A stretch of DNA of 64,000 bases from Terriglobia bacterium (lineage in GTDB: Bacteria; Acidobacteriota; Terriglobia; Bryobacterales; Bryobacteraceae): the NCBI GenBank assembly GCA_020073305.1, contig JAIQFK010000012.1:1-64000 (forward strand), written 5' to 3'. Position numbers and translations under genes: made by a program. The notes below the pieces were generated by a model, which worked only from the letters and a program-made list of their open reading frames with translations, did no database searches and was not told where the DNA came from. Positions 1 through 64,000 of the stretch are shown here, piece by piece; positions within the stretch are counted from its first letter, which is position 1, and each line of letters opens with the position of its first letter.

Positions 1-179
1 CAGTTCTCATGCCGCACTAGCCTTGGGTATCGGCCCTTGTTGCGCAGCCGCTCGCTGCCGCAGTGCGGGCACGATTTCAGCCCGTTATGCCGGGCAGAAA
101 TCCTCACCCCACCACCGCTGATCTGTAAATCGGTAATCTCATAGTCGGGCAGTCCTAATACGATCTCTGATTTGATCAA
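1..179 (-). CDS. ISL3-family transposase, N-terminal part (runs off the left edge)
   Basis: The first 59 residues are visible, read leftward from a TTG start. A GGAGG ribosome binding site lies seven bases upstream of that TTG (187-191). The fragment starts MIKSEIVLGLPDYEITDLQI and then has a zinc-ribbon half, CPHCGSERLRNKGRYPRLVRH, reading into the window edge. A short N-terminal segment followed by CPxCGS and a basic stretch is the usual start of ISL3-type transposases, where the zinc ribbon contacts DNA ahead of the DDE nuclease. The catalytic part lies outside the window, so whether the enzyme is intact cannot be seen. Confidence 0.75.
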   Translation of the reverse strand, partial: MIKSEIVLGLPDYEITDLQISGGGVRISARHNGLKSCPHCGSERLRNKGRYPRLVRHEN

Positions 180-247
180 AACAATTCCTCCAAGAATGTT
201 TTATCAAGTCAGGAATCCTGGGCTGCCCCCATTTCTGATGAAGAGCC
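1..247 (-). mobile_element. Left end of an ISL3-type insertion sequence (partial)
   Basis: Upstream of the transposase start, the complementary strand read from 247 begins GGCTCTTCATCAGAAATG. A GGCTCTTC-like tip is common for ISL3-family terminal inverted repeats, from memory of the family. The probable outer edge of the element is therefore near 247, about 70 bases before the transposase start. The other end, and so the inverted repeat partner and any 8-bp target duplication, lies outside the window. The boundary is inferred. Confidence 0.5.
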
Positions 248-648
248 AAGACGCTTTAGCGACCGCCGACGACTGACCAGCCGTGAACGTTTGCTTGGCA
301 TGGATTCTGCCCACACAGATTCCACTTCGAGCGAGCGCGGCAGCGCGTTGTTGAACGTGGCCCAAGCTCCGCGACTGCTCGCATGGCGAGGGGCCGACCA
401 GCGACCCTTAATTGCGCAGATCGCTCCCACCCTTCACGGAAAGGTGCGGAAGTTGCGAACTAGGCTTTGGACCCCGCCGAATCCGTAACCGCCGGTCCGG
501 AAGAGGAGCACGAAAGGAGGACAAACGAAAGAAGGAGCAACAGAAGACGCATGGGCCCAGGTTGGCATCGCGACCGTGGATTACGCCTAAGGCTGCCGAT
601 CACGACTGGCGGCAGGATCTCGATGATCGTTTCAAAGACGTCGTTACT
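248..648. other. Gap without a recognisable gene
   Basis: This stretch separates the presumed IS end from the 3' end of the hydrolase gene. Short open frames occur on both strands, but none has a good ribosome binding site or a recognisable motif. It looks like decayed or non-coding DNA next to an insertion. Confidence 0.5.
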
Positions 649-1521
649 CTATTTCAGGTTCTTGTCGAAGAACGCGCCGACTTTAGCGAGGTAGGGTTGT
701 GGGACCCTCGTGTACGCGCTGGTGTGGATGGCGTCCGGCACCACCCATAGCTCAGCGTCGGGCAGAGCGGCTTTGATCTGGGGGCGCCGGTCACTGTCAG
801 CGGGCAATTCCAGAAGGCCGTAGATGAGCAGTACCGGCCGTTGGGAAATCCGCTTCATAGCGTCTACTGGCCGCAGTGTATGGAGATCGTACCCATAGAG
901 GACCCGTTCCATCAGCCAGGCTGCGGGAAAGAAAAACTGGGGCGTACCTGACGACCTCTTCCAACCCCTTGCGAGACTCGCGTATTCATCTACCCCAGCA
1001 CCATCGGTGACGAGTGCGCTGATGTCCGGATCGTCAGCCATAGCGTAGACGCACGATGTCGCGCCGAGCGAGGCGCCCAGCGCTCCAATGCTGGCCGGCT
1101 GAAATCCCTGTGCTTTGATCCAGTCCACCGCACCTTCGACATCCTGCCGCTCGCCAACGCCCCACGCGGAGTCGACGCCGCCGCTCAGGCCGTGGGCCCG
1201 CAAGTCGATCATCAGGACATGGAAGCCGCGTCCCTGAAAAGTGTTGAGCGCGGCACCCAGATCGAGGAAGTGGTCGTAGAACTCGGTAGTGCGATTTTCG
1301 CCTCTCCCATGGACCATCACGATGGCTTTGCGGCTCCCAACCCGAGGAATCCACCATCCGGAGATCTCAATGCCGGCATCCCGGGAGGGCAGGCGGACAT
1401 CGCGATATGGCAGATTGAACGACGCCGGTGTGGCGGAGAAATACGTGTCGCGCCTTGGATGTGCCCACGTGTTCGCTGCACGGACCCCGATGGCGAGATA
1501 AATCACCATGGCCAGGACCAC
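649..1521 (-). CDS. Alpha/beta hydrolase with N-terminal membrane anchor
   Basis: A 290-residue protein. Residues 1-18 are hydrophobic and probably form a membrane anchor or signal. The remainder is an alpha/beta hydrolase core: VMVHGRGEN (69-77) is the oxyanion-loop strand, GALGASLGA (146-154) is the nucleophile elbow with Ser151, and His266 in DAIHTSAY is the likely catalytic histidine. The acidic residue should be Asp242 or Asp244 in ELPADSD. The family includes esterases and peptidase S9-like enzymes acting outside the cytoplasm; the substrate is unknown. The start is GTG. An in-frame stop lies about 80 bases upstream and no ATG intervenes, so the N-terminus is fairly well fixed. Its immediate neighbours are an IS end and a pseudogene. 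Confidence 0.8.
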   Translation of the reverse strand: MVLAMVIYLAIGVRAANTWAHPRRDTYFSATPASFNLPYRDVRLPSRDAGIEISGWWIPRVGSRKAIVMVHGRGENRTTEFYDHFLDLGAALNTFQGRGFHVLMIDLRAHGLSGGVDSAWGVGERQDVEGAVDWIKAQGFQPASIGALGASLGATSCVYAMADDPDISALVTDGAGVDEYASLARGWKRSSGTPQFFFPAAWLMERVLYGYDLHTLRPVDAMKRISQRPVLLIYGLLELPADSDRRPQIKAALPDAELWVVPDAIHTSAYTRVPQPYLAKVGAFFDKNLK

Positions 1522-1649
1522 GACACCCGTCCCAATGCCTGCAATCCGCCCACGACTGCCCGAGCCAGACTTCTTGATTGTGTTTATTTAGTCTGTCATC
1601 CTACATCAACCATGGGGAAGACTTCTGCCACCTCCCGACGGCTGCGGCG

Positions 1650-2050
1650 TTATCTTGCGGCGCCTTCAACAGAAACCGTCTGCGTGACGTCACCGACTTC
1701 AAGCGCTACATCGACACGGGCCTTCTGGTCCACTTGCAGTGCAAAGGCGGCGATGGTAGCTGAGCGAAAACCGGTCCTCTTCACGGTCACAGAATAGCGG
1801 CCCGGGAGCAATCCGGTAACCGCGTAATCGCCGGCATTTGTGCTGGTCGTCGCACGCGACACGTTTGTGTCTACGTTGGTGACGGTGACTTCGGCTTCCG
1901 GCACTACCGCGCTGCTTGAGTCGGTGACAATTCCGGTGACACTGCCGGTGCCGATCTGCGCCCCAGCGCGCTAGCTGCGCCCATGAGACACAAAACGATT
2001 GTGAGCGAGAGAACGAAACGTGCCTTTCTCAAAAGCCTGATCTTGTACAC
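1650..2050 (-). pseudogene. Frameshifted, truncated Oar-like TonB receptor N-terminus
   Basis: A GTG start at 2050 follows AAGGAGG and opens a signal peptide (MYKIRLLRKARFVLSLTIVL and onward to about 1965). The frame then changes: the AQIGTGSVTGIVTDSSSAVV segment that normally follows the signal in Oar-like receptors lies in another frame. One extra G in the GGGG run near 1965 would rejoin the two. The carboxypeptidase-regulatory-like beta domain follows (PEAEVTVTNV ... GLLPGRYSVTV) and ends at TAA after VSVEGAAR, where the plug and barrel should continue. About 1,100 residues are missing. It is a dead relative of the intact receptors at 29240 and 59217. Confidence 0.75.
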
Positions 2051-2391
2051 CCATCCTCCTTGGAAGCCATTCCAAACGAATGTTCGGCGTGTAATATCAC
2101 ATGTCTGCGCGTGTCAAGAGAGGAAATCAAGCGGGCTCTGGCAGAACGCAGGATCTGTCAGGATGAATGCTGGCATTTCGCGGGCAGACGCCCGTGGCTA
2201 GTTGTCACGAGAGTCGCTTATACTCATCCGGATCATCGGCGTCGTGTGTTCCACGGCGCGGGATGCAGCGTCACGAAGCGGGGCTCTCGCCGTGGATCGT
2301 TGTGGCAGTCCGAAGATGCGTTCATCTCAGCATATTGAGTTACGGGCGTGGGCGAGCAGGTCGCCCGGACCAGTGTCGGGTAATAGCGGCG
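2051..2391. other. Intergenic gap, no gene recognised
   Basis: The gap lies between the receptor remnant and the 3' end of the TPR gene. Several short overlapping open frames occur on the plus strand, none with a recognisable domain or a convincing ribosome binding site. The right part of the remnant's promoter should lie at its left border. Confidence 0.45.
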
Positions 2392-3771
2392 TCAACGTGC
2401 AATCTCGAAGTCGAGTATACGGATTTCGATCCGGATTGTTGAACGAGTGGAGGCAGGATCGGTGCCGGCCACCGCTTGCGAGCGAATTCTGAAGTCAGCT
2501 TTGCCGGATAGTTTCTTGGCGAGTCCCGCTGATATCGCCCCTTCATAGCCAAGGTGATCGCTTTCGACCTTCGCGCCATTCCCGTCATAAAATGCAACCT
2601 CGCAAGCGATATTTTTGACGGTCTCTGTAAGGTCGTTGTGTAACGTGAAGCTAAAATTGCCGGTTCCCGGCCTTCCCCAGACAAACTGTTCGCCTCTGAC
2701 TTTTCCAGATGCCAGGCCTTGAAACTTGACGATCGCATCGGAGAGTGTTGTGGCCATAGTCTGATCGAGGCTCTTGAGCGTCTGATCCTCTTCGAGGGCA
2801 GCAGGCATCTGGCCGGCTTTCAACGAAGCTAGGCCCAGGCAGAGGTGCCCGAACGCATGGTCGGGTTTAAGACGAACGGCTGTTCGGCAGGCCTCGAGGG
2901 CCTCCTGGGGGCGGCCGAGCCTGTAATATTGCGCTCCCAACATCGCATGAGCTTCCGCCAAGTCAGGCTGGAGCTGCACAGCCCGGCATAATGCGACCGT
3001 CGCTTCTTGGGAAGCCGCCGCGTCGCCGTTTCGTGAACCCAGTGCTTCATACGCGGCACCCAGTCTGTATTGGGCTTGAGCGTCGCCAGGGTCAAGTTGG
3101 GCTGCCCGTTTCAGCGCCTCGATGGCGTCGGGATATCGTTCGAGAGACTGGTAGGCGGCTCCAAGAATGCTGTACGCGTTCGCGTTATCCGGCATGAACT
3201 TGATGGCCTGTCGGAGCGCTTCCGCGGCTGGTTCATATTGGCCCGTGGCGGCATAGGACGAGCCGAGCACGAGATAAGCTTCGGCATCGTCAGGCCGGAT
3301 GTTGATGGCCTGTTTCGCGAGCCTGAGGGCTTCATCATGATGGCCAAGCCGGTTGTGAACATGTGCCAGATAGTCGTATGCGTCGACATATAGGGGGTTG
3401 ACTTCAATTGCTCGCTTGAGAACCTCGATTTCTTCTGTCAGCCGGCCAAGCCCATCGTATTCTTGGCCAAGCAATAGGTACGTCTCCGCGTAGCCCGGGG
3501 CGAGGTCGATCGCGCGTTTGAAGGTGGCGATGGCCTCTTCTCTTCGACCAACGCTTGCGTATGAACGGCCCAGCCAAAGCCATGCTTCGCTGGTACGAGG
3601 AGCCTTCGCGATGATGCCCTGAAAAACGGAAATGGCTTCCTGGTAATTGTGTTGTTCGTAGAATCTGAGCCCTTCGATGATCGATGGTTCGCGGGAGAAC
3701 AGCGGCCATTGCAGCAAGATGAGCAGGAAGAACCAGCATGCGGCATGGTTCAGTCGATGAAGGCTCAGCAT
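2392..3771 (-). CDS. Exported TPR-repeat protein
   Basis: A 459-residue protein with an N-terminal hydrophobic signal or anchor (about residues 10-26), then roughly nine consecutive tetratricopeptide repeats from residue 30 to about 330. Typical repeat signatures are visible (AWLWLGRSYASVGRREEAI, AYLVLGSSYAATGQYEPAA, AHAMLGAQYYRLGRPQEAL). The last 110 residues form a beta-rich domain, starting about FVWGRPGTGNFSFTLHNDL, with the look of an extracytoplasmic immunoglobulin-like or FxLYD-type fold. TPR proteins are scaffolds, so no reaction is proposed. It lies downstream of, and on the same strand as, the radical SAM gene, 180 bases away. ATG at 3771 is the only start that keeps the signal. Confidence 0.8.
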   Translation of the reverse strand: MLSLHRLNHAACWFFLLILLQWPLFSREPSIIEGLRFYEQHNYQEAISVFQGIIAKAPRTSEAWLWLGRSYASVGRREEAIATFKRAIDLAPGYAETYLLLGQEYDGLGRLTEEIEVLKRAIEVNPLYVDAYDYLAHVHNRLGHHDEALRLAKQAINIRPDDAEAYLVLGSSYAATGQYEPAAEALRQAIKFMPDNANAYSILGAAYQSLERYPDAIEALKRAAQLDPGDAQAQYRLGAAYEALGSRNGDAAASQEATVALCRAVQLQPDLAEAHAMLGAQYYRLGRPQEALEACRTAVRLKPDHAFGHLCLGLASLKAGQMPAALEEDQTLKSLDQTMATTLSDAIVKFQGLASGKVRGEQFVWGRPGTGNFSFTLHNDLTETVKNIACEVAFYDGNGAKVESDHLGYEGAISAGLAKKLSGKADFRIRSQAVAGTDPASTRSTIRIEIRILDFEIAR

Positions 3772-3951
3772 CTAAATCCGGACGGTGACAGAGTCGTCCT
3801 GCCCCCAGGAGAAGCTATTTCCCTGAACAGGCAAAGATTCCATTTGGTGTACTGACAATTCGCACTGATGGTTACTAGCCAACGATTTCGCTATGTGCGC
3901 CCACCTCTACACGGTGGTGAGTTGGGACGGTGAAATGTCTCGAGTGAATAG

Positions 3952-5352
3952 TCACGGCTTAGGGGACCGCGCGAACAGGGGCGATGCAGCAAGAGCGACG
4001 TGCATTGCCGCCGGCAACGCCCGTCGCTCGTCAACTGACAGAAGGTACCCCGCAACATCGGGCCACATTGGTGGTGGCGGATTCTCCGTACAAGTGATGC
4101 AGTAGGGCAGGCGTCTTGCAAGGTCCACATCAGACGGGCGTCCGCTGCGGCATTGGCGGCGGGCCAGAGTAGCGTCGAAAGAATTGACGACCTCTGCAGT
4201 GTTCTTGCCATTGAACTTCGCGTACACGAGATGGCGCGGCTCGGGCGGCCCCATAGGTGGCAGGCAGCATGGTGTGATGCGCCGTGCGGCATCCATAGTC
4301 AAGCTGTAGTAAAGCCAGCTGCAAGTGGAATTGGCCGGCCGGGACCCGCGTTCACCTCTGCCAATCGCGCCGTATCGATCGGCCCATGATTCACTGAAGA
4401 TCGCGTCGATCCGCTCGGCGTTCCGAGTTACGGAGGCGCGCTCTGTGGACTCACACCAGTTACGAGGTTCAGAAAAAAGCGTTTCCCCAAAGGGAGCCGC
4501 CTCCGCCACCTTTATGCTCGGGTCGTCATGTTCCACTGAGTGCGGTTTGGCTACAACCAACTGGTCGATGCCGATCTGACGCGCTAATCTGGTTGCGGCT
4601 TCGACCTCGTGTACATTGTGTTCGAAAGCAAGGAACTGCCAAACCAACCACGGCTTCTGACTCGACTGAGCCTTGCGAGCACGCACAATGGCGCGAAGGT
4701 TGTCGATCACCAAACCGAAGTCGCCACCACGGCGATAGCGACTGTACGTGGCCACGCTTGCGCCGTCGATGGCGGCCACAAGCCGATCCAACCCCGACGC
4801 AACTAAGGATTCGGCGTCGACGCGCATCGAAAGACTCGTAGAAGTCAATGTATAAAGGAGGTAACTCTTGGCGAGTGTCACGAATTCGGGAAATCGACGG
4901 TGCAGCAACGGTTCTCCGTCCCTGAACAGGGCGATGCCGGTGGCGAAAGGGCCGAATTCGTTGCAGAATTCATCGAATTCTCCCACGCCAAGCGTCGCTG
5001 ACGGCCAATCGAACCTCGATGCCCAAGCGGCGTTGGCGCTGTGCAGACAACTCGGGCAATGCATGTGGCAGGCGTTCGTTGGATCCATCTGCAATTGCAC
5101 TGGGCGTGATACCAATGCCGCGTGGCGATTCCGGAAGTGGTAGTCGGCGGCAAAGGCATTGGCAGCCTTCAGTGCCACCAGCTTACAGAATGAATCCGTG
5201 CCTGGCTCCGGGTACCGACGCCGCAGACGGCGAAAAGAGTCCCGTTGAAACTTGTCGAGCGCGGAGAAAAAGCCGGAAACGTCGAGTAACTTGATTGACG
5301 GTAGCCGCACCTCAGGATCAAACTCCAGGAATCGCCGAAAAGCGGTCAGCAT
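3952..5352 (-). CDS. Radical SAM/SPASM-domain protein
   Basis: A 466-residue protein. The radical SAM motif CHMHCPSC provides Cys95, Cys99 and Cys102 (CX3CX2C) for the 4Fe-4S cluster that cleaves S-adenosylmethionine. FRDGEPLLH (about 144-152) fits the GE motif region. Near the C-terminus, further cysteines (CSWLYYS, ITPCCLPP, YCITCTENP) fit a SPASM-type auxiliary cluster domain. Roughly 85 residues precede the cluster loop and are not recognised. SPASM enzymes usually modify ribosomal peptides, proteins or small molecules. No precursor peptide gene was recognised nearby, so the substrate is unknown. The neighbour downstream on the same strand is a TPR protein. Confidence 0.8.
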   Translation of the reverse strand: MLTAFRRFLEFDPEVRLPSIKLLDVSGFFSALDKFQRDSFRRLRRRYPEPGTDSFCKLVALKAANAFAADYHFRNRHAALVSRPVQLQMDPTNACHMHCPSCLHSANAAWASRFDWPSATLGVGEFDEFCNEFGPFATGIALFRDGEPLLHRRFPEFVTLAKSYLLYTLTSTSLSMRVDAESLVASGLDRLVAAIDGASVATYSRYRRGGDFGLVIDNLRAIVRARKAQSSQKPWLVWQFLAFEHNVHEVEAATRLARQIGIDQLVVAKPHSVEHDDPSIKVAEAAPFGETLFSEPRNWCESTERASVTRNAERIDAIFSESWADRYGAIGRGERGSRPANSTCSWLYYSLTMDAARRITPCCLPPMGPPEPRHLVYAKFNGKNTAEVVNSFDATLARRQCRSGRPSDVDLARRLPYCITCTENPPPPMWPDVAGYLLSVDERRALPAAMHVALAASPLFARSPKP

Positions 5353-5662
5353 CTCGGTTCTATGCTCACTTGCGTAGTTCCGCTGTTGTTGCTCGCAACT
5401 ATTTGCGAGACTTCATTAGGGGAAGGCGATTCGAGAGGAAGTTCTATGTTCATCGTCTTCACAGGGGTCATGTTATCACCGGTTCACGGTAGGTTATTGC
5501 GGACATGTTGCCAACCTCAACGGGCATAGACGATGAAGCGATACCAGCGGCGCGCTTCAGTGTAGACTGATAGGACGCTCGCGCGGAGATGGGGATGCTG
5601 ATTCTATCTCTCGTGGACAAGAAGCCCAAACGGAATCCTTGCTGCCCACTCGAAGGGGACAC
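5353..5662. other. Divergent intergenic region
   Basis: This holds the promoters of the leftward radical SAM gene and the rightward ankyrin fusion gene. No clear operator or terminator was identified. The AAGGGG ribosome binding site of the rightward gene lies at its right end (5653-5658). Confidence 0.5.
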
Positions 5663-7558
5663 ATGAAAACACGCTTCGCGCTCATCGCTCTGACATTCGC
5701 CGTTATCAGCCCGGCGGCCGAAAACAGCCCGTTCTATCTACCCATCCGCAACAACGACCTCCCCTCTCTGCGTAAGCTTATCCGCGACCCCGGCCCCAAA
5801 GCCCGTGACGCCCGCGGGAATTCCCCCCTCATGTATGCCGCCGCCCTCGGGAGCCTGGAAAGCATCCGCCTGCTGCTCGACGCCGGCGCCGATCCCAACG
5901 CCGGCAACAGCTTTGACGCAACTCCCCTCATGTGGTGCGCCGGGGACGCGGCCAAGGTCCGGTTGCTCCTCTCCAACGGCGCAAACCCGAACGCCCGTTC
6001 TAAACTCGGACGGACCCCGCTCCTCATCGCCGCCGCCTACGACGGCGCTATCGAAGCCGCCCGCCTCCTGAGCGAAAAGGGCGCCGATGTCAACGCGCGT
6101 GACAACGGTGGCGGCAGCGTTCTCGAACAAGCGGCAGGCTCGAACAACCTCGAAGTCGTCCGCCTCCTCATCGCCAAGGGCGCTCAGGTGAACAATGTCG
6201 ATGAGGGCGGCTACACGCCGCTGCTCAACGCCGCCCTCAACGGCGACCGCAGCGCTGCCCTGGTCAAGCTGCTCCTCAAGCAGGGCGCACAGGTCAACGT
6301 GAAGAGTGGCGACACCGTGGAGATCGTCAAGAACGGCCCCATTCAGGTTGGCCGCGTGACCCCCTTACATGCAGCGGCGGCACAGGGCAACCACGAAGCC
6401 GTCGCAGCTCTCCTCGAAGCCGGCGCCGACGTCAACGCCAAGGACGTTCGCAACGCCACGCCGCTCGTCTTCGCCGTCGCCAACGACCACGCCGACCCGA
6501 AGGTCGTCCAGTTCCTGCTCGCCCACGGCGCGGCCCTGGAACCTGCCCTCGAATGGGCCCGCCGCTATCAGGATCCGGCCATCCTGCCGCTGCTTGGTCT
6601 CTCGCCCTCGAAACCCGAAGCCCGTGCACCCCTAACGCCGCTCCGCCGCACCCCGCGCGAAGCCATCGCCAGGGCGCTCGCCGCTTCTCAGCCCGCCGCG
6701 GCGAACTTCCTGGCTGCGGGTGGCTGCGTCTCCTGCCACGCCGACCATCTCAACGGCCTCGCCGTCGCCGCCGCCAAGCCGCTCGGCATCCCGGCCGACT
6801 ACCAACTAGAAGCCCGGCAAGCCAGCAACACCGCCACTCTCCGCGGCGTCATGGAACAGCAGCTCTTCCAGATCCAGGACCCCCCGCCCGGCGTCGACGG
6901 CATGGAGTTCTCGCTGTTGCAGATAACCGCCGCGAACCTCGCCCCTAAGCTGTCGACCGATTCGCTGGTCCACCACATCGCCGCCCTGCAGCGCAAGGAG
7001 GGGGATTGGCCCAACTATGGCACTGTCCGTCCGCCGCTCGAAGACGGCGGCTTCTCCCATACTGCCAAAGGCATTCGCGTCCTACGCCTTTATCCCATCG
7101 CCGGCCGCCAGGCCGAATTCGATGAGCGCGTCGAACGCGCCGTCAAATGGCTCGAAGCCGCCGAACCGCGCACCACCGAGGATCGCACCATGCAACTCCT
7201 CGGCATCGTCTGGGCGGGCCACGAAGTGCCCTCGAATCGCATGCAGCAACTGATCTCCAGACAGCGCGCCGATGGAGGCTGGGGCCAAACGGACAACCTC
7301 GCCGCGGACGCCTACGCGACAGGAGAAGCCCTGTGGGCGCTTCACGAATCCGGCATGTCCCCGGCCGACGCCAATTACCGTCGCGGCGTCGACTTCCTGC
7401 TCCGCACGCAACAGGACGGCGGCGCCTGGCATGTCGTGACGAGAGCGCTGGCCTTCCAGCCCTACTTCCAAAGCGGTTTCCCCTATGACCACGACCAATG
7501 GATCTCCCAAGCGGGCACCGCCATGGCCACGATCGCGCTGACATTTGCCGCCAGATAG
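5663..7558 (+). CDS. Exported ankyrin-repeat / CxxCH / toroid-repeat fusion protein
   Basis: A 631-residue protein. The start is ATG at 5663, preceded by AAGGGG; a TTG 24 bases upstream would destroy the signal peptide (residues 1-18, ending SPAA). Residues 25-310 are ankyrin repeats (GNSPLMYAAALGSLESIRLL, GRTPLLIAAAYDGAIEAARL, VTPLHAAAAQGNHEAVAALL). Residues 355-359 are CVSCH, a c-type haem attachment motif. Residues 440-630 carry QxDGGW-type repeats (RADGGWGQ, QQDGGAWH) of the terpene cyclase/prenyltransferase toroid fold, without an evident DxDD or DCTAE catalytic motif. It may be a periplasmic haem protein with protein-binding repeats. The function is not known to me, but the architecture is seen directly. 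Confidence 0.8.
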   Translation: MKTRFALIALTFAVISPAAENSPFYLPIRNNDLPSLRKLIRDPGPKARDARGNSPLMYAAALGSLESIRLLLDAGADPNAGNSFDATPLMWCAGDAAKVRLLLSNGANPNARSKLGRTPLLIAAAYDGAIEAARLLSEKGADVNARDNGGGSVLEQAAGSNNLEVVRLLIAKGAQVNNVDEGGYTPLLNAALNGDRSAALVKLLLKQGAQVNVKSGDTVEIVKNGPIQVGRVTPLHAAAAQGNHEAVAALLEAGADVNAKDVRNATPLVFAVANDHADPKVVQFLLAHGAALEPALEWARRYQDPAILPLLGLSPSKPEARAPLTPLRRTPREAIARALAASQPAAANFLAAGGCVSCHADHLNGLAVAAAKPLGIPADYQLEARQASNTATLRGVMEQQLFQIQDPPPGVDGMEFSLLQITAANLAPKLSTDSLVHHIAALQRKEGDWPNYGTVRPPLEDGGFSHTAKGIRVLRLYPIAGRQAEFDERVERAVKWLEAAEPRTTEDRTMQLLGIVWAGHEVPSNRMQQLISRQRADGGWGQTDNLAADAYATGEALWALHESGMSPADANYRRGVDFLLRTQQDGGAWHVVTRALAFQPYFQSGFPYDHDQWISQAGTAMATIALTFAAR

Positions 7559-8228
7559 CAGCCCGGAAGAGCCGTGCACCCGAATCCGGACAGGCACTGG
7601 GAATGGATCAACGGCCACTCGGAAGTTAAAGCGGCGTCGACCTCACGTCTGTAGGAGTATCTCTCTGTCTGTTGAACCCATAGCTGTTCAAAGTTCTCCC
7701 CTCGCGCGCGTATAGAAGATTTGGCCAAAATAGGCGCCCTTCGGGGTGATACTGCGGGAAATATATTGACGAGTGGCCGGGATCGAGGCGAGGTACCGCA
7801 TTTGTGGAAAAGTCCGATAACGGTCGGTGCACAGAACGCCTTAGGCAATGGGGCCACGACGCATCACGAGGCTTGGAAGTGGCGCTCACACTGGAAGGTC
7901 AAAAGCGAATTATTCAGGCCCGATGGGGAGCGCGCCGGGCCGGAATGGGGTCGGACCTACCTGATTCGAGGCATTCTCCGTTCGCCTGGCAACAATGAAA
8001 TGCGCGGGACGGCCTTTGCCACCTTGCCCCAATCCACGGCAAGCCGCAGCAATCGACGAAGCACCTGCTGCCATGTCTGAACCAGCGTAGTGTCGCGTCA
8101 AGGAGCGTTCATTGCGCGAGCGATTCACGAGATACGCTGTGGGTGGAAGCCTGGATCAATAGCGAGAAAGTCGACAGGTGATGGGTAATGCCGCTGACGA
8201 TGTGAGACTGAGGCAGAATAAGAGATCC
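7559..8228. other. Long intergenic gap
   Basis: About 670 bases without a supported gene. Short open frames on both strands overlap one another and show no motif. A GTG-initiated extension of the next gene (8178) is possible, but it would bury that gene's signal peptide. No transposase remnant, RNA gene or strong terminator was identified. Confidence 0.45.
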
Positions 8229-9593
8229 ATGCGACGCTCTATCCTCTTAACCGCCTTGGCCTGCCTGGCCGTCTTGTCCGGTCTGCACCTCCGCGGGGCC
8301 GACGCCACGAACCAAGCGAAACTCATTGTCTTGGATCCAGGCCATTTCCACGCCAGCCTCATTCAGGAAGACATGTACCCATCGCTCGCCAAGCAGGTGT
8401 CGGTGTATGCGCCGCTCGGCCCAGACTTGCTGGACTATCTCCAGCGGATCGAACGATTCAATACCCGTAAGGAAAAACCGACTTCATGGGAAATCGAGGT
8501 GCACGCGGGTCCGGATTTCTTCGCGCGCATGCTGCGGGAGCGCCCGGGAAACTTGGTCATCATCTCCGGCCGCAACCGGCCTAAGATCGATCGCATTTTG
8601 GCTTCGGCGGAAGCAGGGCTGAACGTCCTGGCCGACAAGCCATGGATCATCAGCTCCGCCGATCTGCCGAAGGTGGAACGCGCGCTGGATGAGGCTCAGG
8701 CAAAACACCTGGTCGCGTACGACATCATGACCGAACGCTATGAGATCGCTTCCATTCTGCAGCGGGAGTTGGTGGACGATGCGAACGTGTTCGGCAAACT
8801 CATTGCAGGGACCGACAGCGAGCCGGGCATATCAGCGAAGAGCGTGCATCACTTGATGAAAGTGGTGGCAGGGGCGCCGCTGCGGCGGCCCGCGTGGTTC
8901 TTCGACGTTGCGGAAACCGGCGAGGGCTTGGCGGACGTTGGTACTCACGTGGTCGACCTGGTGCAGTGGACGGCGTTTCCGGACAAGATGGACTACCGGA
9001 CCGATGTGCACGTTCTCAGCGGCCGGCACTGGCCGACCATCATCTCCCAAGCGGATTTCCAGCGCGTCACGGGCGAGCCGGAGTTTCCGCGGTTCCTGGC
9101 CGGCCGTGTCAAGGACGGCAAGTTCGAATACTACTGCAACAATTCCGTTCACTACACGGTGCGCGGAGTTCATGTGAAGCTCGACATCCTGTGGAATTGG
9201 CAAGCGCCGGAAGGAACGGGCGACACTTATGAGGCCGCGTTTCGCGGGACAAAGGCGCGCGTCGAGATACGGCAAGGGAAGGCCGAGGGGTACGTTCCAG
9301 AGGTCTATGTTGTGCCGGACTCCGCTCAGTTGCAAGCTGAGGTGTTCGCGGCTCTCAAACGAAAAGTGGACGCGCTAAAGGGGGTTTACCCGGGCGTGGC
9401 GATGGCGGAATCGGGCGGCGAAGCGCGCGTTGTGATTCCGAAGCATCTTCGCAGCGATCGGGAGCATTTTGCTGACGTCACGAACAAATTTTTCGAGTAC
9501 TTGAATTCGCCACAAACTGTGCCTGAGTGGGAGAAGACGAACATGCTCGTAAAGTATTACGTGACCACCAGAGGGGTGGAGGCGGCGCGGTGA
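8229..9593 (+). CDS. Exported Gfo/Idh-like putative oxidoreductase (PF16490-type C-terminus)
   Basis: A 454-residue protein. ATG at 8229 gives a clear signal peptide (MRRSILLTALACLAVLSG); the GTG 51 bases upstream would not. The mature protein starts with a Rossmann-like strand, KLIVLDPGHFHASL, then has YAPLGPDLLDYL, VIISGRNRPKID, a NVLADKP stretch equivalent to the EKP motif of Gfo/Idh enzymes, and YDIMTERYE. This order matches a family annotated as putative oxidoreductase with an Oxidoreduct_C domain. Members are predicted NAD(P)-dependent sugar oxidoreductases, but substrates are unproven and the dinucleotide loop is unusual. It is the first of five such exported oxidoreductases between 8 and 19 kb. 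Confidence 0.75.
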   Translation: MRRSILLTALACLAVLSGLHLRGADATNQAKLIVLDPGHFHASLIQEDMYPSLAKQVSVYAPLGPDLLDYLQRIERFNTRKEKPTSWEIEVHAGPDFFARMLRERPGNLVIISGRNRPKIDRILASAEAGLNVLADKPWIISSADLPKVERALDEAQAKHLVAYDIMTERYEIASILQRELVDDANVFGKLIAGTDSEPGISAKSVHHLMKVVAGAPLRRPAWFFDVAETGEGLADVGTHVVDLVQWTAFPDKMDYRTDVHVLSGRHWPTIISQADFQRVTGEPEFPRFLAGRVKDGKFEYYCNNSVHYTVRGVHVKLDILWNWQAPEGTGDTYEAAFRGTKARVEIRQGKAEGYVPEVYVVPDSAQLQAEVFAALKRKVDALKGVYPGVAMAESGGEARVVIPKHLRSDREHFADVTNKFFEYLNSPQTVPEWEKTNMLVKYYVTTRGVEAAR

Positions 9594-9967
9594 ATAATTA
9601 GGTTGCGAATTCACGAATGGCGCGACCCCGTTTGTGTCGAATTTAACGCGATCGCTGAGGCCGGCCGCCTGGGCGTTCTCGCGAGCCCGGGCTACGCTGG
9701 GCGCACAGGGTTCGAATCCGAAGGCCCGCGCCTTTGGGAAGGCTTTGGCAAGGCCCCTGGTAAACGCCGCTCACGGCAGTTGGCGGAGAATCACCGCCGA
9801 CTCAGCCACAATGCCATAAGGTCGGCACTCCGATAATTAACGGCATCTCGGCACGATGGCGCGGTTCGGTCGCGCCCTGGTTGCTGAGACTGCGGCTTGA
9901 GTTGCGAAACTCGGTCGGGCGCGCCTGGCATTGCGCGGCCATCTCCTCGGGGCGTACACTGCATGCC
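9594..9967. other. Intergenic gap before the second oxidoreductase
   Basis: No gene is supported here. A GGTTCGAATCC string at about 9710 resembles a tRNA T-arm, but it lacks a stem and the rest of a tRNA. A TACACT hexamer (9955-9960) ends seven bases before the next ATG and is a candidate -10 box for a leaderless message. Confidence 0.5.
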
Positions 9968-11266
9968 ATGAACCGACGATACTTTTTGGGTTCCGCGATC
10001 GTTGCAGGTGCGGCGCTTCGCTCCAGCGCGCTCGCCAGCGCCAACGACACGGTTCGCGTGGCGTGCGTGGGCGTGCGCGACCGCGGCCTCGACCACCTGA
10101 AGGCCTATAGCCAGATGACCAACGTCGAAGTTGCCGCCATCTGCGACATCGATGAGTCGGTGCTCAACGCGCAGGTGGCTGCCGTCGAGAAGGCCAAGGG
10201 TAAGCGCCCCGCGGCCTTCACCGATCTGCGCAAACTGCTGGAAGACAAGTCCATCGATGCCATCTCCATCGCCACACCCAATCACCACCATACCCTCCAA
10301 ACCATTTGGGCTTGCCAGGCGGGCAAGGATGTCTACGTCGAGAAGCCCTGCTCGCACGATATGTTTGAAGCCCGGCAGATTGTCGCCGCCGCCGAGAAGT
10401 ACAACCGCATCGTGGCGCATGGCAGCCAGCAACGTTCCGGCATCGGGCGCGAAGTCGTCAAGCAACTCCGCGAAGGTCTGATCGGCGATGTGTACATGGC
10501 CCGCGGTATGTGCTACAAGCAGCGCGATACCATCGGTCACAAGCCAGAGGAGCCGGTGCCAGCCGGCGTGCACTACGACCTGTGGCTGGGTCCGGCGCCG
10601 CAGCACGCCTTCACGCAGAACCGTTTTCACTACAACTGGCACTGGTTCTGGGACTACGGCAACGGCGATCTGGGCAACCAGGGCACTCACCAGGTAGATA
10701 TGGCGCGCTGGGGACTGGGTGTGAAATATCCCACTAAAGTCAGCGCTACCGGCGGGCATTTCATGTTCGACGACGACCAGGAGACGCCCAACACGCTGAG
10801 CGCCAGCTTTGAATTCGGCTATGGCGGCGCCAAGAAAATGATGACCTTTGAAGTCCGCCACTGGATCACCAATCATGAAGCCGGCATCGAGGAACCCAGC
10901 CCCCAAAACGTCGGTGTCATTTTCTACGGGTCCAAGGGTTACATGGCAGTTTGGAGCGAGGACTCCGGCAAATACCAGACCTGGCTTGGGCGCGAGCAAA
11001 CGTCCGGACCTTCCGGCACCGACCTGGGCAATAACTGGGCCAATTTCATCGACGTCGTGCGCAGTCGCAGGCAGGCGGACCTATACGCGCCCATCGACGA
11101 AGGCGCCATCTCGACCACGCTGGTGCACCTTGCGAACATCTCGTATCGCCTGGGCCGTACCTTGCACTTCGACGCCGCTAGTTACTCCTGCGTGGGCGAT
11201 GCGGAAGCTAACCGCATGTTCAGGCGCAATTACCGCAAGCCATTCGTGGTGCCCGACAAGGTCTAA
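9968..11266 (+). CDS. Tat-exported Gfo/Idh/MocA-family oxidoreductase
   Basis: A 432-residue protein starting MNRRYFLGSAIVAG, a twin-arginine signal. ATG at 9968 is chosen because it opens this signal. The Rossmann domain starts VRVACVGVRDRGLDHL and has AICDIDES after the second strand; AISIATPNHHH and VEKPCSHDMFEA are the classic Gfo/Idh motifs, with Lys of EKP expected at the active site. The C-terminal domain contains HWFWDYGNGDLGNQGTHQ, where His/Asp residues bind substrate in this family. These enzymes oxidise or reduce sugars and cyclitols with NAD(P). The substrate is not readable from the sequence. It is followed 173 bases later by another family member on the same strand. Confidence 0.88.
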   Translation: MNRRYFLGSAIVAGAALRSSALASANDTVRVACVGVRDRGLDHLKAYSQMTNVEVAAICDIDESVLNAQVAAVEKAKGKRPAAFTDLRKLLEDKSIDAISIATPNHHHTLQTIWACQAGKDVYVEKPCSHDMFEARQIVAAAEKYNRIVAHGSQQRSGIGREVVKQLREGLIGDVYMARGMCYKQRDTIGHKPEEPVPAGVHYDLWLGPAPQHAFTQNRFHYNWHWFWDYGNGDLGNQGTHQVDMARWGLGVKYPTKVSATGGHFMFDDDQETPNTLSASFEFGYGGAKKMMTFEVRHWITNHEAGIEEPSPQNVGVIFYGSKGYMAVWSEDSGKYQTWLGREQTSGPSGTDLGNNWANFIDVVRSRRQADLYAPIDEGAISTTLVHLANISYRLGRTLHFDAASYSCVGDAEANRMFRRNYRKPFVVPDKV

Positions 11267-11439
11267 AGGACCCACCATGCCCCTCGGATGCCGTGATCGC
11301 CACTCTTCAGTACTTCGAGATCAAAGACACCTGGATCGGCTCTAGAGCTTGCTACGCCATAAAGCGCTGGCTGATGATTGTTGTGATCCGCCCGGGGCGA
11401 GCATTGCGCTGACCCCGGCCGGGAACAATGGGAGCCCAA

Positions 11440-12747
11440 ATGGAAAGACTCACAACGAGACGCAATCTTCTGAGGACGGCTGCGGGAGGTTCCGCGCTTC
11501 TGCTGGCACGAAACGCAACGAGCCGGCCGCGAGGAGCGAACGACAGAATTAATACCGGCGTTGTCGGCCTCGGGGGCCGCGGCACTTACTTGCTTAGCTT
11601 GGCGCTTCATCGAGCCGACGAGCGCAGCGATGTTCAAGTCGTTGCGCTGTGCGATGTCTACCAGAAGCGCTTGAATGCCGCCCGGGAACGGGCACACGCT
11701 CGTGGCCACGAACCAAAGCTATATGCACTGCACCAGGAACTGCTCGATCACAAGGATCTGGACGCTGTGATTATCGCGACGCCTGACCATTGGCACGCTC
11801 CTGTCACCTTGATGGCCATGGAGCACGGGCTCGATGTCTACTGCGAGAAGCCCATGACACATACTGTCGAGGAGGCGAGACAGGTCGCGCGCAAATCTCG
11901 CGAGCTGAACCGGGTCGTGCAGATCGGCGTTCAGGGAACCTCGTGGACGCGTTGGCACAAAGTGCGGGAGATCGTGCAATCCGGCCTGTTGGGCAAGGTC
12001 GTCGCCGCCCAGGGCACTTACAGCCGCAATGATCCACGCGGTGACTGGAATTGGCCCATCGATGCCGGCGCTGGACCAAATGCCAAAGGCGAACTTCACA
12101 TCGATTGGAAGCAGTGGCTCGGGTTAGCTCCCGAGCGCGCGTTTGATGCCGACCGTTTCTTCCGCTTTCGCAAATATTGGGACTACTCCGGCGGCATTGC
12201 TACAGATCTTCATTACCACATCGTCGCGCCGTTCCATGTCGCTTTGGAGAACGAGCACCCGACTCGCATCTCGGGCATGGGTGGGCTCTACGTCTACAAT
12301 GACGGCCGAGAAGTTCCCGACACGTTTCTCAACTCGGCCGACTATCCAGGCAAGTACAACATCACCGTCGTCTCGTCCCAAGTCAACGAGATTGGTCCGC
12401 CAATGGTCCTAAGAGGCACGGAGGCCACCTTACACTTAGGCGATGAGTGGGAAGGCCCGCAAGGACGGGACATTGATTATGCCCGCATCGTTCCGGACAC
12501 GCCTTTCAAGAAGGACTTCATGAAAAAAACCGGCAAAGATGAAATCATCGTCACGGGTGTGGGAAACGAAGGCGACCAGAAGCACATGGATAACTTCATG
12601 GACTGTATCCGGTCGCGCCAGCAACCGAATTGTCACGCCGATATGGGTTATAAGGTCATGACGCACATTGACCTGGCCGTCCGGTCCTATCGCGAAGGCA
12701 AGATGTATCATTTTGACGCCAAAGACGAGCGAGCATTCGCTGGGTAG
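11440..12747 (+). CDS. Tat-exported Gfo/Idh/MocA-family oxidoreductase
   Basis: A 435-residue protein. ATG at 11440 is preferred over the in-frame ATG at 11428 because GGGAG (11430-11434) lies five bases upstream of it. The Tat signal is RLTTRRNLLRTAAGG. Dinucleotide-binding residues are in TGVVGLGGRGTYLL, with CDVYQKR, IIATPDHWHA and CEKPMTHTVEEA following. KYWDYSGGIATDLHYH in the C-terminal domain is the usual substrate-binding helix. It is about 30-40 per cent like the family member at 16711 by eye (TPDHWHA, EKPMTH, YWDYSGG are shared). It converges with the hypothetical gene to its right, whose stop is two bases away. Confidence 0.88.
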   Translation: MERLTTRRNLLRTAAGGSALLLARNATSRPRGANDRINTGVVGLGGRGTYLLSLALHRADERSDVQVVALCDVYQKRLNAARERAHARGHEPKLYALHQELLDHKDLDAVIIATPDHWHAPVTLMAMEHGLDVYCEKPMTHTVEEARQVARKSRELNRVVQIGVQGTSWTRWHKVREIVQSGLLGKVVAAQGTYSRNDPRGDWNWPIDAGAGPNAKGELHIDWKQWLGLAPERAFDADRFFRFRKYWDYSGGIATDLHYHIVAPFHVALENEHPTRISGMGGLYVYNDGREVPDTFLNSADYPGKYNITVVSSQVNEIGPPMVLRGTEATLHLGDEWEGPQGRDIDYARIVPDTPFKKDFMKKTGKDEIIVTGVGNEGDQKHMDNFMDCIRSRQQPNCHADMGYKVMTHIDLAVRSYREGKMYHFDAKDERAFAG

Positions 12748-12749
12748 AT

Positions 12750-13481
12750 TCACGCCTCCGCCAAGGCCTCGACCCGTCCGCTTTCGAGCACCATCAGGAT
12801 TTTCTTGAAGCCGCCGGGCATGGGCAGATTGGAATAGGCGCGTCGATACGTCTTGATATCAGCGATCCAGTGGTCGCTGACCAGAATAAGCCACCGCTCG
12901 CTGCCTGACATCTTCGGGTTGCGTTTTTCCACCTTCGCGGCGATTTCGTCATGCAACGACCGCATGGCATTCACAAGGACACCGGGCTTCGGGTCGCTAC
13001 TGAAGACAAATCCGACCACCTTTGCAGTCCAGCGCAGATCACCGTTCAGAATGCGAAAACGGACCCGGTTGCCGAGGACCGTCTTCTTTTCTTCGATCTC
13101 TTCCGCACCGCTCTTGAGGTACGCCAGGAGCATTTCCGTCAGCGCGGCAAGCAGGTTCTTCGGCTCTATTATCGGTGCACCCAGGGTCAGGATCACCGTC
13201 TTGCCATCCGGCACATGCGCGCGCAACGCATGTTCGAGATCTCGCAAGACTCTGCGCGCTACCGCGTCATCGCGCAGACGAGCCTTTGCGGCGGGGCGCT
13301 TGCGGTCTGTATATTGCGGCGCAATGACGGCGATATCGACGGCCATCTGCCGTCCGGCAACGGTCACACAAGCGTCTGGCGGGTCTTCGCCTCTTTGCCA
13401 GATTGCCGAAAAATGTCTGGCAACGGCCTCGATAGCGAACCGCTCCGCCTTCCCCAATTCCTCCATGCCACTCATATTCAC
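12750..13481 (-). CDS. Hypothetical protein, 243 aa
   Basis: I do not recognise a family. The frame runs from GTG at 13481 (or ATG at 13475) to just beyond the stop of the convergent oxidoreductase gene. Residues 30-70 contain VTVAGRQMAVDIAVIAPQY, which looks like a nuclease-type beta strand pair, and the C-terminus has RWLILVSDHWIADIKTYRR. No signal peptide, membrane segment or catalytic motif is evident, so the product is probably cytoplasmic. An overlapping plus-strand frame exists over the whole region, but the codon pattern and composition favour this strand. Confidence 0.55.
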   Translation of the reverse strand: MNMSGMEELGKAERFAIEAVARHFSAIWQRGEDPPDACVTVAGRQMAVDIAVIAPQYTDRKRPAAKARLRDDAVARRVLRDLEHALRAHVPDGKTVILTLGAPIIEPKNLLAALTEMLLAYLKSGAEEIEEKKTVLGNRVRFRILNGDLRWTAKVVGFVFSSDPKPGVLVNAMRSLHDEIAAKVEKRNPKMSGSERWLILVSDHWIADIKTYRRAYSNLPMPGGFKKILMVLESGRVEALAEA

Positions 13482-13613
13482 CGAGGATAGCGCCGTTCAC
13501 CGTGACCCGCGGACCGAGCGATCTGCAACCGGAGTGTTGAGACCGAAAAGTGAAGCTTATCGAACCTCAGAAACGCCCCCCAGGGGGTCCGCGATGCGTA
13601 CCCTGAAGGGAGC

Positions 13614-13619
13614 TATAAT
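13614..13619 (+). promoter_or_regulatory. Candidate -10 box (TATAAT) for the receiver gene
   Basis: A perfect TATAAT lies 31 bases upstream of the ATG at 13651. No good -35 hexamer is visible at the 17-base spacing, so the assignment rests on the -10 match and location. Confidence 0.35.
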
Positions 13620-13650
13620 CGGTTGCATCACGAGTAGCGCCCGCCAAGCA

Positions 13651-14091
13651 ATGCAACCCATCTCAGTAGTACTCGCGGACGATCATCCCGTTTTGCGCGA
13701 GGGTCTGGTCTCACTCTGCGGGGCGTGGCCAGAGCTGCGCATCGTCGGGCAATGTTCCGACGGCCTTGCAGCCGTCGAAATGGTTAAGGCGCTCGCGCCC
13801 AATTTTGCCATCATCGACCTGCAGCTGCCCAAGCTGCACGGGCTGGAGGTGATCCAGAAATTGCGGGAGGCGAACAGCCCCTCAAAACTGGTGATCCTCA
13901 CGATCAGCCACGACGAAAAGATGGTGCAATGGGCGCTACGCGCTGGCGCTGATGGTTACTTGGTCAAAGACGGTCCGGCGAGCCAGCTGTTGGACGCCAT
14001 CAGCCACATCCAGGCCGGCGGAGTCTACGTCTCGCCATTGCTGCGGATGACGCGGGATGGCTACCCGCATAATGGTTTTGTGGGACGATAA
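13651..14091 (+). CDS. Stand-alone response-regulator receiver protein
   Basis: A 146-residue protein. It is a NarL/FixJ-type receiver domain: acidic pair in VVLADDHPVLREG (about residues 6-18), phosphoacceptor Asp in FAIIDLQLPKLHG (near residue 55), Thr in LVILTIS and Lys in GYLVKDGP. In NarL-type regulators a LuxR helix-turn-helix follows GGVYVSP; here the protein instead ends after GGVYVSPLLRMTRDGYPHNG and only 55 bases remain before the next gene. The output domain is therefore absent. ATG at 13651 is chosen because upstream in-frame codons read antisense to another gene. No histidine kinase gene is adjacent. Confidence 0.8.
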   Translation: MQPISVVLADDHPVLREGLVSLCGAWPELRIVGQCSDGLAAVEMVKALAPNFAIIDLQLPKLHGLEVIQKLREANSPSKLVILTISHDEKMVQWALRAGADGYLVKDGPASQLLDAISHIQAGGVYVSPLLRMTRDGYPHNGFVGR

Positions 14092-14146
14092 AGTCGAAAT
14101 CGGGAATTCCGGTTAACATGGAGTCCCGGCCCAACGAGGAGAATCC

Positions 14147-14860
14147 ATGGGAAGACTGATGGCCCTGATCTGCGCGACGGCACTCATCGCCGTGCCCGCG
14201 CTCACGCGAGACAATGACAGGGAAGAAAAGCGGCTGGAGAACAGCGGGCTGGTGCTGAAGGAAATCCTTGACATCCCGGACGACATTCCCGCGGACCTGC
14301 TCAACAAGGCCGAATGCGTGGCTATCTTCCCTTCGGTGCTAAAGGTCGCCATCGGCATCGGCGGGAGCTACGGCCGTGGGGTGATGACCTGCCGCACCGG
14401 CGAGCACTACACCGGCCACTGGAGCGCACCCTCGATGATGGCCCTCGAGGGCGCCAACATCGGCCTGCAATTGGGCGGGACCGCGACTGATTTTGTCCTG
14501 ATGGTGATGAACCCCCGTGGGGCCGACGCTATCCTTTCCAGCAAGGTCAAGTTGGGCGGGGACGCTTCAGCAGCGGCCGGCCCCATAGGGCGGACGGCCC
14601 AGGCCGATACGGACGTTACGATGCGCTCGGAAATTCTGACCTACTCTCGGGCCAGAGGCTTGTTTTTGGGCGTGTCGCTGGAAGGCTCGACACTCCGGCC
14701 CAACCCCTCGGCCAACCGGCATCTCTATGGCCGGGACGTCAGCGCTAAGGATATCATCCGCGGAGGTAAGGTAGGCGTGCCCGCAGCGGGGCGGCACTTG
14801 GTCTCGCTGCTCAACCAGAAATCGCCAAAGAACCTCTCCGACCCGAAATCTCTTAAGTAA
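14147..14860 (+). CDS. Exported YSC84/SYLF-domain lipid-binding protein
   Basis: A 237-residue protein with a signal peptide (MALICATALIAVPALT) and a SYLF domain. Diagnostic stretches are IPADLLNKAECVAIFPSVLK, IGIGGSYGRGVMTCR, GANIGLQLGGTATDFVLMVM, SSKVKLGGDASAAAGPIGR and ILTYSRARGLFLGVSLEGS. SYLF proteins bind phosphoinositides in eukaryotes. Bacterial members are secreted or periplasmic and of unknown role. GAGGAG lies just upstream of the ATG. The leftward frame that overlaps it is treated as antisense. Confidence 0.85.
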   Translation: MGRLMALICATALIAVPALTRDNDREEKRLENSGLVLKEILDIPDDIPADLLNKAECVAIFPSVLKVAIGIGGSYGRGVMTCRTGEHYTGHWSAPSMMALEGANIGLQLGGTATDFVLMVMNPRGADAILSSKVKLGGDASAAAGPIGRTAQADTDVTMRSEILTYSRARGLFLGVSLEGSTLRPNPSANRHLYGRDVSAKDIIRGGKVGVPAAGRHLVSLLNQKSPKNLSDPKSLK

Positions 14861-14925
14861 GTCTCGGACCGGCGTCCCTCTTGCTTTCAGAACCATGTCG
14901 GCACTGGCTCCTTCTTGATCTTCAT

Positions 14926-15385
14926 GATTGCCCTCATCGGTCACGGTAATTTTGCACGACTGGCGGAACGGCATCGGCCAGTAGCTATTTCGAGCACGCC
15001 CGAAGGAGCTGTCGCGTATGGGCAGAGAATCGAGATCTCTCTCGTATCCATGACCCACGCCAAAGAAATCTCCCAACGGAACGTCGACACTGGGCGTCTT
15101 TTTCCCGTCATAATAAACCCGCAACCGGACGAGCCGAGGCCAGGCGTACTCGTTGTCGGCCACGGTAATCCAGATGTGATTCACCACGCCCGGTCCGTGG
15201 AGGTCGGCCATGACGAGCGTCTCGCCCGGCATGAGGCGCTTGCTGTCGTCGTTACTGCCCACAAAGCGGTTGTTGCTGGACACTCGATGGGCGGAGAAGG
15301 TCTTCAGGCGGGGAAGGTCAAAAAGACTGAACGGAGCCGCGTCTGGAGCTTGTGCCCCTCCGCAAGTTACAAATCCAGTCAGCAA
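14926..15385 (-). pseudogene. Truncated DUF2961-family protein
   Basis: Only the first 150 or so residues of a DUF2961 protein remain: FDLPRLKTFSAHRVSSNNR, GETLVMADLHGPGVVNHIWI, VPLGDFFGVGHGYERD and YWPMPFRQSCKITVTDEG. DUF2961 proteins are carbohydrate-active enzymes of about 350-400 residues with a double jelly-roll. Similarity stops near 14926 and the frame then reads antisense into the SYLF gene until 14567. The catalytic second half is lost, so this is probably inactive. The start (TTG at 15385) follows an in-frame TGA closely, so the signal peptide may also be damaged. It lies on the same strand as, and behind, the oxidoreductase at 16711. Confidence 0.65.
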
Positions 15386-15523
15386 CCAATAAGTTCAACC
15401 CAGGCGCCTTGCCGCGCCTGATAATCTCCTTAACTTCGTCACGAGACGTTACCCCTCCATGGCCCAGCCGCATAGCGGACGATCTCCAGGCGCTTGCCTG
15501 CGAGCGCCGTTTGACCATGGCAA

Positions 15524-16711
15524 CTACGCTTCCACTCTTCTCGCGGCTGCGTTCCACTTGAGCCTCCGCCCCTGGCGGAGCGCGTCCACGGCCATCGACA
15601 GTACCACTGCGGTTTGCTGGCCGTTCTCCACGGTGGTATTCGGATCCTTGCGTGAGCCAACGCACTCCAGAAAATTGCGGATGTGAGCGCGTGTGGCGGG
15701 TCCGAAACTGCCCGGCCGCCGCGATTCAACCGCGGGTTTCATATCGATTGCGTCGCTCTGCGGGTAAAGCGCATAGGACTCGCGTCCCATGTCCAGCCGC
15801 GCCTGCGATCCGTGAAACTGCTTCATCTGGTCGTTGTTAGCCGCGTAGTGCATGGCCTTGTAGCCCAGCGTGAACACGGCCAGATAATTTTCCGGGTACT
15901 CGACCGCCATCGAGGTGGTCTCTGGCACCTCCGCGCCCGCCAGATTGACGCGCCCGCCCGCGCAGGTGACTGCCAGCGGATACGTCGAATTCATGAACCA
16001 ATGAATGGCGTCGATCACGTGCGCTGCTTGCCCCACCATCAGCCCGCCCGAGTAATCCCAGTAGTAGTACCAGTTAAAAAAGCGCATCGGGTCCAGATCG
16101 CGTTTGGGCGCCGGCCCGAGCCACTGGTTCCAATCCAGCTTGCCTTCGAGCGGCTTTTGCTGGAGCGATTTTTGATTGTTCAGCCACCAGGAATTTACCA
16201 GCCGCACTTCGCCCACGCGGTCCATCAACTGCTTGCCTTCCTGAAACAGGTCGAAGCTGCGCCGCTGCATGCCCACCTGCACCACGCGTTTGGTGCGGCG
16301 CACGGCGTCGATCACGCGGAAGCCATCGGCGATCTCGTGCGTCATGGGCTTCTCCACGTATACGTCTTTGCCGGCCTCCACGGCGTCGATCACCATCTGC
16401 GCGTGCCAGTGGTCCGGCGTGGCGATGACGACTACGTGGATGGACGGGTCTTCGAGTACCCGCTGGTAGTTGTCATAGGCTTGGGCGCCGGTCGACGCGG
16501 CCTTCAGACCTCTTTGCAGGTTGGGCTCGTAGACGTCGCAAACCGCCGCCATCTCCACGCCGATCTCTTTGAAATTTTCGGTGAGAAACCGGCCGCGGCC
16601 GCCGCTGCCGATGATGGCGCCGCGCACCCGCTCGTTGGCGCCGGCGATCTGCGTCGCGGAAAGCGCGCTGGAAAGAAGAAAAGTTCTGCGCTGCATGCCC
16701 AAGCTTTGCAT
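15524..16711 (-). CDS. Tat-exported Gfo/Idh/MocA-family oxidoreductase
   Basis: A 395-residue protein with a twin-arginine signal, MQRRTFLLSSALSAT. Rossmann glycine motif RGAIIGSGGRGRFL, then AVCDVYEP, VVIATPDHWHAQMV and VYVEKPMTHEIADG; C-terminal YYYWDYSGGLMVGQAAHVID. Two starts compete: ATG at 16711 and ATG at 16696 (in-frame, directly before the RR). The first is kept because a TACACT hexamer ends six bases upstream of it, the arrangement expected of a leaderless transcript. Predicted NAD(P)-dependent sugar oxidoreductase acting in the periplasm; the substrate is unknown. The DUF2961 remnant follows it on the same strand. Confidence 0.87.
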   Translation of the reverse strand: MQSLGMQRRTFLLSSALSATQIAGANERVRGAIIGSGGRGRFLTENFKEIGVEMAAVCDVYEPNLQRGLKAASTGAQAYDNYQRVLEDPSIHVVVIATPDHWHAQMVIDAVEAGKDVYVEKPMTHEIADGFRVIDAVRRTKRVVQVGMQRRSFDLFQEGKQLMDRVGEVRLVNSWWLNNQKSLQQKPLEGKLDWNQWLGPAPKRDLDPMRFFNWYYYWDYSGGLMVGQAAHVIDAIHWFMNSTYPLAVTCAGGRVNLAGAEVPETTSMAVEYPENYLAVFTLGYKAMHYAANNDQMKQFHGSQARLDMGRESYALYPQSDAIDMKPAVESRRPGSFGPATRAHIRNFLECVGSRKDPNTTVENGQQTAVVLSMAVDALRQGRRLKWNAAARRVEA

Positions 16712-16717
16712 TCACAG

Positions 16718-16723
16718 AGTGTA
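16718..16723 (-). promoter_or_regulatory. Candidate leaderless -10 box (TACACT)
   Basis: On the minus strand TACACT ends six bases before the ATG at 16711. This distance would place transcription start at or within one base of the start codon. Confidence 0.35.
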
Positions 16724-16857
16724 ACAAGCCAGTCGCCACCCGAACTGTGCCGGCGCCACCGGCCCGCTGTCCGCCGCGCCGCTTATCAAGGATCTAGCGT
16801 TTTATCGCCAGCAAATGCAGGCTTTCACGGCCTGTAGCTGCGTGCAACGTACGCTGC

Positions 16858-16863
16858 TACAAT
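16858..16863 (+). promoter_or_regulatory. Candidate leaderless -10 box (TACAAT)
   Basis: TACAAT ends six bases before the ATG at 16870, the same spacing as at 16711 and 18964. No ribosome binding site is visible between them. Confidence 0.4.
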
Positions 16864-16869
16864 CCGGAC

Positions 16870-17244
16870 ATGGTTTTGGGTGTGGAACATACAGCCATCG
16901 CCTCGCCGGACCCGCAGCGGCTCGCGCGGTGGTACGTGGAGCAACTCGGTTTTGTGATCAACTACGACTCGGGCAGAACGGTGTTTGTGAAAGCGCCGGA
17001 CGGCTCCATGCTGGAGATCATCACTTCTGAGGGGGAGCGCGCCGCGCAGGGAATGAAAAACCCCGGCTTACGGCACCTGGCTCTCGCGGTCGATGACTTC
17101 GACACCACTTACAGCCGGCTGCGATCGAGCGGTGTTTCCTTCGCCGGCGAGCCTGTCGACAACAAGGGCGTCAAGCTCGTCTTTTTTACAGACCCGGACG
17201 GCAACTATCTGCACTTGATTCAGCGGGAGGTGCCGCTTCCCTAA
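16870..17244 (+). CDS. VOC-family (glyoxalase-fold) protein
   Basis: A 124-residue single-domain vicinal oxygen chelate protein with two beta-alpha-beta-beta-beta modules. Expected metal ligands are His7 (GVEHTAI), Glu49 (MLEII), His69 (LRHLALAV) and, in the place usually held by glutamate, His115 (GNYLHLIQ). The set of a glyoxalase I or dioxygenase cannot be told apart by sequence alone. The protein has no signal and should be cytoplasmic. It sits between two divergent or convergent oxidoreductase genes and is not in an operon. A candidate -10 box six bases upstream suggests a leaderless message. Confidence 0.85.
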   Translation: MVLGVEHTAIASPDPQRLARWYVEQLGFVINYDSGRTVFVKAPDGSMLEIITSEGERAAQGMKNPGLRHLALAVDDFDTTYSRLRSSGVSFAGEPVDNKGVKLVFFTDPDGNYLHLIQREVPLP

Positions 17245-17455
17245 GTGCCGCGGCGCCGGAGAGCGACCAGGTGGTCGACCTTGGTGGCGCAAAGCAATCG
17301 GCCGCGGCTTCTACGCCACCGATGTCTGTGACGTGCTGTACGGAAAGCAACCAGGAGATGCTAGATCCCATCGCTGATCTGGGACTTTCTCGCGTCCGGC
17401 GCGAGCCTCGTGCTCCGAACATGAAATCAACGTCGCGCTCACCGGCAAGCCTGTC

Positions 17456-18769
17456 CTACGCAAACTTATACACTCCGGGTACGGGCAAGGGCATCGGATC
17501 CCTTTTCGATTTGTAATCGAACTCCTTCGGCTGCAGGTCCTGCTGCGAGGCCATGATCATGTCCCAGGTGATTTTCAGCCCCGAATAGGCGGACTCGCGG
17601 CCCATGATCGCCGTCATTGTGCTTTCCGCAACGCGCATTCCCTGATTGATGTACGGACCCGCGCCCGTAATGCTGTTGATCATGTCGATGTGCTCCTGCA
17701 CATACGGGTTGATGCCTTTGCCGCCCAAATCCATCCCGTTGCTGCGGCCCTTCGTCCCAATGATCAGATCGCTTACGTCACGGTACAGATCTTTCGGATA
17801 CTGCCGGCAATGGCTCGACAAGTGAATGCCGCCCGGGTAAACGAAGTCGGAAGACATGTGGTCGTAGATGTTCCCGTACAGCGGCTCGCGCGGGCGCCAA
17901 GCGGCGCCGCCGGACGCAACCACTTCCACTGGATGCGTTCCCATCACCCAATTCATGAAATCGATGTTGTGGAAATGCTGCTCCACAATCTGATCGCCGC
18001 AGATCCAGATGAACGAATACCAGTTGCGGTGCTCCCATTCCATGTCGCCCCACTTCGGATCGCGGGCATCGGCGTGGAAAACCGGGCCGCTCAGGTAGTA
18101 GGAGTTGAGCGCAACCATATCGCCGACGGCCCCGTTGTGGATCTTGTCCACGGTTTCGACGTATTCGCGGTGCGCGTGGCGCTGCGCGCCGGACATCACC
18201 GTCAGCTTCTTCTCTTCCGCCTTCTTCGCCGCTGCCATGAAACGCCGGACGCCCACGGGATCGGTGGCGATCGGCTTCTCGGTAAACACGTGCTTGCCGG
18301 CGTTGATGGCGGCTTCAAAATGTTCGGGCCTGTAGCCGGGCGGCGTCGCCAGCATCACGATGTCGACTTCTGAGTGGATCAGCTTCTGGAACGCATCGAA
18401 TCCGACAAAATGATGTTCCGGATCGACCTTGATTCGCGCTCGGATGGACGCAACCAGGTCCTCCGCGCTCATCTGAACGGGCTTGCCGTTGCGCTCCACC
18501 GTAATGCCGGCGTCGCGCGAGACGTACTTGGCGTTGTTCCGCAACCGGTCGAGCGAACCCTCCAAATGGTCTTCGAAGACGTCAGCCACGGCGACGAGAT
18601 CGACGTTCTCATTGCCCGTGAGCAGATTCACGACGGCCTGCGTGCCCCGGCCGCCGCAACCCACCAGGCCGGCCTTCAACCGGTCCTTCGAAGAGGCGCC
18701 ACGAGCGAGTGCCGTGGCAGACGCCGCGGCGAGAAATGCACGACGAGAAACTGAATCGGAAGTCAGCAT
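17456..18769 (-). CDS. Tat-exported Gfo/Idh/MocA-family oxidoreductase
   Basis: A 437-residue protein with the Tat signal SVSRRAFLAAASATALARG. LKAGLVGCGGRGTQAVVNL is the nucleotide loop, followed by AVADVFEDHLEG, IVMLATPPGYRPEHFE and VFTEKPIATDPVG. A 30-residue insertion (about 85-115) occurs between the second and third strands. ICGDQIVEQHFHNIDFMNWV is the C-terminal substrate helix region. Compared with its neighbours it lacks the TPDHWHA motif (it has TPPGYRP), so it belongs to a different subgroup and probably has a different substrate. Its start faces the molybdopterin operon across a 194-base region that contains a heptamer repeat. Confidence 0.87.
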   Translation of the reverse strand: MLTSDSVSRRAFLAAASATALARGASSKDRLKAGLVGCGGRGTQAVVNLLTGNENVDLVAVADVFEDHLEGSLDRLRNNAKYVSRDAGITVERNGKPVQMSAEDLVASIRARIKVDPEHHFVGFDAFQKLIHSEVDIVMLATPPGYRPEHFEAAINAGKHVFTEKPIATDPVGVRRFMAAAKKAEEKKLTVMSGAQRHAHREYVETVDKIHNGAVGDMVALNSYYLSGPVFHADARDPKWGDMEWEHRNWYSFIWICGDQIVEQHFHNIDFMNWVMGTHPVEVVASGGAAWRPREPLYGNIYDHMSSDFVYPGGIHLSSHCRQYPKDLYRDVSDLIIGTKGRSNGMDLGGKGINPYVQEHIDMINSITGAGPYINQGMRVAESTMTAIMGRESAYSGLKITWDMIMASQQDLQPKEFDYKSKRDPMPLPVPGVYKFA

Positions 18770-18894
18770 ACGCGAGCATGATATAACACGGCAACGCCCA
18801 GAGCATTACCCAGTGCGCCACGCCAGGGACGCCCAGCACCTTGGAGGACAGTAGAAGTCGGAAAGCAACTGCCGCTGCTGGCGGAGGGTCGCGG

Positions 18895-18924
18895 CCTTTT
18901 GCCTTTTGCCTTTTGCCTTTTGCC
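18895..18924. repeat. Heptamer tandem repeat (CCTTTTG x4)
   Basis: Four perfect tandem copies of CCTTTTG followed by a partial copy. The array lies in the divergent region between the oxidoreductase start (18769) and the molybdopterin gene start (18964). Seven is not a multiple of three, and the array is outside any supported coding sequence. Confidence 0.9.
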
Positions 18925-18951
18925 CTTCCTAACACCTGATCCCCCCATTGC

Positions 18952-18957
18952 TATAAT
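18952..18957 (+). promoter_or_regulatory. Candidate leaderless -10 box (TATAAT)
   Basis: A perfect TATAAT ends six bases before the TTG at 18964. No Shine-Dalgarno sequence fits in the gap, which supports a leaderless start for the operon. A -35 element is not obvious. Confidence 0.45.
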
Positions 18958-18963
18958 TTCAAT

Positions 18964-21015
18964 TTGCCTGAGACGCTCCACTCCGTCTGCGCGCTCGACT
19001 GCCCCGACGCCTGCGGCCTGCTCATCAACGTCGAGAACGGCGCGGGCCGCCGCCTGCGCGGTGATCCCGAGCATCCCGTCACCCGAGGCTTCCTCTGCGG
19101 AAAAGTCGCACGTTACCTCGAGCGCGAGTACTCGCCCGATCGCCTGCTTTATCCGCAACGCCGCCTCGGAGCTAAAGGCGAAGGCCGGTTCGCGCGCATC
19201 AGTTGGGAGGAGGCGCTGGATGAAATCACGGCGCGCCTGAAATCGATTGCCGCTGCATTCGGGCCCGAATCCATCCTGCCCTACAGCTATGGCGGCTCCA
19301 TGGGGTATCTGCAAGGCGCGGGCATGGACCGCCGCTTCTTCCACCGTCTGGGCGCCTCGCGTCTCGACCGGACCATCTGCTCGGCCGCGGGCGGCGTCGG
19401 CCTCACCGAATCCACCGGCTTCAAATACGGCACCGAGCCCGAGCAGTTCCGCCACTCGAAGCTGATCCTGGCCTGGGGCGCCAACATTCTCGGCACCAAC
19501 GTCCACCTGTGGCCCTTCATCGTGGAAGCGCGGCGCAGTGGCGCCCGGCTTTACACCATCGATCCGCACCGCAACCGCACCGGCGAGTTGGCCGACCGGC
19601 ATTTCTTTATCAACCCCGGCAGCGACACCGCGCTCGCCCTCGGCATGATGCACGTCATCATCGGCGAAAATCTCTACGACGCGGATTACGTCGCCCGTTA
19701 CACCTCCGGCTTCGAGGCGCTGCGGGAACGCGCCGCGCAATATTCGCCCGAGCGCGTTGCCGCGATGACAGGCATCGCGAAAGACGAAATGATCCAACTT
19801 GCGCGGGAGTACGCCACCGTCCGGCCGGCCGTCATCCGCTTGAATTACGGCTTGCAGCGCAGTGAACGCGGCGCCATGGCCGTGCGCGCGATTTCCCTGC
19901 TGCCCGCGCTCACCGGTTCCTGGAAGGAAGCTGGCGGCGGCGCCGTGTTGTCCACTTCCGGCGCATTTCAGCTCAACCGTGCCGCCCTCGAGCGGCCAGA
20001 CCTGCAATTGCAATCGTCGCTCGGCCGCGAAGCCCGCACCGTAAACATGTCGCAGCTCGGGCTGGCGCTCAACGAGCTGAAGAATCCCCCGGTCAAAGCG
20101 CTCGTCGTCTACAACTCGAATCCGGCAGCGATTGCCCCCAATCAGAACTCCGTGCTCAAAGGCCTCACACGCCCGGACCTGTTCACGGTGGTGCTCGAAC
20201 AGTTCCAGACCGATACCGCCGACCACGCCGACATCCTGCTCCCAGCCACGACGTTTCTCGAGCACACCGACGTTTACTTCGCTTACGGGCATTACTATCT
20301 GCAGCTCGCCCGTCCGGTGCTGCCGGCGCCTGGCGACACCCGTTCCAACGTGGAGGTCTTCCGGCTGCTCGCGCAGCGCATGGGTTTCGACGATCCCTGT
20401 TTCCGCGATTCCGCGGACGACATGATCCGCGCGCTGCTCGATTCCGATCATCCCTTCGTTAAGGGCATTACCATTGAGGAACTCGATCGCGAGCACTTCG
20501 TGAGGTTGCGCGTGGCCCATAACGGCGGCGCGTTCCTGCCCTTCTCCGCGGGAGGCTTCGGCACCGCTTCCGGCAAATGTGAATTCAAAGCGGAAACGCT
20601 GGAGTACACTCCGCCCGTTGAGTCACGCCACGGTGAGCAAGTGCTGCGGGAAAAGTATCCCCTCGAGCTGGTCTCACCCAAAAACGATGACAGCATGAAT
20701 TCCACGTTCGGCTATCGCCCGGATACGGATCGCCAGACCTCCGCACTCAAGATCCACGAGAGGGATGCCTTAACCCGCGGCATCACCCACGGCGACCAGG
20801 TTCAAATTTTCAACGATCGCGGCTCCTGCCTTTTGATCGCCAAGATCGACGCGAGCGTCGCGCCAGGTGTTGTCTGCGCGCCCTCCACGCGATGGGCCAA
20901 AAATTCGCCCGCTTTCCGAAACGTCAACGCGCTCACCTCCGAACGCCTGACCGACAAAGGCGGCGGGCCAACCTTCTACAGTTGCCTCGTGCAGGTGGAG
21001 AAGAGTGGCGATTGA
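18964..21015 (+). CDS. Molybdopterin oxidoreductase, catalytic subunit-like
   Basis: A 683-residue protein. Cys9, Cys13, Cys17 (CALDCPDAC) and Cys45 (FLCGK) bind a 4Fe-4S cluster as in the DMSO reductase superfamily. LILAWGANILGTNVH and YTIDPHRNRTGELADRH are molybdopterin-binding, and the C-terminal molydop-binding domain covers about 560-680 (ERDALTRGITHGDQVQIFND). Start TTG at 18964 is six bases after TATAAT, and the cysteine motif begins nine residues in. No signal peptide is visible, so it is probably cytoplasmic. No electron-transfer or membrane-anchor subunit is adjacent, so the partner and substrate are unknown. It overlaps the next gene by 11 bases, and those two genes form an operon with it. 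Confidence 0.85.
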   Translation: MPETLHSVCALDCPDACGLLINVENGAGRRLRGDPEHPVTRGFLCGKVARYLEREYSPDRLLYPQRRLGAKGEGRFARISWEEALDEITARLKSIAAAFGPESILPYSYGGSMGYLQGAGMDRRFFHRLGASRLDRTICSAAGGVGLTESTGFKYGTEPEQFRHSKLILAWGANILGTNVHLWPFIVEARRSGARLYTIDPHRNRTGELADRHFFINPGSDTALALGMMHVIIGENLYDADYVARYTSGFEALRERAAQYSPERVAAMTGIAKDEMIQLAREYATVRPAVIRLNYGLQRSERGAMAVRAISLLPALTGSWKEAGGGAVLSTSGAFQLNRAALERPDLQLQSSLGREARTVNMSQLGLALNELKNPPVKALVVYNSNPAAIAPNQNSVLKGLTRPDLFTVVLEQFQTDTADHADILLPATTFLEHTDVYFAYGHYYLQLARPVLPAPGDTRSNVEVFRLLAQRMGFDDPCFRDSADDMIRALLDSDHPFVKGITIEELDREHFVRLRVAHNGGAFLPFSAGGFGTASGKCEFKAETLEYTPPVESRHGEQVLREKYPLELVSPKNDDSMNSTFGYRPDTDRQTSALKIHERDALTRGITHGDQVQIFNDRGSCLLIAKIDASVAPGVVCAPSTRWAKNSPAFRNVNALTSERLTDKGGGPTFYSCLVQVEKSGD

Positions 21016-21544
21016 CGCGATTCGCCCCCACCTCCTGATTTCCGTCTGGCTCGCGGCCCTCTCGATCGTTTCCGGATGCCGTGCGCCGGATCTCAGCGAT
21101 CGCACGGAAGAAGAGCCGCCGCAGCCTTCCACCGAAATACTCGTCGCCGCCCCTCGAACCAGTTCCCAACTGCTCTCCGGCTGGTACCCCATCGAGCACA
21201 ACTCCTGGCGATGGACGGCCGGAAAATTCGCAGTGCTGCTTCGTCCCCCCATCGGGGCGGCCGTGAAGGGCGCCACTTTGACCTTGCATTTCACGCTACC
21301 CGGCATCGTGATTTCGCGGCTTGGTTCCGTCACTCTCTCCGCTTCCATCCAGGGCTCGAGGCTCGCTCCCCAAACCTATCGAACCGAGGGCAAGGCGATG
21401 TACGCCCGCGATGTGCCGCCAAGCTCGCTCTCCGGCAATACCGTGCGCATCGATTTTGAACTGGACAAGGTGATGGCCCCGGGCGAGGGTGATACACGCG
21501 AGCTCGGCGTCGTCGCGGACCGCGTGGGGCTCGAGGCTAAATGA
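21005..21544 (+). CDS. Lipoprotein-like protein with WY-RW beta domain
   Basis: A 179-residue protein with a hydrophobic N-terminus (HLLISVWLAALSIVSGC) that ends in a plausible lipobox VSGC (Cys25). The body has GWYPIEHNSWRWTAGKFAVL, HFTLPGIVISRLGSV and ends DTRELGVVADRVGLEA. The start GTG at 21005 overlaps the preceding gene by 11 bases and the stop overlaps the next ATG by four, so translation is coupled. The same domain recurs at the C-terminus of the next protein. I infer a carbohydrate- or glycan-related beta domain tethered at the membrane, but no reaction can be given. Confidence 0.7.
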   Translation: MAIDAIRPHLLISVWLAALSIVSGCRAPDLSDRTEEEPPQPSTEILVAAPRTSSQLLSGWYPIEHNSWRWTAGKFAVLLRPPIGAAVKGATLTLHFTLPGIVISRLGSVTLSASIQGSRLAPQTYRTEGKAMYARDVPPSSLSGNTVRIDFELDKVMAPGEGDTRELGVVADRVGLEAK

Positions 21545-23433
21545 ATCCCGAGGGCCGGAGCGCTGCCGCTCCTGCTGCGCCCGGAGCGCGCATCCAAACC
21601 CTGGCCTCAGCCGCTTTCTGTCTCCTCCCTCCCCTGCTCTGTTTCGTACTGTACCGGCGTGGCCTGACCGCCTGGTTCCAAGCGGACGATTTTGCCTGGC
21701 TCAGCCTCCGCTCTCAGGTTCACGATGTGCGCTCCCTGCTGCACGTGCTGTTCGCTCCCATGGCGCAGGGGAGCATCCGGCCGTTGAGCGAGCGTTCACT
21801 TTTCCTGGTCTTTGAGTCAGTCTTCGGCGTGAACGCCCTGCCCTTCCGGATTTGTGTCTTTCTGACGCAATGTGCCAACTTGACACTCCTCGCCGCGACC
21901 ACCAAGCGCCTGGCCGGGTCCGGCATTGCCGGCTTCTGCGCGGCCATTCTCTGGCTGGTGAACAACAGCCTGGTCTGGCCGATGGTCTGGACCTCGGCCT
22001 ACAACCAAATCCTGTGCGGCTTCTTCCTGCTGAGCGCGTTCTGGTGTCTGTTGCTGTACATCGAAACAGGACGGCGCGCGTATTACCTGTGGCAATGGAC
22101 CCTTTTCCTTCTGGGCTTTGGCGCGCTCGAGATCAATGTCGTGTATCCCGCGCTGGCGGCGCTCTACACTTATCTTTGCGCCCGTAAATTTTTCCGTAGC
22201 ACGCTGCCGCTATTTCTGCCGTCAGCGATTTTTACCGTCGTGCACCGCAGCGTTGCGCCTACTCAGCACGCGGGGCCGTACGCATTCCACTTTGACCGAT
22301 TCATACCCGCCACGCTGCAGGATTACATCTATCGTGTCTTGGTCCCGTTTCCGGTCGAACCGATGAACGTGTGGAAGGGGCTGGCATGTCTCCTCGGCGC
22401 AGCCCTCGGGAGTTTCATCGTCGTGCGAACGTGGCGGAAAGACTGGCTGCCCGTCTTTTGCCTCGGATGGTTCGTCATCGTCCTGGCGCCGGTCCTCCCT
22501 CTCCGCGATCACTTCTCCGGTTACTACCTCGTGTTGCCGTCAATCGGACTCGCCATGCTGGCCGGATATGCGCTGGCAAGAGCGTGGCGCAGGGGTCTCG
22601 CGTGGGGGGCCGCTGCCGTCCTTTTTGCCGCCGCATATACGGCCACAATGATCAAGGCGGACCGTCTTGAAGTGAGGTGGTTGCAGGGCCGCAGCATCGC
22701 GATTCAACAGATGGTGCTCGGCGTCGCGCGCGCCCACCAATTGCACCCCGCCGAAGCCATCCTGCTCGATGGAGTCGATGTGCAGTTGTTCCGTGCAGGC
22801 ATGTATCACCATCCCTTCTCCATCTTCGGCGCCACGGCGGTTTACCTTGCTCCGGGCTCAGCGGCCCGCATCGGCCCGCTCGATGTTTCCGTCGAAAATT
22901 ATGAGCTGCCCGCTGGTCCTACCGTCCACGGCCTCGACCACGATCAAATCGTGGTTTATCAGGTCGGCGGCCGGCGCCTGAAGGCCATCACCTCGACTTA
23001 CATAAACACCATTGCCCAAAAATTGGACACAAATCCTACCCGCCGGGTCGACGTCGCCAACCCCTTGCTGGCTTACCTGCTTGGACCTGAGTGGTATGCT
23101 CCGGAAGAAGGGTTTCGCTGGATGCCCCATCGCGCGACTTTGCGCATGGGTGGCCCACTCACACGGGCGGATAGGATCTATCTAAACGGCTTCTGTTCTC
23201 CCGCCGAACTGCAAGCCACACCGCTGCCGGTTCGGGTCTGGGTGGATGGGATACCGCTCGGAGCACTGCTACTGAAGAGCGGGGACAGCCCGTTTCATGT
23301 CTCCTTACCCATTTCAGATCAATCAGTTGGCCGGGAACAAGTGGAAATCGCGATCGAAGCCGGACGCACCTTCCGCGCCAGCGGGGATGGGCGGGAGCTT
23401 GGTTTAGCGGTCTGGTCCGTTGAGATTCGGTAG
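21541..23433 (+). CDS. Multi-pass membrane protein, GT-C-like, with C-terminal beta domain
   Basis: A 630-residue protein with about ten membrane segments between residues 20 and 385 and a soluble C-terminal part of about 245 residues. The first loop has FQADDFAWL with Asp49 and Asp50, which resembles the acidic pair of GT-C glycosyltransferases that use lipid-linked sugars (inference). The C-terminal domain includes EWYAPEEGFRWMPHRATLRM and ends DGRELGLAVWSVEIR, matching the domain of the preceding lipoprotein. It starts at an ATGA overlap with that gene. Together with the molybdopterin gene this is a three-gene operon. The link between its members is not explained. Confidence 0.65.
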   Translation: MNPEGRSAAAPAAPGARIQTLASAAFCLLPPLLCFVLYRRGLTAWFQADDFAWLSLRSQVHDVRSLLHVLFAPMAQGSIRPLSERSLFLVFESVFGVNALPFRICVFLTQCANLTLLAATTKRLAGSGIAGFCAAILWLVNNSLVWPMVWTSAYNQILCGFFLLSAFWCLLLYIETGRRAYYLWQWTLFLLGFGALEINVVYPALAALYTYLCARKFFRSTLPLFLPSAIFTVVHRSVAPTQHAGPYAFHFDRFIPATLQDYIYRVLVPFPVEPMNVWKGLACLLGAALGSFIVVRTWRKDWLPVFCLGWFVIVLAPVLPLRDHFSGYYLVLPSIGLAMLAGYALARAWRRGLAWGAAAVLFAAAYTATMIKADRLEVRWLQGRSIAIQQMVLGVARAHQLHPAEAILLDGVDVQLFRAGMYHHPFSIFGATAVYLAPGSAARIGPLDVSVENYELPAGPTVHGLDHDQIVVYQVGGRRLKAITSTYINTIAQKLDTNPTRRVDVANPLLAYLLGPEWYAPEEGFRWMPHRATLRMGGPLTRADRIYLNGFCSPAELQATPLPVRVWVDGIPLGALLLKSGDSPFHVSLPISDQSVGREQVEIAIEAGRTFRASGDGRELGLAVWSVEIR

Positions 23434-23601
23434 CCCCTTCGGTTTCGGCAAGAAAATTGCTAAACGGTTATGCCGCTATCGGTGAAGGCCGAAGCGGCAG
23501 GTTGCATAGTTAACAGATATTAGCGTGGGACGCTTAGATTTGTTGAAACCTATGCAATCATTCTGCATCTATTGTTTTTGCAGGAGTAGAGGAGGTCGAT
23601 T

Positions 23602-23985
23602 ATGACCAAGGGTGAACTGGAGAAATATAGGACGGCTTTGGAAGAAAAAAAGGCCGGGATTGTGGCCAGCTTGAAGAATCGCGAGGATATCGCCATCGAA
23701 AAGGCGGCGGACGCGATCGACGAGGTGCAACTGGCGGGCGAGCGTGAACTGGCGATCCGCAACCTCGATCGTGAGTCGCACTTGTTGCGTGAGGTCCGGG
23801 CGGCCTTGGCACGTATCGAGGACGGCAGTTTCGGGACGTGTGCGCACTGCGATGAGGAGATAAGCCCCAAGCGTCTCAAGGCAGTGCCATGGGCTCCTTT
23901 CTGCATCCGTTGCCAGGAGTCAGCAGACCGGCACGAGTTTGAGGCGGCTGAGGCGCTGGACGAGTTTCTGGCTGACGCCGCGTAA
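23602..23985 (+). CDS. TraR/DksA-type zinc-finger protein
   Basis: A 127-residue protein with a long N-terminal coiled coil (about residues 1-75) and a C4 zinc finger with Cys80, Cys83, Cys101 and Cys104 (CAHC and CIRC). The layout matches small DksA-like proteins, which insert a coiled coil into the RNA polymerase secondary channel and alter promoter response. The coiled-coil tip has IEKAADAIDEVQLAG; the DxxDxA tip of true DksA is only partly present, so it may be a distant relative. AGAGGAGG lies about seven bases upstream of the ATG. The gene ends at a strong terminator. Confidence 0.85.
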   Translation: MTKGELEKYRTALEEKKAGIVASLKNREDIAIEKAADAIDEVQLAGERELAIRNLDRESHLLREVRAALARIEDGSFGTCAHCDEEISPKRLKAVPWAPFCIRCQESADRHEFEAAEALDEFLADAA

Positions 23986-23998
23986 TTCGACCTCCGAA

Positions 23999-24035
23999 CA
24001 AAGGGCGCGAGGTTTCTCGCGCCCTTTGTGTTTTT
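23999..24035 (+). terminator. Rho-independent terminator, 13-bp perfect stem
   Basis: CAAAGGGCGCGAG (23999-24011) pairs perfectly with CTCGCGCCCTTTG (24016-24028) around a GTTT loop, followed by TGTTTTT. It lies between the DksA-like gene and the convergent pgeF gene. The T-run favours the rightward direction. Confidence 0.9.
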
Positions 24036-24039
24036 CCAC

Positions 24040-24678
24040 TCAGCGAATTCCCACAACCGAGAGCATTCGCCCAGCCTGCTGCTTATCCCGCCGGTAAGAA
24101 TGAAACTCGTCGTTGCACATCGTGCAAAGTTGGGCGGAGTAAATGTGAAGCACGCCACAATCGGCCAACTGGCGTTGATTGGCGGCAGACAGGTCGACAT
24201 GGCGATTCGAATCGGCGAATTCCGCGAACTGGCTGGAGACGTCAGGTCCCACCTGGTAGCAGCACTTGCCGATTCCCGGACCAATGGCGGCGTACAGGTC
24301 TTCGGGCCGGCTGGAGAATTTCTTCTGCATTTCCTCGACGGCATGAGCGGCGATTCTCTGCGCCGTCCCGCGCCAGCCTGCATGCACGGCAGCCACGGCT
24401 CTGAGGCGCGGATCAACCAATAAGATCGGGATACAGTCAGCCGTCTTGACGGCAACGAGGCGGCCCGGCGTATTTTCCAGCAAGGCGTCGCCTTCCCCCA
24501 GACAACCCGATCGTCCGCTGGCGGCCACCATAACGTCCGAGTGGATCTGGTGCAGCGTGGCTAAGTTTCCACAACTACCGAAACTCTTTGACCAACGAGT
24601 GCCGAAACCATGTACCAGCCAGTCGAATGCATCGAGAGGGCGCGCACGATAGATGTTTTGCGAGTCTTTGTAGAACAC
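24040..24678 (-). CDS. pgeF: Peptidoglycan editing factor PgeF/YfiH-type laccase-domain protein
   Basis: A 212-residue protein of the Cu-oxidase_4/YfiH family. Zinc ligands are His46 (HQIHSD), Cys82 (KTADCIPILL) and His99 (VHAGWRG), and IGPGIGKCCYQVG follows. Family members act in the cytoplasm on muropeptide-stem errors or purine nucleosides; both activities have been reported. It is shorter than the usual 240 or so because the helix between HGFGTR and the NLATLHQIH strand is missing. Its GTG start overlaps the nuoB stop codon (TAGTG), so it is co-transcribed and coupled with nuoB. The left boundary is the strong terminator. Confidence 0.85.
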   Translation of the reverse strand: MFYKDSQNIYRARPLDAFDWLVHGFGTRWSKSFGSCGNLATLHQIHSDVMVAASGRSGCLGEGDALLENTPGRLVAVKTADCIPILLVDPRLRAVAAVHAGWRGTAQRIAAHAVEEMQKKFSSRPEDLYAAIGPGIGKCCYQVGPDVSSQFAEFADSNRHVDLSAANQRQLADCGVLHIYSAQLCTMCNDEFHSYRRDKQQAGRMLSVVGIR

Positions 24679-25241
24679 TACGCGGGATTTTGCACCTGGG
24701 CGATCATGATCTGCTTCTTGAAATCCTCGAGCATCGATTCATCCAGGCGGATTTCAGTCGGGCGTTTGACCAACGTGGTCATCTGATCGATTTTGTCCTG
24801 CAGCTTGAGCAGCGCGTAGAACAAATTTTCCGGACGAGGCGGACAACCGGTTACATAGACGTCCACCGGAACGATCTTATCCACGCCTTGCAGCACGCTG
24901 TATGTGTTAAACGGCCCACCTACGCTGGAGCATGCCCCCATGGAAATCACCCACTTCGGGTCGGGCATCTGGTCGTAGATGCGTTTGAGGACGGGGGCCA
25001 TTTTGAGCGTCACGGTTCCGGCCACAATCATGAGGTCCGACTGGCGCGGGCTGGGCCGAAAAACCTCAGCGCCGAACCGGGCGATGTCGAAGCGCGAAGT
25101 GGAAGACGCGATCATCTCAATCGCGCAGCAGGCCAAGCCGAATGTCATGGGCCAGATGGCCGACTTGCGCGCCCAGTTGAAGACATAGTCAACCGAGGTG
25201 GTGATGAAGTTCCTTTCAAACTGGTTCTGGATGAAAGACAT
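24678..25241 (-). CDS. nuoB: NADH-quinone oxidoreductase subunit B
   Basis: A 187-residue protein of respiratory complex I. It holds cluster N2 with Cys38 and Cys39 (GLACCAIE), Cys104 (GACSSVGG) and Cys133 (TGCPPRPE), all present. [29 protein letters not shown] and [19 protein letters not shown] are diagnostic. The expected neighbours nuoA, nuoC and nuoD are absent: to the left is pgeF and to the right, 46 bases upstream, is an HD-GYP gene. It should pair with a nuo operon elsewhere or be an additional copy. A TAGAAT hexamer upstream of the ATG could be its -10 box. Confidence 0.93.
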
Positions 25242-25287
25242 GTCGTTTGGCCGCTATTCTAGCACTGCGGGCAGACCAATGGCGCGT

Positions 25288-26184
25288 TCAGTGGCGTACC
25301 AGCGCTGAGAGGTAGCCCAGGTCGGGGTCGGGGGTGAGGTTCGACAGGTTGAGGGCCGCCGAGAACGCGCGAACCACCTCGGGATCAAACTGCGTTCCGG
25401 CAGAGAGCTCGATGATTTCCTGGGCCGTTTGAAGAGGCAGGGCGTCGCGGTAGGCGCGGTCGCTGGTCAAGGCATCAAACACGTCTGCCACATGTACGAT
25501 GCGAACCGCTAGCGGCACCTGATTGCCTTGGAGTCCATAAGGATAGCCGCCGCCATCCTGGTCTTCGTGGTGGAGTTCCACGATGGGCAGATATTTTTCG
25601 AAACGCCCTACCCGTTCGAGGATCCGTTTGCCGATTTGCGGATGCAGCTTGACCAGTTCGTATTCCTCCGGGGTGAGATCCCCGGATTTCTGCAACACGG
25701 CGTCGGGAATTCCAATTTTGCCGATATCGTGCAACTGGGCGCCGACACGGATGATCTCGATTTCCTCCGGCGGGAGGCACAGACCGCAGGCGATGGCGAG
25801 GGCGTAATCCCGAACACGGTTGCTGTGGCCAGCGGTGTAAGGATCACGGGCCTCGAGCGCCTGGGCCATGGTCTCCACGAACTCGATGCAGGCGCGATCG
25901 ACCTGGTGGTTGGAATCATGGTCACCGTTCGGCCCGGACAGGCGGCGTGACGCCAGCAAGGCAATGCCAATGGCAAGCAGAGCCGTGCCGATCCCGATTA
26001 TGGGCAGTGGCGTGCATTCAGTACGAGTTGCGAGGGCGATCGCCGCGAAGCTCAGCGCAAAGCCGGCGCCGACCGACAGCAGTATCAGCATGAAGGAGCG
26101 CGAAGCAAACGAGAGCGGGAGGCCAAATTCCAAGGCGGCCATGGCGCGGCGCATGGCGCTCCGAAACTGGAAACGAAACGGCAC
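25288..26184 (-). CDS. Membrane-anchored HD-GYP phosphodiesterase
   Basis: A 298-residue protein with two membrane segments (about 28-52 and 60-79) and a cytoplasmic HD-GYP domain. Signature residues are His152-Asp153 (LHDIGKIGIPD), HHE at 205-207 and GGGYP (211-215), all intact. HD-GYP proteins break down cyclic di-GMP. The region between the membrane segments is short, so no large sensor domain is present and signal input is unclear. Start GTG at 26184; an ATG ten codons inside is an alternative. It is upstream of, and on the same strand as, nuoB and may share a transcript. Confidence 0.88.
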   Translation of the reverse strand: MPFRFQFRSAMRRAMAALEFGLPLSFASRSFMLILLSVGAGFALSFAAIALATRTECTPLPIIGIGTALLAIGIALLASRRLSGPNGDHDSNHQVDRACIEFVETMAQALEARDPYTAGHSNRVRDYALAIACGLCLPPEEIEIIRVGAQLHDIGKIGIPDAVLQKSGDLTPEEYELVKLHPQIGKRILERVGRFEKYLPIVELHHEDQDGGGYPYGLQGNQVPLAVRIVHVADVFDALTSDRAYRDALPLQTAQEIIELSAGTQFDPEVVRAFSAALNLSNLTPDPDLGYLSALVRH

Positions 26185-26335
26185 AGGTGTGACCCGGACT
26201 CCCTATTCAGGAATCGGTTGGGAGGGGAAAGATCTTTACCCTGCTGCAGTTTATGGTGAAACCACGCGACGGCCATCTTCGTCACTTTGGCTTGCTATAA
26301 TCGGGAATCAAACGTCAGTCTTCGTTTTTCCTAAT

Positions 26336-29077
26336 ATGAGGTATTTCTGCGTTCTATTTTTATGCGCGGCGGTTTCGATGGCCGCGGATTTCACCACCGG
26401 CCAGGCAGCGCGCGCGGTGATCGGGCAGCGGACATTTACTGTGGCGGAAGCCAACACCACTCCCAGCAATTGGCAATTGGGAGCCGTCTCCGGACTGGCG
26501 TACGCTAACGATACCCTGTTTGTGGCCGATTCCAACCGCGTGGGAGCCGCGCCGATTAACAATCGCGTCCTGATTTACCATGACATACTCGGCCAATTCC
26601 CGCCGCCAGAGCAGGAACGCAACCAAAACGCACGGTGTCCGGTATGCGGAGGCCAGGCGAGCGCGGTTCTCGGACAGCCTGATTTTAAGACCATCGATCC
26701 CGCAGCCGCAGCGACAGGCATGAGCCTGCCTACCGCGGTGGCGACCGACGGGACCGTGCTGGCCGTTGCGGATACGGACAACAACCGGGTGCTGATCTGG
26801 AAGACCATCCCCACGACCAACACCAAACCTGCCGACATCGTGGTGGGCCAGCCGGATTTCACGACGACGGCGACGTTGGTTCCGCCTACGGCCAAGTCCC
26901 TGCGCGGGCCACAGGGCGTCTGGATCCAGGGTGGAAAGCTCTACGTCGCCGACACGCAGGACCATCGCGTCCTGATTTATAACAGCATCCCTACGTCGAA
27001 TGGAGCGGCGGCGGACGTGGTGCTGGGCCAGCCTAATTTCACGACGTTTGTGGAGCCCGATTTGACGCAGGCGAAGTCGGATGCGACCGCGAACAACCTG
27101 TTGAATCCGGTTTCGGTGACGTCCGACGGCGTAAGGCTGTACGTGGCCGACCTGGGCCATAACCGCGTGCTGATCTGGAACAGCCTTCCCACAGAGAACC
27201 AACGGCCTGCCGACGTGGTGTTAGGCCAGCCGAACATGACCAGTTCGATCCCGGACTACTCGTTCACGGGCGCCGCCGCCACGTCGAGCACCGACACGAC
27301 GAACAAGGAAACGCCTGTGATGTGCACGAAGACCAACGGCACGGACCTGGCCAACCATCCCACATACCCGCCGCTGTGCAACACCACGATGAGCTTTCCG
27401 CGTTACGCGCTTTCCGACGGCAACTGGCTGTTCGTTGCCGACGGAGGCAACGATCGGGTGCTGGTGTACGGGAAAGTCCCCACGACGAACGGGGCGGCAG
27501 CAGACCTGGTTCTGGGCCAGGCCGACGACATCACCGATGTCGCGTCACCCGACACCGACCGGCTGCAGACGCCCATGTCGCTTGCCTGGGACGGCACGAA
27601 TCTCTACGTAGGGGACACGTATAACCGGCGTGTGGTGATTTATTCGCCGGCGGAGCCAATCATCGCTGCGCAGGGAGTGCGCAACGCCGCGAGTCTGGAA
27701 GTGTTCGCGGTCGGATCGGTGACTTTTGGGGGCACCATCAACGCGACGGATGCGGTTACGGTGACAATCGGCACCGCAGCGGGCACCGTGGACTACAAGT
27801 ACACGGTGGTCAAGAGCGACACATTCGACAACGTGGTCAATGCGCTGGTGAACTCCATTAACACCGCCGACAGCGGAAAGGGCGACCCGAACGTGATCGC
27901 CCAGGCGGACACGGCGGCGCAGTCGATCGTGCTGACGGCGCGCAAAGGCGGGACCGACGGAAACAACGTCACGCTGGCTGCTACGGTTTCGGCCAGTGCG
28001 AAGATTACGGCGACGGCCAGCGGCGCCAATTTGAGCGGCGGTCAGAATACCGCTCAAGTGGCGCCGGGAACGCTGATCACCATCTATGCAAAACCGGGGA
28101 CAACGTTCACCGATACGACAGCGGTGGACCCCGGAACAGGACCGTACCTGCCCAGCCAACTGGGCACCACGCGGGTATACATTGATGGGGCGCGGGCACC
28201 GCTGCTTTACGTCTCGCCGACGCAGATCAACGCACAGATACCCACAGGATATGTAGATGCCAGCAGTGTCAGCCTGTACGTCTGGACGCAGCACGCCGAC
28301 GGGTCGGTGACCGTGACAACTCCGGTTGCGGTGAACATCGTTCCCGAGAATCCCGGCATTTTCGCGACGGGGACGCAGGAGCCACGGCCGGCAGTGATGT
28401 CCCACACCTCCCCGTATGCTACCGGGTCGGTTCAGGTGGATGGCACGCCGACCGCGGGCGATGTGGGCACCATAACGATCGGGGGCAAGGCTTATGCGTA
28501 CACGGTGCTGAGCACGGACACCGACCTGGCGCACATCACCACCGGCCTGGTGAACACAGTGAACGCAGACCCGGACCGCAAAGTCGAGGCATCCGCTGCC
28601 ACCGTGTTCACGCGAGTGCTGCTGCGAGCGCGGACCGCGGGCAAGGCAGGAAGTGGGATTACCTACAGCGCTACGGTCAGCAGCGGCGCCAAGCTGCTGC
28701 TAACACCCTCCTCCAGCGCGTTGTGCTGCGCAAACACCGGAATGGTGACGAGTGCTACTCCAGCGATCCCCGGAGAGACCATCACGATCTATGCAACCGG
28801 CCTGGGGACGGTGACCAACATGGCGAAGGGGCATTTCAGGAGCGGCTTCCGCTATCCCAACAACGAGGTGACGACGCCGGTGGAGTTCGTCTCTTCGCTA
28901 GCCGGCGGAAAAACCGCCAACGTGATAGAGGCCTCGCCGCTGCCAGGCAGCGTAGGCATCTTCGAAGTGCAACTGGAGCTGAACACCAGCCTGACGACAG
29001 ACCCGCAGACGCAGCTCACGATTGCGCAGTTCACCTATGTGAGCAACATCGTGACGTTTCCGGTGAAGAAGCCGTAG
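26336..29077 (+). CDS. Exported NHL-repeat protein with TIGR03437-type domain and two repeated beta modules
   Basis: A 913-residue protein. The start is ATG at 26336, with a signal peptide (MRYFCVLFLCAAVSMAAD). Residues 20-440 are NHL-type repeats around VLGQPDF and RVLIYN/RVLIWN, forming a beta-propeller. Residues about 450-560 and 695-800 are two copies of a module with TVTIGTAAGTVDYKYTVVKS and TITIGGKAYAYTVLST. Between and after them lies the C-terminal domain typical of Solibacter proteins, with YVSPTQINAQIPTGY and ITIYATGLGTV. Such proteins are secreted with unknown function. A TATAAT lies 34 bases upstream. The gene precedes a TonB receptor gene by 162 bases. Confidence 0.8.
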   Translation: MRYFCVLFLCAAVSMAADFTTGQAARAVIGQRTFTVAEANTTPSNWQLGAVSGLAYANDTLFVADSNRVGAAPINNRVLIYHDILGQFPPPEQERNQNARCPVCGGQASAVLGQPDFKTIDPAAAATGMSLPTAVATDGTVLAVADTDNNRVLIWKTIPTTNTKPADIVVGQPDFTTTATLVPPTAKSLRGPQGVWIQGGKLYVADTQDHRVLIYNSIPTSNGAAADVVLGQPNFTTFVEPDLTQAKSDATANNLLNPVSVTSDGVRLYVADLGHNRVLIWNSLPTENQRPADVVLGQPNMTSSIPDYSFTGAAATSSTDTTNKETPVMCTKTNGTDLANHPTYPPLCNTTMSFPRYALSDGNWLFVADGGNDRVLVYGKVPTTNGAAADLVLGQADDITDVASPDTDRLQTPMSLAWDGTNLYVGDTYNRRVVIYSPAEPIIAAQGVRNAASLEVFAVGSVTFGGTINATDAVTVTIGTAAGTVDYKYTVVKSDTFDNVVNALVNSINTADSGKGDPNVIAQADTAAQSIVLTARKGGTDGNNVTLAATVSASAKITATASGANLSGGQNTAQVAPGTLITIYAKPGTTFTDTTAVDPGTGPYLPSQLGTTRVYIDGARAPLLYVSPTQINAQIPTGYVDASSVSLYVWTQHADGSVTVTTPVAVNIVPENPGIFATGTQEPRPAVMSHTSPYATGSVQVDGTPTAGDVGTITIGGKAYAYTVLSTDTDLAHITTGLVNTVNADPDRKVEASAATVFTRVLLRARTAGKAGSGITYSATVSSGAKLLLTPSSSALCCANTGMVTSATPAIPGETITIYATGLGTVTNMAKGHFRSGFRYPNNEVTTPVEFVSSLAGGKTANVIEASPLPGSVGIFEVQLELNTSLTTDPQTQLTIAQFTYVSNIVTFPVKKP

Positions 29078-29239
29078 AAAAACAATGACAGGCAGCGCCG
29101 TCCAAGCACGGACGGTGTAATATCACAGGCCCCCACCTCCGTAGTTTTACGAGAAACAATAGTGGGAATCTACTAGACCGTTACGCCAGTCCGGTTTAAA
29201 GTTCCCTTTATCAAGTTGTTGAGTGGAGGGGGAACTGTC

Positions 29240-32200
29240 ATGCAAGGTAAGCGACGCGATATCTGGAACTTTATCGTTCTCTGCATTTGCGCTGCACTTC
29301 TTAGCGGCGCAATGGTCGCGCAAACTACGTCAGGCACCATTACCGGTACGGTGACGGATCAGTCGGGAGCGGTTGTTCCGGGCGCCAAGATTACACTGAC
29401 CGACGAGTCGACCAAGGACAACCGCGAGACCACTGGGAGCGATAGCGGTGAGTTCGTTTTCCCCGCCTTACGCCCGTCAACCTACACGATAACCATTGAG
29501 AAAGCAGGCTTTCAGGGGTTCAAGCAAACCGATTTAGTACTGACGCAGAATGCTCGCCTGGCGCTCGGAAATCTCCGTCTGACCGTCGGCCAGTCGACCG
29601 AGTCGGTCACCATCACCGCGCAGGCTCCCCCGATTAATACCGAGGGCGCAGACACGGCTCCCTCATTGAATCCCTTGCAGCTCGCCAGCATTCCGATCGC
29701 GGGGCGCGACGTAATGGCGTTGCTGCGGGTTCTGCCAGGGGTGGGCAGCATGGCGATGGCTCCATGGGGTGAGATCCCTGCGAATGATGCCGCCGGAACC
29801 GCTTCGAACGGCGGGCAATTCGGAAGCTTCACACCCAATGTCGGCGGCGCGCGCCTGTTCTGGAATACAGTTACGGTGGACGGTCAGGTCGGTTCGAATC
29901 CAGACTTTCCCGGGCTCTTCATGGCGGCCATCAGCATGGACGCTGTGGCGGAAGCTAAGATCATCTCGCACAACTACACGGCAGAGTATGGCCGCAACCC
30001 TGGTCCGACCATCAGCCTGGTGACCAAATCAGGATCCAGCGAATATCACGGCAGTGTTTACAGCTACCTCCGCAATGAGGATCTCAACGCCAACGACTTC
30101 TTCAATAACCGGGACGGTATTGCGAAGCCTCTTTACCGCTTTGGAAATATCGGAGCCGCGGTGGGGGGACCCATCTTCATCCCGGGGCACTTCAACAGCG
30201 ATAGGCGGAAGCTCTTTTTCTTCTTCTCACACGAGACATGGTGGACCAAGTTGCCTCAAGGACTCAGCAATATCACGGTGCCGACTGCATTGGAGCGGGC
30301 TGGAGACTTTTCGCAGACCGTGGACCAAGCCGGCAATCTACGGGTCATCACGGATCCGTCGAACAACAACGCTCCGTTCCCGGGCAACAAGATTCCCGAC
30401 ACCCGGTTCAATTCGAATGGACTGGTGATGTTGAATTTGATGCCTCTTCCCAACCAACTCAATCGCACCCTGACCGGGGGGAACTACAACTTCCAGTGGC
30501 AGGACAACTGCGACATCCCGAAACGCCTGGATTCGCTGAAGCTGGACTACAACCCACACGAGAAAGATTCGATCGCCATGAATGCCCGTTCCTGGTATTC
30601 GGATACGCGGGCGTATGGCTGCCGGACCCTGGGCTATGGCGGCAACCTGCCGATCTTTAAGAGCCACTACAAGTACCTGACCGACAGTGCGGTCATCAAC
30701 TGGACCCACACCTTCACCCCGAGCATGATCAACGAATTCGGGATCGGCTTCACGGGTGAAAAAGAAAGAAGCCCGGCGGACAACCTGTTCGGCCGCACGG
30801 TTGCAAACTACTTCGATCCGGTAAAACGCAGCACGAACAACTTCACGTTGGGCCAGCTGTTCCCGGGCGCCAATGTGTATGACATCATGCCGCAGGCTTT
30901 CTTTAACTTCGTCCCGGACGCCCCGAGCATTTCGGCCGAACCGCGGTTCCCCGATCACCAGGGATACGAGCGTTTCCACTTCCTGGATAATTTCAGCCTG
31001 ATCCGCGGCAAAAATACCTTCAAGTTCGGCCTGTACTTTGAGCGCAATTGGGCGACGGACGGGCCGCATGCGGATTGTTTCGACGGCTGCTTCGATTTCT
31101 CACATGATGTCAACAACCCCATAGATACCGGGTGGGATTTCGCCAATGCTCTGATTGGGAACTTCCGCCAGTATCGAGAGTCCAACACGCGCCTGCCGTA
31201 TCAAGCGCAGGCCAATATGTTCGAGTGGTTCGGCCAGGATACGCTCAAGGTCACAAAGAAGTTGACGCTCGACATCGGGGTGAGGTTCTCCTATTTCAAT
31301 CCCTGGTCGGTGGGTAAGGGCCTGGGCGCGGAATTCGTGCAGAACCGCTACGATCCCAGCCAGGTTCCGCCGCTGTACCGCCCGGTGCAAAATCCAAACG
31401 GACCCCCGGGAGATACACTTGCACAGGATCCGACTACGGGCACTCTCTACCCGGCCGTTTATATTGGGGCCTTCACCGGAACCTCCCAATACACTTTCCC
31501 GGGAATGGTTCTCAGCACGGATCACAGCTACCCGAAGGGCTTCCGCGAGCAGCACGGCGTCCAGGCCGCGCCCCGGATAGGAATCGCATACGATCCGTTT
31601 GGCGACGGGAAGACCGCGATCCGCACCGGGTTCGGCATTCTGAAGGAGACGCTGCCGACGTACAACAGCTACTTCTGGTCGATGGTCTCCAATCCGCCGG
31701 TGCAGATCGAGCCGAACATCTACTACGGCCAGATGAACACTTTGTTGCAAAGGCAGGGCCTGCTGTTTCCAGTTGGTTCAAGCAGCATTCAGTTGAATGA
31801 CAAGGTCCCGAGCATCTATAAGTACAGCTTCGGGATCCAGCGCGAGGTGACGAAAGACTTGTCGGTTGACGCTTCCTACGTTGGCAACGTCGCACGCCAC
31901 CTGATTCAGGGTATCAACCTCAATGAGGTTCCGTATGGGGCGCACTTCCTGAAAGCGAACCAGGATCCCTTCGGCAACGCTCTTCCGGAAGACTTCTATC
32001 GTCCCTATCCCGGCTATGAAGGGATCGGGCAACTGGGCAATTTCGGGTGGTCGAATTACAACTCGTTTCAGTTAGCGATCAACAAGCGCTATTCGAAGGG
32101 CTTCCAGTTCAGCTTTGCGTACACGTGGTCGCACGCTTTGGGTACAGGCAGCAACGATGGCGACACGTTAGCGACGTATCAGAGTTGGCGCGTGTGGAAT

Positions 32201-32779
32201 TATGGTCCCACGTTGTTCGATCAGCGCCAGATCCTGACCATTACCTACGTTTGGGATCTGCCGCGAGCCAGTAAATTGATGCCAAATCCGGTGGTCAAGG
32301 CAATACTTGACGGCTGGCAGTGGTCCGGCGTCGCGACATTCGCGAAAGGACTGCCAACCGGCATCTATCTGGGAACCTCGGACGGCGCCGACATTGCCGG
32401 CGGAGGCGATGGCGTACGGACGAACCTGGTGGCAGATGCGACTGCCGGCGGCGGGCAATTTTATCACTGGTTCAATACGGCGGCGTTCGCGCGGCCGGCC
32501 CAAGGTAGTGCCGGGAATGCTCCGGTTTACCCCATTTATGCCCCTGGTCAGAGCAACTGGGACATGACGCTCATGAAGAAGATCCCGCTCTTTAGCGATA
32601 AGCGGTCGCTCCAGTTCCGCGCAGAATTCTATAACGCGTTTAATCATCCGCAAGGCGACACGGTGGATAGCAACGCAGTATTCGACCCGAGCGGCACTCA
32701 GATTAACGGCACATTCGGCCAGATAAACTCTACGCGCCCGCCACGCGTCATTCAGATGTCACTGCGCTTGGATTTCTAG
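29240..32779 (+). CDS. Oar-like TonB-dependent receptor
   Basis: A 1179-residue outer-membrane protein. GGAGGGGG lies seven bases upstream of the ATG at 29240, which opens a signal peptide (FIVLCICAALLSGAMVAQ). Residues about 30-110 are a carboxypeptidase-regulatory-like domain (TITGTVTDQSGAVVPGAKIT), then a plug (TAPSLNPLQLASIPIAGRDV) and a large beta-barrel ending LRLDF, with a C-terminal aromatic residue. This is the common Acidobacteria family of very large TonB receptors, expected to import glycans or other large ligands. No SusD partner is present nearby, as usual in this phylum. A weak terminator follows. Confidence 0.87.
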   Translation: MQGKRRDIWNFIVLCICAALLSGAMVAQTTSGTITGTVTDQSGAVVPGAKITLTDESTKDNRETTGSDSGEFVFPALRPSTYTITIEKAGFQGFKQTDLVLTQNARLALGNLRLTVGQSTESVTITAQAPPINTEGADTAPSLNPLQLASIPIAGRDVMALLRVLPGVGSMAMAPWGEIPANDAAGTASNGGQFGSFTPNVGGARLFWNTVTVDGQVGSNPDFPGLFMAAISMDAVAEAKIISHNYTAEYGRNPGPTISLVTKSGSSEYHGSVYSYLRNEDLNANDFFNNRDGIAKPLYRFGNIGAAVGGPIFIPGHFNSDRRKLFFFFSHETWWTKLPQGLSNITVPTALERAGDFSQTVDQAGNLRVITDPSNNNAPFPGNKIPDTRFNSNGLVMLNLMPLPNQLNRTLTGGNYNFQWQDNCDIPKRLDSLKLDYNPHEKDSIAMNARSWYSDTRAYGCRTLGYGGNLPIFKSHYKYLTDSAVINWTHTFTPSMINEFGIGFTGEKERSPADNLFGRTVANYFDPVKRSTNNFTLGQLFPGANVYDIMPQAFFNFVPDAPSISAEPRFPDHQGYERFHFLDNFSLIRGKNTFKFGLYFERNWATDGPHADCFDGCFDFSHDVNNPIDTGWDFANALIGNFRQYRESNTRLPYQAQANMFEWFGQDTLKVTKKLTLDIGVRFSYFNPWSVGKGLGAEFVQNRYDPSQVPPLYRPVQNPNGPPGDTLAQDPTTGTLYPAVYIGAFTGTSQYTFPGMVLSTDHSYPKGFREQHGVQAAPRIGIAYDPFGDGKTAIRTGFGILKETLPTYNSYFWSMVSNPPVQIEPNIYYGQMNTLLQRQGLLFPVGSSSIQLNDKVPSIYKYSFGIQREVTKDLSVDASYVGNVARHLIQGINLNEVPYGAHFLKANQDPFGNALPEDFYRPYPGYEGIGQLGNFGWSNYNSFQLAINKRYSKGFQFSFAYTWSHALGTGSNDGDTLATYQSWRVWNYGPTLFDQRQILTITYVWDLPRASKLMPNPVVKAILDGWQWSGVATFAKGLPTGIYLGTSDGADIAGGGDGVRTNLVADATAGGGQFYHWFNTAAFARPAQGSAGNAPVYPIYAPGQSNWDMTLMKKIPLFSDKRSLQFRAEFYNAFNHPQGDTVDSNAVFDPSGTQINGTFGQINSTRPPRVIQMSLRLDF

Positions 32780-32797
32780 CCACACGCGGCTTTGACG

Positions 32798-32824
32798 GGG
32801 GCAGTCCGGACGGGCTGCCCCTTT
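32798..32824 (+). terminator. Possible terminator after the TonB receptor
   Basis: GGGGCAG (32798-32804) pairs with CTGCCCC (32815-32821) around a ten-base loop, followed by TTT. The T-run is short. It lies between the receptor stop and the next gene start at 32832. Confidence 0.45.
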
Positions 32825-32831
32825 CGTACAA

Positions 32832-33398
32832 ATGCAGCCTTCCTCGCTCACCACTCTTTCTCAACAGGCTCTTTCGGAAATTCAAAAGGTCTTTGAACGG
32901 GTGGCGGTCGACGCGGCCGAGCGCATGTGCGACGAGGTTCTCGCCGCGCGGCGAATCGCTTGTTACGGAGTCGGCCGCGAAGGGCTGATGATGAAGGCGC
33001 TGTCAATGCGCCTGATGCACCTGGGCCTGGACGCGCACGTGGTGGGCGACATGACCACGCCGCCGGTGGGCACGGGTGATCTGCTGATCGCCAGTGCGGG
33101 GCCGGGTTTCTTCTCGACGGTGATGGCGCTGCTCGGTGTGGCGCGTGAAGCGGGCGCTCGCACCATGGTCGTCACGGCGCAGCCCGCAGGACCCGCTCCG
33201 CGTTCGGCGGACGTGGTGATCGAACTCCCCGCGCAGACCATGGCGAGCGACCGGGGCGGACCGGCCAGCCTTTTGCCCATGGGCAGCTTGTACGAAGCCG
33301 CACAGCTTGTGTTCTTTGATCTAATATCGATTCTGCTGCGCGAAAAAACCGGACAATCGCCGGACGAGATGCGTGCCCGGCACACCAACCTGGAGTAG
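32832..33398 (+). CDS. SIS-domain sugar isomerase (6-phospho-3-hexuloisomerase-like)
   Basis: A 188-residue single-SIS protein. [38 protein letters not shown] and a [19 protein letters not shown] helix near the C-terminus fit the HxlB/PHI family, which interconverts 3-hexulose-6-phosphate and fructose-6-phosphate. The length matches. No HxlA synthase is nearby, so a role in ribulose monophosphate cycling is unlikely. It probably acts on another sugar phosphate. It is cytoplasmic. The next gene starts five bases after its stop and the one after overlaps that by four, so the three form an operon. Confidence 0.78.
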
Positions 33399-33403
33399 CT
33401 GAT

Positions 33404-34324
33404 ATGAATTTCGGAATCAATCTCAGTTTTGCGATCAAGCGCTGGCCGGAGCCGCCCGTGTGGGCCAAGATTGTGCGCGAGACGCTGGGGCTCGACCTGG
33501 TGCAGTTTACGTACGACCTGCTGGACCCGTGGTGGCCCGAGGCGGTGCGCCGTCCCATGGCCGCGGAGGTGCGGAAGGCGGCGAGTGACTGGGGAATTCA
33601 GATCGAGAGCGCGTTCAGCGGGCTTGCGAACTACTGCTTCGACGGCCTGCTGCACCCGGATGCGAACGGGCGGCAAGCGTCGCTCGAATGGTGGAAGCGG
33701 GCCTTCGATGTAGCGGCGGAGGTCGGGGCGAAAGCTTCGGGAGGCCCGGTGGGCGGGATGAGCGTGGCCGATGCGTCCGATCCCAAGCGGCGCGACGAGC
33801 GGTACCACAGCCTGCTGGATGCGGTCGCGGAGTTGTCGCAGGCAGCGGCGGCGGCGGGTCTCGAGCGGCTGCAAGTGGAATGCACACCGCTGGCCCGCGA
33901 GATCCCTTACACGGTGGAGCAGGGGCGGAAATTCATGAAAGACCTTGAGGGGCGGTGCAAGGCGCCGGTGAAGCTGCTCGTCGACATCGGCCACGCGTTG
34001 TACCAGCCGCTGTACGGCCCGAAAACCAACATGCCGGAGTGGCTGAACGGCCTGGGCCGGTCGATCGGCGCCTTCCACCTGCAGAACACGGACTTCCAGA
34101 GCGATTCGCACTGGGGCTGGCCCGATAAGCGCGGCCTGTTTGATGTGGCGGGTTTCGCGCGTGACGTGCGCGCGGCGGGGCTCGAAGACATTCCGGCGTT
34201 TCTCGAGATCATCTACCCGTTCGAACTCGCCGATGATGCAGTGCTGAGGAATATCACGAGTTCGGTCGCGCACTGCCGCCGAGAGTACTGCGGCGAGCAG
34301 ACGGAGAAGAAGCAAATCGCATGA
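33404..34324 (+). CDS. TIM-barrel sugar (phosphate) isomerase/epimerase
   Basis: A 306-residue AP-endonuclease-2/xylose-isomerase-like TIM barrel. It opens MNFGINLSFAIKRWPEPPVW, then has LDLVQFTYDLLDPWWP, LQVECTPLAREIPY, VKLLVDIGHALYQPLYG and FHLQNTDFQSDSHWGWPD. Acidic and histidine residues at the ends of the strands (Glu in QVECT, Asp-Ile-Gly-His, His in FHLQN, Glu in FLEIIYP) are the expected metal and substrate ligands. There is no signal peptide, so it is cytoplasmic and probably acts on a phosphorylated or imported sugar. It is the middle gene of the operon, with the SIS isomerase five bases upstream and the glycosidase-like gene overlapping by ATGA. Confidence 0.78.
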   Translation: MNFGINLSFAIKRWPEPPVWAKIVRETLGLDLVQFTYDLLDPWWPEAVRRPMAAEVRKAASDWGIQIESAFSGLANYCFDGLLHPDANGRQASLEWWKRAFDVAAEVGAKASGGPVGGMSVADASDPKRRDERYHSLLDAVAELSQAAAAAGLERLQVECTPLAREIPYTVEQGRKFMKDLEGRCKAPVKLLVDIGHALYQPLYGPKTNMPEWLNGLGRSIGAFHLQNTDFQSDSHWGWPDKRGLFDVAGFARDVRAAGLEDIPAFLEIIYPFELADDAVLRNITSSVAHCRREYCGEQTEKKQIA

Positions 34325-35781
34325 GGCAAATCAAACTCTCCCTATTGTGGTTGTGGCTGGCGATCGGCCTGGCGGCCCAGCCCATCAGACTGCATCCCGA
34401 CAACCCTCACTATTACCTGTTCCACGGCAAGCCGACCATCCTGATCACGTCCGCCGAGCATTATGGCGGCGTGGTGAACAAAGACTTCGATTACGTGGCG
34501 TACTTCGACGCGTTGAAAGCCTACGGGCTGAATTACACGCGCATTTATCCCGGGTTTCTGTTCGAGCCCATGGGAAAGTTTATGAAGGGCAACACGCTGG
34601 GAGCGAAGCCCATCAGCCTGACCCTGCCGTGGGCGCGCAGTTCCAAGCCGGGATATGCGCTTGGCGGGAACCTGTTTGATCTGGACAAGTGGGACACGGA
34701 GTTTTTCGCGCGCCTGAGAGATTTCGTCGCCAAAGCCGCCGAGCGCGGCATCGTGGTGGAGATCTGCTTTTACAACGCACAGTACGGGGACACGTGGCCC
34801 ATGTCGCCGCTCTACTACGAGAACAACATTCAGGGTGAAGGCCGCTGCGACTATGAAGACGCGCAGACGCTCAAGCACGCGGATGTAGTTCGCCGCGAGG
34901 ATGACTACGTCCGCAAGATCACCGAAGAAACGAATCAGTTCGATAACGTCATTCTCGAAATCTGCGACGAACCTTACTTGACCGGCACGCCGATTGAGCT
35001 GGCCGGTCCGTGGATCGCGCACAACGTCGAGGTCATCAAGAAGACCGAGAGTACGCTGCCAAAGAAGCATTTGATCGCGCAGCAGATCGAGGGGCCGATG
35101 GGCGGCCCGTGCGACTTCACCGCGCATCCCGACGTTTCCGTCATCACCACGCAGTACGCCTGGGAGGGGAGCCACGAGCAGATGGGCGGGTTGATGGCGC
35201 TCGATTATGAATACGACAAGAACAAGCCCATCGATTTCAATGAGACCGACTACTATCCGACCTGGTATCAGGGCGACCGCGTCGCCGATTCTCGCGTGGA
35301 AGCCTGGGAGTTCGTTGTAGGCGGTGGTGGCAGTTTCAACCAACTGAACGGGCTATACACGGTTCGCGACCCCGGCGGAAAAACGGAAGAGAATGCGCAA
35401 CTCGGCCGCGCGCTCAAGAGCCTGCACGATTACATGTACAGCTTCGACTTCCTCAAAATGCACCCGGACAAAGGTTTCGTGCAGGGCGGCATGCCGCTCG
35501 GCACCTACGCAAGAGGAATGAGCGAGCCGGGGAAACAGTACGCGTACTATCACCACCACAGCAGCTTCGGGAGAAACACCGCGTCATACAAAGTGACGCC
35601 GGGGAACTATCAGGAGAAGCTGGTGCTGCACTTGCCCGCCGGGTCGTACCAGGCCGACTGGGTGGATGCGGCAACCGGGTCAGTGATCGGCTCGGAGAAG
35701 TTCAGTCATGATGGCGGGGACCGGACGATCAGCACTCCGGTGCATACGGTGGATGTGGCGCTGCGGGTGAAGCGGACGTAA
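34321..35781 (+). CDS. Exported glycosidase-like (GH-A/DUF4038-type) protein
   Basis: A 486-residue protein with a signal peptide (LSLLWLWLAIGLAAQ) and a clan-GH-A-like barrel. HPDNPHYYLFHGKPTILI and YGLNYTRIYPGFLFEP are typical of DUF4038/cellulase-like enzymes. VILEICDEPYLTG offers a candidate acid/base glutamate in the position normally written NEP, and IDFNETDYY a candidate nucleophile glutamate. A beta domain ends the protein (LVLHLPAGSYQADWVDAATG), as in this family. The substrate is unknown. It starts at ATGA inside the stop of the preceding isomerase gene, so the sugar released outside may feed the two isomerases (inference). Confidence 0.75.
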   Translation: MRQIKLSLLWLWLAIGLAAQPIRLHPDNPHYYLFHGKPTILITSAEHYGGVVNKDFDYVAYFDALKAYGLNYTRIYPGFLFEPMGKFMKGNTLGAKPISLTLPWARSSKPGYALGGNLFDLDKWDTEFFARLRDFVAKAAERGIVVEICFYNAQYGDTWPMSPLYYENNIQGEGRCDYEDAQTLKHADVVRREDDYVRKITEETNQFDNVILEICDEPYLTGTPIELAGPWIAHNVEVIKKTESTLPKKHLIAQQIEGPMGGPCDFTAHPDVSVITTQYAWEGSHEQMGGLMALDYEYDKNKPIDFNETDYYPTWYQGDRVADSRVEAWEFVVGGGGSFNQLNGLYTVRDPGGKTEENAQLGRALKSLHDYMYSFDFLKMHPDKGFVQGGMPLGTYARGMSEPGKQYAYYHHHSSFGRNTASYKVTPGNYQEKLVLHLPAGSYQADWVDAATGSVIGSEKFSHDGGDRTISTPVHTVDVALRVKRT

Positions 35782-35828
35782 GCGCAGGCAAGCGCGCATT
35801 TAGCTCCAAAGAGGGCGTCACACTTTGG

Positions 35829-36461
35829 CTAGCGGATGCTCGCTCTCATCGTCCGCTCCGTGACCTGTGCGCGTATTCGCTTCGCCTCACCCGGCAGGAA
35901 CGACATCGTGGCCTGCGTCAATATTAGGTCCTTAGCGCGCCAATGGGCGCGCATGATGCCCGCCGCCGAGTGCGCGTTCCTACCGAGAAGCAGATGGCCC
36001 AGCTCATGCGCGATGACACGGCCGAGTATCACCTCGAACTCCCTGCCGCCTGCCAGTGCCCGAGTCCGGTCCGCATAGACGTTGGCCACCACTCCAAATC
36101 CTTCTCTTGCCGGTAGGAGTGCCGACCCGAAAATGTCCCCGCCAGCTCCGAAGCTATCCGCCATGGAATTCGACAGGAGCCGGAGCGTCAATCTCGTCGG
36201 TGCGTCCGGCAGCACGCAGGCTCTGTTCCGGCTACCCTCCTCTGACGTGCGCGGGCAATCCAGCCACATGGTTGCGACGCCAGTCCGTTCAAAAATCCTC
36301 GCCGTCTCTTGCTCGGCCCGGGCGAGCGTTTCTGCCGGCACTGCGGAGTAGTTGTAGATGTCGACTTCAATCTTCAGCTCGGTTTGCGGTGGTTGTGCGT
36401 CCAGGCCAGCCAGACCCAGCAAAACGCCCAAACCTGTGAACCCAATCTTCGTGGTGCTCAT
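35829..36461 (-). CDS. Predicted secreted zinc metalloprotease
   Basis: A 210-residue protein with a signal peptide (GFTGLGVLLGLAGLDAQ). VIAHELGHLLLGRNAHSAAG contains HELGH, with a histidine eight residues after it, and IMRAHW follows. The spacing (HExxHxxxGxxxH) is near, but not equal to, the metzincin consensus. A family of small secreted proteins with HELGHLLLG and HSxxGIM is known in Acidobacteria from memory. Candidate ligands are the two histidines of HELGH and the later one. Two cysteines (in DCPRT and RACVLP) may form a disulfide. It stands alone between an operon and the kinase fusion, transcribed divergently from the latter. Confidence 0.65.
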   Translation of the reverse strand: MSTTKIGFTGLGVLLGLAGLDAQPPQTELKIEVDIYNYSAVPAETLARAEQETARIFERTGVATMWLDCPRTSEEGSRNRACVLPDAPTRLTLRLLSNSMADSFGAGGDIFGSALLPAREGFGVVANVYADRTRALAGGREFEVILGRVIAHELGHLLLGRNAHSAAGIMRAHWRAKDLILTQATMSFLPGEAKRIRAQVTERTMRASIR

Positions 36462-36641
36462 GTCGCCCTCCGCCGCTTAGCGCGCGGCGAGGGCAACTAT
36501 GGGTCAGGCGGGCCGGGTGATCGATGCAGTGGCCCTGGTATCGGCCTGACATGTGGGTGACCAGTTAGATCGCTGAAAACAAAGCTCCGGGGATGCCGGC
36601 CCAGGCGTTTGTGGTAGACTTGCCCACCAAGGATTGCTTCG

Positions 36642-39600
36642 ATGGGCGTCCCCAGCCCAGCCCGCTTCTACCGCTTTGGCGCGTTCCAACTGGATCTGCG
36701 AGCGCGAGAACTGCGCCGCAACGGAGTCAAGGTCCGGGTGCCCGATCAATCCATCCAGGTCTTGGCGATGCTGCTGGAGCACCCCGGCGAGGTGGTTACG
36801 CGGGATGAATTGCACCAGAAGCTGTGGCCGAACGGGACCATCGTCGAGTTCGATCACAGCATCAATGCCGCGATCAAGCGATTGCGCCAGGCGCTGGAGG
36901 ATTCCGTGGACGAGCCGGTTTATGTCGAAACACTCCCGCGGTTAGGCTACCGATTCATCGGGACGTTAGCGCCCGCGTCGCCCGAAGACGCGGCCGTTTC
37001 CTCCGGCGAACCGGAAGCGCAGATCGTCTCGCACTACCGGATTCTGGAGAAGATCGGCGGTGGCGGGATGGGCGTGGTCTACAAGGCGGAAGACACTCGT
37101 CTTGGCCGCATCGTCGCCCTGAAATTCCTGCCGGAAGAGTTCGCCGACGACAAAGCATCGCTGGATCGATTTCAGCGGGAAGCCCGAGCCGTCTCGGCGC
37201 TGAATCATCCGAACATCTGCACGCTATACGATGTCGGCCAAGCCGACGGGCGTCCCTTCCTGGCCATGGAATTTCTGGAAGGCCAGACACTCCTTGAACT
37301 CATTGAGGCCGGGCCAGTGACGATCGATAACATTCTCGATCTCGGGATGCAGATTGCCGACGCGCTCGATGCGGCGCACGCCAAGGGCATCGTGCACCGT
37401 GACATCAAGCCATCGAACATTTTCGTGACGTCGCGCGGTCACGCCAAGGTCATGGATTTCGGGGTGGCGAAGATGGCAGGCCTGCCACGTAATGCCGTCA
37501 GTGAGGCACTGCTGACGAATCCCGGCTCGGCTGTAGGAACGGCGGCCTACATGTCGCCGGAGCAGGCGCGCGGCGAGCCGCTGGACGCCCGCACCGATCT
37601 ATTCTCCTTCGGCGTGGTGCTGTACGAGATGGCCACGAGCCAGCGGCCGTTTCAGGGCGACACCACCGCGGTAATCTTCGACGCCATTCTCAACAAGACG
37701 CCGCTCTCGCCCGGGCAATTGCGGCCTGACCTGCCTGCGGGCCTAGAACTCACCATCCATAAGGCGCTGGAGAAAGACCGCGATGTGCGCTACCAGACGG
37801 CGTCGGAGTTACGCGCCGACCTGAAGCGGCTTAGACGGGATACGGAGTCGGGAAAGTCCGCAGCCGTACCAACCACACGACGCCGGCCCTTGTTGCTCGC
37901 AGGCGTGCTCACGGGCCTGCTGGCTGTGATCGCGATCGTCCTCATAGTGGCATGGTTCGCCTCGCGCCCACCGGCGGCCCCCCCCGAATTGCGCGAGCGC
38001 CAGCTGACCGCCAATCCCGCGGACAACCCCGTAAGAAGCGCATTGATCTCACCCGACGGCAAATACCTCGCTTACTCCGACCTTGGCGGAATCCACTTGA
38101 AGCTGATCGCGACTGGAGAGACGCGCACCATCGCACAAACCGAAGGGTGGGACGTCACCTCCTGGTTTCCCGACGGCTCGAAACTGCTGGCGAATGGTGC
38201 CGACCCGACCATGCCGGGCGTGTGGGCAATCTCCCTGCTGGGTGGAACGAGGCGGAAACTGCACGCCAGCGGCGGCTCAGCCCTGGTGTCTCCGGACGGC
38301 TCGCAGATCGCCTTTGGGGAGCGGGCTTCTTTTCTCGGCCACCGTCTCGGTTTTCTGGAGACTTGGGTGATGGGAGCCGGCGGAGAAGAGCCACGGAGGA
38401 TTCTGGGCGTTAGCAACGACCAGAGCGTATTCCTCTGGAGCTGGTCGGCTGACAGCAAACGTATTTTATACGTCCGAGGATTCATAACAGGCCGCGCAAG
38501 CGCCGCTCTTGAAGGCTTCGACCTCCTCAACAATAAAATCAGCAGGCTGCGCTCAGATTCGCATCTACTAGTCGGACCTGTGCATTATTCGGACGCCGGA
38601 ACTGAGATCCCAGGCGAGCGTCTCATCTATTCCAGCCATGAACCCGCTCCCAATGACCAGGATTCCAATCTCCGGACACTAAGCCTGAATTCTAAAACCG
38701 GCGAACCTGCGGGCACGCCCCAAAAGCTCACGCATTGGAGCACCACGGCAATTCGAGCTGTCAGTGCCAGCGCCGACGGCAAGCGCCTTGTCGTCCTGAA
38801 GGCGAATTCACAGACGGATGTTTACATCAGCGAGCTCGAAGCAAACGGAACCAGAATGAAGACGCCGCATCGTCTCACGCTTGACGAGCGTCACGACCTT
38901 TCTGGTCCGTGGATGCCTGACGGAAAAACCGTCGCCTTTACGTCCAACCGGAACGGCACCTGGGACATTTTCAAACAGGCCATTGATCAACCGTCCGCGG
39001 AACCGGTTGTGACCGGCCCGGATATCAAGTTGGCGGAGGCCGTAACGCCGGATGGAGCGTGGCTGATCTATTCCTCCCGGAAACAGGGCGATCCCTCAGC
39101 GCCTGCGAAACTGATGCGCGTGCCAATGGCCGGCGGCCCGGCTGAGCCCGTTCCAGGTGTTGGGGTTGTTGGGGCCTTCACCTGCGCTACGCGTCCGCCG
39201 TCTACTGTGTGCGTCCTGGACAAGCTGGACCAAGACGGTGTGAGATTTTCCAAGTATGATTTGGTTACACAGGAAGCGCGTGAAATTGCCAGGGTGGAGA
39301 ACGTCGAAGATTGGGACCTTTTCCACGACGGTTCCCGCATCGCCGTGTTGATCAATGAACAGGCCAAGAGCCGAATCCGCATCATCAGCTTGTCAGGCGA
39401 GACGGAACGGGAATTCGCCTTGGAGGGATCGATGGTGGCCGTCTATTGTGCCGCGGACGGAAGGGGCCTGTATTTATCCAGCAGGCGCCCAGGTTTTCCC
39501 GCACTTCTCTATTCAGATCTGCGGGGTCAGACTCGGGTAATCTGGCAGCCGAAGGGCGACTTTGGGCTTGTTCGGGCTTCACCTGACGGCCGTTACCTTT

Positions 39601-39653
39601 CCGTCACCGCAGTCACGGGAACCAGCGACGCCTGGCTGCTGGAAGACTTCTGA
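36642..39653 (+). CDS. Winged-helix / Ser-Thr kinase / PD40 propeller fusion protein
   Basis: A 1003-residue protein with four parts. Residues 8-108 are an OmpR/CadC-type winged helix (FQLDLRARELRRNGVKVRVP, VVTRDELHQKLW, YVETLPRLGYRFIG). Residues 131-395 are a Hanks-type kinase: glycine loop IGGGGMGVVY, ATP lysine Lys161, HRDIKPSN with Asp254, DFG with Asp272, and GTAAYMSPEQARGE. Residues 416-440 are one membrane segment. Residues 455-1003 are a WD40-like PD40 propeller (LISPDGKYLAYSD, WFPDGSKLLANG) expected in the periplasm. All catalytic residues are intact. It may link an external signal to phosphorylation and possibly DNA binding. Its targets are not readable. Isolated gene. Confidence 0.9.
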   Translation: MGVPSPARFYRFGAFQLDLRARELRRNGVKVRVPDQSIQVLAMLLEHPGEVVTRDELHQKLWPNGTIVEFDHSINAAIKRLRQALEDSVDEPVYVETLPRLGYRFIGTLAPASPEDAAVSSGEPEAQIVSHYRILEKIGGGGMGVVYKAEDTRLGRIVALKFLPEEFADDKASLDRFQREARAVSALNHPNICTLYDVGQADGRPFLAMEFLEGQTLLELIEAGPVTIDNILDLGMQIADALDAAHAKGIVHRDIKPSNIFVTSRGHAKVMDFGVAKMAGLPRNAVSEALLTNPGSAVGTAAYMSPEQARGEPLDARTDLFSFGVVLYEMATSQRPFQGDTTAVIFDAILNKTPLSPGQLRPDLPAGLELTIHKALEKDRDVRYQTASELRADLKRLRRDTESGKSAAVPTTRRRPLLLAGVLTGLLAVIAIVLIVAWFASRPPAAPPELRERQLTANPADNPVRSALISPDGKYLAYSDLGGIHLKLIATGETRTIAQTEGWDVTSWFPDGSKLLANGADPTMPGVWAISLLGGTRRKLHASGGSALVSPDGSQIAFGERASFLGHRLGFLETWVMGAGGEEPRRILGVSNDQSVFLWSWSADSKRILYVRGFITGRASAALEGFDLLNNKISRLRSDSHLLVGPVHYSDAGTEIPGERLIYSSHEPAPNDQDSNLRTLSLNSKTGEPAGTPQKLTHWSTTAIRAVSASADGKRLVVLKANSQTDVYISELEANGTRMKTPHRLTLDERHDLSGPWMPDGKTVAFTSNRNGTWDIFKQAIDQPSAEPVVTGPDIKLAEAVTPDGAWLIYSSRKQGDPSAPAKLMRVPMAGGPAEPVPGVGVVGAFTCATRPPSTVCVLDKLDQDGVRFSKYDLVTQEAREIARVENVEDWDLFHDGSRIAVLINEQAKSRIRIISLSGETEREFALEGSMVAVYCAADGRGLYLSSRRPGFPALLYSDLRGQTRVIWQPKGDFGLVRASPDGRYLSVTAVTGTSDAWLLEDF

Positions 39654-39739
39654 CGATGGGCTTTGGCCTCAGCCGGTATAGCCGGCGCAGCGGTCCGTGA
39701 AACGTAAGGCCCTGGCATGACGTTCGTTGCTCCGCGAAC

Positions 39740-40909
39740 TCAAGGCCGCGTTGGAGCCGGTTGCTCGCGAGAGACGGAGGCGGCGCTGGCTGGTATGGCT
39801 CGCACCCCCAGTGACAGTGACGCGGCCGCGCGCGTGCGATCTTCGATGACGCGGACGACGCGCTCCGCATCCCGACCGACGCCATGAATCATCGCCGATG
39901 AAAAAGCGTAGGTGAAGGGCAGACCGACGAAGTACAGCCCCGGCTCGCCGAGGGCGACACCGCTCTCATGCTTCGGCATTCCGCCTTCCTCGAAGACGGG
40001 CAGATGGATCCAGGAGAAGCCGGGATGGAATCCCGTACACCAGATCACGTTGGCGACATTGAGGACGCGGCCGTCCTCCGGCAACGGCAACCCGTCGCGC
40101 ACGCCGACAATCCTGGGTACGCGGGCAACGCGGGCAGCCGCCAGATCCGCGGGTTTGATCCGAATGAGCGGGCCACCTTGCGAAAGGACTTTGGGTCGGG
40201 CTTTCCGACCCATCGGCGTCTTGATGGTGAGCAACCGGTGGAACACGAAGCGAAATATGAAGCGCTGTAAGAACAACCGCGCCGCGAGCCCTCCGATGCG
40301 GAACGGGATGTGGCCCGTGTTCCTCCCAGACATCGACGTGCGGTGACCGTGCGCAATCTCCAGGGCGATCTCGGCACCCGAGTTGCCGGCGCCCACGATG
40401 AGGACGCCTCCGTCTCGCAGTTGGCTCGGATTCCGGTAATGCAGCGAGTGGATCTGCACGATACCCGGGTCAAGTTCGTGGGCGAAGCGGGGCACTTTAG
40501 GTATCTGGTACCTGGCCATCGCCACCACAACATGTTCGGCCTCGTACCGCCGGTCACCGGCTGTGACGACGTGCCGGCCAGCTTGCCTTGAGAGTCCGTC
40601 TACCTTGACGCCAGTTCTCACCGGCAGATGGAACCGCGCCGCGTAGGACTCGAGATATCCGGCCATCTGGTCCTTCGTAGGGAACGAGTGGGCGGGCCCC
40701 GGGAACGGCATGCCGGCGAGTCCGTCGTAGCGAGCGGGAGTGAACAGGCGGAGCGAGTCCCAGCGGTTGCGCCACGCGTCGCCGATCCGCTCGTTAGCGT
40801 CGAGGATTACAAAGGGAAGACCGCGGCGCGCCAGGTAGTAACCCGTTGACAGACCCGCCTGCCCGCCGCCGATAACAACGGTCTGAACATGCTCGGTTTG
40901 GGTGTTCAC
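39740..40909 (-). CDS. FAD-dependent monooxygenase/oxidoreductase (CzcO-like)
   Basis: A 389-residue flavoprotein. The N-terminal FAD loop is VVIGGGQAGLSTGYYLARRG (residues 12-31), a second Rossmann loop is GVLIVGAGNSGAEIALEI, and the C-terminal part has GLPFTYAFSSAMIHGVGRDA and a VIWCTGFHPGFSW motif near residue 290 that resembles the FxGxxx(H)xxx(Y/F) and ATG regions of class B flavin monooxygenases. These bind FAD and NADPH and oxygenate or reduce varied substrates; the substrate is not known. No signal, so cytoplasmic. The gene is isolated on the minus strand, tail-to-tail with the kinase fusion. Confidence 0.83.
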   Translation of the reverse strand: MNTQTEHVQTVVIGGGQAGLSTGYYLARRGLPFVILDANERIGDAWRNRWDSLRLFTPARYDGLAGMPFPGPAHSFPTKDQMAGYLESYAARFHLPVRTGVKVDGLSRQAGRHVVTAGDRRYEAEHVVVAMARYQIPKVPRFAHELDPGIVQIHSLHYRNPSQLRDGGVLIVGAGNSGAEIALEIAHGHRTSMSGRNTGHIPFRIGGLAARLFLQRFIFRFVFHRLLTIKTPMGRKARPKVLSQGGPLIRIKPADLAAARVARVPRIVGVRDGLPLPEDGRVLNVANVIWCTGFHPGFSWIHLPVFEEGGMPKHESGVALGEPGLYFVGLPFTYAFSSAMIHGVGRDAERVVRVIEDRTRAAASLSLGVRAIPASAASVSREQPAPTRP

Positions 40910-41168
40910 GTTTAGAGTCTCACTTTCTTCCTGTCCATCAATAGGACGCGGAAGAGCGATGTAGAACGGCTCAGGAAAAGTGTCAGCGTCTGTAAAAGGC
41001 TATTGGAAGGCAAACTGCGTTTGCCTGAGGTCAAAGATCGGATCGGGATGTTGCCAGGGGGCGGGAGGAATGGCGGCTGGACGATCCTCTCATTGTGAGC
41101 GGACATCCAGCCGCCTGGAATCGGCTAGAGTAATCAGGCTTTCGGGCCGAGCGCTCTATCCATTGAGG

Positions 41169-41666
41169 CTAATGGCCGTGCTCCTCATCGGCCTCACTCT
41201 TCAGTGCGTTAACCGCGATAAACGCTCCGTTTGTTACAGGTCCTGTGGTGTTTGCCGCGATCTGGATCAGCACAGCCGGAGCGATGCATGGCGACGGTAT
41301 CTGAATCGTGTCATGGATCTCGGCATTGCCGTTGGAGGCCAACGGTACAGCGCCCGTGCTGGCCGCGACCACATCTCCGCAAACCAGACTGGCCATGACC
41401 ATGGTGACCGGTCCGACGGTGCCGGCGTTGGCGCCGCTGGCCAGCAACAATCCCTTGATTTCCACTTTGATTTTTCCGCTATCGGAGACTTTGGCCTCGC
41501 CATGAGCGACCACCCACGGAGCACCGCCGCTCGGCACACCGGCCACATGCTCGCCGACTGCGGAGCCAACAAGCCGGGCCTCAAATCCTCCGCGATCGTC
41601 CGCGCGGGCATTCAACCCACACAGGCCGATGCACAGCACCAGCCCAATCAGCTTTTCGATTTTCAT
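41169..41666 (-). CDS. Secreted hypothetical protein, 165 aa
   Basis: A signal peptide (LIGLVLCIGLCGLNARAD) precedes a beta-rich domain of about 140 residues with alternating short strands (AKVSDSGKIKVEIKGLLLAS, TVGPVTMVMASLVCGDVV, IAPAVLIQIAANTTGPVTNG). Two cysteines in the body could form a disulfide. GGAGGATCGTAA lies directly upstream of the ATG, a strong ribosome binding site. I do not recognise a named family. It is isolated, with 260 and 337 bases of non-coding DNA to either side. Confidence 0.75.
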   Translation of the reverse strand: MKIEKLIGLVLCIGLCGLNARADDRGGFEARLVGSAVGEHVAGVPSGGAPWVVAHGEAKVSDSGKIKVEIKGLLLASGANAGTVGPVTMVMASLVCGDVVAASTGAVPLASNGNAEIHDTIQIPSPCIAPAVLIQIAANTTGPVTNGAFIAVNALKSEADEEHGH

Positions 41667-42003
41667 TTACGATCCTCCTTTGATTTGGTTATGTGACTCG
41701 TTCATCTCGTCGTGCATGTCGACCGACTGTTATCCAGTTTAGAGTTCGTCTGCGTTCGCAGTTGTTAAAGAAGCAGTAGGAGATGGCAGGCACCGAAAAG
41801 TTTTACAAGGCGGCGATATCGTTGGTGAACTGGTTATCCCCCACGTCGGCACTCTGCTTTCCAAGATCGTGGCTAGTTATGTTTGAAAGAGTACAGTCAA
41901 GCTTGAGGGCATCGTGAATGGCTTCGACCATTTCATCGCGCGACCGGCTTTCGTGTATCAACCTTGCGCAGCGTCCTTACGAGTAAAGCGAACGTGGGGG
42001 ACC
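41667..42003. other. Intergenic gap, no gene recognised
   Basis: Between the secreted protein and the end of the toxin gene. No motif-bearing frame or RNA gene was found. The promoter of the secreted protein gene should lie at the left border. Confidence 0.45.
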
Positions 42004-42405
42004 TTAGTCCTTAACGGACACGCTGGAAACGTCGGATACGCCCACGCGTCTCGCGCGCTGAACGAAGGATTTGTCGAAAGAAACAAACGCGGCGCCGGGA
42101 GGCCTGCTACTCAAGTGCATCGCGCCGGCGAGTTCCATTCCGTGTTCTGTGAGGGCGAGCGCGGCGGCCACCGATGACTCATCCTCCGCATGAACGTTCT
42201 TGAGACCGAGTAACTTCACAAATGCGTCACGGATTGCGCTCTCCTCGAACCCATATAGGCTGCGGAGCACCCAACTGGTTTCTAGCAACACCGTTTTCGC
42301 GATCCAGACTGGCCCTGATGCAAACAGGGAGCGCGCAGCGGCGGCCTGCTTGGGTTCGTCGCCAGTCAGCAACCGGACCAGGACGTTAGTATCGACCGCG
42401 GTCAT
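42004..42405 (-). CDS. PIN-domain toxin, VapC-like (possibly degenerate)
   Basis: A 133-residue PIN-domain protein of the size expected of VapC ribonucleases. The first acidic site is Asp5 (MTAVDTNVLVRLL), the second Glu42 (KTVLLETSWVL) and the last Asp111 (VSFDKSF). The third acidic residue, usually the Asp of a DxADALHL motif, is Gly94 here (GMELAGAMHLSS), a change reachable by one base. PIN nucleases need this quartet for metal binding, so activity may be lost. The gene overlaps the antitoxin by 20 bases, as usual for vapBC. No other defence gene is intact nearby. Confidence 0.82.
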   Translation of the reverse strand: MTAVDTNVLVRLLTGDEPKQAAAARSLFASGPVWIAKTVLLETSWVLRSLYGFEESAIRDAFVKLLGLKNVHAEDESSVAAALALTEHGMELAGAMHLSSRPPGAAFVSFDKSFVQRARRVGVSDVSSVSVKD

Positions 42406-42652
42406 GGCGTCGCATCACTTCGCGGCCAATCGCAGCACGCATCTGCGCCGGCGTTTTCGATTTGCGTTTGGACCGCAGACAGCCGGCTACCTCTTCGAGG
42501 ACGGTTTTGGAGAATCGGGCGGCGGGACGAAGCAGAACTCCGTCACGGGTCTCCTCGACCGTGAACTCCGTGCCCGGGACCCACTCGCGGGACACACGAA
42601 TGTTCTTCGGCAGGACGATCTGGCCCTTGGTCGACAACCGCGTGGTTTCCAT
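42386..42652 (-). CDS. AbrB/MazE-fold antitoxin, VapB-like
   Basis: An 88-residue protein, first gene of the pair. METTRLSTKGQIVLPKNIRV is the swapped-hairpin DNA-binding start of the AbrB/MazE fold. The C-terminal half (about 45-85) is charged and likely wraps the toxin. ATG at 42652 is chosen over an upstream in-frame codon at 42682 because the fold begins there; the earlier ten residues fit no family. Such antitoxins neutralise the PIN nuclease and repress their own promoter. Confidence 0.85.
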   Translation of the reverse strand: METTRLSTKGQIVLPKNIRVSREWVPGTEFTVEETRDGVLLRPAARFSKTVLEEVAGCLRSKRKSKTPAQMRAAIGREVMRRHDRGRY

Positions 42653-42762
42653 CGGTAAGACTTCAGTAAGATCGTAACACAACCCCTGGGGCGATGTGGC
42701 GCTACTGGCTAATTCCTTTACTGGTGCGGTAAGGCATCGTATTGTATATCTGACTGGTTACC

Positions 42763-43230
42763 ATGCCGCGTTTAGATGAGGTCTCTAAGAAGTCTGGCGT
42801 CCAACCCACACATTCTGTCGCGCCTAGCGAGTTTGAGCGCGTTGCCGTCGCCCTGAAGACGCCGGGGCGGGGTCTCATCATGGAGGGCCCGTCAGGGATC
42901 GGGAAGACCTCCTGCGTCAAGAAGGCGCTGGAGCTCACAGAAATGTCTGACTCCTGCCTGTTTCTGTCTGCGAGGAAGCCGCCAGATCAAGATCTTATCC
43001 AGGCTTTGCCCTCAATGCGAAAAATCGGCGTTGTCGTTATCGACGATTTCCATCGCCTCCGCGATGCAGCAAAGAAGGTGCTCACCGATTATGTCAAGAC
43101 GCTAGCGGACGAGGAGGACGGCGATAGCAAAGTTGTTCTCATAGGAATAAACAGAGCGGGTCAGTCGTTGGTGGAATACGCGCCCGATCTCCTACATCGC
43201 GCTGAAACGATCGGTAGTGGGGTCTTTTGA
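42763..43230 (+). CDS. Truncated AAA/STAND-like P-loop ATPase
   Basis: A 155-residue protein starting MPRLDEVSKKSGVQPTHS. Walker A is GPSGIGKTSC (about residues 43-52) and Walker B is VVVIDDFHRLRD (about 90-101). The frame ends after LLHRAETIGSGVF, where homologues known to me continue with a helical lid and further domains. Only 91 bases separate it from the next gene, which is convergent. It is likely the N-terminal fragment of a NACHT/STAND-type ATPase, or a small stand-alone ATPase. No partner effector is visible. It lies beside the toxin-antitoxin pair, transcribed away from it. Confidence 0.65.
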   Translation: MPRLDEVSKKSGVQPTHSVAPSEFERVAVALKTPGRGLIMEGPSGIGKTSCVKKALELTEMSDSCLFLSARKPPDQDLIQALPSMRKIGVVVIDDFHRLRDAAKKVLTDYVKTLADEEDGDSKVVLIGINRAGQSLVEYAPDLLHRAETIGSGVF

Positions 43231-43321
43231 ATTTCCACGAGCTTGACACTGGCCTCCAACCTGCCAAGAACCAGAGACCGCGTGACTACACGGTGTTACT
43301 GCCCCGGATTCGTGGCGCAAC

Positions 43322-44383
43322 TTACTCCGGTCTTACCAGCATCTTCACGTGTTTGTCCTTCTCGTTGAGTAATCCGTAGTAACCTTTGCCGACGAGGTCG
43401 TCGAGGCCGATGTGATCGGTGATGAGCAGGTCGGCGCGGAAGCGTGGGTCGGTCATCATGCGGATGGTTTCGTCGTAGAGGCCGTAGCCGCTCATGCTGC
43501 CGGAGATGGTTTTCTCGCGGAAGACGACATCGGTGAGATCGATGGCTGCGGGTTTTTCGAAGACGCCCATGATGACCAGGCGGCCGCGAGTCCGGGTCAG
43601 CTTGGCCGCCATCAGCACCGTCGCCGGCTGCCCCGCGCACTCCATGACGAGGTCGAAGCCCGCGCCATCGGTGATCTCGAGTGCGCGTTTTTCGGGATCT
43701 TCACACAAAGGGTTGATGACGGCATCCGCGCCGCATTGCTTCGCGGCTTCGATGCGCCGGTCCGCCATCTCGATCGCGATCACACGTTTGACGCCGCGGA
43801 GGCGCGCGGCCATGAGCGCCATCAGGCCGATCGGCCCGGCGCCGACAATCGCGACGTTGTCTTCAGGGCCAGGCTGGCCTTGCGCGACGGCGCGCACCGT
43901 GGACGAGAAGGGCTCGACCAGCGCACCAATTTCGTCCGAGATTGCGGCGGTCAGGTGGTAGCACTGGTAGGCATTCAGGTTCAGACGCTCGGCGAGCGCG
44001 CCGCCGGTCCATGACGTGCCCAGGAATGCGACGCGATCGCACTGCGCCATCGAACCGGACCGGCACCAGCGGCACTTTCCGCAGCCGATGATGGGGCAGG
44101 CCGCGATGCGATCGCCGACCGCCAAATTCTCGACCCCTTCTCCCACGGCGGTGACTTCGCCGGACATCTCGTGGCCGATGATGACCGGAGCTTGCACACC
44201 GGTGACCGGATGCGGGTGGTCGAGTGGAATGTAGAGAGGACCGCCCATGTACTCGTGCAGGTCGGTGCCGCAGATGCCGCACCATGCCACTCTGACTTGC
44301 ACCTGCCCGGGCGGGGGCGCGGGAGGCTCGCCGACCTTTTCGATACGGACGTCCTGACGCCCGTGCCAAACCGCAGCTTTCAT
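43322..44383 (-). CDS. Zinc-dependent alcohol dehydrogenase (MDR family)
   Basis: A 353-residue medium-chain dehydrogenase. Catalytic zinc ligands are Cys38 (CGICGTDLHE), His71 and Glu72 (GHEMSGEV). The structural zinc loop has Cys101, Cys104, Cys107 and Cys115. The NAD(P) loop is AIVGAGPIGLMALMAA, followed by an acidic residue in AIEMADRR, which favours NAD. DLHEYMGGPLYIPLDHPH is like butanediol/threonine/sorbitol dehydrogenases. It likely oxidises a polyol or secondary alcohol. It is the last gene of the leftward operon: its start overlaps the glycosidase-like gene's stop by four bases (ATGA). Confidence 0.9.
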   Translation of the reverse strand: MKAAVWHGRQDVRIEKVGEPPAPPPGQVQVRVAWCGICGTDLHEYMGGPLYIPLDHPHPVTGVQAPVIIGHEMSGEVTAVGEGVENLAVGDRIAACPIIGCGKCRWCRSGSMAQCDRVAFLGTSWTGGALAERLNLNAYQCYHLTAAISDEIGALVEPFSSTVRAVAQGQPGPEDNVAIVGAGPIGLMALMAARLRGVKRVIAIEMADRRIEAAKQCGADAVINPLCEDPEKRALEITDGAGFDLVMECAGQPATVLMAAKLTRTRGRLVIMGVFEKPAAIDLTDVVFREKTISGSMSGYGLYDETIRMMTDPRFRADLLITDHIGLDDLVGKGYYGLLNEKDKHVKMLVRPE

Positions 44384-45813
44384 GCGCTTTCTTTCTTGAT
44401 GTAGAGAACCGACGGGCCGGTGAACGGCACCGCGAACGATTGCTGCTTGCCGCCGGTGATACTGCCGCCGAGCGTAATGGTCCCCTCAGCCGGCAGCATC
44501 CATTCCACGCTGAATCGTCCCTGCGCGCGCGACAGGTCCACAGAGACTTGATCGCCTTCGGGCAGGTAGACCAGAAACTCGCGCTCGGGATTGGCCAGGC
44601 AATAGCCGGTCGAGGCTAGTTCGTCGTGCGGCGCCGCGGAGGCAAGATCCATGCGGAGCGAGTAGGCGCGCGTGTATCCGATGGCCTTGCGCACCGGCTC
44701 CCAGGTCCAGTCGTCGCGCCGGTTCAGATCGCGCAACGGGTAGCCGGGGCGCGGCCCCCAGTTCACTTCGGGGCACGGACTGCCGGCGATGGGGTCCCAG
44801 CTATCCATCAGCAGCGTGTTATGTCCGCGGACAAAGCTCTTCCACGCCCAGCTCACGGTGCCCCCGTGGCCCCAAAGGTGGTCGGTATCGTTGACGCTGA
44901 CTTTCTTGCCGTCCCATGCGGGCGGATCGAAGAGGAATTTGCGGCCGAACGGAGAGATCCAGTCCGCGGGACTGGCCATCATCTCCTCCATGCGCTCGGA
45001 ACCCGCGCCAGTCAACCCGACCGGGTGCCGCTTTCCCTTCTCGGTTTCCATTTTGTGAACGGTATCGACCACCCACCAGTCCCAGTCCTTGACGCCTGCT
45101 TCGTTGATGACTTCGTAGAGCACGTTGTCGAGGCTGGCCACGGTATCGACCACCTTCTGGAGATAAGCTGCATGCAACTCGCGAACAGCCGGCTGGTCCC
45201 AGTCGACGACTTTATCGCCGTCTTTGTCGCCATCGATTCCGTTGATGTTGTTCTGCGCGTTGTAGGGGTGCCCCGACCAGGTCAGGCTGCCGCAATGATA
45301 CCCCTTGTTGGAGCTGAAACCCTGGAAAAGCTGCACCGCGCAGTAAATGCCGCGGTCACGGCATTCGGTGAGGCGCGCAAACATGCGGTCGAAATAGGCG
45401 GGGTTGAATTTTTTGAGGTCGAACTTCGGGCCGCCGTCGAGCGCCGTGCCAGGACCCGTGCGCATATAAAGGACGGGCTCGAACAGGATCTTGTCCGGCG
45501 TCCAAGGCGCCCAGGCCGACTGCTGCCATCCCCATAGCCGCATGAAGTTGTGGTTGTGGCTGAGCATCATGCCGAGGTAACCCTGCCAATCGAACGTGGG
45601 GACCGGCGCGACGCCCGTATCTTGCAGGTTGGCCCAGGTGTGGGCCCCCGTCAGGAAGACGGGCCGGCCGCTGGCATCGGCGAAGTAACGGGGATTCTGA
45701 GGGTGGACACGCAAGGGCCCCGTGGCCGGCCTCACGGTCTGGGCCGGGGCGTTCTTCCACGCGGCCGCCGCACTGAACGCTACTGCACTTTTCAGGAACT
45801 CGCGCCGATGCAT
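44380..45813 (-). CDS. Tat-exported glycosidase-like (GH-A/DUF4038-type) protein
   Basis: A 477-residue protein. ATG at 45813 (MHRREFLKSAVAFSAAAA) gives a clear twin-arginine signal, and AAAGGAG lies about eleven bases upstream. The barrel has RVHPQNPRYFADASGRPVFL, MMLSHNHNFMRLWGWQQSAW, and VLYEVINEAGVKDWDWW with a candidate acid/base glutamate (NE). The nucleophile position reads VSVNDTDHLWG, where an aspartate replaces the expected glutamate. A C-terminal beta domain (YLPEGDQVSVDLSRAQGRFS) ends the protein. It may release a sugar in the periplasm for the catabolic cluster, but its activity is uncertain. It is the middle gene of the leftward operon. Confidence 0.78.
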   Translation of the reverse strand: MHRREFLKSAVAFSAAAAWKNAPAQTVRPATGPLRVHPQNPRYFADASGRPVFLTGAHTWANLQDTGVAPVPTFDWQGYLGMMLSHNHNFMRLWGWQQSAWAPWTPDKILFEPVLYMRTGPGTALDGGPKFDLKKFNPAYFDRMFARLTECRDRGIYCAVQLFQGFSSNKGYHCGSLTWSGHPYNAQNNINGIDGDKDGDKVVDWDQPAVRELHAAYLQKVVDTVASLDNVLYEVINEAGVKDWDWWVVDTVHKMETEKGKRHPVGLTGAGSERMEEMMASPADWISPFGRKFLFDPPAWDGKKVSVNDTDHLWGHGGTVSWAWKSFVRGHNTLLMDSWDPIAGSPCPEVNWGPRPGYPLRDLNRRDDWTWEPVRKAIGYTRAYSLRMDLASAAPHDELASTGYCLANPEREFLVYLPEGDQVSVDLSRAQGRFSVEWMLPAEGTITLGGSITGGKQQSFAVPFTGPSVLYIKKESA

Positions 45814-45829
45814 ACTTGACTGTGCTCCT

Positions 45830-46588
45830 TTATGCCAGTTGCCCGCCGTCCACAAACAGCAACACACCGTTGATGTAGCTGGCTTCTTCCGATGCCAGAA
45901 ACAGCGCCGGGCCGGCTACATCCTCGGGCGTCCCGAGCCGGCCAAGCGGGATAAGACCTCGGGCCGGATCGTACTTTTTCATGAATTCGGGGTCGTTGAG
46001 CACCGGCACCGTCAACCGCGTTTTGATGAACCCGGGGCCCAGCGCGTTGGAGTTGATGCCGTGCGGGCCAAGTTCCCGAGCGAGTGTCTTGGCCAGGAGA
46101 AACACGCCGGCTTTGGAGACGTTATAGTGGCCCAAACTGGCTTCGGCGTCCCAGCAGTTTGTGGACGCCATAAAAACCAGTTTGCCCCGCTTGCGGGCCA
46201 CCATGTGCGGTGTAACGGCTTTCGACACCAGAAAGGCGCCGCGCAGATTCGTGTCCACGGTGTTGTCCCAGGTTTCCTCGGTAATGTCCATGAACGGCAC
46301 AGACGGGGCGATCCCGGCGACATACATAAGCACGTCGATACGGCCGTACCAATCGATGACTTGCTTGACCATAGCCCGCACTTGGGCCGAGTCGCGCACA
46401 TCGCACGGCACGGGTCGCGCGTCAGAGCCCGCGGCGCACATCTCCCGAACCGTGGCCTCCATCATGGGACAGTCCATATCCGCGATCACGACGCGAGCCC
46501 CTTCGCGCCCGAGCTGCACGCCAATGGCTTTCCCGATGCCTTGCGCCCCGCCAACGACCAGTGCCACCTGGTCTGTGAACCGCGCCAT
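45830..46588 (-). CDS. SDR-family oxidoreductase with altered cofactor motif
   Basis: A 252-residue classical short-chain dehydrogenase. ATG at 46588 is chosen because GGAG lies nine bases upstream and the Rossmann fold starts six residues later. The catalytic set is Ser142, Tyr155 and Lys159 (GHYNVSKAG), with PHGINSNALGPGFIKT and FVDGGQ following. Two usual motifs deviate: TGxxxGIG is VVGGAQGIG and NNAG is YVAG. Asp37 and Asp39 in VVIADMDC favour NAD. It is the first gene of the leftward operon, whose other members are the glycosidase-like gene and the zinc dehydrogenase, and it faces the rightward operon. Confidence 0.88.
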   Translation of the reverse strand: MARFTDQVALVVGGAQGIGKAIGVQLGREGARVVIADMDCPMMEATVREMCAAGSDARPVPCDVRDSAQVRAMVKQVIDWYGRIDVLMYVAGIAPSVPFMDITEETWDNTVDTNLRGAFLVSKAVTPHMVARKRGKLVFMASTNCWDAEASLGHYNVSKAGVFLLAKTLARELGPHGINSNALGPGFIKTRLTVPVLNDPEFMKKYDPARGLIPLGRLGTPEDVAGPALFLASEEASYINGVLLFVDGGQLA

Positions 46589-46680
46589 CCCGTTCATCTC
46601 CATTCGTCGGGTTCCCCTATAACGGTAAAATACTATTCGTCCCAGGAGCGCCAGTCTGTAACTATCGCCCAAATTTTTGT

Positions 46681-46690
46681 TGCTGCAGCA
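46681..46690. promoter_or_regulatory. Palindrome TGCTGCAGCA in the divergent control region
   Basis: A perfect ten-base palindrome about 90 bases from the leftward start and 155 from the rightward start. Candidate regulator site, by position only. Confidence 0.3.
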
Positions 46691-46721
46691 CGGTTGCCTG
46701 GCTCCTGTAAAGTGGGATTTC

Positions 46722-46740
46722 AAAACTCTTTCAGAGTTTT
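46722..46740. promoter_or_regulatory. Perfect 8-bp inverted repeat, candidate operator
   Basis: AAAACTCT-TTC-AGAGTTTT is a perfect inverted repeat in the 255-base region between the divergent SDR starts. It lacks a T-run on either side and is not at a gene end, so an operator is favoured over a terminator. The AraC-type protein encoded at 52806 is the natural candidate ligand, though AraC sites are more often direct repeats. Confidence 0.45.
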
Positions 46741-46843
46741 CTTATATCCATCGAAGCTTGGTCCGTAGGACTCTGGATTGGGTCTGGCCAAGCCAGCGGG
46801 GGTGGGGTGTGCCCGAACGTGGCCGGTGGTCAGGAGGTTGGCG

Positions 46844-47596
46844 ATGAGGCTCAAGGACAAAGTGGCCTTGGTGACCGGTGGCGCGTCGGGTATTGCCCGG
46901 GCAACCGCGGAATTATTTGCACGTGAAGGCGCCAAGGTCGCGGTCGCCGATTACAGTGCGGATGGGGGGAACGAAACCGTCAAGAGCATCAAGGCCGGCG
47001 GCGGAGAGGCGATCTTCATCAAAGTGGACGTATCTGATTCCGCGCAAGTGGCGCGGATGGTGGATGCGGCACTCCAGGCGTACGGGCGCATCGATGTCCT
47101 CTTCAATGGCGCCGGCATTCACCGCTTCGGAACGGTTCTCGAAACCGACGAGCAGACTTGGAACCGCGTGATCTCGATCAACCTCACCGGGACATACTTG
47201 TGCTGCCGTGCCGTGTTGCCGCACATGATCCGCCAGGGAGGCGGATCGATCATTAACACTTCTTCGACGGTTGGCGTGCACGACGCCGCCGCGAATATAG
47301 CGGCCTACTGTAGTTCCAAGGGCGGAGTAACATTACTCACCAAGGCCATGGCGATCGATCATGCCAAGCAGGGTGTCCGCGTGAATGCGCTGGTTCCAGG
47401 GGCTACAGACACGCCTATGATTCGGAACACGTTCGCCCCTGACGCGCTCAAAGCGCTGGCGGACTCCCATCCGGTCGGGCGGCTGGGGCGCCCCGAAGAG
47501 CTGGCGCAGGCCGTATTGTTCCTGGCGTCCGACGATGCTTCGTTCGTGACAGGCTCGGCCATGTTCGTGGACGGCGGCCAAACGGCCAAGATCTGA
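46844..47596 (+). CDS. SDR-family oxidoreductase
   Basis: A 250-residue classical short-chain dehydrogenase. AGGAGG lies six bases upstream of the ATG at 46844, which fixes the start. VALVTGGASGIARATAELF is the cofactor loop, with alanine in place of the last glycine. Asp36 in VAVADYSA favours NAD. FNGAGI replaces NNAGI, and the active set is Ser140/Ser141, Tyr155 and Lys159 (AAYCSSKGG). It is the first gene of the rightward operon, followed 21 bases later by the lactonase. A sugar or polyol dehydrogenase acting before the lactonase is a natural reading (inference). Confidence 0.9.
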   Translation: MRLKDKVALVTGGASGIARATAELFAREGAKVAVADYSADGGNETVKSIKAGGGEAIFIKVDVSDSAQVARMVDAALQAYGRIDVLFNGAGIHRFGTVLETDEQTWNRVISINLTGTYLCCRAVLPHMIRQGGGSIINTSSTVGVHDAAANIAAYCSSKGGVTLLTKAMAIDHAKQGVRVNALVPGATDTPMIRNTFAPDALKALADSHPVGRLGRPEELAQAVLFLASDDASFVTGSAMFVDGGQTAKI

Positions 47597-47617
47597 ATGT
47601 TTGTCTGGGAGGTTTGT

Positions 47618-48520
47618 ATGGTTTTTGCGAGCGGTTTCATGGCTCCGGAGGGTCCGGTGGCCCTTCCGGACGGAACCTGGCTGATCGTGGAGGGCGGGGC
47701 CGAGCGAGGCTGCATCACCCATATCAGCGCAGACGGCCAGACCAAGCGCATGATCCAGAAGACTGGCCGGCCGAACGGCCTGGCGGTCGATTCCGAAGGC
47801 GTGATTTGGGTGGCCGAGTCCAAAATGCCCTCGCTGGTGCGGCTGACCATGGAGGGCAAGGCAGAGGTAGTTGCGACCGGCTGCGACGGGGAAGCCTTCC
47901 TGTTTCCGAATGACCTTTGCTTCGGGCCTGATGGCGGCCTCTACCTGACAGACTCAGGCGTATTCATCAATGAATTCGCGCCCAACAACCAGATCCGGCC
48001 CGACTATATGGATGTTAAATATGATGGCCGCGTGTATCGCGTCGATGTGGAGACGGGCAAAGTGAAAAAGCTGGACAGCGGAATCAAATTCACCAATGGC
48101 ATCGCCTTCGGCCCGGACCGGCTGCTATATGCCAATGAGACGCTCACGGGCAACATCTACCGTTACGAATGGAAGGGCGGGGCTATCGCCGGTCCGCGAA
48201 TCCTGTTTGGAAATGTGATCCGGCCGGACGCGCCGCCGGGATGGAAGGGTCCAGATGGCATGGCTTTCTCGGCGGATGGCAGGCTTTATGTGGCGGTGTT
48301 CGGGCAGCGTGACGTGACCGTCCTTGGCAAGAAGGGCGAGGTCGTCGAGCGCATTCAAACGGCCGGCAAATTGGCCACCAACGTGGCTTTCGCACTACCC
48401 GGCCGGAAGCAGATCCACGTCACGGAGTACGAATTCGGGCAGGTAGAAGCATTCGATGTTCCCACCGACGGTCTACCTTTGTGGGCCGGACCCAGGGCAA
48501 GCGGTACCGCGGCCGTTTGA
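47618..48520 (+). CDS. SMP-30/gluconolactonase-like protein
   Basis: A 300-residue six-bladed beta-propeller. ATG at 47618 is preferred because GGGAGG lies five bases upstream; ATG at 47597 would sit directly on the previous stop. Family signatures are MAPEGPVALPDGTWLIVEGG (Glu11), RPNGLAVDSEGVIWVAES, FPNDLCFGPDGGLYLTDSG, FTNGIAFGPD and PDGMAFSADG, which give the Glu/Asn/Asp metal site. Enzymes of this type open sugar lactones in the cytoplasm. It has no signal. The stop overlaps the permease start (TGATG). The upstream dehydrogenase could form the lactone. Confidence 0.87.
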   Translation: MVFASGFMAPEGPVALPDGTWLIVEGGAERGCITHISADGQTKRMIQKTGRPNGLAVDSEGVIWVAESKMPSLVRLTMEGKAEVVATGCDGEAFLFPNDLCFGPDGGLYLTDSGVFINEFAPNNQIRPDYMDVKYDGRVYRVDVETGKVKKLDSGIKFTNGIAFGPDRLLYANETLTGNIYRYEWKGGAIAGPRILFGNVIRPDAPPGWKGPDGMAFSADGRLYVAVFGQRDVTVLGKKGEVVERIQTAGKLATNVAFALPGRKQIHVTEYEFGQVEAFDVPTDGLPLWAGPRASGTAAV

Positions 48521-49896
48521 TGGATAGCTCCACGTCGCAAGGCGAGCAGAGCGATAGCATCCTGCGCCTGAGACGCGTCCTGACGCTTTGGGACCTAGTC
48601 CTTTACGGGCTCGTGGCGGTAACACCAAGCGCTCCTGCTACTGTTTTCGGTCTGGCGGAACTGCGGTCGCATGGGCACGCCGTGGTTACGATTCTGGCTG
48701 CGATGGTCGCCATGGTGCTGACCGCCATCAGCTACGGCAGGATGGCGGCGCTGTACCCCTCCGCGGGTTCTGCATACACGTACGTAGGCCGGGGCTTGCA
48801 TCCGTATCTGGGATTCGTCTCGGGCTGGGCGATGCTGCTCGATTACGTCGTCAGTCCACTGTTCTGCGTCATCTATGGCAGCCTTGCGCTGCAACGGGCG
48901 GTTCCCGCACTGCCGTATCCTTTCTGCGCCGCGCTATTCGCGGGTGGCATCACATACCTCAACCTGCGCGGAATCCGCTCGACGGCGCGCGCCAACCAGG
49001 TGCTGCTCACGTTCATGTTCGCGGTGCTTCTGAGCTACATTTTCCTCGCCATCCGGTACCTTCTTGCGCAGCACGGTCTCACGAGCCTGTTTTCGATCAA
49101 GCCGTTTTATGATCGCGCGACCTTCAACGTTCGTGAGATCGCGGGCGCGACCTCCTTCGCGGCGCTTACGTATCTCGGCTTCGATGCGGTGACGACGCTC
49201 GCCGAGGACGTGAAGAATCCGCGCCGCAACGTGATGCTGGCGGCCGTTCTTGTCTGCACGTTTACCGGCATCTTTGGAGGGTTGCTGGTATATCTGGGCC
49301 AACTCGCCTGGCCGGAATACAATACCTATTCGAACATCGAAACGGCATTCATCGAGGTGACGGGGCGCGTCGGCGGCGTCTGGCTTTTTCAGGCGATGGC
49401 GATCCTGCTCGTGGTGGCCAACATTGGAGCCGGGATGACCACGCAAGTGGGCGCTGCGCGCCTGTTGTTCGGCATGGGCCGCGACGACGTGATTCCCCGG
49501 CGGTTCTTCGCCCACTTGCACCCGGTGCGCAATACGCCCAATCGCAACATCTGGCTTATCGGGATTCTGGCCTACGCCGGCGCGCTGGTCATGAGTTACG
49601 AGCTGACGGCGGAGATCCTGAATTTCGGAGCCTTTCTTGGGTTCATGGGAGTGAATCTGGCCGTGATCTGGCAATTCTGGGTGCGGCGCGCGGAAGGGCG
49701 CGCGAGGGAGTTCTTCGCCGATATCGTGCTGCCCGGCCTCGGATTCGTGTTCTGCACGATAATCTGGTTGGGGCTGGGCGCGCCGGCCAAGATCGCGGGC
49801 GGCATTTGGTTTGTCATCGGGCTGGTTGTCCTGGCCACGCACACGCGAGGTTTCCAGCAGCCGATTGTCTTGCCCGACCCGGCGAATTACGAGTGA
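48520..49896 (+). CDS. APC-superfamily permease
   Basis: A 458-residue protein with about twelve membrane segments of the amino acid/polyamine/organocation type. LYGLVAVTPSAPATVFGL resembles the unwound first helix, AALYPSAGSAYTYVGRGL and GFDAVTTLAEDVKNPRRNV are family landmarks. APC carriers take up amino acids or, in some lines, other small polar solutes, driven by ion gradients. Substrate is unclear, and a sugar-catabolism context is unusual for the family. The start overlaps the lactonase stop by one base (TGATG). It is the third gene of the rightward operon. Confidence 0.85.
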   Translation: MDSSTSQGEQSDSILRLRRVLTLWDLVLYGLVAVTPSAPATVFGLAELRSHGHAVVTILAAMVAMVLTAISYGRMAALYPSAGSAYTYVGRGLHPYLGFVSGWAMLLDYVVSPLFCVIYGSLALQRAVPALPYPFCAALFAGGITYLNLRGIRSTARANQVLLTFMFAVLLSYIFLAIRYLLAQHGLTSLFSIKPFYDRATFNVREIAGATSFAALTYLGFDAVTTLAEDVKNPRRNVMLAAVLVCTFTGIFGGLLVYLGQLAWPEYNTYSNIETAFIEVTGRVGGVWLFQAMAILLVVANIGAGMTTQVGAARLLFGMGRDDVIPRRFFAHLHPVRNTPNRNIWLIGILAYAGALVMSYELTAEILNFGAFLGFMGVNLAVIWQFWVRRAEGRAREFFADIVLPGLGFVFCTIIWLGLGAPAKIAGGIWFVIGLVVLATHTRGFQQPIVLPDPANYE

Positions 49897-49914
49897 AACT
49901 GAGGAGATGGATCG

Positions 49915-50910
49915 ATGCCCATGAAGAAGTTCATCAACCGTCCTGAAAACATTGTGCCGGAGCTGCTAGAAGGTTTTGCTCTGTCGCACCCCAAGCAGAT
50001 CCGGCTGACAGGCAGCAACCTGGTAGCGAGGGCGACGCCCAAAGCCAAAGGCAAGGTGGGCGTGGTGACGTTGGGCGGCAGCGGCCACGAGCCGGGGTTG
50101 AGCGGGTTTGTTGGCGAAGGCATGCTGGATATCAGCGTGGCGGGCGAGATTTTCGCGGCTCCTGGCGCGCCGCGGTGCCTGGAAGCCATCCGGCTGGCGG
50201 ATTACGGCGCCGGCGTTCTCTTCATCGTGCTGAACCATGCGGGTGATGTCCTTTCCGCCAACATCACGATGGAAATGGCTAAGCGCGAGGGCTTGAACGT
50301 CAAGATGGCGCTGACGCACGAGGACATCGCCGGCGGATCGAATCCCGAAGACCGGCGCGGGCTGGTAGGGTTCCTGCCGGTATACAAAGTGGCCGGCGCA
50401 GCCGCCGAGCAGGGTGGCTCCCTCGATACCTGTCTGGAAATTGCGGAGCGCATGGGACGCAATATGCGAACGCTGGCGGTGGCAGTGCAGACGGCCACGC
50501 ATCCGTCGACCGGACAGCCGATTTTCGAGCTGGGCGATGATGAGATGGAAATCGGCATGGGGCAGCACGGGGAAGCCGGCACGGGCCGCATGAAACTGAA
50601 GACCGCCGATGAAACCGCCGAGATCGTGCTCGAAATGCTGTTGAAGGATCTCGAGGTGAAACCGGGCGAAGAGCTGCTCGTCATCGTCAACGGCGCCGGC
50701 GCCACCACTCTGATGGAGCTCTTCATTCTGTTCCGCCGCGTGCACCAAATCCTGAAAGCCAAGGGTATCAAGCTGGTGCGCAGCCAGGTGGGCGAGTTCA
50801 TCACCACCCAGGAGCAGGCCGGCTTCCAGTTGATGATCGCCCGCATGGATGCCGAGTTGATTCGCCTGTGGGACGCGCCCAGTAATGCGCCTTATTTTGT
50901 CGTGCGATGA
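49915..50910 (+). CDS. dhaK: Dihydroxyacetone kinase subunit DhaK-like
   Basis: A 331-residue DhaK-fold protein. His218 (MGQHGEAG) is the residue that binds the keto substrate covalently in DhaK, and His58 (GGSGHEPG) and Asp111 (HAGDVLS) complete the site at positions close to those of Escherichia coli. PMKKFINRPENIVPELLEGF is the usual start, preceded by GAGGAG. DhaK-type kinases phosphorylate dihydroxyacetone or related ketoses such as erythrulose. It is coupled to DhaL by a four-base overlap. No PTS-type DhaM is present in the window, so the phosphate source is either ATP on DhaL or an unlinked DhaM. The substrate in this operon is unknown. Confidence 0.92.
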   Translation: MPMKKFINRPENIVPELLEGFALSHPKQIRLTGSNLVARATPKAKGKVGVVTLGGSGHEPGLSGFVGEGMLDISVAGEIFAAPGAPRCLEAIRLADYGAGVLFIVLNHAGDVLSANITMEMAKREGLNVKMALTHEDIAGGSNPEDRRGLVGFLPVYKVAGAAAEQGGSLDTCLEIAERMGRNMRTLAVAVQTATHPSTGQPIFELGDDEMEIGMGQHGEAGTGRMKLKTADETAEIVLEMLLKDLEVKPGEELLVIVNGAGATTLMELFILFRRVHQILKAKGIKLVRSQVGEFITTQEQAGFQLMIARMDAELIRLWDAPSNAPYFVVR

Positions 50911-51569
50911 AGGACGGGATCACCAGGGACGACTTTGCACGTATGATCGCAGGCGCGGCGGCGTCGATTCGCGCGCAGCACGCTATGTTGTCGCAACTGG
51001 ACTGCGCAGCGGGCGACGGGGATCATGGCACCACCATGTTGCGGGCCGTCGAGCGCCTGGAAAAGTCTTTTGCGCCAGGCAGTCCGGAGGATCTCAAAGC
51101 CTGCCTGCGCGAAGCCGGCTGGAACGTACTGGGCGTGGACGGGGGAGCATCCAGTTCCCTCCTGGGCACGTTTTTTAGCGGCATGGCGGACGCGCCCGCT
51201 TGCGGCGCCTCAATCGGCGCCAGCGACCTCGCCGCGATTTTCGAGGCTGGGCTCGCAGCCATGCGGAAGCAGACCAAAGCCGAGCCCGGCGACAAGACCA
51301 TGATGGACGCGCTCGTGCCAGCGATCCAGGCGTTGCGCGCGGCGGCCGATGCCGGCAAGAGCGTAATCGAGGCCCTGCGCGATGCGGCGGGAGCTGCACG
51401 AGCGGGAGCGGAAGCAACGCGAAATCTTACGGCCCGCTATGGGCGGGCGAAACTCTTGGGCGAGAAGACGCGCGGGCACCAGGATCCGGGGGCCACGTCG
51501 ATGAGCTTGATGTTCGAGGGTTTCTGCAGCGGGTTTGAGGAATCGAAAGGAGAATCCGGCAATGCCTGA
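50907..51569 (+). CDS. dhaL: Dihydroxyacetone kinase subunit DhaL-like
   Basis: A 220-residue DhaL-fold protein that binds the nucleotide. [13 protein letters not shown] gives the three metal aspartates Asp32, Asp37 and Asp39, followed by [27 protein letters not shown] and [12 protein letters not shown], all expected. In ATP-dependent kinases DhaL delivers phosphate from ATP; in the PTS form it is reloaded by DhaM. It starts at ATGA inside the dhaK stop. The thiolase gene starts eight bases before its stop. Confidence 0.92.
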
Positions 51570-52470
51570 TTTTGATGATGTTCAGGACGGGAAAGACTAC
51601 CACATCGGCGTTCCGATGCAGGCGCACGCATTTTTTCTGAAGGGGAGCAATTCGCTCGACTGGGGGATGAAGAACCGGCTGGCACGCATCTTCAATCCGG
51701 CTACCGGAAGAACCGTGATGCTGGCGGTGGACCACGGCTACTTCCAGGGACCGACGACGGGCCTGGAGCGCATCGACGTGTCCATCGTGCCGCTGGTCCC
51801 TTATGCGGATGCGCTCATGATCACGCGCGGGGCGCTGCGCACCTGTATTCCCGCCGAGATGTCGAAACCGGTGGTGCTGCGGTCGACCGGCGGCCAGAGC
51901 ATCCTCAAAGAGCTCTCGAACGAACTGGTGGCCGTTGATGTGGACGATGCCGTACGGCTCAACGCTTCGGCCATGGCGGTCCAGGTCTATATCGGCGGCG
52001 AACACGAGCATCAGTCGATCGGCAATCTGGTCAAGGTGGTCGACGCCGGGAACCGGCACGGCATTCCGACGCTCGCTGTGACCGGAGTAGGAAAGGAACT
52101 GGTGCGCGACGCGAAATACCTGGGGCTGGCCACGCGCATCTGCGCCGAGCTGGGCGCGCACATCGTCAAAACGTATTACTGCGAAAAAGGCTTTGCGCGG
52201 GTGGCGGCAGCCTGCCCCGTGCCTCTGGTCATCGCCGGCGGCAAGAAACTGCCCGAACTGGACGCGCTGAAAATGGCGTACGAGGCCATTGATCAGGGCG
52301 CTTCGGGCGTCGATATGGGCCGTAACATTTTTCAATGCGAGGCGCCCATCGCCATGGTCCAGGCGGTCCGGGCCGTGGTGCACGATCAGGAGAAGCCCGA
52401 GAAAGCCTACGAGCTATATCTTTCGTTGAAAAAGGATTCGCAAGCTATCCCCAACAGGAGCCGATCATGA
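51562..52470 (+). CDS. lsrF: LsrF-type 3-hydroxy-5-phosphonooxypentane-2,4-dione thiolase
   Basis: A 302-residue class-I-aldolase fold protein. Near-gapless agreement with my memory of E. coli LsrF: GALDWGM-like [80 protein letters not shown] and [15 protein letters not shown]. Lys203 in HIVKTYY falls at the same residue number as the LsrF catalytic lysine. LsrF transfers the acetyl group of phospho-dione to CoA, giving DHAP and acetyl-CoA. The start ATG at 51562 follows AAAGGAG and overlaps dhaL by eight bases. LsrK, LsrR and the Lsr transporter are absent. Confidence 0.88.
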
Positions 52471-52778
52471 TCAAGAAAGAAACCACTCAAGTCGTGTGCG
52501 TTGCGGAATTCCGGGCCAAGGAAGGCAAAACGGACGAACTCATTGCCGCCATGCACCCGCTCATGCAGCCGACCCACAAGGAGCCGGCGTGCATCCGCTA
52601 CGAGCTCAATCAGCGGCAGGACGATCCCCGCTGGATCACCTACATCGAAAAATGGAAAGACAAGAAGACCTTCGACGAGCACTGCGCCATGCCGTATATC
52701 ACGCATTTCTTTAACGATGTGCAGCCCGGCCTGGTGGAGAAATTTGAGGTGAAACTGTACCAGGAGCTGCTGCCGTAA
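52467..52778 (+). CDS. ABM-fold monooxygenase/isomerase, LsrG-like
   Basis: A 103-residue small ferredoxin-like (antibiotic biosynthesis monooxygenase) protein: [60 protein letters not shown]. LsrG, which isomerises phospho-dione before LsrF, has this same fold and size. The ATG overlaps the lsrF stop (ATGA), with CAGGAG six bases upstream. I infer the LsrG role from the fold and from lying directly behind lsrF. The sequence could equally be a quinol monooxygenase. Confidence 0.75.
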
Positions 52779-52805
52779 ACCCTGAGCGCACAGGATAGGT
52801 TGACC

Positions 52806-53849
52806 ATGGGCGGGGCGCATGGAATAATGTCCCCCGTGCGCGTTCCCAGTAAGATGTGCGAAGACCAGGTTCGCGTGGTGGAGCCGCAGATCAATACCGA
52901 GGGGGTTCACGTCTGGCCTTTCGATCCCGCGTTCCCCGTCGATGTACGGTTCCTGAGCAGCAGCCAAGGCCACAACGTCCGAAAGAACCGCCACGATTAT
53001 TTCGAGCTCCTGTATCTGTGCGGCGGGACGGCTACCCTCGAGATCCAGGACCGCTCTTTGCCCCTTCATGAGGGCGATCTGGCGGTGGTTGGCAGCACGC
53101 TTTATCACCGGTTCGAATGCCGCACCGCGTCGCCCTTCACGGTAGGGGTGTTATTCTTCCAGCCGGATCTGATCCGGGCGGACGGCGGTCCCGACAACGC
53201 CGAGTACCTGACGCCATTCCTCCTGCAGGACTCACAGTTCCCTCACGTTGTTCCCGCGAAGAGCGGCATTCCCCACCAGGCCTTCGATCTGATGCAGCGC
53301 ATCCGAGTGGAACTGCCCGCCACGGCTCCGCGGGCCCGGCTCGCGGTCAAGACGTACCTGAAGATGATTCTCATCCTGCTGGTGAATCAATACGCCTCGT
53401 ATGCGGGAACCGTGGAGACCTTTCAGCGCCAGCAGCGCGCCCTCGAAAGGCTGCGACCGTTGTTCGAGCACCTGGAGGGAAACTTCAGCGACCCGATTCA
53501 AGTGCAGGAGGCCGCGAGAATCTGTGGGATGAGCGAGTCGCACTTCATGAGCTTTTTCAAACGGGCTACCGGGCAATCCTTCATGGCATATCTGAATCAC
53601 TGCCGGATCGAGCGCGCCCAGGCTTTGCTGGTAATGACCGACAAATCAGTTTCGGACATCGGCCAGGAGATGGGTTTCTGCGACCAGAGCTATTTCGGAA
53701 CCGTGTTTCGAAAACTAGTGGGGATGACGCCCGCCACATATCGCGCCAAATCCCGACCGCGGTCACCCGTCACGCGAGACCGTGGAGCCGCTACGGCGAG
53801 CCTGCTCACCCGAGTTGCCGCCGCGGGGAGCCTGGACACCACGCAATAG
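52806..53849 (+). CDS. AraC-family transcriptional regulator
   Basis: A 347-residue protein with a cupin-like ligand domain (about 40-150; HDYFELLYLCGGTATLEIQD, LPLHEGDLAVVG) and a C-terminal AraC double helix-turn-helix (about 225-325; IQVQEAARICGMSESHFMSF, SVSDIGQEMGFCDQSYFGTV). Cupin-AraC proteins sense sugars or related compounds. The start is ATG at 52806, with AGGAT upstream; ATG at 52827 or 52854 is also possible. It follows the ABM gene by 27 bases on the same strand, so it probably regulates the cluster. The control region at 46.6-46.8 kb is the likely target. Confidence 0.9.
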   Translation: MGGAHGIMSPVRVPSKMCEDQVRVVEPQINTEGVHVWPFDPAFPVDVRFLSSSQGHNVRKNRHDYFELLYLCGGTATLEIQDRSLPLHEGDLAVVGSTLYHRFECRTASPFTVGVLFFQPDLIRADGGPDNAEYLTPFLLQDSQFPHVVPAKSGIPHQAFDLMQRIRVELPATAPRARLAVKTYLKMILILLVNQYASYAGTVETFQRQQRALERLRPLFEHLEGNFSDPIQVQEAARICGMSESHFMSFFKRATGQSFMAYLNHCRIERAQALLVMTDKSVSDIGQEMGFCDQSYFGTVFRKLVGMTPATYRAKSRPRSPVTRDRGAATASLLTRVAAAGSLDTTQ

Positions 53850-53860
53850 CTACCCGCATT

Positions 53861-55393
53861 TCACTCCGTCAGCTTATAAAGAAAGATTGCGGCAGGCGTG
53901 GTTGCCGCCTGCTGCCGCAGTTTCTGGTGTTTTGCCATGGCGACGCGCGCCCCGTCTGCGTCTCCATCTTTCTGGAGGGCGAGTGCCAGCCGGTACCAGG
54001 CTTGATCGAAATCCGGTTTCAGCCTGGTTGCTTCCCGGTAATGAACAACCGCCTTGTGCCACTGCTTCAGTTCGGCACTGACGTTGCCCAGATCGAACTG
54101 CGCATCTGGCTGGCCCGGCGCGAGGGTGATGCTCTTTTCGAGCAATGGCAGTGCGCGGAGGGGATCACCATTTAGATCCACCAAATGTCCGAGCAAAGAG
54201 TACGGCAGATGCTGTTGGGGATGATCTTGGATGTAGGCGTTGAGCAGCGCCTCTGTTTCTTCGATCCGCTGGTGGCTTGCATCCGCGAAGAAGGTGAGGA
54301 AGTAGAGCGGCAGGTCTGAGCCCGGGAAAGTGTGTGCGGTCTGGATCAGGACTTCCGACGCCTGATCGTGATGTGCCGCGCCAAAGTACGCCAGACCCAG
54401 CGCCAGGCTAAGCTTCATGGAGCCCGGAAAATCTCTCCGCGCCGCCACCGCGGGCGGGATCGCAGCTTCGAAGTTCTGGTGTGCCAGCAGTTCGTGCAGA
54501 TAATCGAAGCGGTAATTCTCGTTGGACGGTTCGAGTTCCGCAGCTCTTTGGAACGCGTGCAAGGCCTCCAGGTATTTAGCCTGCTCCTCATAAGCTTCCG
54601 CCGCCAGATTGTTGATTTCCGCGGTGTCGCGCTCCTTCCGCAGCTTCTCGAGCGCATCGGCCGCCGGCCCAAACGCACCGTCCTTGAAGTACGCCAATGC
54701 CAGGTTATAGGCGATGTCGTAGGAGCGAGAATCGCGTTCCAGCGCCGCTCGCAAGGTCACGATGGCGCCTTTGTAATCGCCGGCTTCCGCTTGCATGGCG
54801 CCGGCGTGGCTGAGCGTTGCCGCTCCGGGCGGTGAGAGTTTCTCGACCCTTATCGCAGTGCGGCGCGCCTCTTCAAACCGCTTGAGGTGGAGCTGCATCT
54901 CGAAAATCTGCAGCCAGAGCGGGAGATCTTTTGGAGAAAGTCCCGCCGCCTTCTGCAGTTCAGGAAGCGCCAGAGCCGGTTTCCCCTCAGATAACAACAA
55001 GAGCCCGAGACTTCGGAACGCATCGATGCTACGGGGGTTGAGTTCGGCCGCCGCGCGAAACTCCGCCTCCGCGGACGGCATTGCGCCGCGCTGCGCGTAG
55101 TGTTTTCCAAGATTGATATGAACCGCGGGATCTTGTGGGAGCAATCCGGCGGCGCTCCGCAGATGCTCCTCGGCCAATCCAGGTTGGTTCTGCTCGTCGT
55201 AGAGGATCCCGGCGAGCATGTGTGCGCGGCCATCACCGGGAACGGCGCGCAGCCGCGTTTCCAGTTCTTCCTGCGCCCAGCCGACGTTATGCTCTTGAAG
55301 AGCGCGCTCCACGCGCGCGTAGTCGAAGGATTGGCCGGCCGCGACCTGGGTACTCCAGAGGATGAAGCTGGAAGCCACCAACGCCCGTAGCAT
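53861..55393 (-). CDS. Exported TPR-repeat protein
   Basis: A 510-residue protein with a signal peptide (LRALVASSFILWSTQVAAG) and about twelve tetratricopeptide repeats, from residue 25 to the end (AHMLAGILYDEQNQPGLAEE, AVHINLGKHYAQRGAMPSAE, AQFDLGNVSAELKQWHKAVV, AWYRLALALQKDGDADGARV). The scaffold role and partners are unknown. It lies tail-to-tail with the AraC regulator gene (11 bases between stops), so it is not part of that cluster. Its start faces the 3' end of the second TonB receptor gene. Confidence 0.85.
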   Translation of the reverse strand: MLRALVASSFILWSTQVAAGQSFDYARVERALQEHNVGWAQEELETRLRAVPGDGRAHMLAGILYDEQNQPGLAEEHLRSAAGLLPQDPAVHINLGKHYAQRGAMPSAEAEFRAAAELNPRSIDAFRSLGLLLLSEGKPALALPELQKAAGLSPKDLPLWLQIFEMQLHLKRFEEARRTAIRVEKLSPPGAATLSHAGAMQAEAGDYKGAIVTLRAALERDSRSYDIAYNLALAYFKDGAFGPAADALEKLRKERDTAEINNLAAEAYEEQAKYLEALHAFQRAAELEPSNENYRFDYLHELLAHQNFEAAIPPAVAARRDFPGSMKLSLALGLAYFGAAHHDQASEVLIQTAHTFPGSDLPLYFLTFFADASHQRIEETEALLNAYIQDHPQQHLPYSLLGHLVDLNGDPLRALPLLEKSITLAPGQPDAQFDLGNVSAELKQWHKAVVHYREATRLKPDFDQAWYRLALALQKDGDADGARVAMAKHQKLRQQAATTPAAIFLYKLTE

Positions 55394-55545
55394 TATGCCT
55401 CGCGGCTGGCCTGGTCAAAACGCCCCCTTGACAGCGTTCGGCGGAAACCAGCTATCCGCCGCAGCAGGGCCGAGGGCGTGGCCGGCGAAAACGGCTGAAG
55501 TTGATCCGAAGAGACCCTGAGCAGATTCTTCAGTATGACAGCCGC

Positions 55546-58500
55546 TTACCAATATACCTTCAATGCTCCCTGCACTTGTCTTGGGGAGTTTGCCTGCCCG
55601 GTAATGACCCCAAAACTGCCCGAGTTGAGGGTGGCGTTCGGCGCCGCGAAAACAACACGGTTGAAAGCGTTGTAGGCTTCGAGCCGCAACTCGATACGCG
55701 CCCCTTCACGAAGCTTCGCTAAGGAAAACTCCTTGAAGAGTGACGCGTTGGTGTTAAAGATGCCCGGCTGCCGGCAGCTTCCTTCCGTACGCGGCGCGGT
55801 CCCCAATGCGAAAGGAGTTGGCGTAACCACCACTTCCGGATTGGCGAAATAGTTGTTCAGAATGTTGCTCGAGCTGCACTTCAGTGCGCCCGTCAGATCC
55901 GGTCTCTGGCCGCCGTAGGTGGGCAGACTCTGGCCGCCGTTCAGCCCCAGGGCAATGGGCCTGCCATCGCTGAAGCGCCAAATGCCGTTGGTCTGCCACC
56001 CTCCTATGACTGCATTGAGCACGGGGTTCATGGTGCTGCCTAAAGGTTTCCCGCGCCCGATGGGCAACTCGTAGGTGTAACTGAACTGGAGGAATCGTGG
56101 AATGTCGAAGCTCGACAGACTTCGCTCGAGCCTGTAATTGTTCGGATCCTGCAGGCTGCTCTGGCCGCCCAGCCATCCCTGGGTTGTGGAGGCGTCATCG
56201 ATCGACTTTGACCACGTGTAAGTCATCAAGACCTGGAGACCGTGTGAGAATCGCTTTTCCAGCTTGATCTGAAGCGCGTGGTAAATGGAATTGGCAACCA
56301 GCGGCTGGTCGCCACTGAAACTGGTGTACTGCGGGAAAGGCAACTGCAGCTGCCAGGCAGGCACAGTCGGTTGCGAAAGCGAGCTGTTGGGGTCTTTGAT
56401 AACTCCAAAGAACGGATTGGGAACGTACGTGTTGAGCGCAGCAATCTGATCCGGACCGTACTTCTCAATCTGGGGGCCGAGAATGTCCAGGTTCGAAGCG
56501 TTGCCAAACTGTAAGTGCGTGCCCTTCTTGCCGATGTAAGTTAAATCCAGGAGGAAGCTCGAAGGCAATTCTCTCTGGATGCCAAGGCTCCATACCTGCT
56601 CGTAAGGAATGGTCGAGTCAATGGAAGGAATGGGGCCTAGCGCGCCAAAGCCGATATCGTTCATAAGGCCGAGAGTGTTTCCAGGTGGAACCTTCGGCCC
56701 TACAATGGGGAACGGATCACTAAATCTGCCCCATGGCGTTGCGTGGTCGTTCTGGTAGCTGGTAAGCCATGGAGTGGTCTCGTCGTAGCCCTGGTATCCG
56801 GGAGCCCCTGTGCCGGCCGATCCCGAGTTGCCAATCCCAAAGAAAATGCCATAGCCTCCCCGTATGACGGTCTTGGCGATAGGCTGATAGGCAAAGCCGA
56901 AGCGTGGCGCGATATTCTTGTAGTCGATGTTGTAGCTGTTACGGTTGTTGGGGCTCATAAAGATCTCGCCCCCGTGCAAGGTCCCCAGGGAGGGTACCTG
57001 GAGCGGCGAGACGACTGTCGTAGACAGTTCATTCATCCGGTTGAAACGTTCACTTCTGGGTGTGTTGATGTCGTAGCGGATTCCCACATTGAGCGTCAGC
57101 TTCTTGCTGACCTTCCAGTTATCCTGAAAAAAGCCACCCACCTGGAAGCTCTGTGTTGTTACATAGTTCGGGACCTCATATTGTCCCCAGGACCCGGGGC
57201 CGCCGACGCCGGTGAGGAAGCTCGCAATGGAATCGCCACCACCCGAAAACGGAAACTCAGATGTGCTGGTGAAGTCATAACTGAACAGTCCTGCCGGAGT
57301 CGCGGGAAGCGTATAGCTCATGCGGTGCATCCGGCCCTCGGCTCCGAACTTAAAATCGTGCTTTCCTTTGACCCACGTGAGCGCACCCAGCAGATGATGG
57401 ACATCGGAGCCTTCGCGCGCACAGCACCAGGGTTGGGTTCCAAGGCTGACCCCGCCGAGCGATGGGATGGTCGATGCCGCTTGCGCGTAATTCGAGAAAT
57501 AGATGACGGGGAGCTCGTTAAGCCCCGAGCGATTCATGTATTCCGGCATTCCCAGCGTCGTGACGGGATTAATGCCCTTGTAGGGAGCCTGCCCCGAGAT
57601 GATCGTCTGCAAATATGCACCGCGCGTGATCCCATACGATGCCGTCAACAGCAGCGTCGGACTGAACGTGTGGGTATGATTGATGGCCGCCAGGTGAGCC
57701 GTCGCAATGTAAGTACCCACGGAACAGCCATCCGCTGCATTGCCAAAACAGTTCACGGGTGGTTGGGAGTTCTGATCTTTGGAGTACTTGACGCTCGTCA
57801 GGTCGTGGTCGCTGAAACGGTGATCGATTTTGATGTCGTATTGGTCGTTCTGGCTCCTGGCAGCGGTCGAACTACGCCAATTGGCGTAGGGGTTGTATCC
57901 GGAGGTCCCGACGTCGAAGTTGGGCTGGGGCGTGTATTGAATGTATTTCAGGGCGATGGGATCGATAAGGTTTCCGGGCTGCGCCGCCAGTTGATAGGGG
58001 GTGCCATTGAGCTTTGGGTTACCCGGGCTCATGTAAGTAATCATGTTGTTGAAGGGAACGAAGCCGGAGCGCACCGGACCGCCTTGATTAGCGTCGTACA
58101 CGCCCGTGTACGGATCCCATAGTTGCCCGTCGGGGCTGGAGCACATGCCGCGGGAGTCAAAACTGCCGCCCGCACGGCCGCATAATTCTCCGAAGTTACC
58201 CGTCCGCTCCGCCGCACTGGGCACGCCAGCCACGAAGGCCTCGAGCGAGGCCGCACGCGTGCCGTCGTAGTCGAAAAAGAAGAAGGTCTTGTCGCGCTTA
58301 ATCGGCCCGCCGACTGTGCCGCCGAAGTTGTTCTGCTTCAGCGGCGGAATGGGGATACCGGCGGCATTGTTGAAGAAACTATTAGCGTTCAGTACCTGGT
58401 TACGCAGAAAGTCGTAGCCGCTTCCATGAAACTTGTTGGTGCCCGAGCGGGTCACCATGTTGATGATCGTGGACCCCGTAAAGCCATACTCCGCACTAAA

Positions 58501-59217
58501 ATTGGAGCCCTGGACGGAGAACTCTTCCACCGCATCCACCGAAGGGGTGTAAGTCGGCATGAGAATGTTGGCGTGTTGCTCGAAGTTGGACGTGGTGACG
58601 CCGTCAATCAGGAAATCGACGGTGGAGTTGCGGCTGCCGTTGGAAACGAAGTTGTTCGCCGTGCAGAATCCACCACTCGACCCGGCGCCGGTGAAGCCCG
58701 CAGGACACGTGTTGTCGATCTCCATAATCCCGGGCGTGAGGAAGGCCAGATTCGTAACCGATCGGCCCAGCAACGGCAGATCGTTGATGAATTTCCGGTC
58801 CACCAGTTGGCCCGTAACGGCATCCTGTGTCGCCAGCACAGGCGCGGCGCCGGTGATCTCAACGGCCTGAGCGGCTGTGCCGACCTGGAGGGAGAAATTC
58901 ACGGTTACGTTCTGATTCACGTCGAGCTTGATGTCACTTTGGGTCGATGTCTGGAAACCCTGGGCCTCGACGGAGATCTTGTAAGTTCCCGGCGCAGCAT
59001 TAGTGAATCGATAGCGGCCCGTCGCATCGGTGGTGGCCGTAAAGGTATAACCCTTGCCTTGATCCACCAACTCGATTTTGGCGTTCGGAATCACAGCCGT
59101 AGATGGGTCCGAAACCACGCCCGTGACGGTGCTGGTATAAAGCTGAGCCCACGCGGCGGCGGACATCAGCATCAGCAACGCCAGACCACAAAGGCTTGTA
59201 AGCTTAGACTTCTTCAT
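55546..59217 (-). CDS. Oar-like TonB-dependent receptor
   Basis: A 1223-residue outer-membrane protein. ATG at 59217 gives the signal peptide (LTSLCGLALLMLMSAAAWAQ); a GTG-type start ten codons upstream is unlikely. A carboxypeptidase-regulatory-like domain follows (STVTGVVSDPSTAVIPNAKI), then a plug (AVTGQLVDRKFINDLPLLGR, NSTVDFLIDGVTTSNFEQ) and a large barrel ending GALKVYW. It is the same general family as the receptor at 29240 but with distinct loops, including a cysteine pair near LCGRAGG/MCSSPDG. It probably imports a large ligand. It is adjacent to, and divergent from, a DUF5060/DUF4038 glycosidase-like gene. Confidence 0.87.
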   Translation of the reverse strand: MKKSKLTSLCGLALLMLMSAAAWAQLYTSTVTGVVSDPSTAVIPNAKIELVDQGKGYTFTATTDATGRYRFTNAAPGTYKISVEAQGFQTSTQSDIKLDVNQNVTVNFSLQVGTAAQAVEITGAAPVLATQDAVTGQLVDRKFINDLPLLGRSVTNLAFLTPGIMEIDNTCPAGFTGAGSSGGFCTANNFVSNGSRNSTVDFLIDGVTTSNFEQHANILMPTYTPSVDAVEEFSVQGSNFSAEYGFTGSTIINMVTRSGTNKFHGSGYDFLRNQVLNANSFFNNAAGIPIPPLKQNNFGGTVGGPIKRDKTFFFFDYDGTRAASLEAFVAGVPSAAERTGNFGELCGRAGGSFDSRGMCSSPDGQLWDPYTGVYDANQGGPVRSGFVPFNNMITYMSPGNPKLNGTPYQLAAQPGNLIDPIALKYIQYTPQPNFDVGTSGYNPYANWRSSTAARSQNDQYDIKIDHRFSDHDLTSVKYSKDQNSQPPVNCFGNAADGCSVGTYIATAHLAAINHTHTFSPTLLLTASYGITRGAYLQTIISGQAPYKGINPVTTLGMPEYMNRSGLNELPVIYFSNYAQAASTIPSLGGVSLGTQPWCCAREGSDVHHLLGALTWVKGKHDFKFGAEGRMHRMSYTLPATPAGLFSYDFTSTSEFPFSGGGDSIASFLTGVGGPGSWGQYEVPNYVTTQSFQVGGFFQDNWKVSKKLTLNVGIRYDINTPRSERFNRMNELSTTVVSPLQVPSLGTLHGGEIFMSPNNRNSYNIDYKNIAPRFGFAYQPIAKTVIRGGYGIFFGIGNSGSAGTGAPGYQGYDETTPWLTSYQNDHATPWGRFSDPFPIVGPKVPPGNTLGLMNDIGFGALGPIPSIDSTIPYEQVWSLGIQRELPSSFLLDLTYIGKKGTHLQFGNASNLDILGPQIEKYGPDQIAALNTYVPNPFFGVIKDPNSSLSQPTVPAWQLQLPFPQYTSFSGDQPLVANSIYHALQIKLEKRFSHGLQVLMTYTWSKSIDDASTTQGWLGGQSSLQDPNNYRLERSLSSFDIPRFLQFSYTYELPIGRGKPLGSTMNPVLNAVIGGWQTNGIWRFSDGRPIALGLNGGQSLPTYGGQRPDLTGALKCSSSNILNNYFANPEVVVTPTPFALGTAPRTEGSCRQPGIFNTNASLFKEFSLAKLREGARIELRLEAYNAFNRVVFAAPNATLNSGSFGVITGQANSPRQVQGALKVYW

Positions 59218-59573
59218 GCGTTCGACTCCTATTGCTCGCCAGCCCATGGACCAACAGCGACGAAGACCCCCAGGGAACCCGTACAGTGAGTCCTAGAACC
59301 CTAAGAGCTTCGCTCTGCTAGGCTTGGCCGCGAAACTAATATGAACAGAGTAGGCCGAACCGTGCGGGCGTGTCTATGGTAAAGGCATCGGAAACTCTTG
59401 TAAAACTATGATTCCCCTCTTGACGCTCGGACCCAGTCGGGACTGCAATTACTCGATGCGCTAGAGAGACTTAAGACCGTTGACAGATCAGAGGATTTTG
59501 AGAACCATTCGTAGGCTTCCCATAGACACGCGGTTGGCCGGTCCCGTACGCTGAAGCGGAATCTGGAGGGTGC
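59218..59573. other. Divergent control region between receptor and glycosidase-like gene
   Basis: About 350 bases hold the promoters of the leftward TonB receptor and rightward glycosidase-like gene. A hairpin occurs here: AGAGC (59304-59308) pairs with GCTCT (59312-59316) around TTC, flanked by CCTAG (59292-59296) and CTAGG (59318-59322). Its role is unknown. No gene is present. Confidence 0.5.
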
Positions 59574-61199
59574 ATGGCTCGCCACACTGTAGTCCTGGGT
59601 TTGACGCTGCTGCCGGTGTTGCTGGGAGCGCCGAGAGAGGTCTCATTCTCGCAGCCGGCAGGAAACATCGAAGCCTATGATTTTGTCGAGATCACGGTGA
59701 CCGTTGCCGGACCCGACGCGGGCAATCCGTTCACCGGCGCTACAGTGAGCGGTTCGTTCGGGAAAGCCGGCGCAGCCGCGCGCACCGCGGTCGAAGGGTT
59801 CAGCGATTCGCCGGACGGCAGCGTGTTCCGCATTCGCTTCATGCCGTCTTCGCCAGGCGACTATGCGTACTCAATCGCTTACCGTCAGGGAGACTTTGAG
59901 AAGACGAATACGGGAACGTTTCACGCCACCGACGGCCACCGGAAGGGCCCGATCCGCGTGGATGCGAAGTACCCTTGGCATTTCATCTGGGAAGGAACGG
60001 GCGAACACTATTTCTTCAACGGAACGACGGCGTTCTGGCTGATGGGCTGGCGCGACGAGAGCAGCATCGAGTACAGCATCGAACGCCTGCACCGGCTCAA
60101 GATCAACCGGCTCCGCGTGCTGGTGGCGGGTAATGCCAACATGTTCTGGGGCGAGCCGGTGATGACGGGCGAGAATTTTACCTATGCCCTGCGGCCGTGG
60201 ATTGCGAAGGATCCGGAGAGCTTCGACCACCCCGGCATCGACTACACGCGCTTCAACATTCCTTACTGGAAAAAATGGGAGCGCATGCTGCGGTTCGCGC
60301 GGGAGCGCGACGTGATCATCTCGGTGGTTCAGGATATTTCCACGCACAAGGCGCAGCCGGTGGAATATAGCGAGGACGAGCGGCGCTACCTCCGTTACAT
60401 GGTGGCGCGGCTGAGCGCGTTCTCGAACATCACCTACGACCTGGGAGACGACATGGACAGTTTCCGCGACGAGAAGTGGGTGCATGCAACCGGAACGCTG
60501 ATCGAGACCTGGGACCCCTACAAGCACCTGGGCACGAGCCATCCGGTGCATCGTGAGAACCAGGACCGGGCGTCCGAGTGGTTCGGATTCACCTCGATTC
60601 AGGACTGGCGCCGCCCGCAACACCCTCTGATGCTGGAGGAGCGGGAGATCCAAAAGAAGACCGGCCGCATCATTCCGCAAACCAACGAAGAGTACGGCTA
60701 CGAGGATCACTATCCGCACTGGGCGCCGGGGCCGGGGACGGACTCGCCGGAGACGCTGCGGCAAATGGCTTGGGAAATCGCCATGGCGGGCGCGTATGGA
60801 ACGGCGGGCGAGACCTGCCGCCGCGGCACGAACATCTGGCCCGACACGGGCGGCGGCTGGATCAACGGGCGGAGCGATGACACCACGGTCATGCTCAACG
60901 GCTACGAGCACATGGTGGATTTCTTCACCAGTTTCGAATGGTGGAAGACCGAGCCGCACGACGAACTGGTCAACAACGGCGCGTTTTGCCTGGCGAAACC
61001 CGGCGAGATCTACGCGGTGTATCTGCCGAAAGAAGGTGATGTGACGATCAAGCTCGAGCCGGGGACCTATCAGGCGACCTGGTTCAGCGCGTTCACTGGA
61101 CAGAAGATTCCGCTGCCGCCGGTTCAAGGGAGTGTTTGGACCTCGCCGAAGACCCCGGGCTGGCTGGACTGGGCGCTGCTCCTCGAGAAGCGGCGCTAG
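59574..61199 (+). CDS. Exported DUF5060/DUF4038 glycosidase-like protein
   Basis: A 541-residue protein with a signal peptide (VVLGLTLLPVLLGAP). Residues 20-120 form a DUF5060 beta domain (AYDFVEITVTVAGPDAGNPF). The DUF4038 barrel follows (YPWHFIWEGTGEHYFFNGTT, WLMGWRDESSIEYSIERLH). ITYDLGDDMD has Asp where many GH-A enzymes have the acid/base Glu, and PQTNEEYGYEDHYPHW offers a nucleophile Glu. GH140 apiosidases, in the DUF4038 group, also use an Asp/Glu pair, so activity is plausible. A C-terminal beta domain (YLPKEGDVTIKLEPGTYQAT) ends it. GGAGGG precedes the ATG. Confidence 0.82.
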   Translation: MARHTVVLGLTLLPVLLGAPREVSFSQPAGNIEAYDFVEITVTVAGPDAGNPFTGATVSGSFGKAGAAARTAVEGFSDSPDGSVFRIRFMPSSPGDYAYSIAYRQGDFEKTNTGTFHATDGHRKGPIRVDAKYPWHFIWEGTGEHYFFNGTTAFWLMGWRDESSIEYSIERLHRLKINRLRVLVAGNANMFWGEPVMTGENFTYALRPWIAKDPESFDHPGIDYTRFNIPYWKKWERMLRFARERDVIISVVQDISTHKAQPVEYSEDERRYLRYMVARLSAFSNITYDLGDDMDSFRDEKWVHATGTLIETWDPYKHLGTSHPVHRENQDRASEWFGFTSIQDWRRPQHPLMLEEREIQKKTGRIIPQTNEEYGYEDHYPHWAPGPGTDSPETLRQMAWEIAMAGAYGTAGETCRRGTNIWPDTGGGWINGRSDDTTVMLNGYEHMVDFFTSFEWWKTEPHDELVNNGAFCLAKPGEIYAVYLPKEGDVTIKLEPGTYQATWFSAFTGQKIPLPPVQGSVWTSPKTPGWLDWALLLEKRR

Positions 61200-61204
61200 A
61201 AGCG

Positions 61205-62236
61205 CTACAGCGCTTTTGCGGTGAAGAGGATGGACGGTTTCGCGCCGACCCCGATCACCCGAACGGTTCGGTGCGTCTCTGTGTCGATTACCAGGATCGA
61301 ATGTAAATCGGGCTGGGAAGCGTAAAGCCGCCGGCCATTGGGACTCAAGGCCAGTCCCCAAAAAGGCCCTACCGGGGTGATGACGTTAGCGGTGCTCATG
61401 GTCTGAGTATCGAAGACGAGAATCTGCTCGATCTCCTCCTCGCCGTTGTCGGGGATTTTGATCGGCAGATACCATAGCCGGCCGTCCGGAGACAGGGTAT
61501 CGGACGAAGGCATGATCCGCCTGTAGCGGAGCGGCTTATCTTTGCTGGTTTGAATGACCTCGTGCGTGGCGACATCTACAGCCTGGATTTGGCCGTTCGA
61601 TGCCGCCAGGTAGGCCGTGTACCCGCCGCCCCGCCCTATCGCGAAGTTCACTAAGTGTTCAAGCCACAGCGTAAGGCTCGTGCCCACTGCCTGAGATGCG
61701 GTCCCGCCGCGGCAAAGCACGACCACATTCCGGTCAACGGGCGCCGGCAGCGGATGCGGCGCCGGGCATTGCGAAATTGCCCGTTCATCGGGAACGAACC
61801 GGCTCTCGCGGGTGTCGAAGGTGAGCAGCGAATACTCGGATGATCCTGCCGAGTAATTCGTCTTCATAAGATAGAGCCAGCGTCCGTCTGGAGAAAGGGC
61901 CATCCCAGATGTACTCGGAAATATCCACCGGATGAGTTGTGGTGTCGCCACTTTTTCCAGTACGGCGCCCGTGGCCGTATCGACGACAGCCAATTCGTAT
62001 CCGTTGTCGCCGATATAGGTCACATAGAGACGGGCGGCATCCGGCGAGACGATTGCGTCTAATTCCGCGCCCTCATGCCAGAGTGTACGGATCTGACCGC
62101 TGTCGCTGTCGATGGCCAAGACACTCTCATTTCCGGGGTGGTTCCAGTTCGTTGTGACGAACAGCCAGTCCTTGGACAGGCACGCGGGCGCGCTTGCTAA
62201 CAGTAGCATCGCAGCCAGGATGAGCCCGGATCTCAT
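61205..62236 (-). CDS. Exported beta-propeller (YncE/amine-dehydrogenase-like)
   Basis: A 343-residue protein with a signal peptide (LILAAMLLLASAPAC) whose last residue could be a lipobox cysteine (SAPAC). The body is a seven-bladed propeller with repeated DSDSGQI, VVDTATGAV, SPDGRWLYL, LALSPNGRRLYAS and VIDTETHRTVRVIGVG. This resembles YncE-type and methylamine-dehydrogenase heavy-chain-like propellers. No tryptophan-tryptophylquinone partner is present. Function unknown; probably binding. It is convergent with the glycosidase-like gene (five bases between stops). Confidence 0.78.
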   Translation of the reverse strand: MRSGLILAAMLLLASAPACLSKDWLFVTTNWNHPGNESVLAIDSDSGQIRTLWHEGAELDAIVSPDAARLYVTYIGDNGYELAVVDTATGAVLEKVATPQLIRWIFPSTSGMALSPDGRWLYLMKTNYSAGSSEYSLLTFDTRESRFVPDERAISQCPAPHPLPAPVDRNVVVLCRGGTASQAVGTSLTLWLEHLVNFAIGRGGGYTAYLAASNGQIQAVDVATHEVIQTSKDKPLRYRRIMPSSDTLSPDGRLWYLPIKIPDNGEEEIEQILVFDTQTMSTANVITPVGPFWGLALSPNGRRLYASQPDLHSILVIDTETHRTVRVIGVGAKPSILFTAKAL

Positions 62237-62362
62237 GAGACAGCGCCTTTAATAAGTATAGAGTGAACTGGGGACGTTGCCTGACCATCTCTTTTGTGGT
62301 CTCTTGTGAACAGCATCTCGGGCGGCAAATTGCGCCGTGGATTTCGGGACGAGGAACCAAAT

Positions 62363-62836
62363 ATGCGAAACGTGGAGAGGCTGCTGATTGCCCTGCTGGC
62401 CGCGGGGCTTGGAACCGCCATTGCCGCAGGCCCGGATTTGAGCGGCGAGTGGAAACTGAATGTCACCAAGAGCGACTTTGGAATGGCGCCGCCGATTTCG
62501 GGGCGAACCGACAAGATCGTCCACAAGGAGCCGAGCCTGCGGATCACCCGCGCGCAGGAAACCGCCGCCGGTGCGGGCACCAGCGAGTACTCCTGCACCA
62601 CGGATGGGAAGGACTGCGACATCAGTATCAGCGGCGCAGCCATCAAGGTCTCGGGCGCCTTCAAATGGGTTGACAACGCGTTGACCTTCGACGGCAAAGG
62701 CGTCTATAACGGCGGCGATCTGATCATCCACGAGAAGTGGAGTCTTTCGCCAGATCATGCAACGATCACGATCCAACGGCATCTCTCCGTCTCCGAAGGC
62801 GACACCGACCAGACGCTTCTGCTCGAGAAGCAATAA
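62363..62836 (+). CDS. Small secreted hypothetical protein
   Basis: A 157-residue protein with a signal peptide (RLLIALLAAGLGTAIAAGP). ATG at 62363 is chosen because GAGGA lies a few bases upstream and the signal begins here; an ATG 23 codons earlier is too far. The rest is beta-rich (LSGEWKLNVTKSDFGMAPP, GEWK opening, IKVSGAFKWVDNALTFDGK). The opening 'DLSGEWKLN' recurs in many secreted Acidobacteria proteins of unknown function. Two cysteines (SCTTDGKDCD) may form a disulfide. It lies divergent from the propeller gene. Confidence 0.7.
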   Translation: MRNVERLLIALLAAGLGTAIAAGPDLSGEWKLNVTKSDFGMAPPISGRTDKIVHKEPSLRITRAQETAAGAGTSEYSCTTDGKDCDISISGAAIKVSGAFKWVDNALTFDGKGVYNGGDLIIHEKWSLSPDHATITIQRHLSVSEGDTDQTLLLEKQ

Positions 62837-62855
62837 GAGTGGCGGCGCTCCGCCG

Positions 62856-63839
62856 TCAGGAGAGAAGCTCCTTCATGGTGCGCACGTAGCGGCGGCACGT
62901 CTCTTTCATGTCTTCGCCGGAGCCATCCTGCTCGAGCGAGAGGAAGCCGGTGAAGCCGATGCCTTTTACGGCGTCTGTGATGGCCTTGAAGTCCATCACG
63001 CCTTTTCCGATGGCGACGTATTCCCGCATGGTGGCGTCGACATCGCGCACGTGAAGATTCATAAGGTGCCGGTTCAATTTGTAGATCGCCGCGGGCGGAT
63101 ACTCCCGCTGATTCATGGCCCAGCCACAATCGAGATTGCAGCCGAATGCCGGGTCGCGAATCGAGTCCCACAATCGCAGGAAACTGTCAGTGACGGGCAT
63201 CATAGTATGCGTATGGTTTTCGATCGAGAAGTTCATCCCGTGGGCCTTCGCGCGCTCCAGGCAGTCTTTCATGGTCTGGGTGAACGAACGCCAGAGTTCG
63301 TCGAAGTCGTAGCCGGGCGCGATGTTGATGTGGAACTTTTCGCCGGGCTTCGGATCGCTCATAAAGTACCGCGGCAGGTATCCGGCTGACGGATCGCTCA
63401 ATTCCCGCGCCCAGGGAGCGACGATGTTGACCATGGGCGCGCCCAGTTTCTTAGCGATGAGGCAGCCGCGCTCGAAGTAATCGATGCTGCGATTTCGCTC
63501 GTCCGCGTTGCGGCTGGTCAGCCCTTCCACCACCGGCTGAAAGAACGGGAACTGGTTCACCACCAGATGATTTCGCTCCACCTGTTTCCGGATGCGATCA
63601 ATGGTGGCGTCGGTCCAATATTCGTCAACGTCCTGACGCGAATTCGCGATGAGTTCGATACTCTCGAATCCCAAGCTCGCGATGATGTCGATGGCCTCTT
63701 CCGGGTGCGCCCCAGGGGCGAGACTGTGGAAATTCCAGCTCACGGACCCAATCCTGGGCCGCGGTTTCCCCTGAGGTGGGCCCGCCGCGAGCTGCGAAGC
63801 ACCCACGCCAAGGGCGGAAATGAACTCTCGTCGCCTCAT
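62856..63839 (-). CDS. Tat-exported TIM-barrel sugar isomerase/epimerase
   Basis: A 327-residue protein starting MRRREFISALGVGASQLAAG, a Tat-type signal, with AGGAAG seven bases upstream. The barrel is of the AP-endonuclease-2/xylose-isomerase-like type: SLGFESIELIANSRQD, MNFSIENHTHTM, GCNLDCGWAMNQREY and NLHVRDVDATMREY, followed by GFLSLEQDGSGED. Glu in SIEN, Asp and Cys/Gly in NLDCGW, His in LHVRD and Glu in LSLEQD are the expected metal ligands. Unlike the cytoplasmic paralogue at 33404, it acts outside the cytoplasm. Substrate unknown. Confidence 0.83.
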   Translation of the reverse strand: MRRREFISALGVGASQLAAGPPQGKPRPRIGSVSWNFHSLAPGAHPEEAIDIIASLGFESIELIANSRQDVDEYWTDATIDRIRKQVERNHLVVNQFPFFQPVVEGLTSRNADERNRSIDYFERGCLIAKKLGAPMVNIVAPWARELSDPSAGYLPRYFMSDPKPGEKFHINIAPGYDFDELWRSFTQTMKDCLERAKAHGMNFSIENHTHTMMPVTDSFLRLWDSIRDPAFGCNLDCGWAMNQREYPPAAIYKLNRHLMNLHVRDVDATMREYVAIGKGVMDFKAITDAVKGIGFTGFLSLEQDGSGEDMKETCRRYVRTMKELLS

Positions 63840-63953
63840 GTTTGACTTCCTTGTCTGGTATCTTATTACGCTTTCGCGGTCGCCGGAGAGACAGAATCCC
63901 CTCTCGCGCCACTATACTTGCGTTCACCGGGGTCGCTGAATAGTCGAAAAAGT

Positions 63954-64000
63954 ATGAAACGCGCGCTCATTACGGGGGTTACAGGACAAGATGGCTCGTA
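63954..64000 (+). CDS. gmd: GDP-mannose 4,6-dehydratase, first codons (cut by the right edge)
   Basis: ATG at 63954 reads MKRALITGVTGQDGSY, which matches the N-terminal Rossmann start of GDP-mannose 4,6-dehydratase (the TGxxGxxG loop). This enzyme makes GDP-4-keto-6-deoxymannose for GDP-fucose or GDP-rhamnose used in surface glycans. Only 15 complete codons are inside the window. A TATACT at 63913-63918 could serve as -10 box. Confidence 0.75.
   Translation, partial: MKRALITGVTGQDGS

Follow-up and report, generated by a model that had tools for sequence, protein, structure and literature searches.

A conserved DhaK-DhaL-LsrF gene module in a Terriglobia bacterium points to an undescribed catabolic route into central metabolism

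Genes for DhaK and DhaL, the two subunits of a dihydroxyacetone kinase-type enzyme, and for the autoinducer-2 (AI-2) thiolase homolog LsrF form a conserved module that we found in Acidobacteria and on two Bacteroidota plasmids. In the Terriglobia bacterium studied here, a soil organism, the gene cluster around this module points to an undescribed route that would carry a compound, possibly of plant origin, to central metabolism (Table 1). Within the window, i.e., the entire analyzed stretch of 64,000 nucleotides, the open reading frames (ORFs) named in an earlier note, their coordinates, and their overlaps were all confirmed from the ORF list and the sequence, with TGATG at 48520 and ATGA at 52467 read directly and the overlaps at 50907, 51562 (eight bases), and 44383 taken from ORF coordinates. 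The same note had counted eleven genes plus an AraC regulator; the number eleven stands but includes the regulator, which accompanies ten enzyme or transporter genes. This arrangement is not a product of chance because it recurs in other genomes. A promoter and terminator scan gave nothing above chance.

Table 1. Genes of the cluster and a nearby glycosidase-like gene (positions in the window).
Feature	Position	Strand	Evidence
Zn-dependent medium-chain (MDR) alcohol dehydrogenase	43322..44383	-	nearest NCBIfam models IolM / threonine 3-dehydrogenase, all under cut-off; ADH_zinc_N above Pfam cut-off
Glycosidase-like protein	44380..45813	-	DUF6298 and Collagen_bind_2; sub-threshold PF13204 (apiosidase); twin-arginine-like leader by eye
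SDR1, short-chain dehydrogenase	45830..46603	-	profile matches
SDR2, short-chain dehydrogenase	46844..47596	+	profile matches
SMP-30/gluconolactonase-like beta-propeller	47597..48520	+	SGL above Pfam cut-off
APC-superfamily (amino-acid-type) permease	48520..49896	+	AA_permease_2 above Pfam cut-off
DhaK, LsrF-linked clade	49915..50910	+	Dak1 above Pfam cut-off; H56, D109, H218 retained; 51/80/104/106/217 altered
DhaL nucleotide subunit	50907..51569	+	Dak2 above Pfam cut-off; TIGR02365; D30, D35, D37 equivalents retained
LsrF-family class I aldolase/thiolase	51562..52470	+	NF006081; published active-site residues present
ABM-fold small protein	52467..52778	+	ABM above Pfam cut-off; LsrG's superfamily; nearest solved relative SO0527
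AraC-type regulator	about 52806..53849	+	ORF list; 72% identical paralogue elsewhere in genome
Second apiosidase-like protein, near cluster	59574..61199	+	PF13204 and DUF5060

LsrF follows DhaL in 18 of the 20 loci that carry the LsrF-linked type of DhaK and in which this spot is visible; two further loci (L266 and L272) end before it, and L086, where no DhaK was seen, lies outside this count but inside our survey of neighbors at 20 module loci. Wide flanks were inspected for 40 LsrF places, and loci from one genome or with contigs of equal length were counted once (L079/L173, L077/L081, L078/L082/L172, L083/L215, and L092/L224). L091, with an 80% alike LsrF and no adjoining DhaK, was not counted as a module locus. 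L265 and L267 encode DhaK, DhaL, and an ABM protein without adjacent LsrF, which is found elsewhere in both genomes. The co-occurrence that the earlier note proposed to look for holds for DhaK, DhaL, LsrF, and an ABM-type protein as a conserved unit. The SMP-30, APC permease, MDR, and SDR genes come and go among related loci (with relatives of the window MDR enzyme at 79% to 86% in L082, L090, and L092). A D-threonine-aldolase-like gene is present at half of the module loci (10/20) and a class III aminotransferase at three of the 20; together with the APC permease, these genes seem to point to nitrogen-containing substrates that the main scheme would leave unexplained. The permease and the D-threonine-aldolase-like gene hint more specifically at an amino-acid-like substrate, which, like the variable partners and the two loci without LsrF, speaks against a strict pathway.

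For the reactions, their order, the substrate, and the inducibility, we infer an inducible catabolic cluster built around a kinase-and-cleavage core. The starting sugar would be freed by apiosidase-like glycosidases and turned into a ketone, upstream of the core, by the dehydrogenases together with the lactonase-like SMP-30 protein. The specialized two-subunit kinase would then act on this ketose-like molecule, which would exceed dihydroxyacetone in size, and phosphorylate its terminal -CO-CH2OH. The carbonyl may next be moved by the ABM protein (at other loci, by one with weak glyoxalase likeness) in the way that LsrG acts on phospho-AI-2, and LsrF would cut the chain to dihydroxyacetone phosphate (DHAP) and an acyl-CoA by thiolysis or, less likely, an aldehyde, with AraC as the putative regulator of the cluster. 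For this scheme as a whole, in which DhaKL would phosphorylate the hydroxymethyl ketone from the dehydrogenases and lactonase and LsrF would split the product into DHAP and an acyl-CoA or aldehyde, we see the chances of being right or wrong as evenly balanced. More tentative is a thiolytic sugar pathway of Acidobacteria and Bacteroidota in which oxidation of a sugar moiety would yield a 1,3-dicarbonyl ketose. A DhaK subfamily evolved for this compound would phosphorylate it, the ABM or glyoxalase-like protein would isomerize it, and LsrF would use CoA to cleave it to DHAP and an acyl-CoA.

The window LsrF is a full-length match to NF006081 (501 bits; cut-off 297), matches PDB 3gkf at E 2e-127, and is ca. 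65% identical to Escherichia coli LsrF. The catalytic and phosphate-binding residues given for LsrF in passages of PMC2728841 (D57, H58, K203, G226, G227, D251, and R254) are retained in the window protein, in all 14 acidobacterial rows compared, and in all three glyoxalase-type module rows. On a quick tree of 64 LsrF rows, E. coli LsrF groups with the clade of the window LsrF in a set of 19, and the DhaK-linked LsrFs do not form a single clade but require five changes. A possible though on balance doubtful alternative is that LsrF acts as a plain ketose-1-phosphate aldolase, with an isomerase making a ketose, DhaKL phosphorylating its C1, and LsrF releasing DHAP and an aldehyde such as glycolaldehyde without any CoA step. 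Some related loci carry isomerase-type genes (IolO/tagatose-epimerase-like in L080, IolE-like in L087, and in L173 a cupin that by eye we take to be lyxose-isomerase-like), and the aminotransferase and hydroxyaspartate-aldolase-like genes could process a C2 product. Passages of PMC2728841 also describe LsrF as having the lysine and fold of class I aldolases, but the E. coli enzyme that lies near the window LsrF on the tree is a CoA thiolase according to parts of PMC8016206 and PMC7828210. An LsrG-fold or glyoxalase-like protein is, in addition, difficult to fit into an aldol route.

The window DhaK scores below the cut-off of the equivalog model TIGR02363 (322.9 versus 406.25 bits), and DhaL exceeds that of TIGR02365 (149.8 versus 138.3 bits). 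LsrF-linked DhaKs form a separate clade with support of 100/100 in a tree of 26 rows, and a class search recovered this type at 61% to 100% identity in nine places and other DhaKs at 35% to 43% in 29 places. Positions 51, 80, 104, 106, and 217 are altered in 19/19 members of the clade and in none of 31 other DhaKs. Three loci were left out of this comparison: L085, whose DhaK is partial, L084, in which a frame break interrupts the gene, and L086, where DhaK was not seen. The catalytic residues His56, Asp109, and His218 are present in all 50 of these sequences, and the equivalents of the Mg-binding Asp30, Asp35, and Asp37 of DhaL are intact in the window protein. The eight diagnostic columns cluster weakly near the catalytic residues (three within five residues; p 0.04), and the altered residues close to these would suit a non-dihydroxyacetone substrate. 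Because five positions differ in a clade that retains His56, Asp109, and His218, the substrate of the LsrF-linked DhaK is probably other than plain dihydroxyacetone, though one DhaK-LsrF pair (L095) has ordinary residues at the diagnostic positions. No match to the DhaM model TIGR02364 was found anywhere in the genome, and DhaKL is therefore probably ATP-driven. The window proteins thus share the two-subunit layout, the catalytic His/Asp, and the Mg-binding Asp residues with DhaKL(M) dihydroxyacetone kinases but differ in the separate clade of DhaK, its altered positions, the lack of DhaM, and the adjacency to LsrF.

The intact catalytic residues of DhaK and DhaL, and the inference that an apiose-type sugar could yield dihydroxyacetone, would also agree with an ordinary dihydroxyacetone kinase whose reaction is separate from that of LsrF and has only the product DHAP in common with it. 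We consider this unlikely in view of the clade-specific changes and the low TIGR02363 score, even if the second DhaK in this genome likewise stays under the cut-off (387.4 bits). This second DhaKL adjoins triosephosphate isomerase and the AraC paralogue and is the likelier dihydroxyacetone kinase.

Apiosidase-like glycosidases adjoin 13 of the 20 module loci (9/16 without the window, L080, L081, and L087, which supplied queries) but none of the 49 LsrF loci with different surroundings. The glycosidase of the window cluster reaches 19.6 bits with PF13204, below the cut-off of 26.5, and its C-terminus 25.1 bits with PF12904 (cut-off 22); its AlphaFold model is poor (mean pLDDT 40.6), and its relatives occur in L082 (80%), L267 (58%), and L265 (33%). 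The second apiosidase-like protein passes PF13204 at 57.3 bits and may be linked to the cluster, judging from relatives in L085, L087, L089, and L090. We did not accept apiose as a proven substrate because the window-cluster glycosidase is sub-threshold and the neighbor survey found no such gene in L092, L093, and L205.

D-apiose and tetritol pathways use DhaK-type apulose and L-erythrulose kinases, and some related loci share with them a DhaK-type kinase next to SDR, isomerase, or apiosidase-like genes, but have LsrF and the ABM protein instead of a transketolase or phosphate isomerases. A modified D-apiose or L-erythrulose route in which LsrF takes over from transketolase or isomerases would overlap with the other readings and finds some support in L080, L083, and L084, where GH140-type apiosidases above the PF13204 cut-off stand in series with SMP-30 and DhaKL-LsrF, and in the match of the L080 apiosidase to the solved structures Apiosidase 8t9w and 5msy. 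The gene order on a Pararhizobium plasmid (split transketolase-SDR-TIM barrel-DhaKL) likewise resembles the apulose route, but the TIM barrel of L080 has no blastp match to the Pararhizobium one. Apulose has a tertiary carbon, and a DHAP-releasing retro-aldol therefore does not fit it. Profile scans found no transketolase among the eleven window genes, and no apulose-phosphate transketolase or 3-oxoisoapionate enzyme was named among the matches of the scanned window proteins. The sub-threshold window glycosidase, the structure of apulose, the lack of a transketolase among the window genes, and the unmatched TIM barrel make the variant rather improbable in our view. Literature searches for LsrF with apiose found nothing related, and for dihydroxyacetone kinase with apulose nothing at all.

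The relation to the lsr system is more distant than LsrF itself would suggest. As the earlier note had it, the dihydroxyacetone kinase pair and LsrF occur without LsrK, LsrR, or the Lsr ABC transporter, all absent from the locus by ORF list and profile scans of window proteins; genome-wide, the best LsrK relative is 28% identical and no LuxS was found. The E. coli lsr operon (LsrK, LsrR, LsrACDB, LsrF, and LsrG) shares with the cluster its LsrF, an ABM-superfamily neighbor, and a kinase gene, but this kinase is DhaKL here and not the FGGY-type LsrK, and the window has oxidoreductases, a lactonase-like protein, and glycosidases instead. The label "LsrG-like" for the small protein holds at the level of the ABM superfamily. 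Orthology to LsrG, which we considered and did not adopt, is not supported: blastp against E. coli LsrG gave no match at E 0.01, a global alignment gave z 5.9 against 300 shuffles, and no chain named LsrG occurs among the 10 PDB chains that the ABM profile matched. A different small protein replaces ABM at three module loci, with a weak glyoxalase profile match in L161/L162 (E 4e-4; no Pfam or NCBIfam match) that makes this label tentative, and no ABM was seen in L205. Among 106 LsrF loci, a sample skewed towards Acidobacteria and the LsrFs closest to that of the window, LsrK was found in one (L128, 58%) and a 23% relative in another (L155), contrary to the possibility that LsrF-like genes are always accompanied by LsrK elsewhere. 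A route of AI-2 disposal with DhaKL in place of LsrK is therefore most improbable despite the intact LsrF, its place in the tree set of E. coli LsrF, and the adjoining ABM protein, given a genome without LuxS, a locus without Lsr transporter, the distant LsrK relative, an ABM protein not recognizable as LsrG, and the glycosidases associated with the module.

Family models name LsrF as an AI-2 thiolase, yet few of the loci in our skewed sample are near AI-2 genes. A literature search for LsrF with dihydroxyacetone kinase found nothing that seemed related. The conserved DhaKL-LsrF unit with its altered kinase is a concrete candidate for a second role of LsrF and could reveal a new route by which soil bacteria that are abundant yet poorly understood arrive at DHAP and perhaps acyl-CoA. 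If the thiolytic sugar pathway proved true, the quorum-signal route of LsrF in enteric bacteria would represent a single branch of a wider metabolic chemistry.

The genes named in the earlier note are all present, with matching coordinates and overlaps in ORF calls and sequence reading, but its eleven genes plus an AraC regulator are eleven with AraC counted in. Profile searches of the cluster confirmed the Zn-dehydrogenase and two SDRs, the DUF6298/Collagen_bind_2 glycosidase-like protein, the SMP-30 beta-propeller and the APC permease as well as the Dak1, Dak2, LsrF and ABM matches.

Features of the window by position and strand
Positions	Strand	Feature	Remark
42004-42682	-	PIN-domain-like and AbrB-like ORF pair	VapBC-type toxin-antitoxin in appearance, by eye
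43322-53849	both	DhaK-DhaL-LsrF-ABM cluster	
62856-63839	-	AP_endonuc_2 protein (xylose-isomerase-like TIM barrel)	twin-arginine-like leader; close to second apiosidase-like gene

The observation that DhaKL and LsrF are joined was upheld, and its central idea is supported by comparative data beyond the reach of a reading of the window; a literature search of open-licence papers found no description of this pairing. The closest relatives of the window LsrF, among the best 80 of 324 kept from a scan of genome contigs, lie in Bryobacterales, Bryobacteraceae and Acidobacteriaceae MAGs. Conserved co-occurrence, proposed as a check in the earlier note, held for the order DhaK-DhaL-LsrF-ABM, found again with differing partners at the loci most like the window, but not for the SDR, SMP-30 and APC permease genes, which like AraC and MDR are variable partners, as are a D-threonine-aldolase-like protein, a PF04199 cyclase and apiosidase-like glycosidases. 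Of the 20 loci that carry this LsrF-linked DhaK type and have the spot in view, 18 show LsrF after DhaL (the window, L080-L085, L087-L090, L092, L093, L173, L204, L205, L161 and L162), a count that includes a DhaK split by a frame break (L084) and a partial one (L085) and excludes L086 (DhaL-LsrF, DhaK not seen). L265 and L267 have no LsrF at the module spot, DhaL being followed directly by ABM, and both genomes carry LsrF at another place (class search); at L266 and L272, the sequence stops ahead of the spot.

The kinase itself is distinctive. In a 26-row tree, 17 DhaK rows from modules with either an ABM-type or a glyoxalase-type small protein form a single clade (support 100/100); the deltaproteobacterial L095 falls outside it, as do eight rows marked as having no LsrF. 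H56, D109 and H218 are retained in all 50 DhaKs compared, whereas L/I51, A80, L104, H106 and Q217, at positions that we take to line the DHA pocket, occur in 19/19 clade members and 0/31 others; the diagnostic columns gather weakly near catalytic residues (3 of 8, p 0.04). A class search found this type at 61-100% identity (9 places in 8/399 genomes) and the remaining DhaKs at 35-43% (29 places), and the phylum sample held it in 2/396 genomes. Among the matches listed from 505 plasmid records, LsrF adjoins the top two DhaKs (53.5% and 52.3%), and the third reaches 43.8%. No DhaM was found in the window's genome (6.98 Mb), so ATP is the likely phosphoryl donor. On contig C4 of this genome (L169), a second DhaKL adjoins triosephosphate isomerase, and the 72% identity of the neighboring AraC to that of the window suggests that the two may answer to related inducers.

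LsrF is carried by 59/297 genomes of the phylum sample, 28/399 of the class sample and 4/200 of the order sample. Of 29 LsrF places in the class sample, six have a DhaK context and 23 adjoin, without DhaK, a ribulose-phosphate 3-epimerase and/or a class II aldolase-SDR fusion (L037-L066 and L202-L227 in the phylum and class samples). A second widespread context joins LsrF to an MDR dehydrogenase (L070-L076, L110-L115, L133, L151), and the profile match of several such acidobacterial LsrFs begins only around position 25-30. Among 106 other LsrF loci, a sample skewed to Acidobacteria and window-like LsrFs with frequently short contigs, relatives of LsrK (58%), LsrR and the Lsr transporter occur together at one (L128) and an LsrK relative at 23% at one (L155). 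Plasmids gave 19 LsrF records, 11 of them enteric; lsrK is present at the one Lacticaseibacillus place inspected.

On a quick 64-row LsrF tree, a starred set of 19 rows unites E. coli LsrF with the clade of the window, and none of the LsrFs of L161, L162 and L079 is sister to the window's. Since the DhaK-linked rows are scattered, needing five changes of which at least four are forced by starred branches, the partnership probably formed, or had its LsrF replaced, more than once. L095 (RpiB-DhaK-LsrF, DhaK residues ordinary) is possibly an independent pairing. On a Citrobacter plasmid (L229) with a second DhaKL and no annotated LsrF, a class II aldolase adjoins DhaK-DhaL, an analogous pairing of aldolase and kinase.

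ABM searches gave SO0527 as the nearest solved relative of the window ABM, which resembles E. coli LsrG in global alignment only. At L161, L162 and L173, a 104-105 aa protein lies ahead of DhaK; the three are alike and their shared profile weakly matches glyoxalases, while blastp of those of L161 and L162 gave no meaningful ABM match. Two different small folds thus hold one module place, and both are represented among proteins that move protons adjacent to carbonyl groups; mainly on this ground, we infer an isomerase step. L161 and L162 are Bacteroidota plasmids with the unit small protein-DhaK-DhaL-LsrF, near which lie chorismatase-like, Mal s 1-like beta-propeller and SUMF1 genes.

PF13204-related glycosidases accompany 13/20 module loci (9/16 after removal of query-donor loci), 0/40 LsrF loci of aldolase-SDR context (17 from the window's class) and 0/9 of MDR context, a contrast that is descriptive, since the loci are related by descent and many of the controls belong to other classes. 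L080 holds one tight series of apiosidase, epimerase-like TIM barrel, SMP-30, DhaK, DhaL, LsrF, ABM and a D-threonine-aldolase-like gene. Contig C51 of the window's genome carries close relatives of the L080 apiosidase (86%), TIM barrel (75%) and aminotransferase (88%) alongside another APC permease and SDR. Judging by the permease type and the PLP enzymes, the compound taken up may carry an amino group.

LsrF is described as converting an AI-2-derived compound to DHAP and acetyl-CoA (PMC8016206, PMC7828210) with an active site of class I aldolase type (PMC2728841). This site is intact in the window protein. Enzymes of the DhaK type act on hydroxymethyl ketones. DhaKL would phosphorylate the hydroxymethyl-ketone end that turns into DHAP upon LsrF cleavage. 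A 5-deoxypentulose oxidised at C4 would yield the known LsrF substrate itself, and the data do not favor it over other sugars. The oxidise, phosphorylate, isomerise and thiolyse route to DHAP and an acyl-CoA leaves some cluster genes without a place, and its details and substrate are inferred. At its core, the proposal is a fit between the chemistries of DhaK and LsrF, with an altered kinase.
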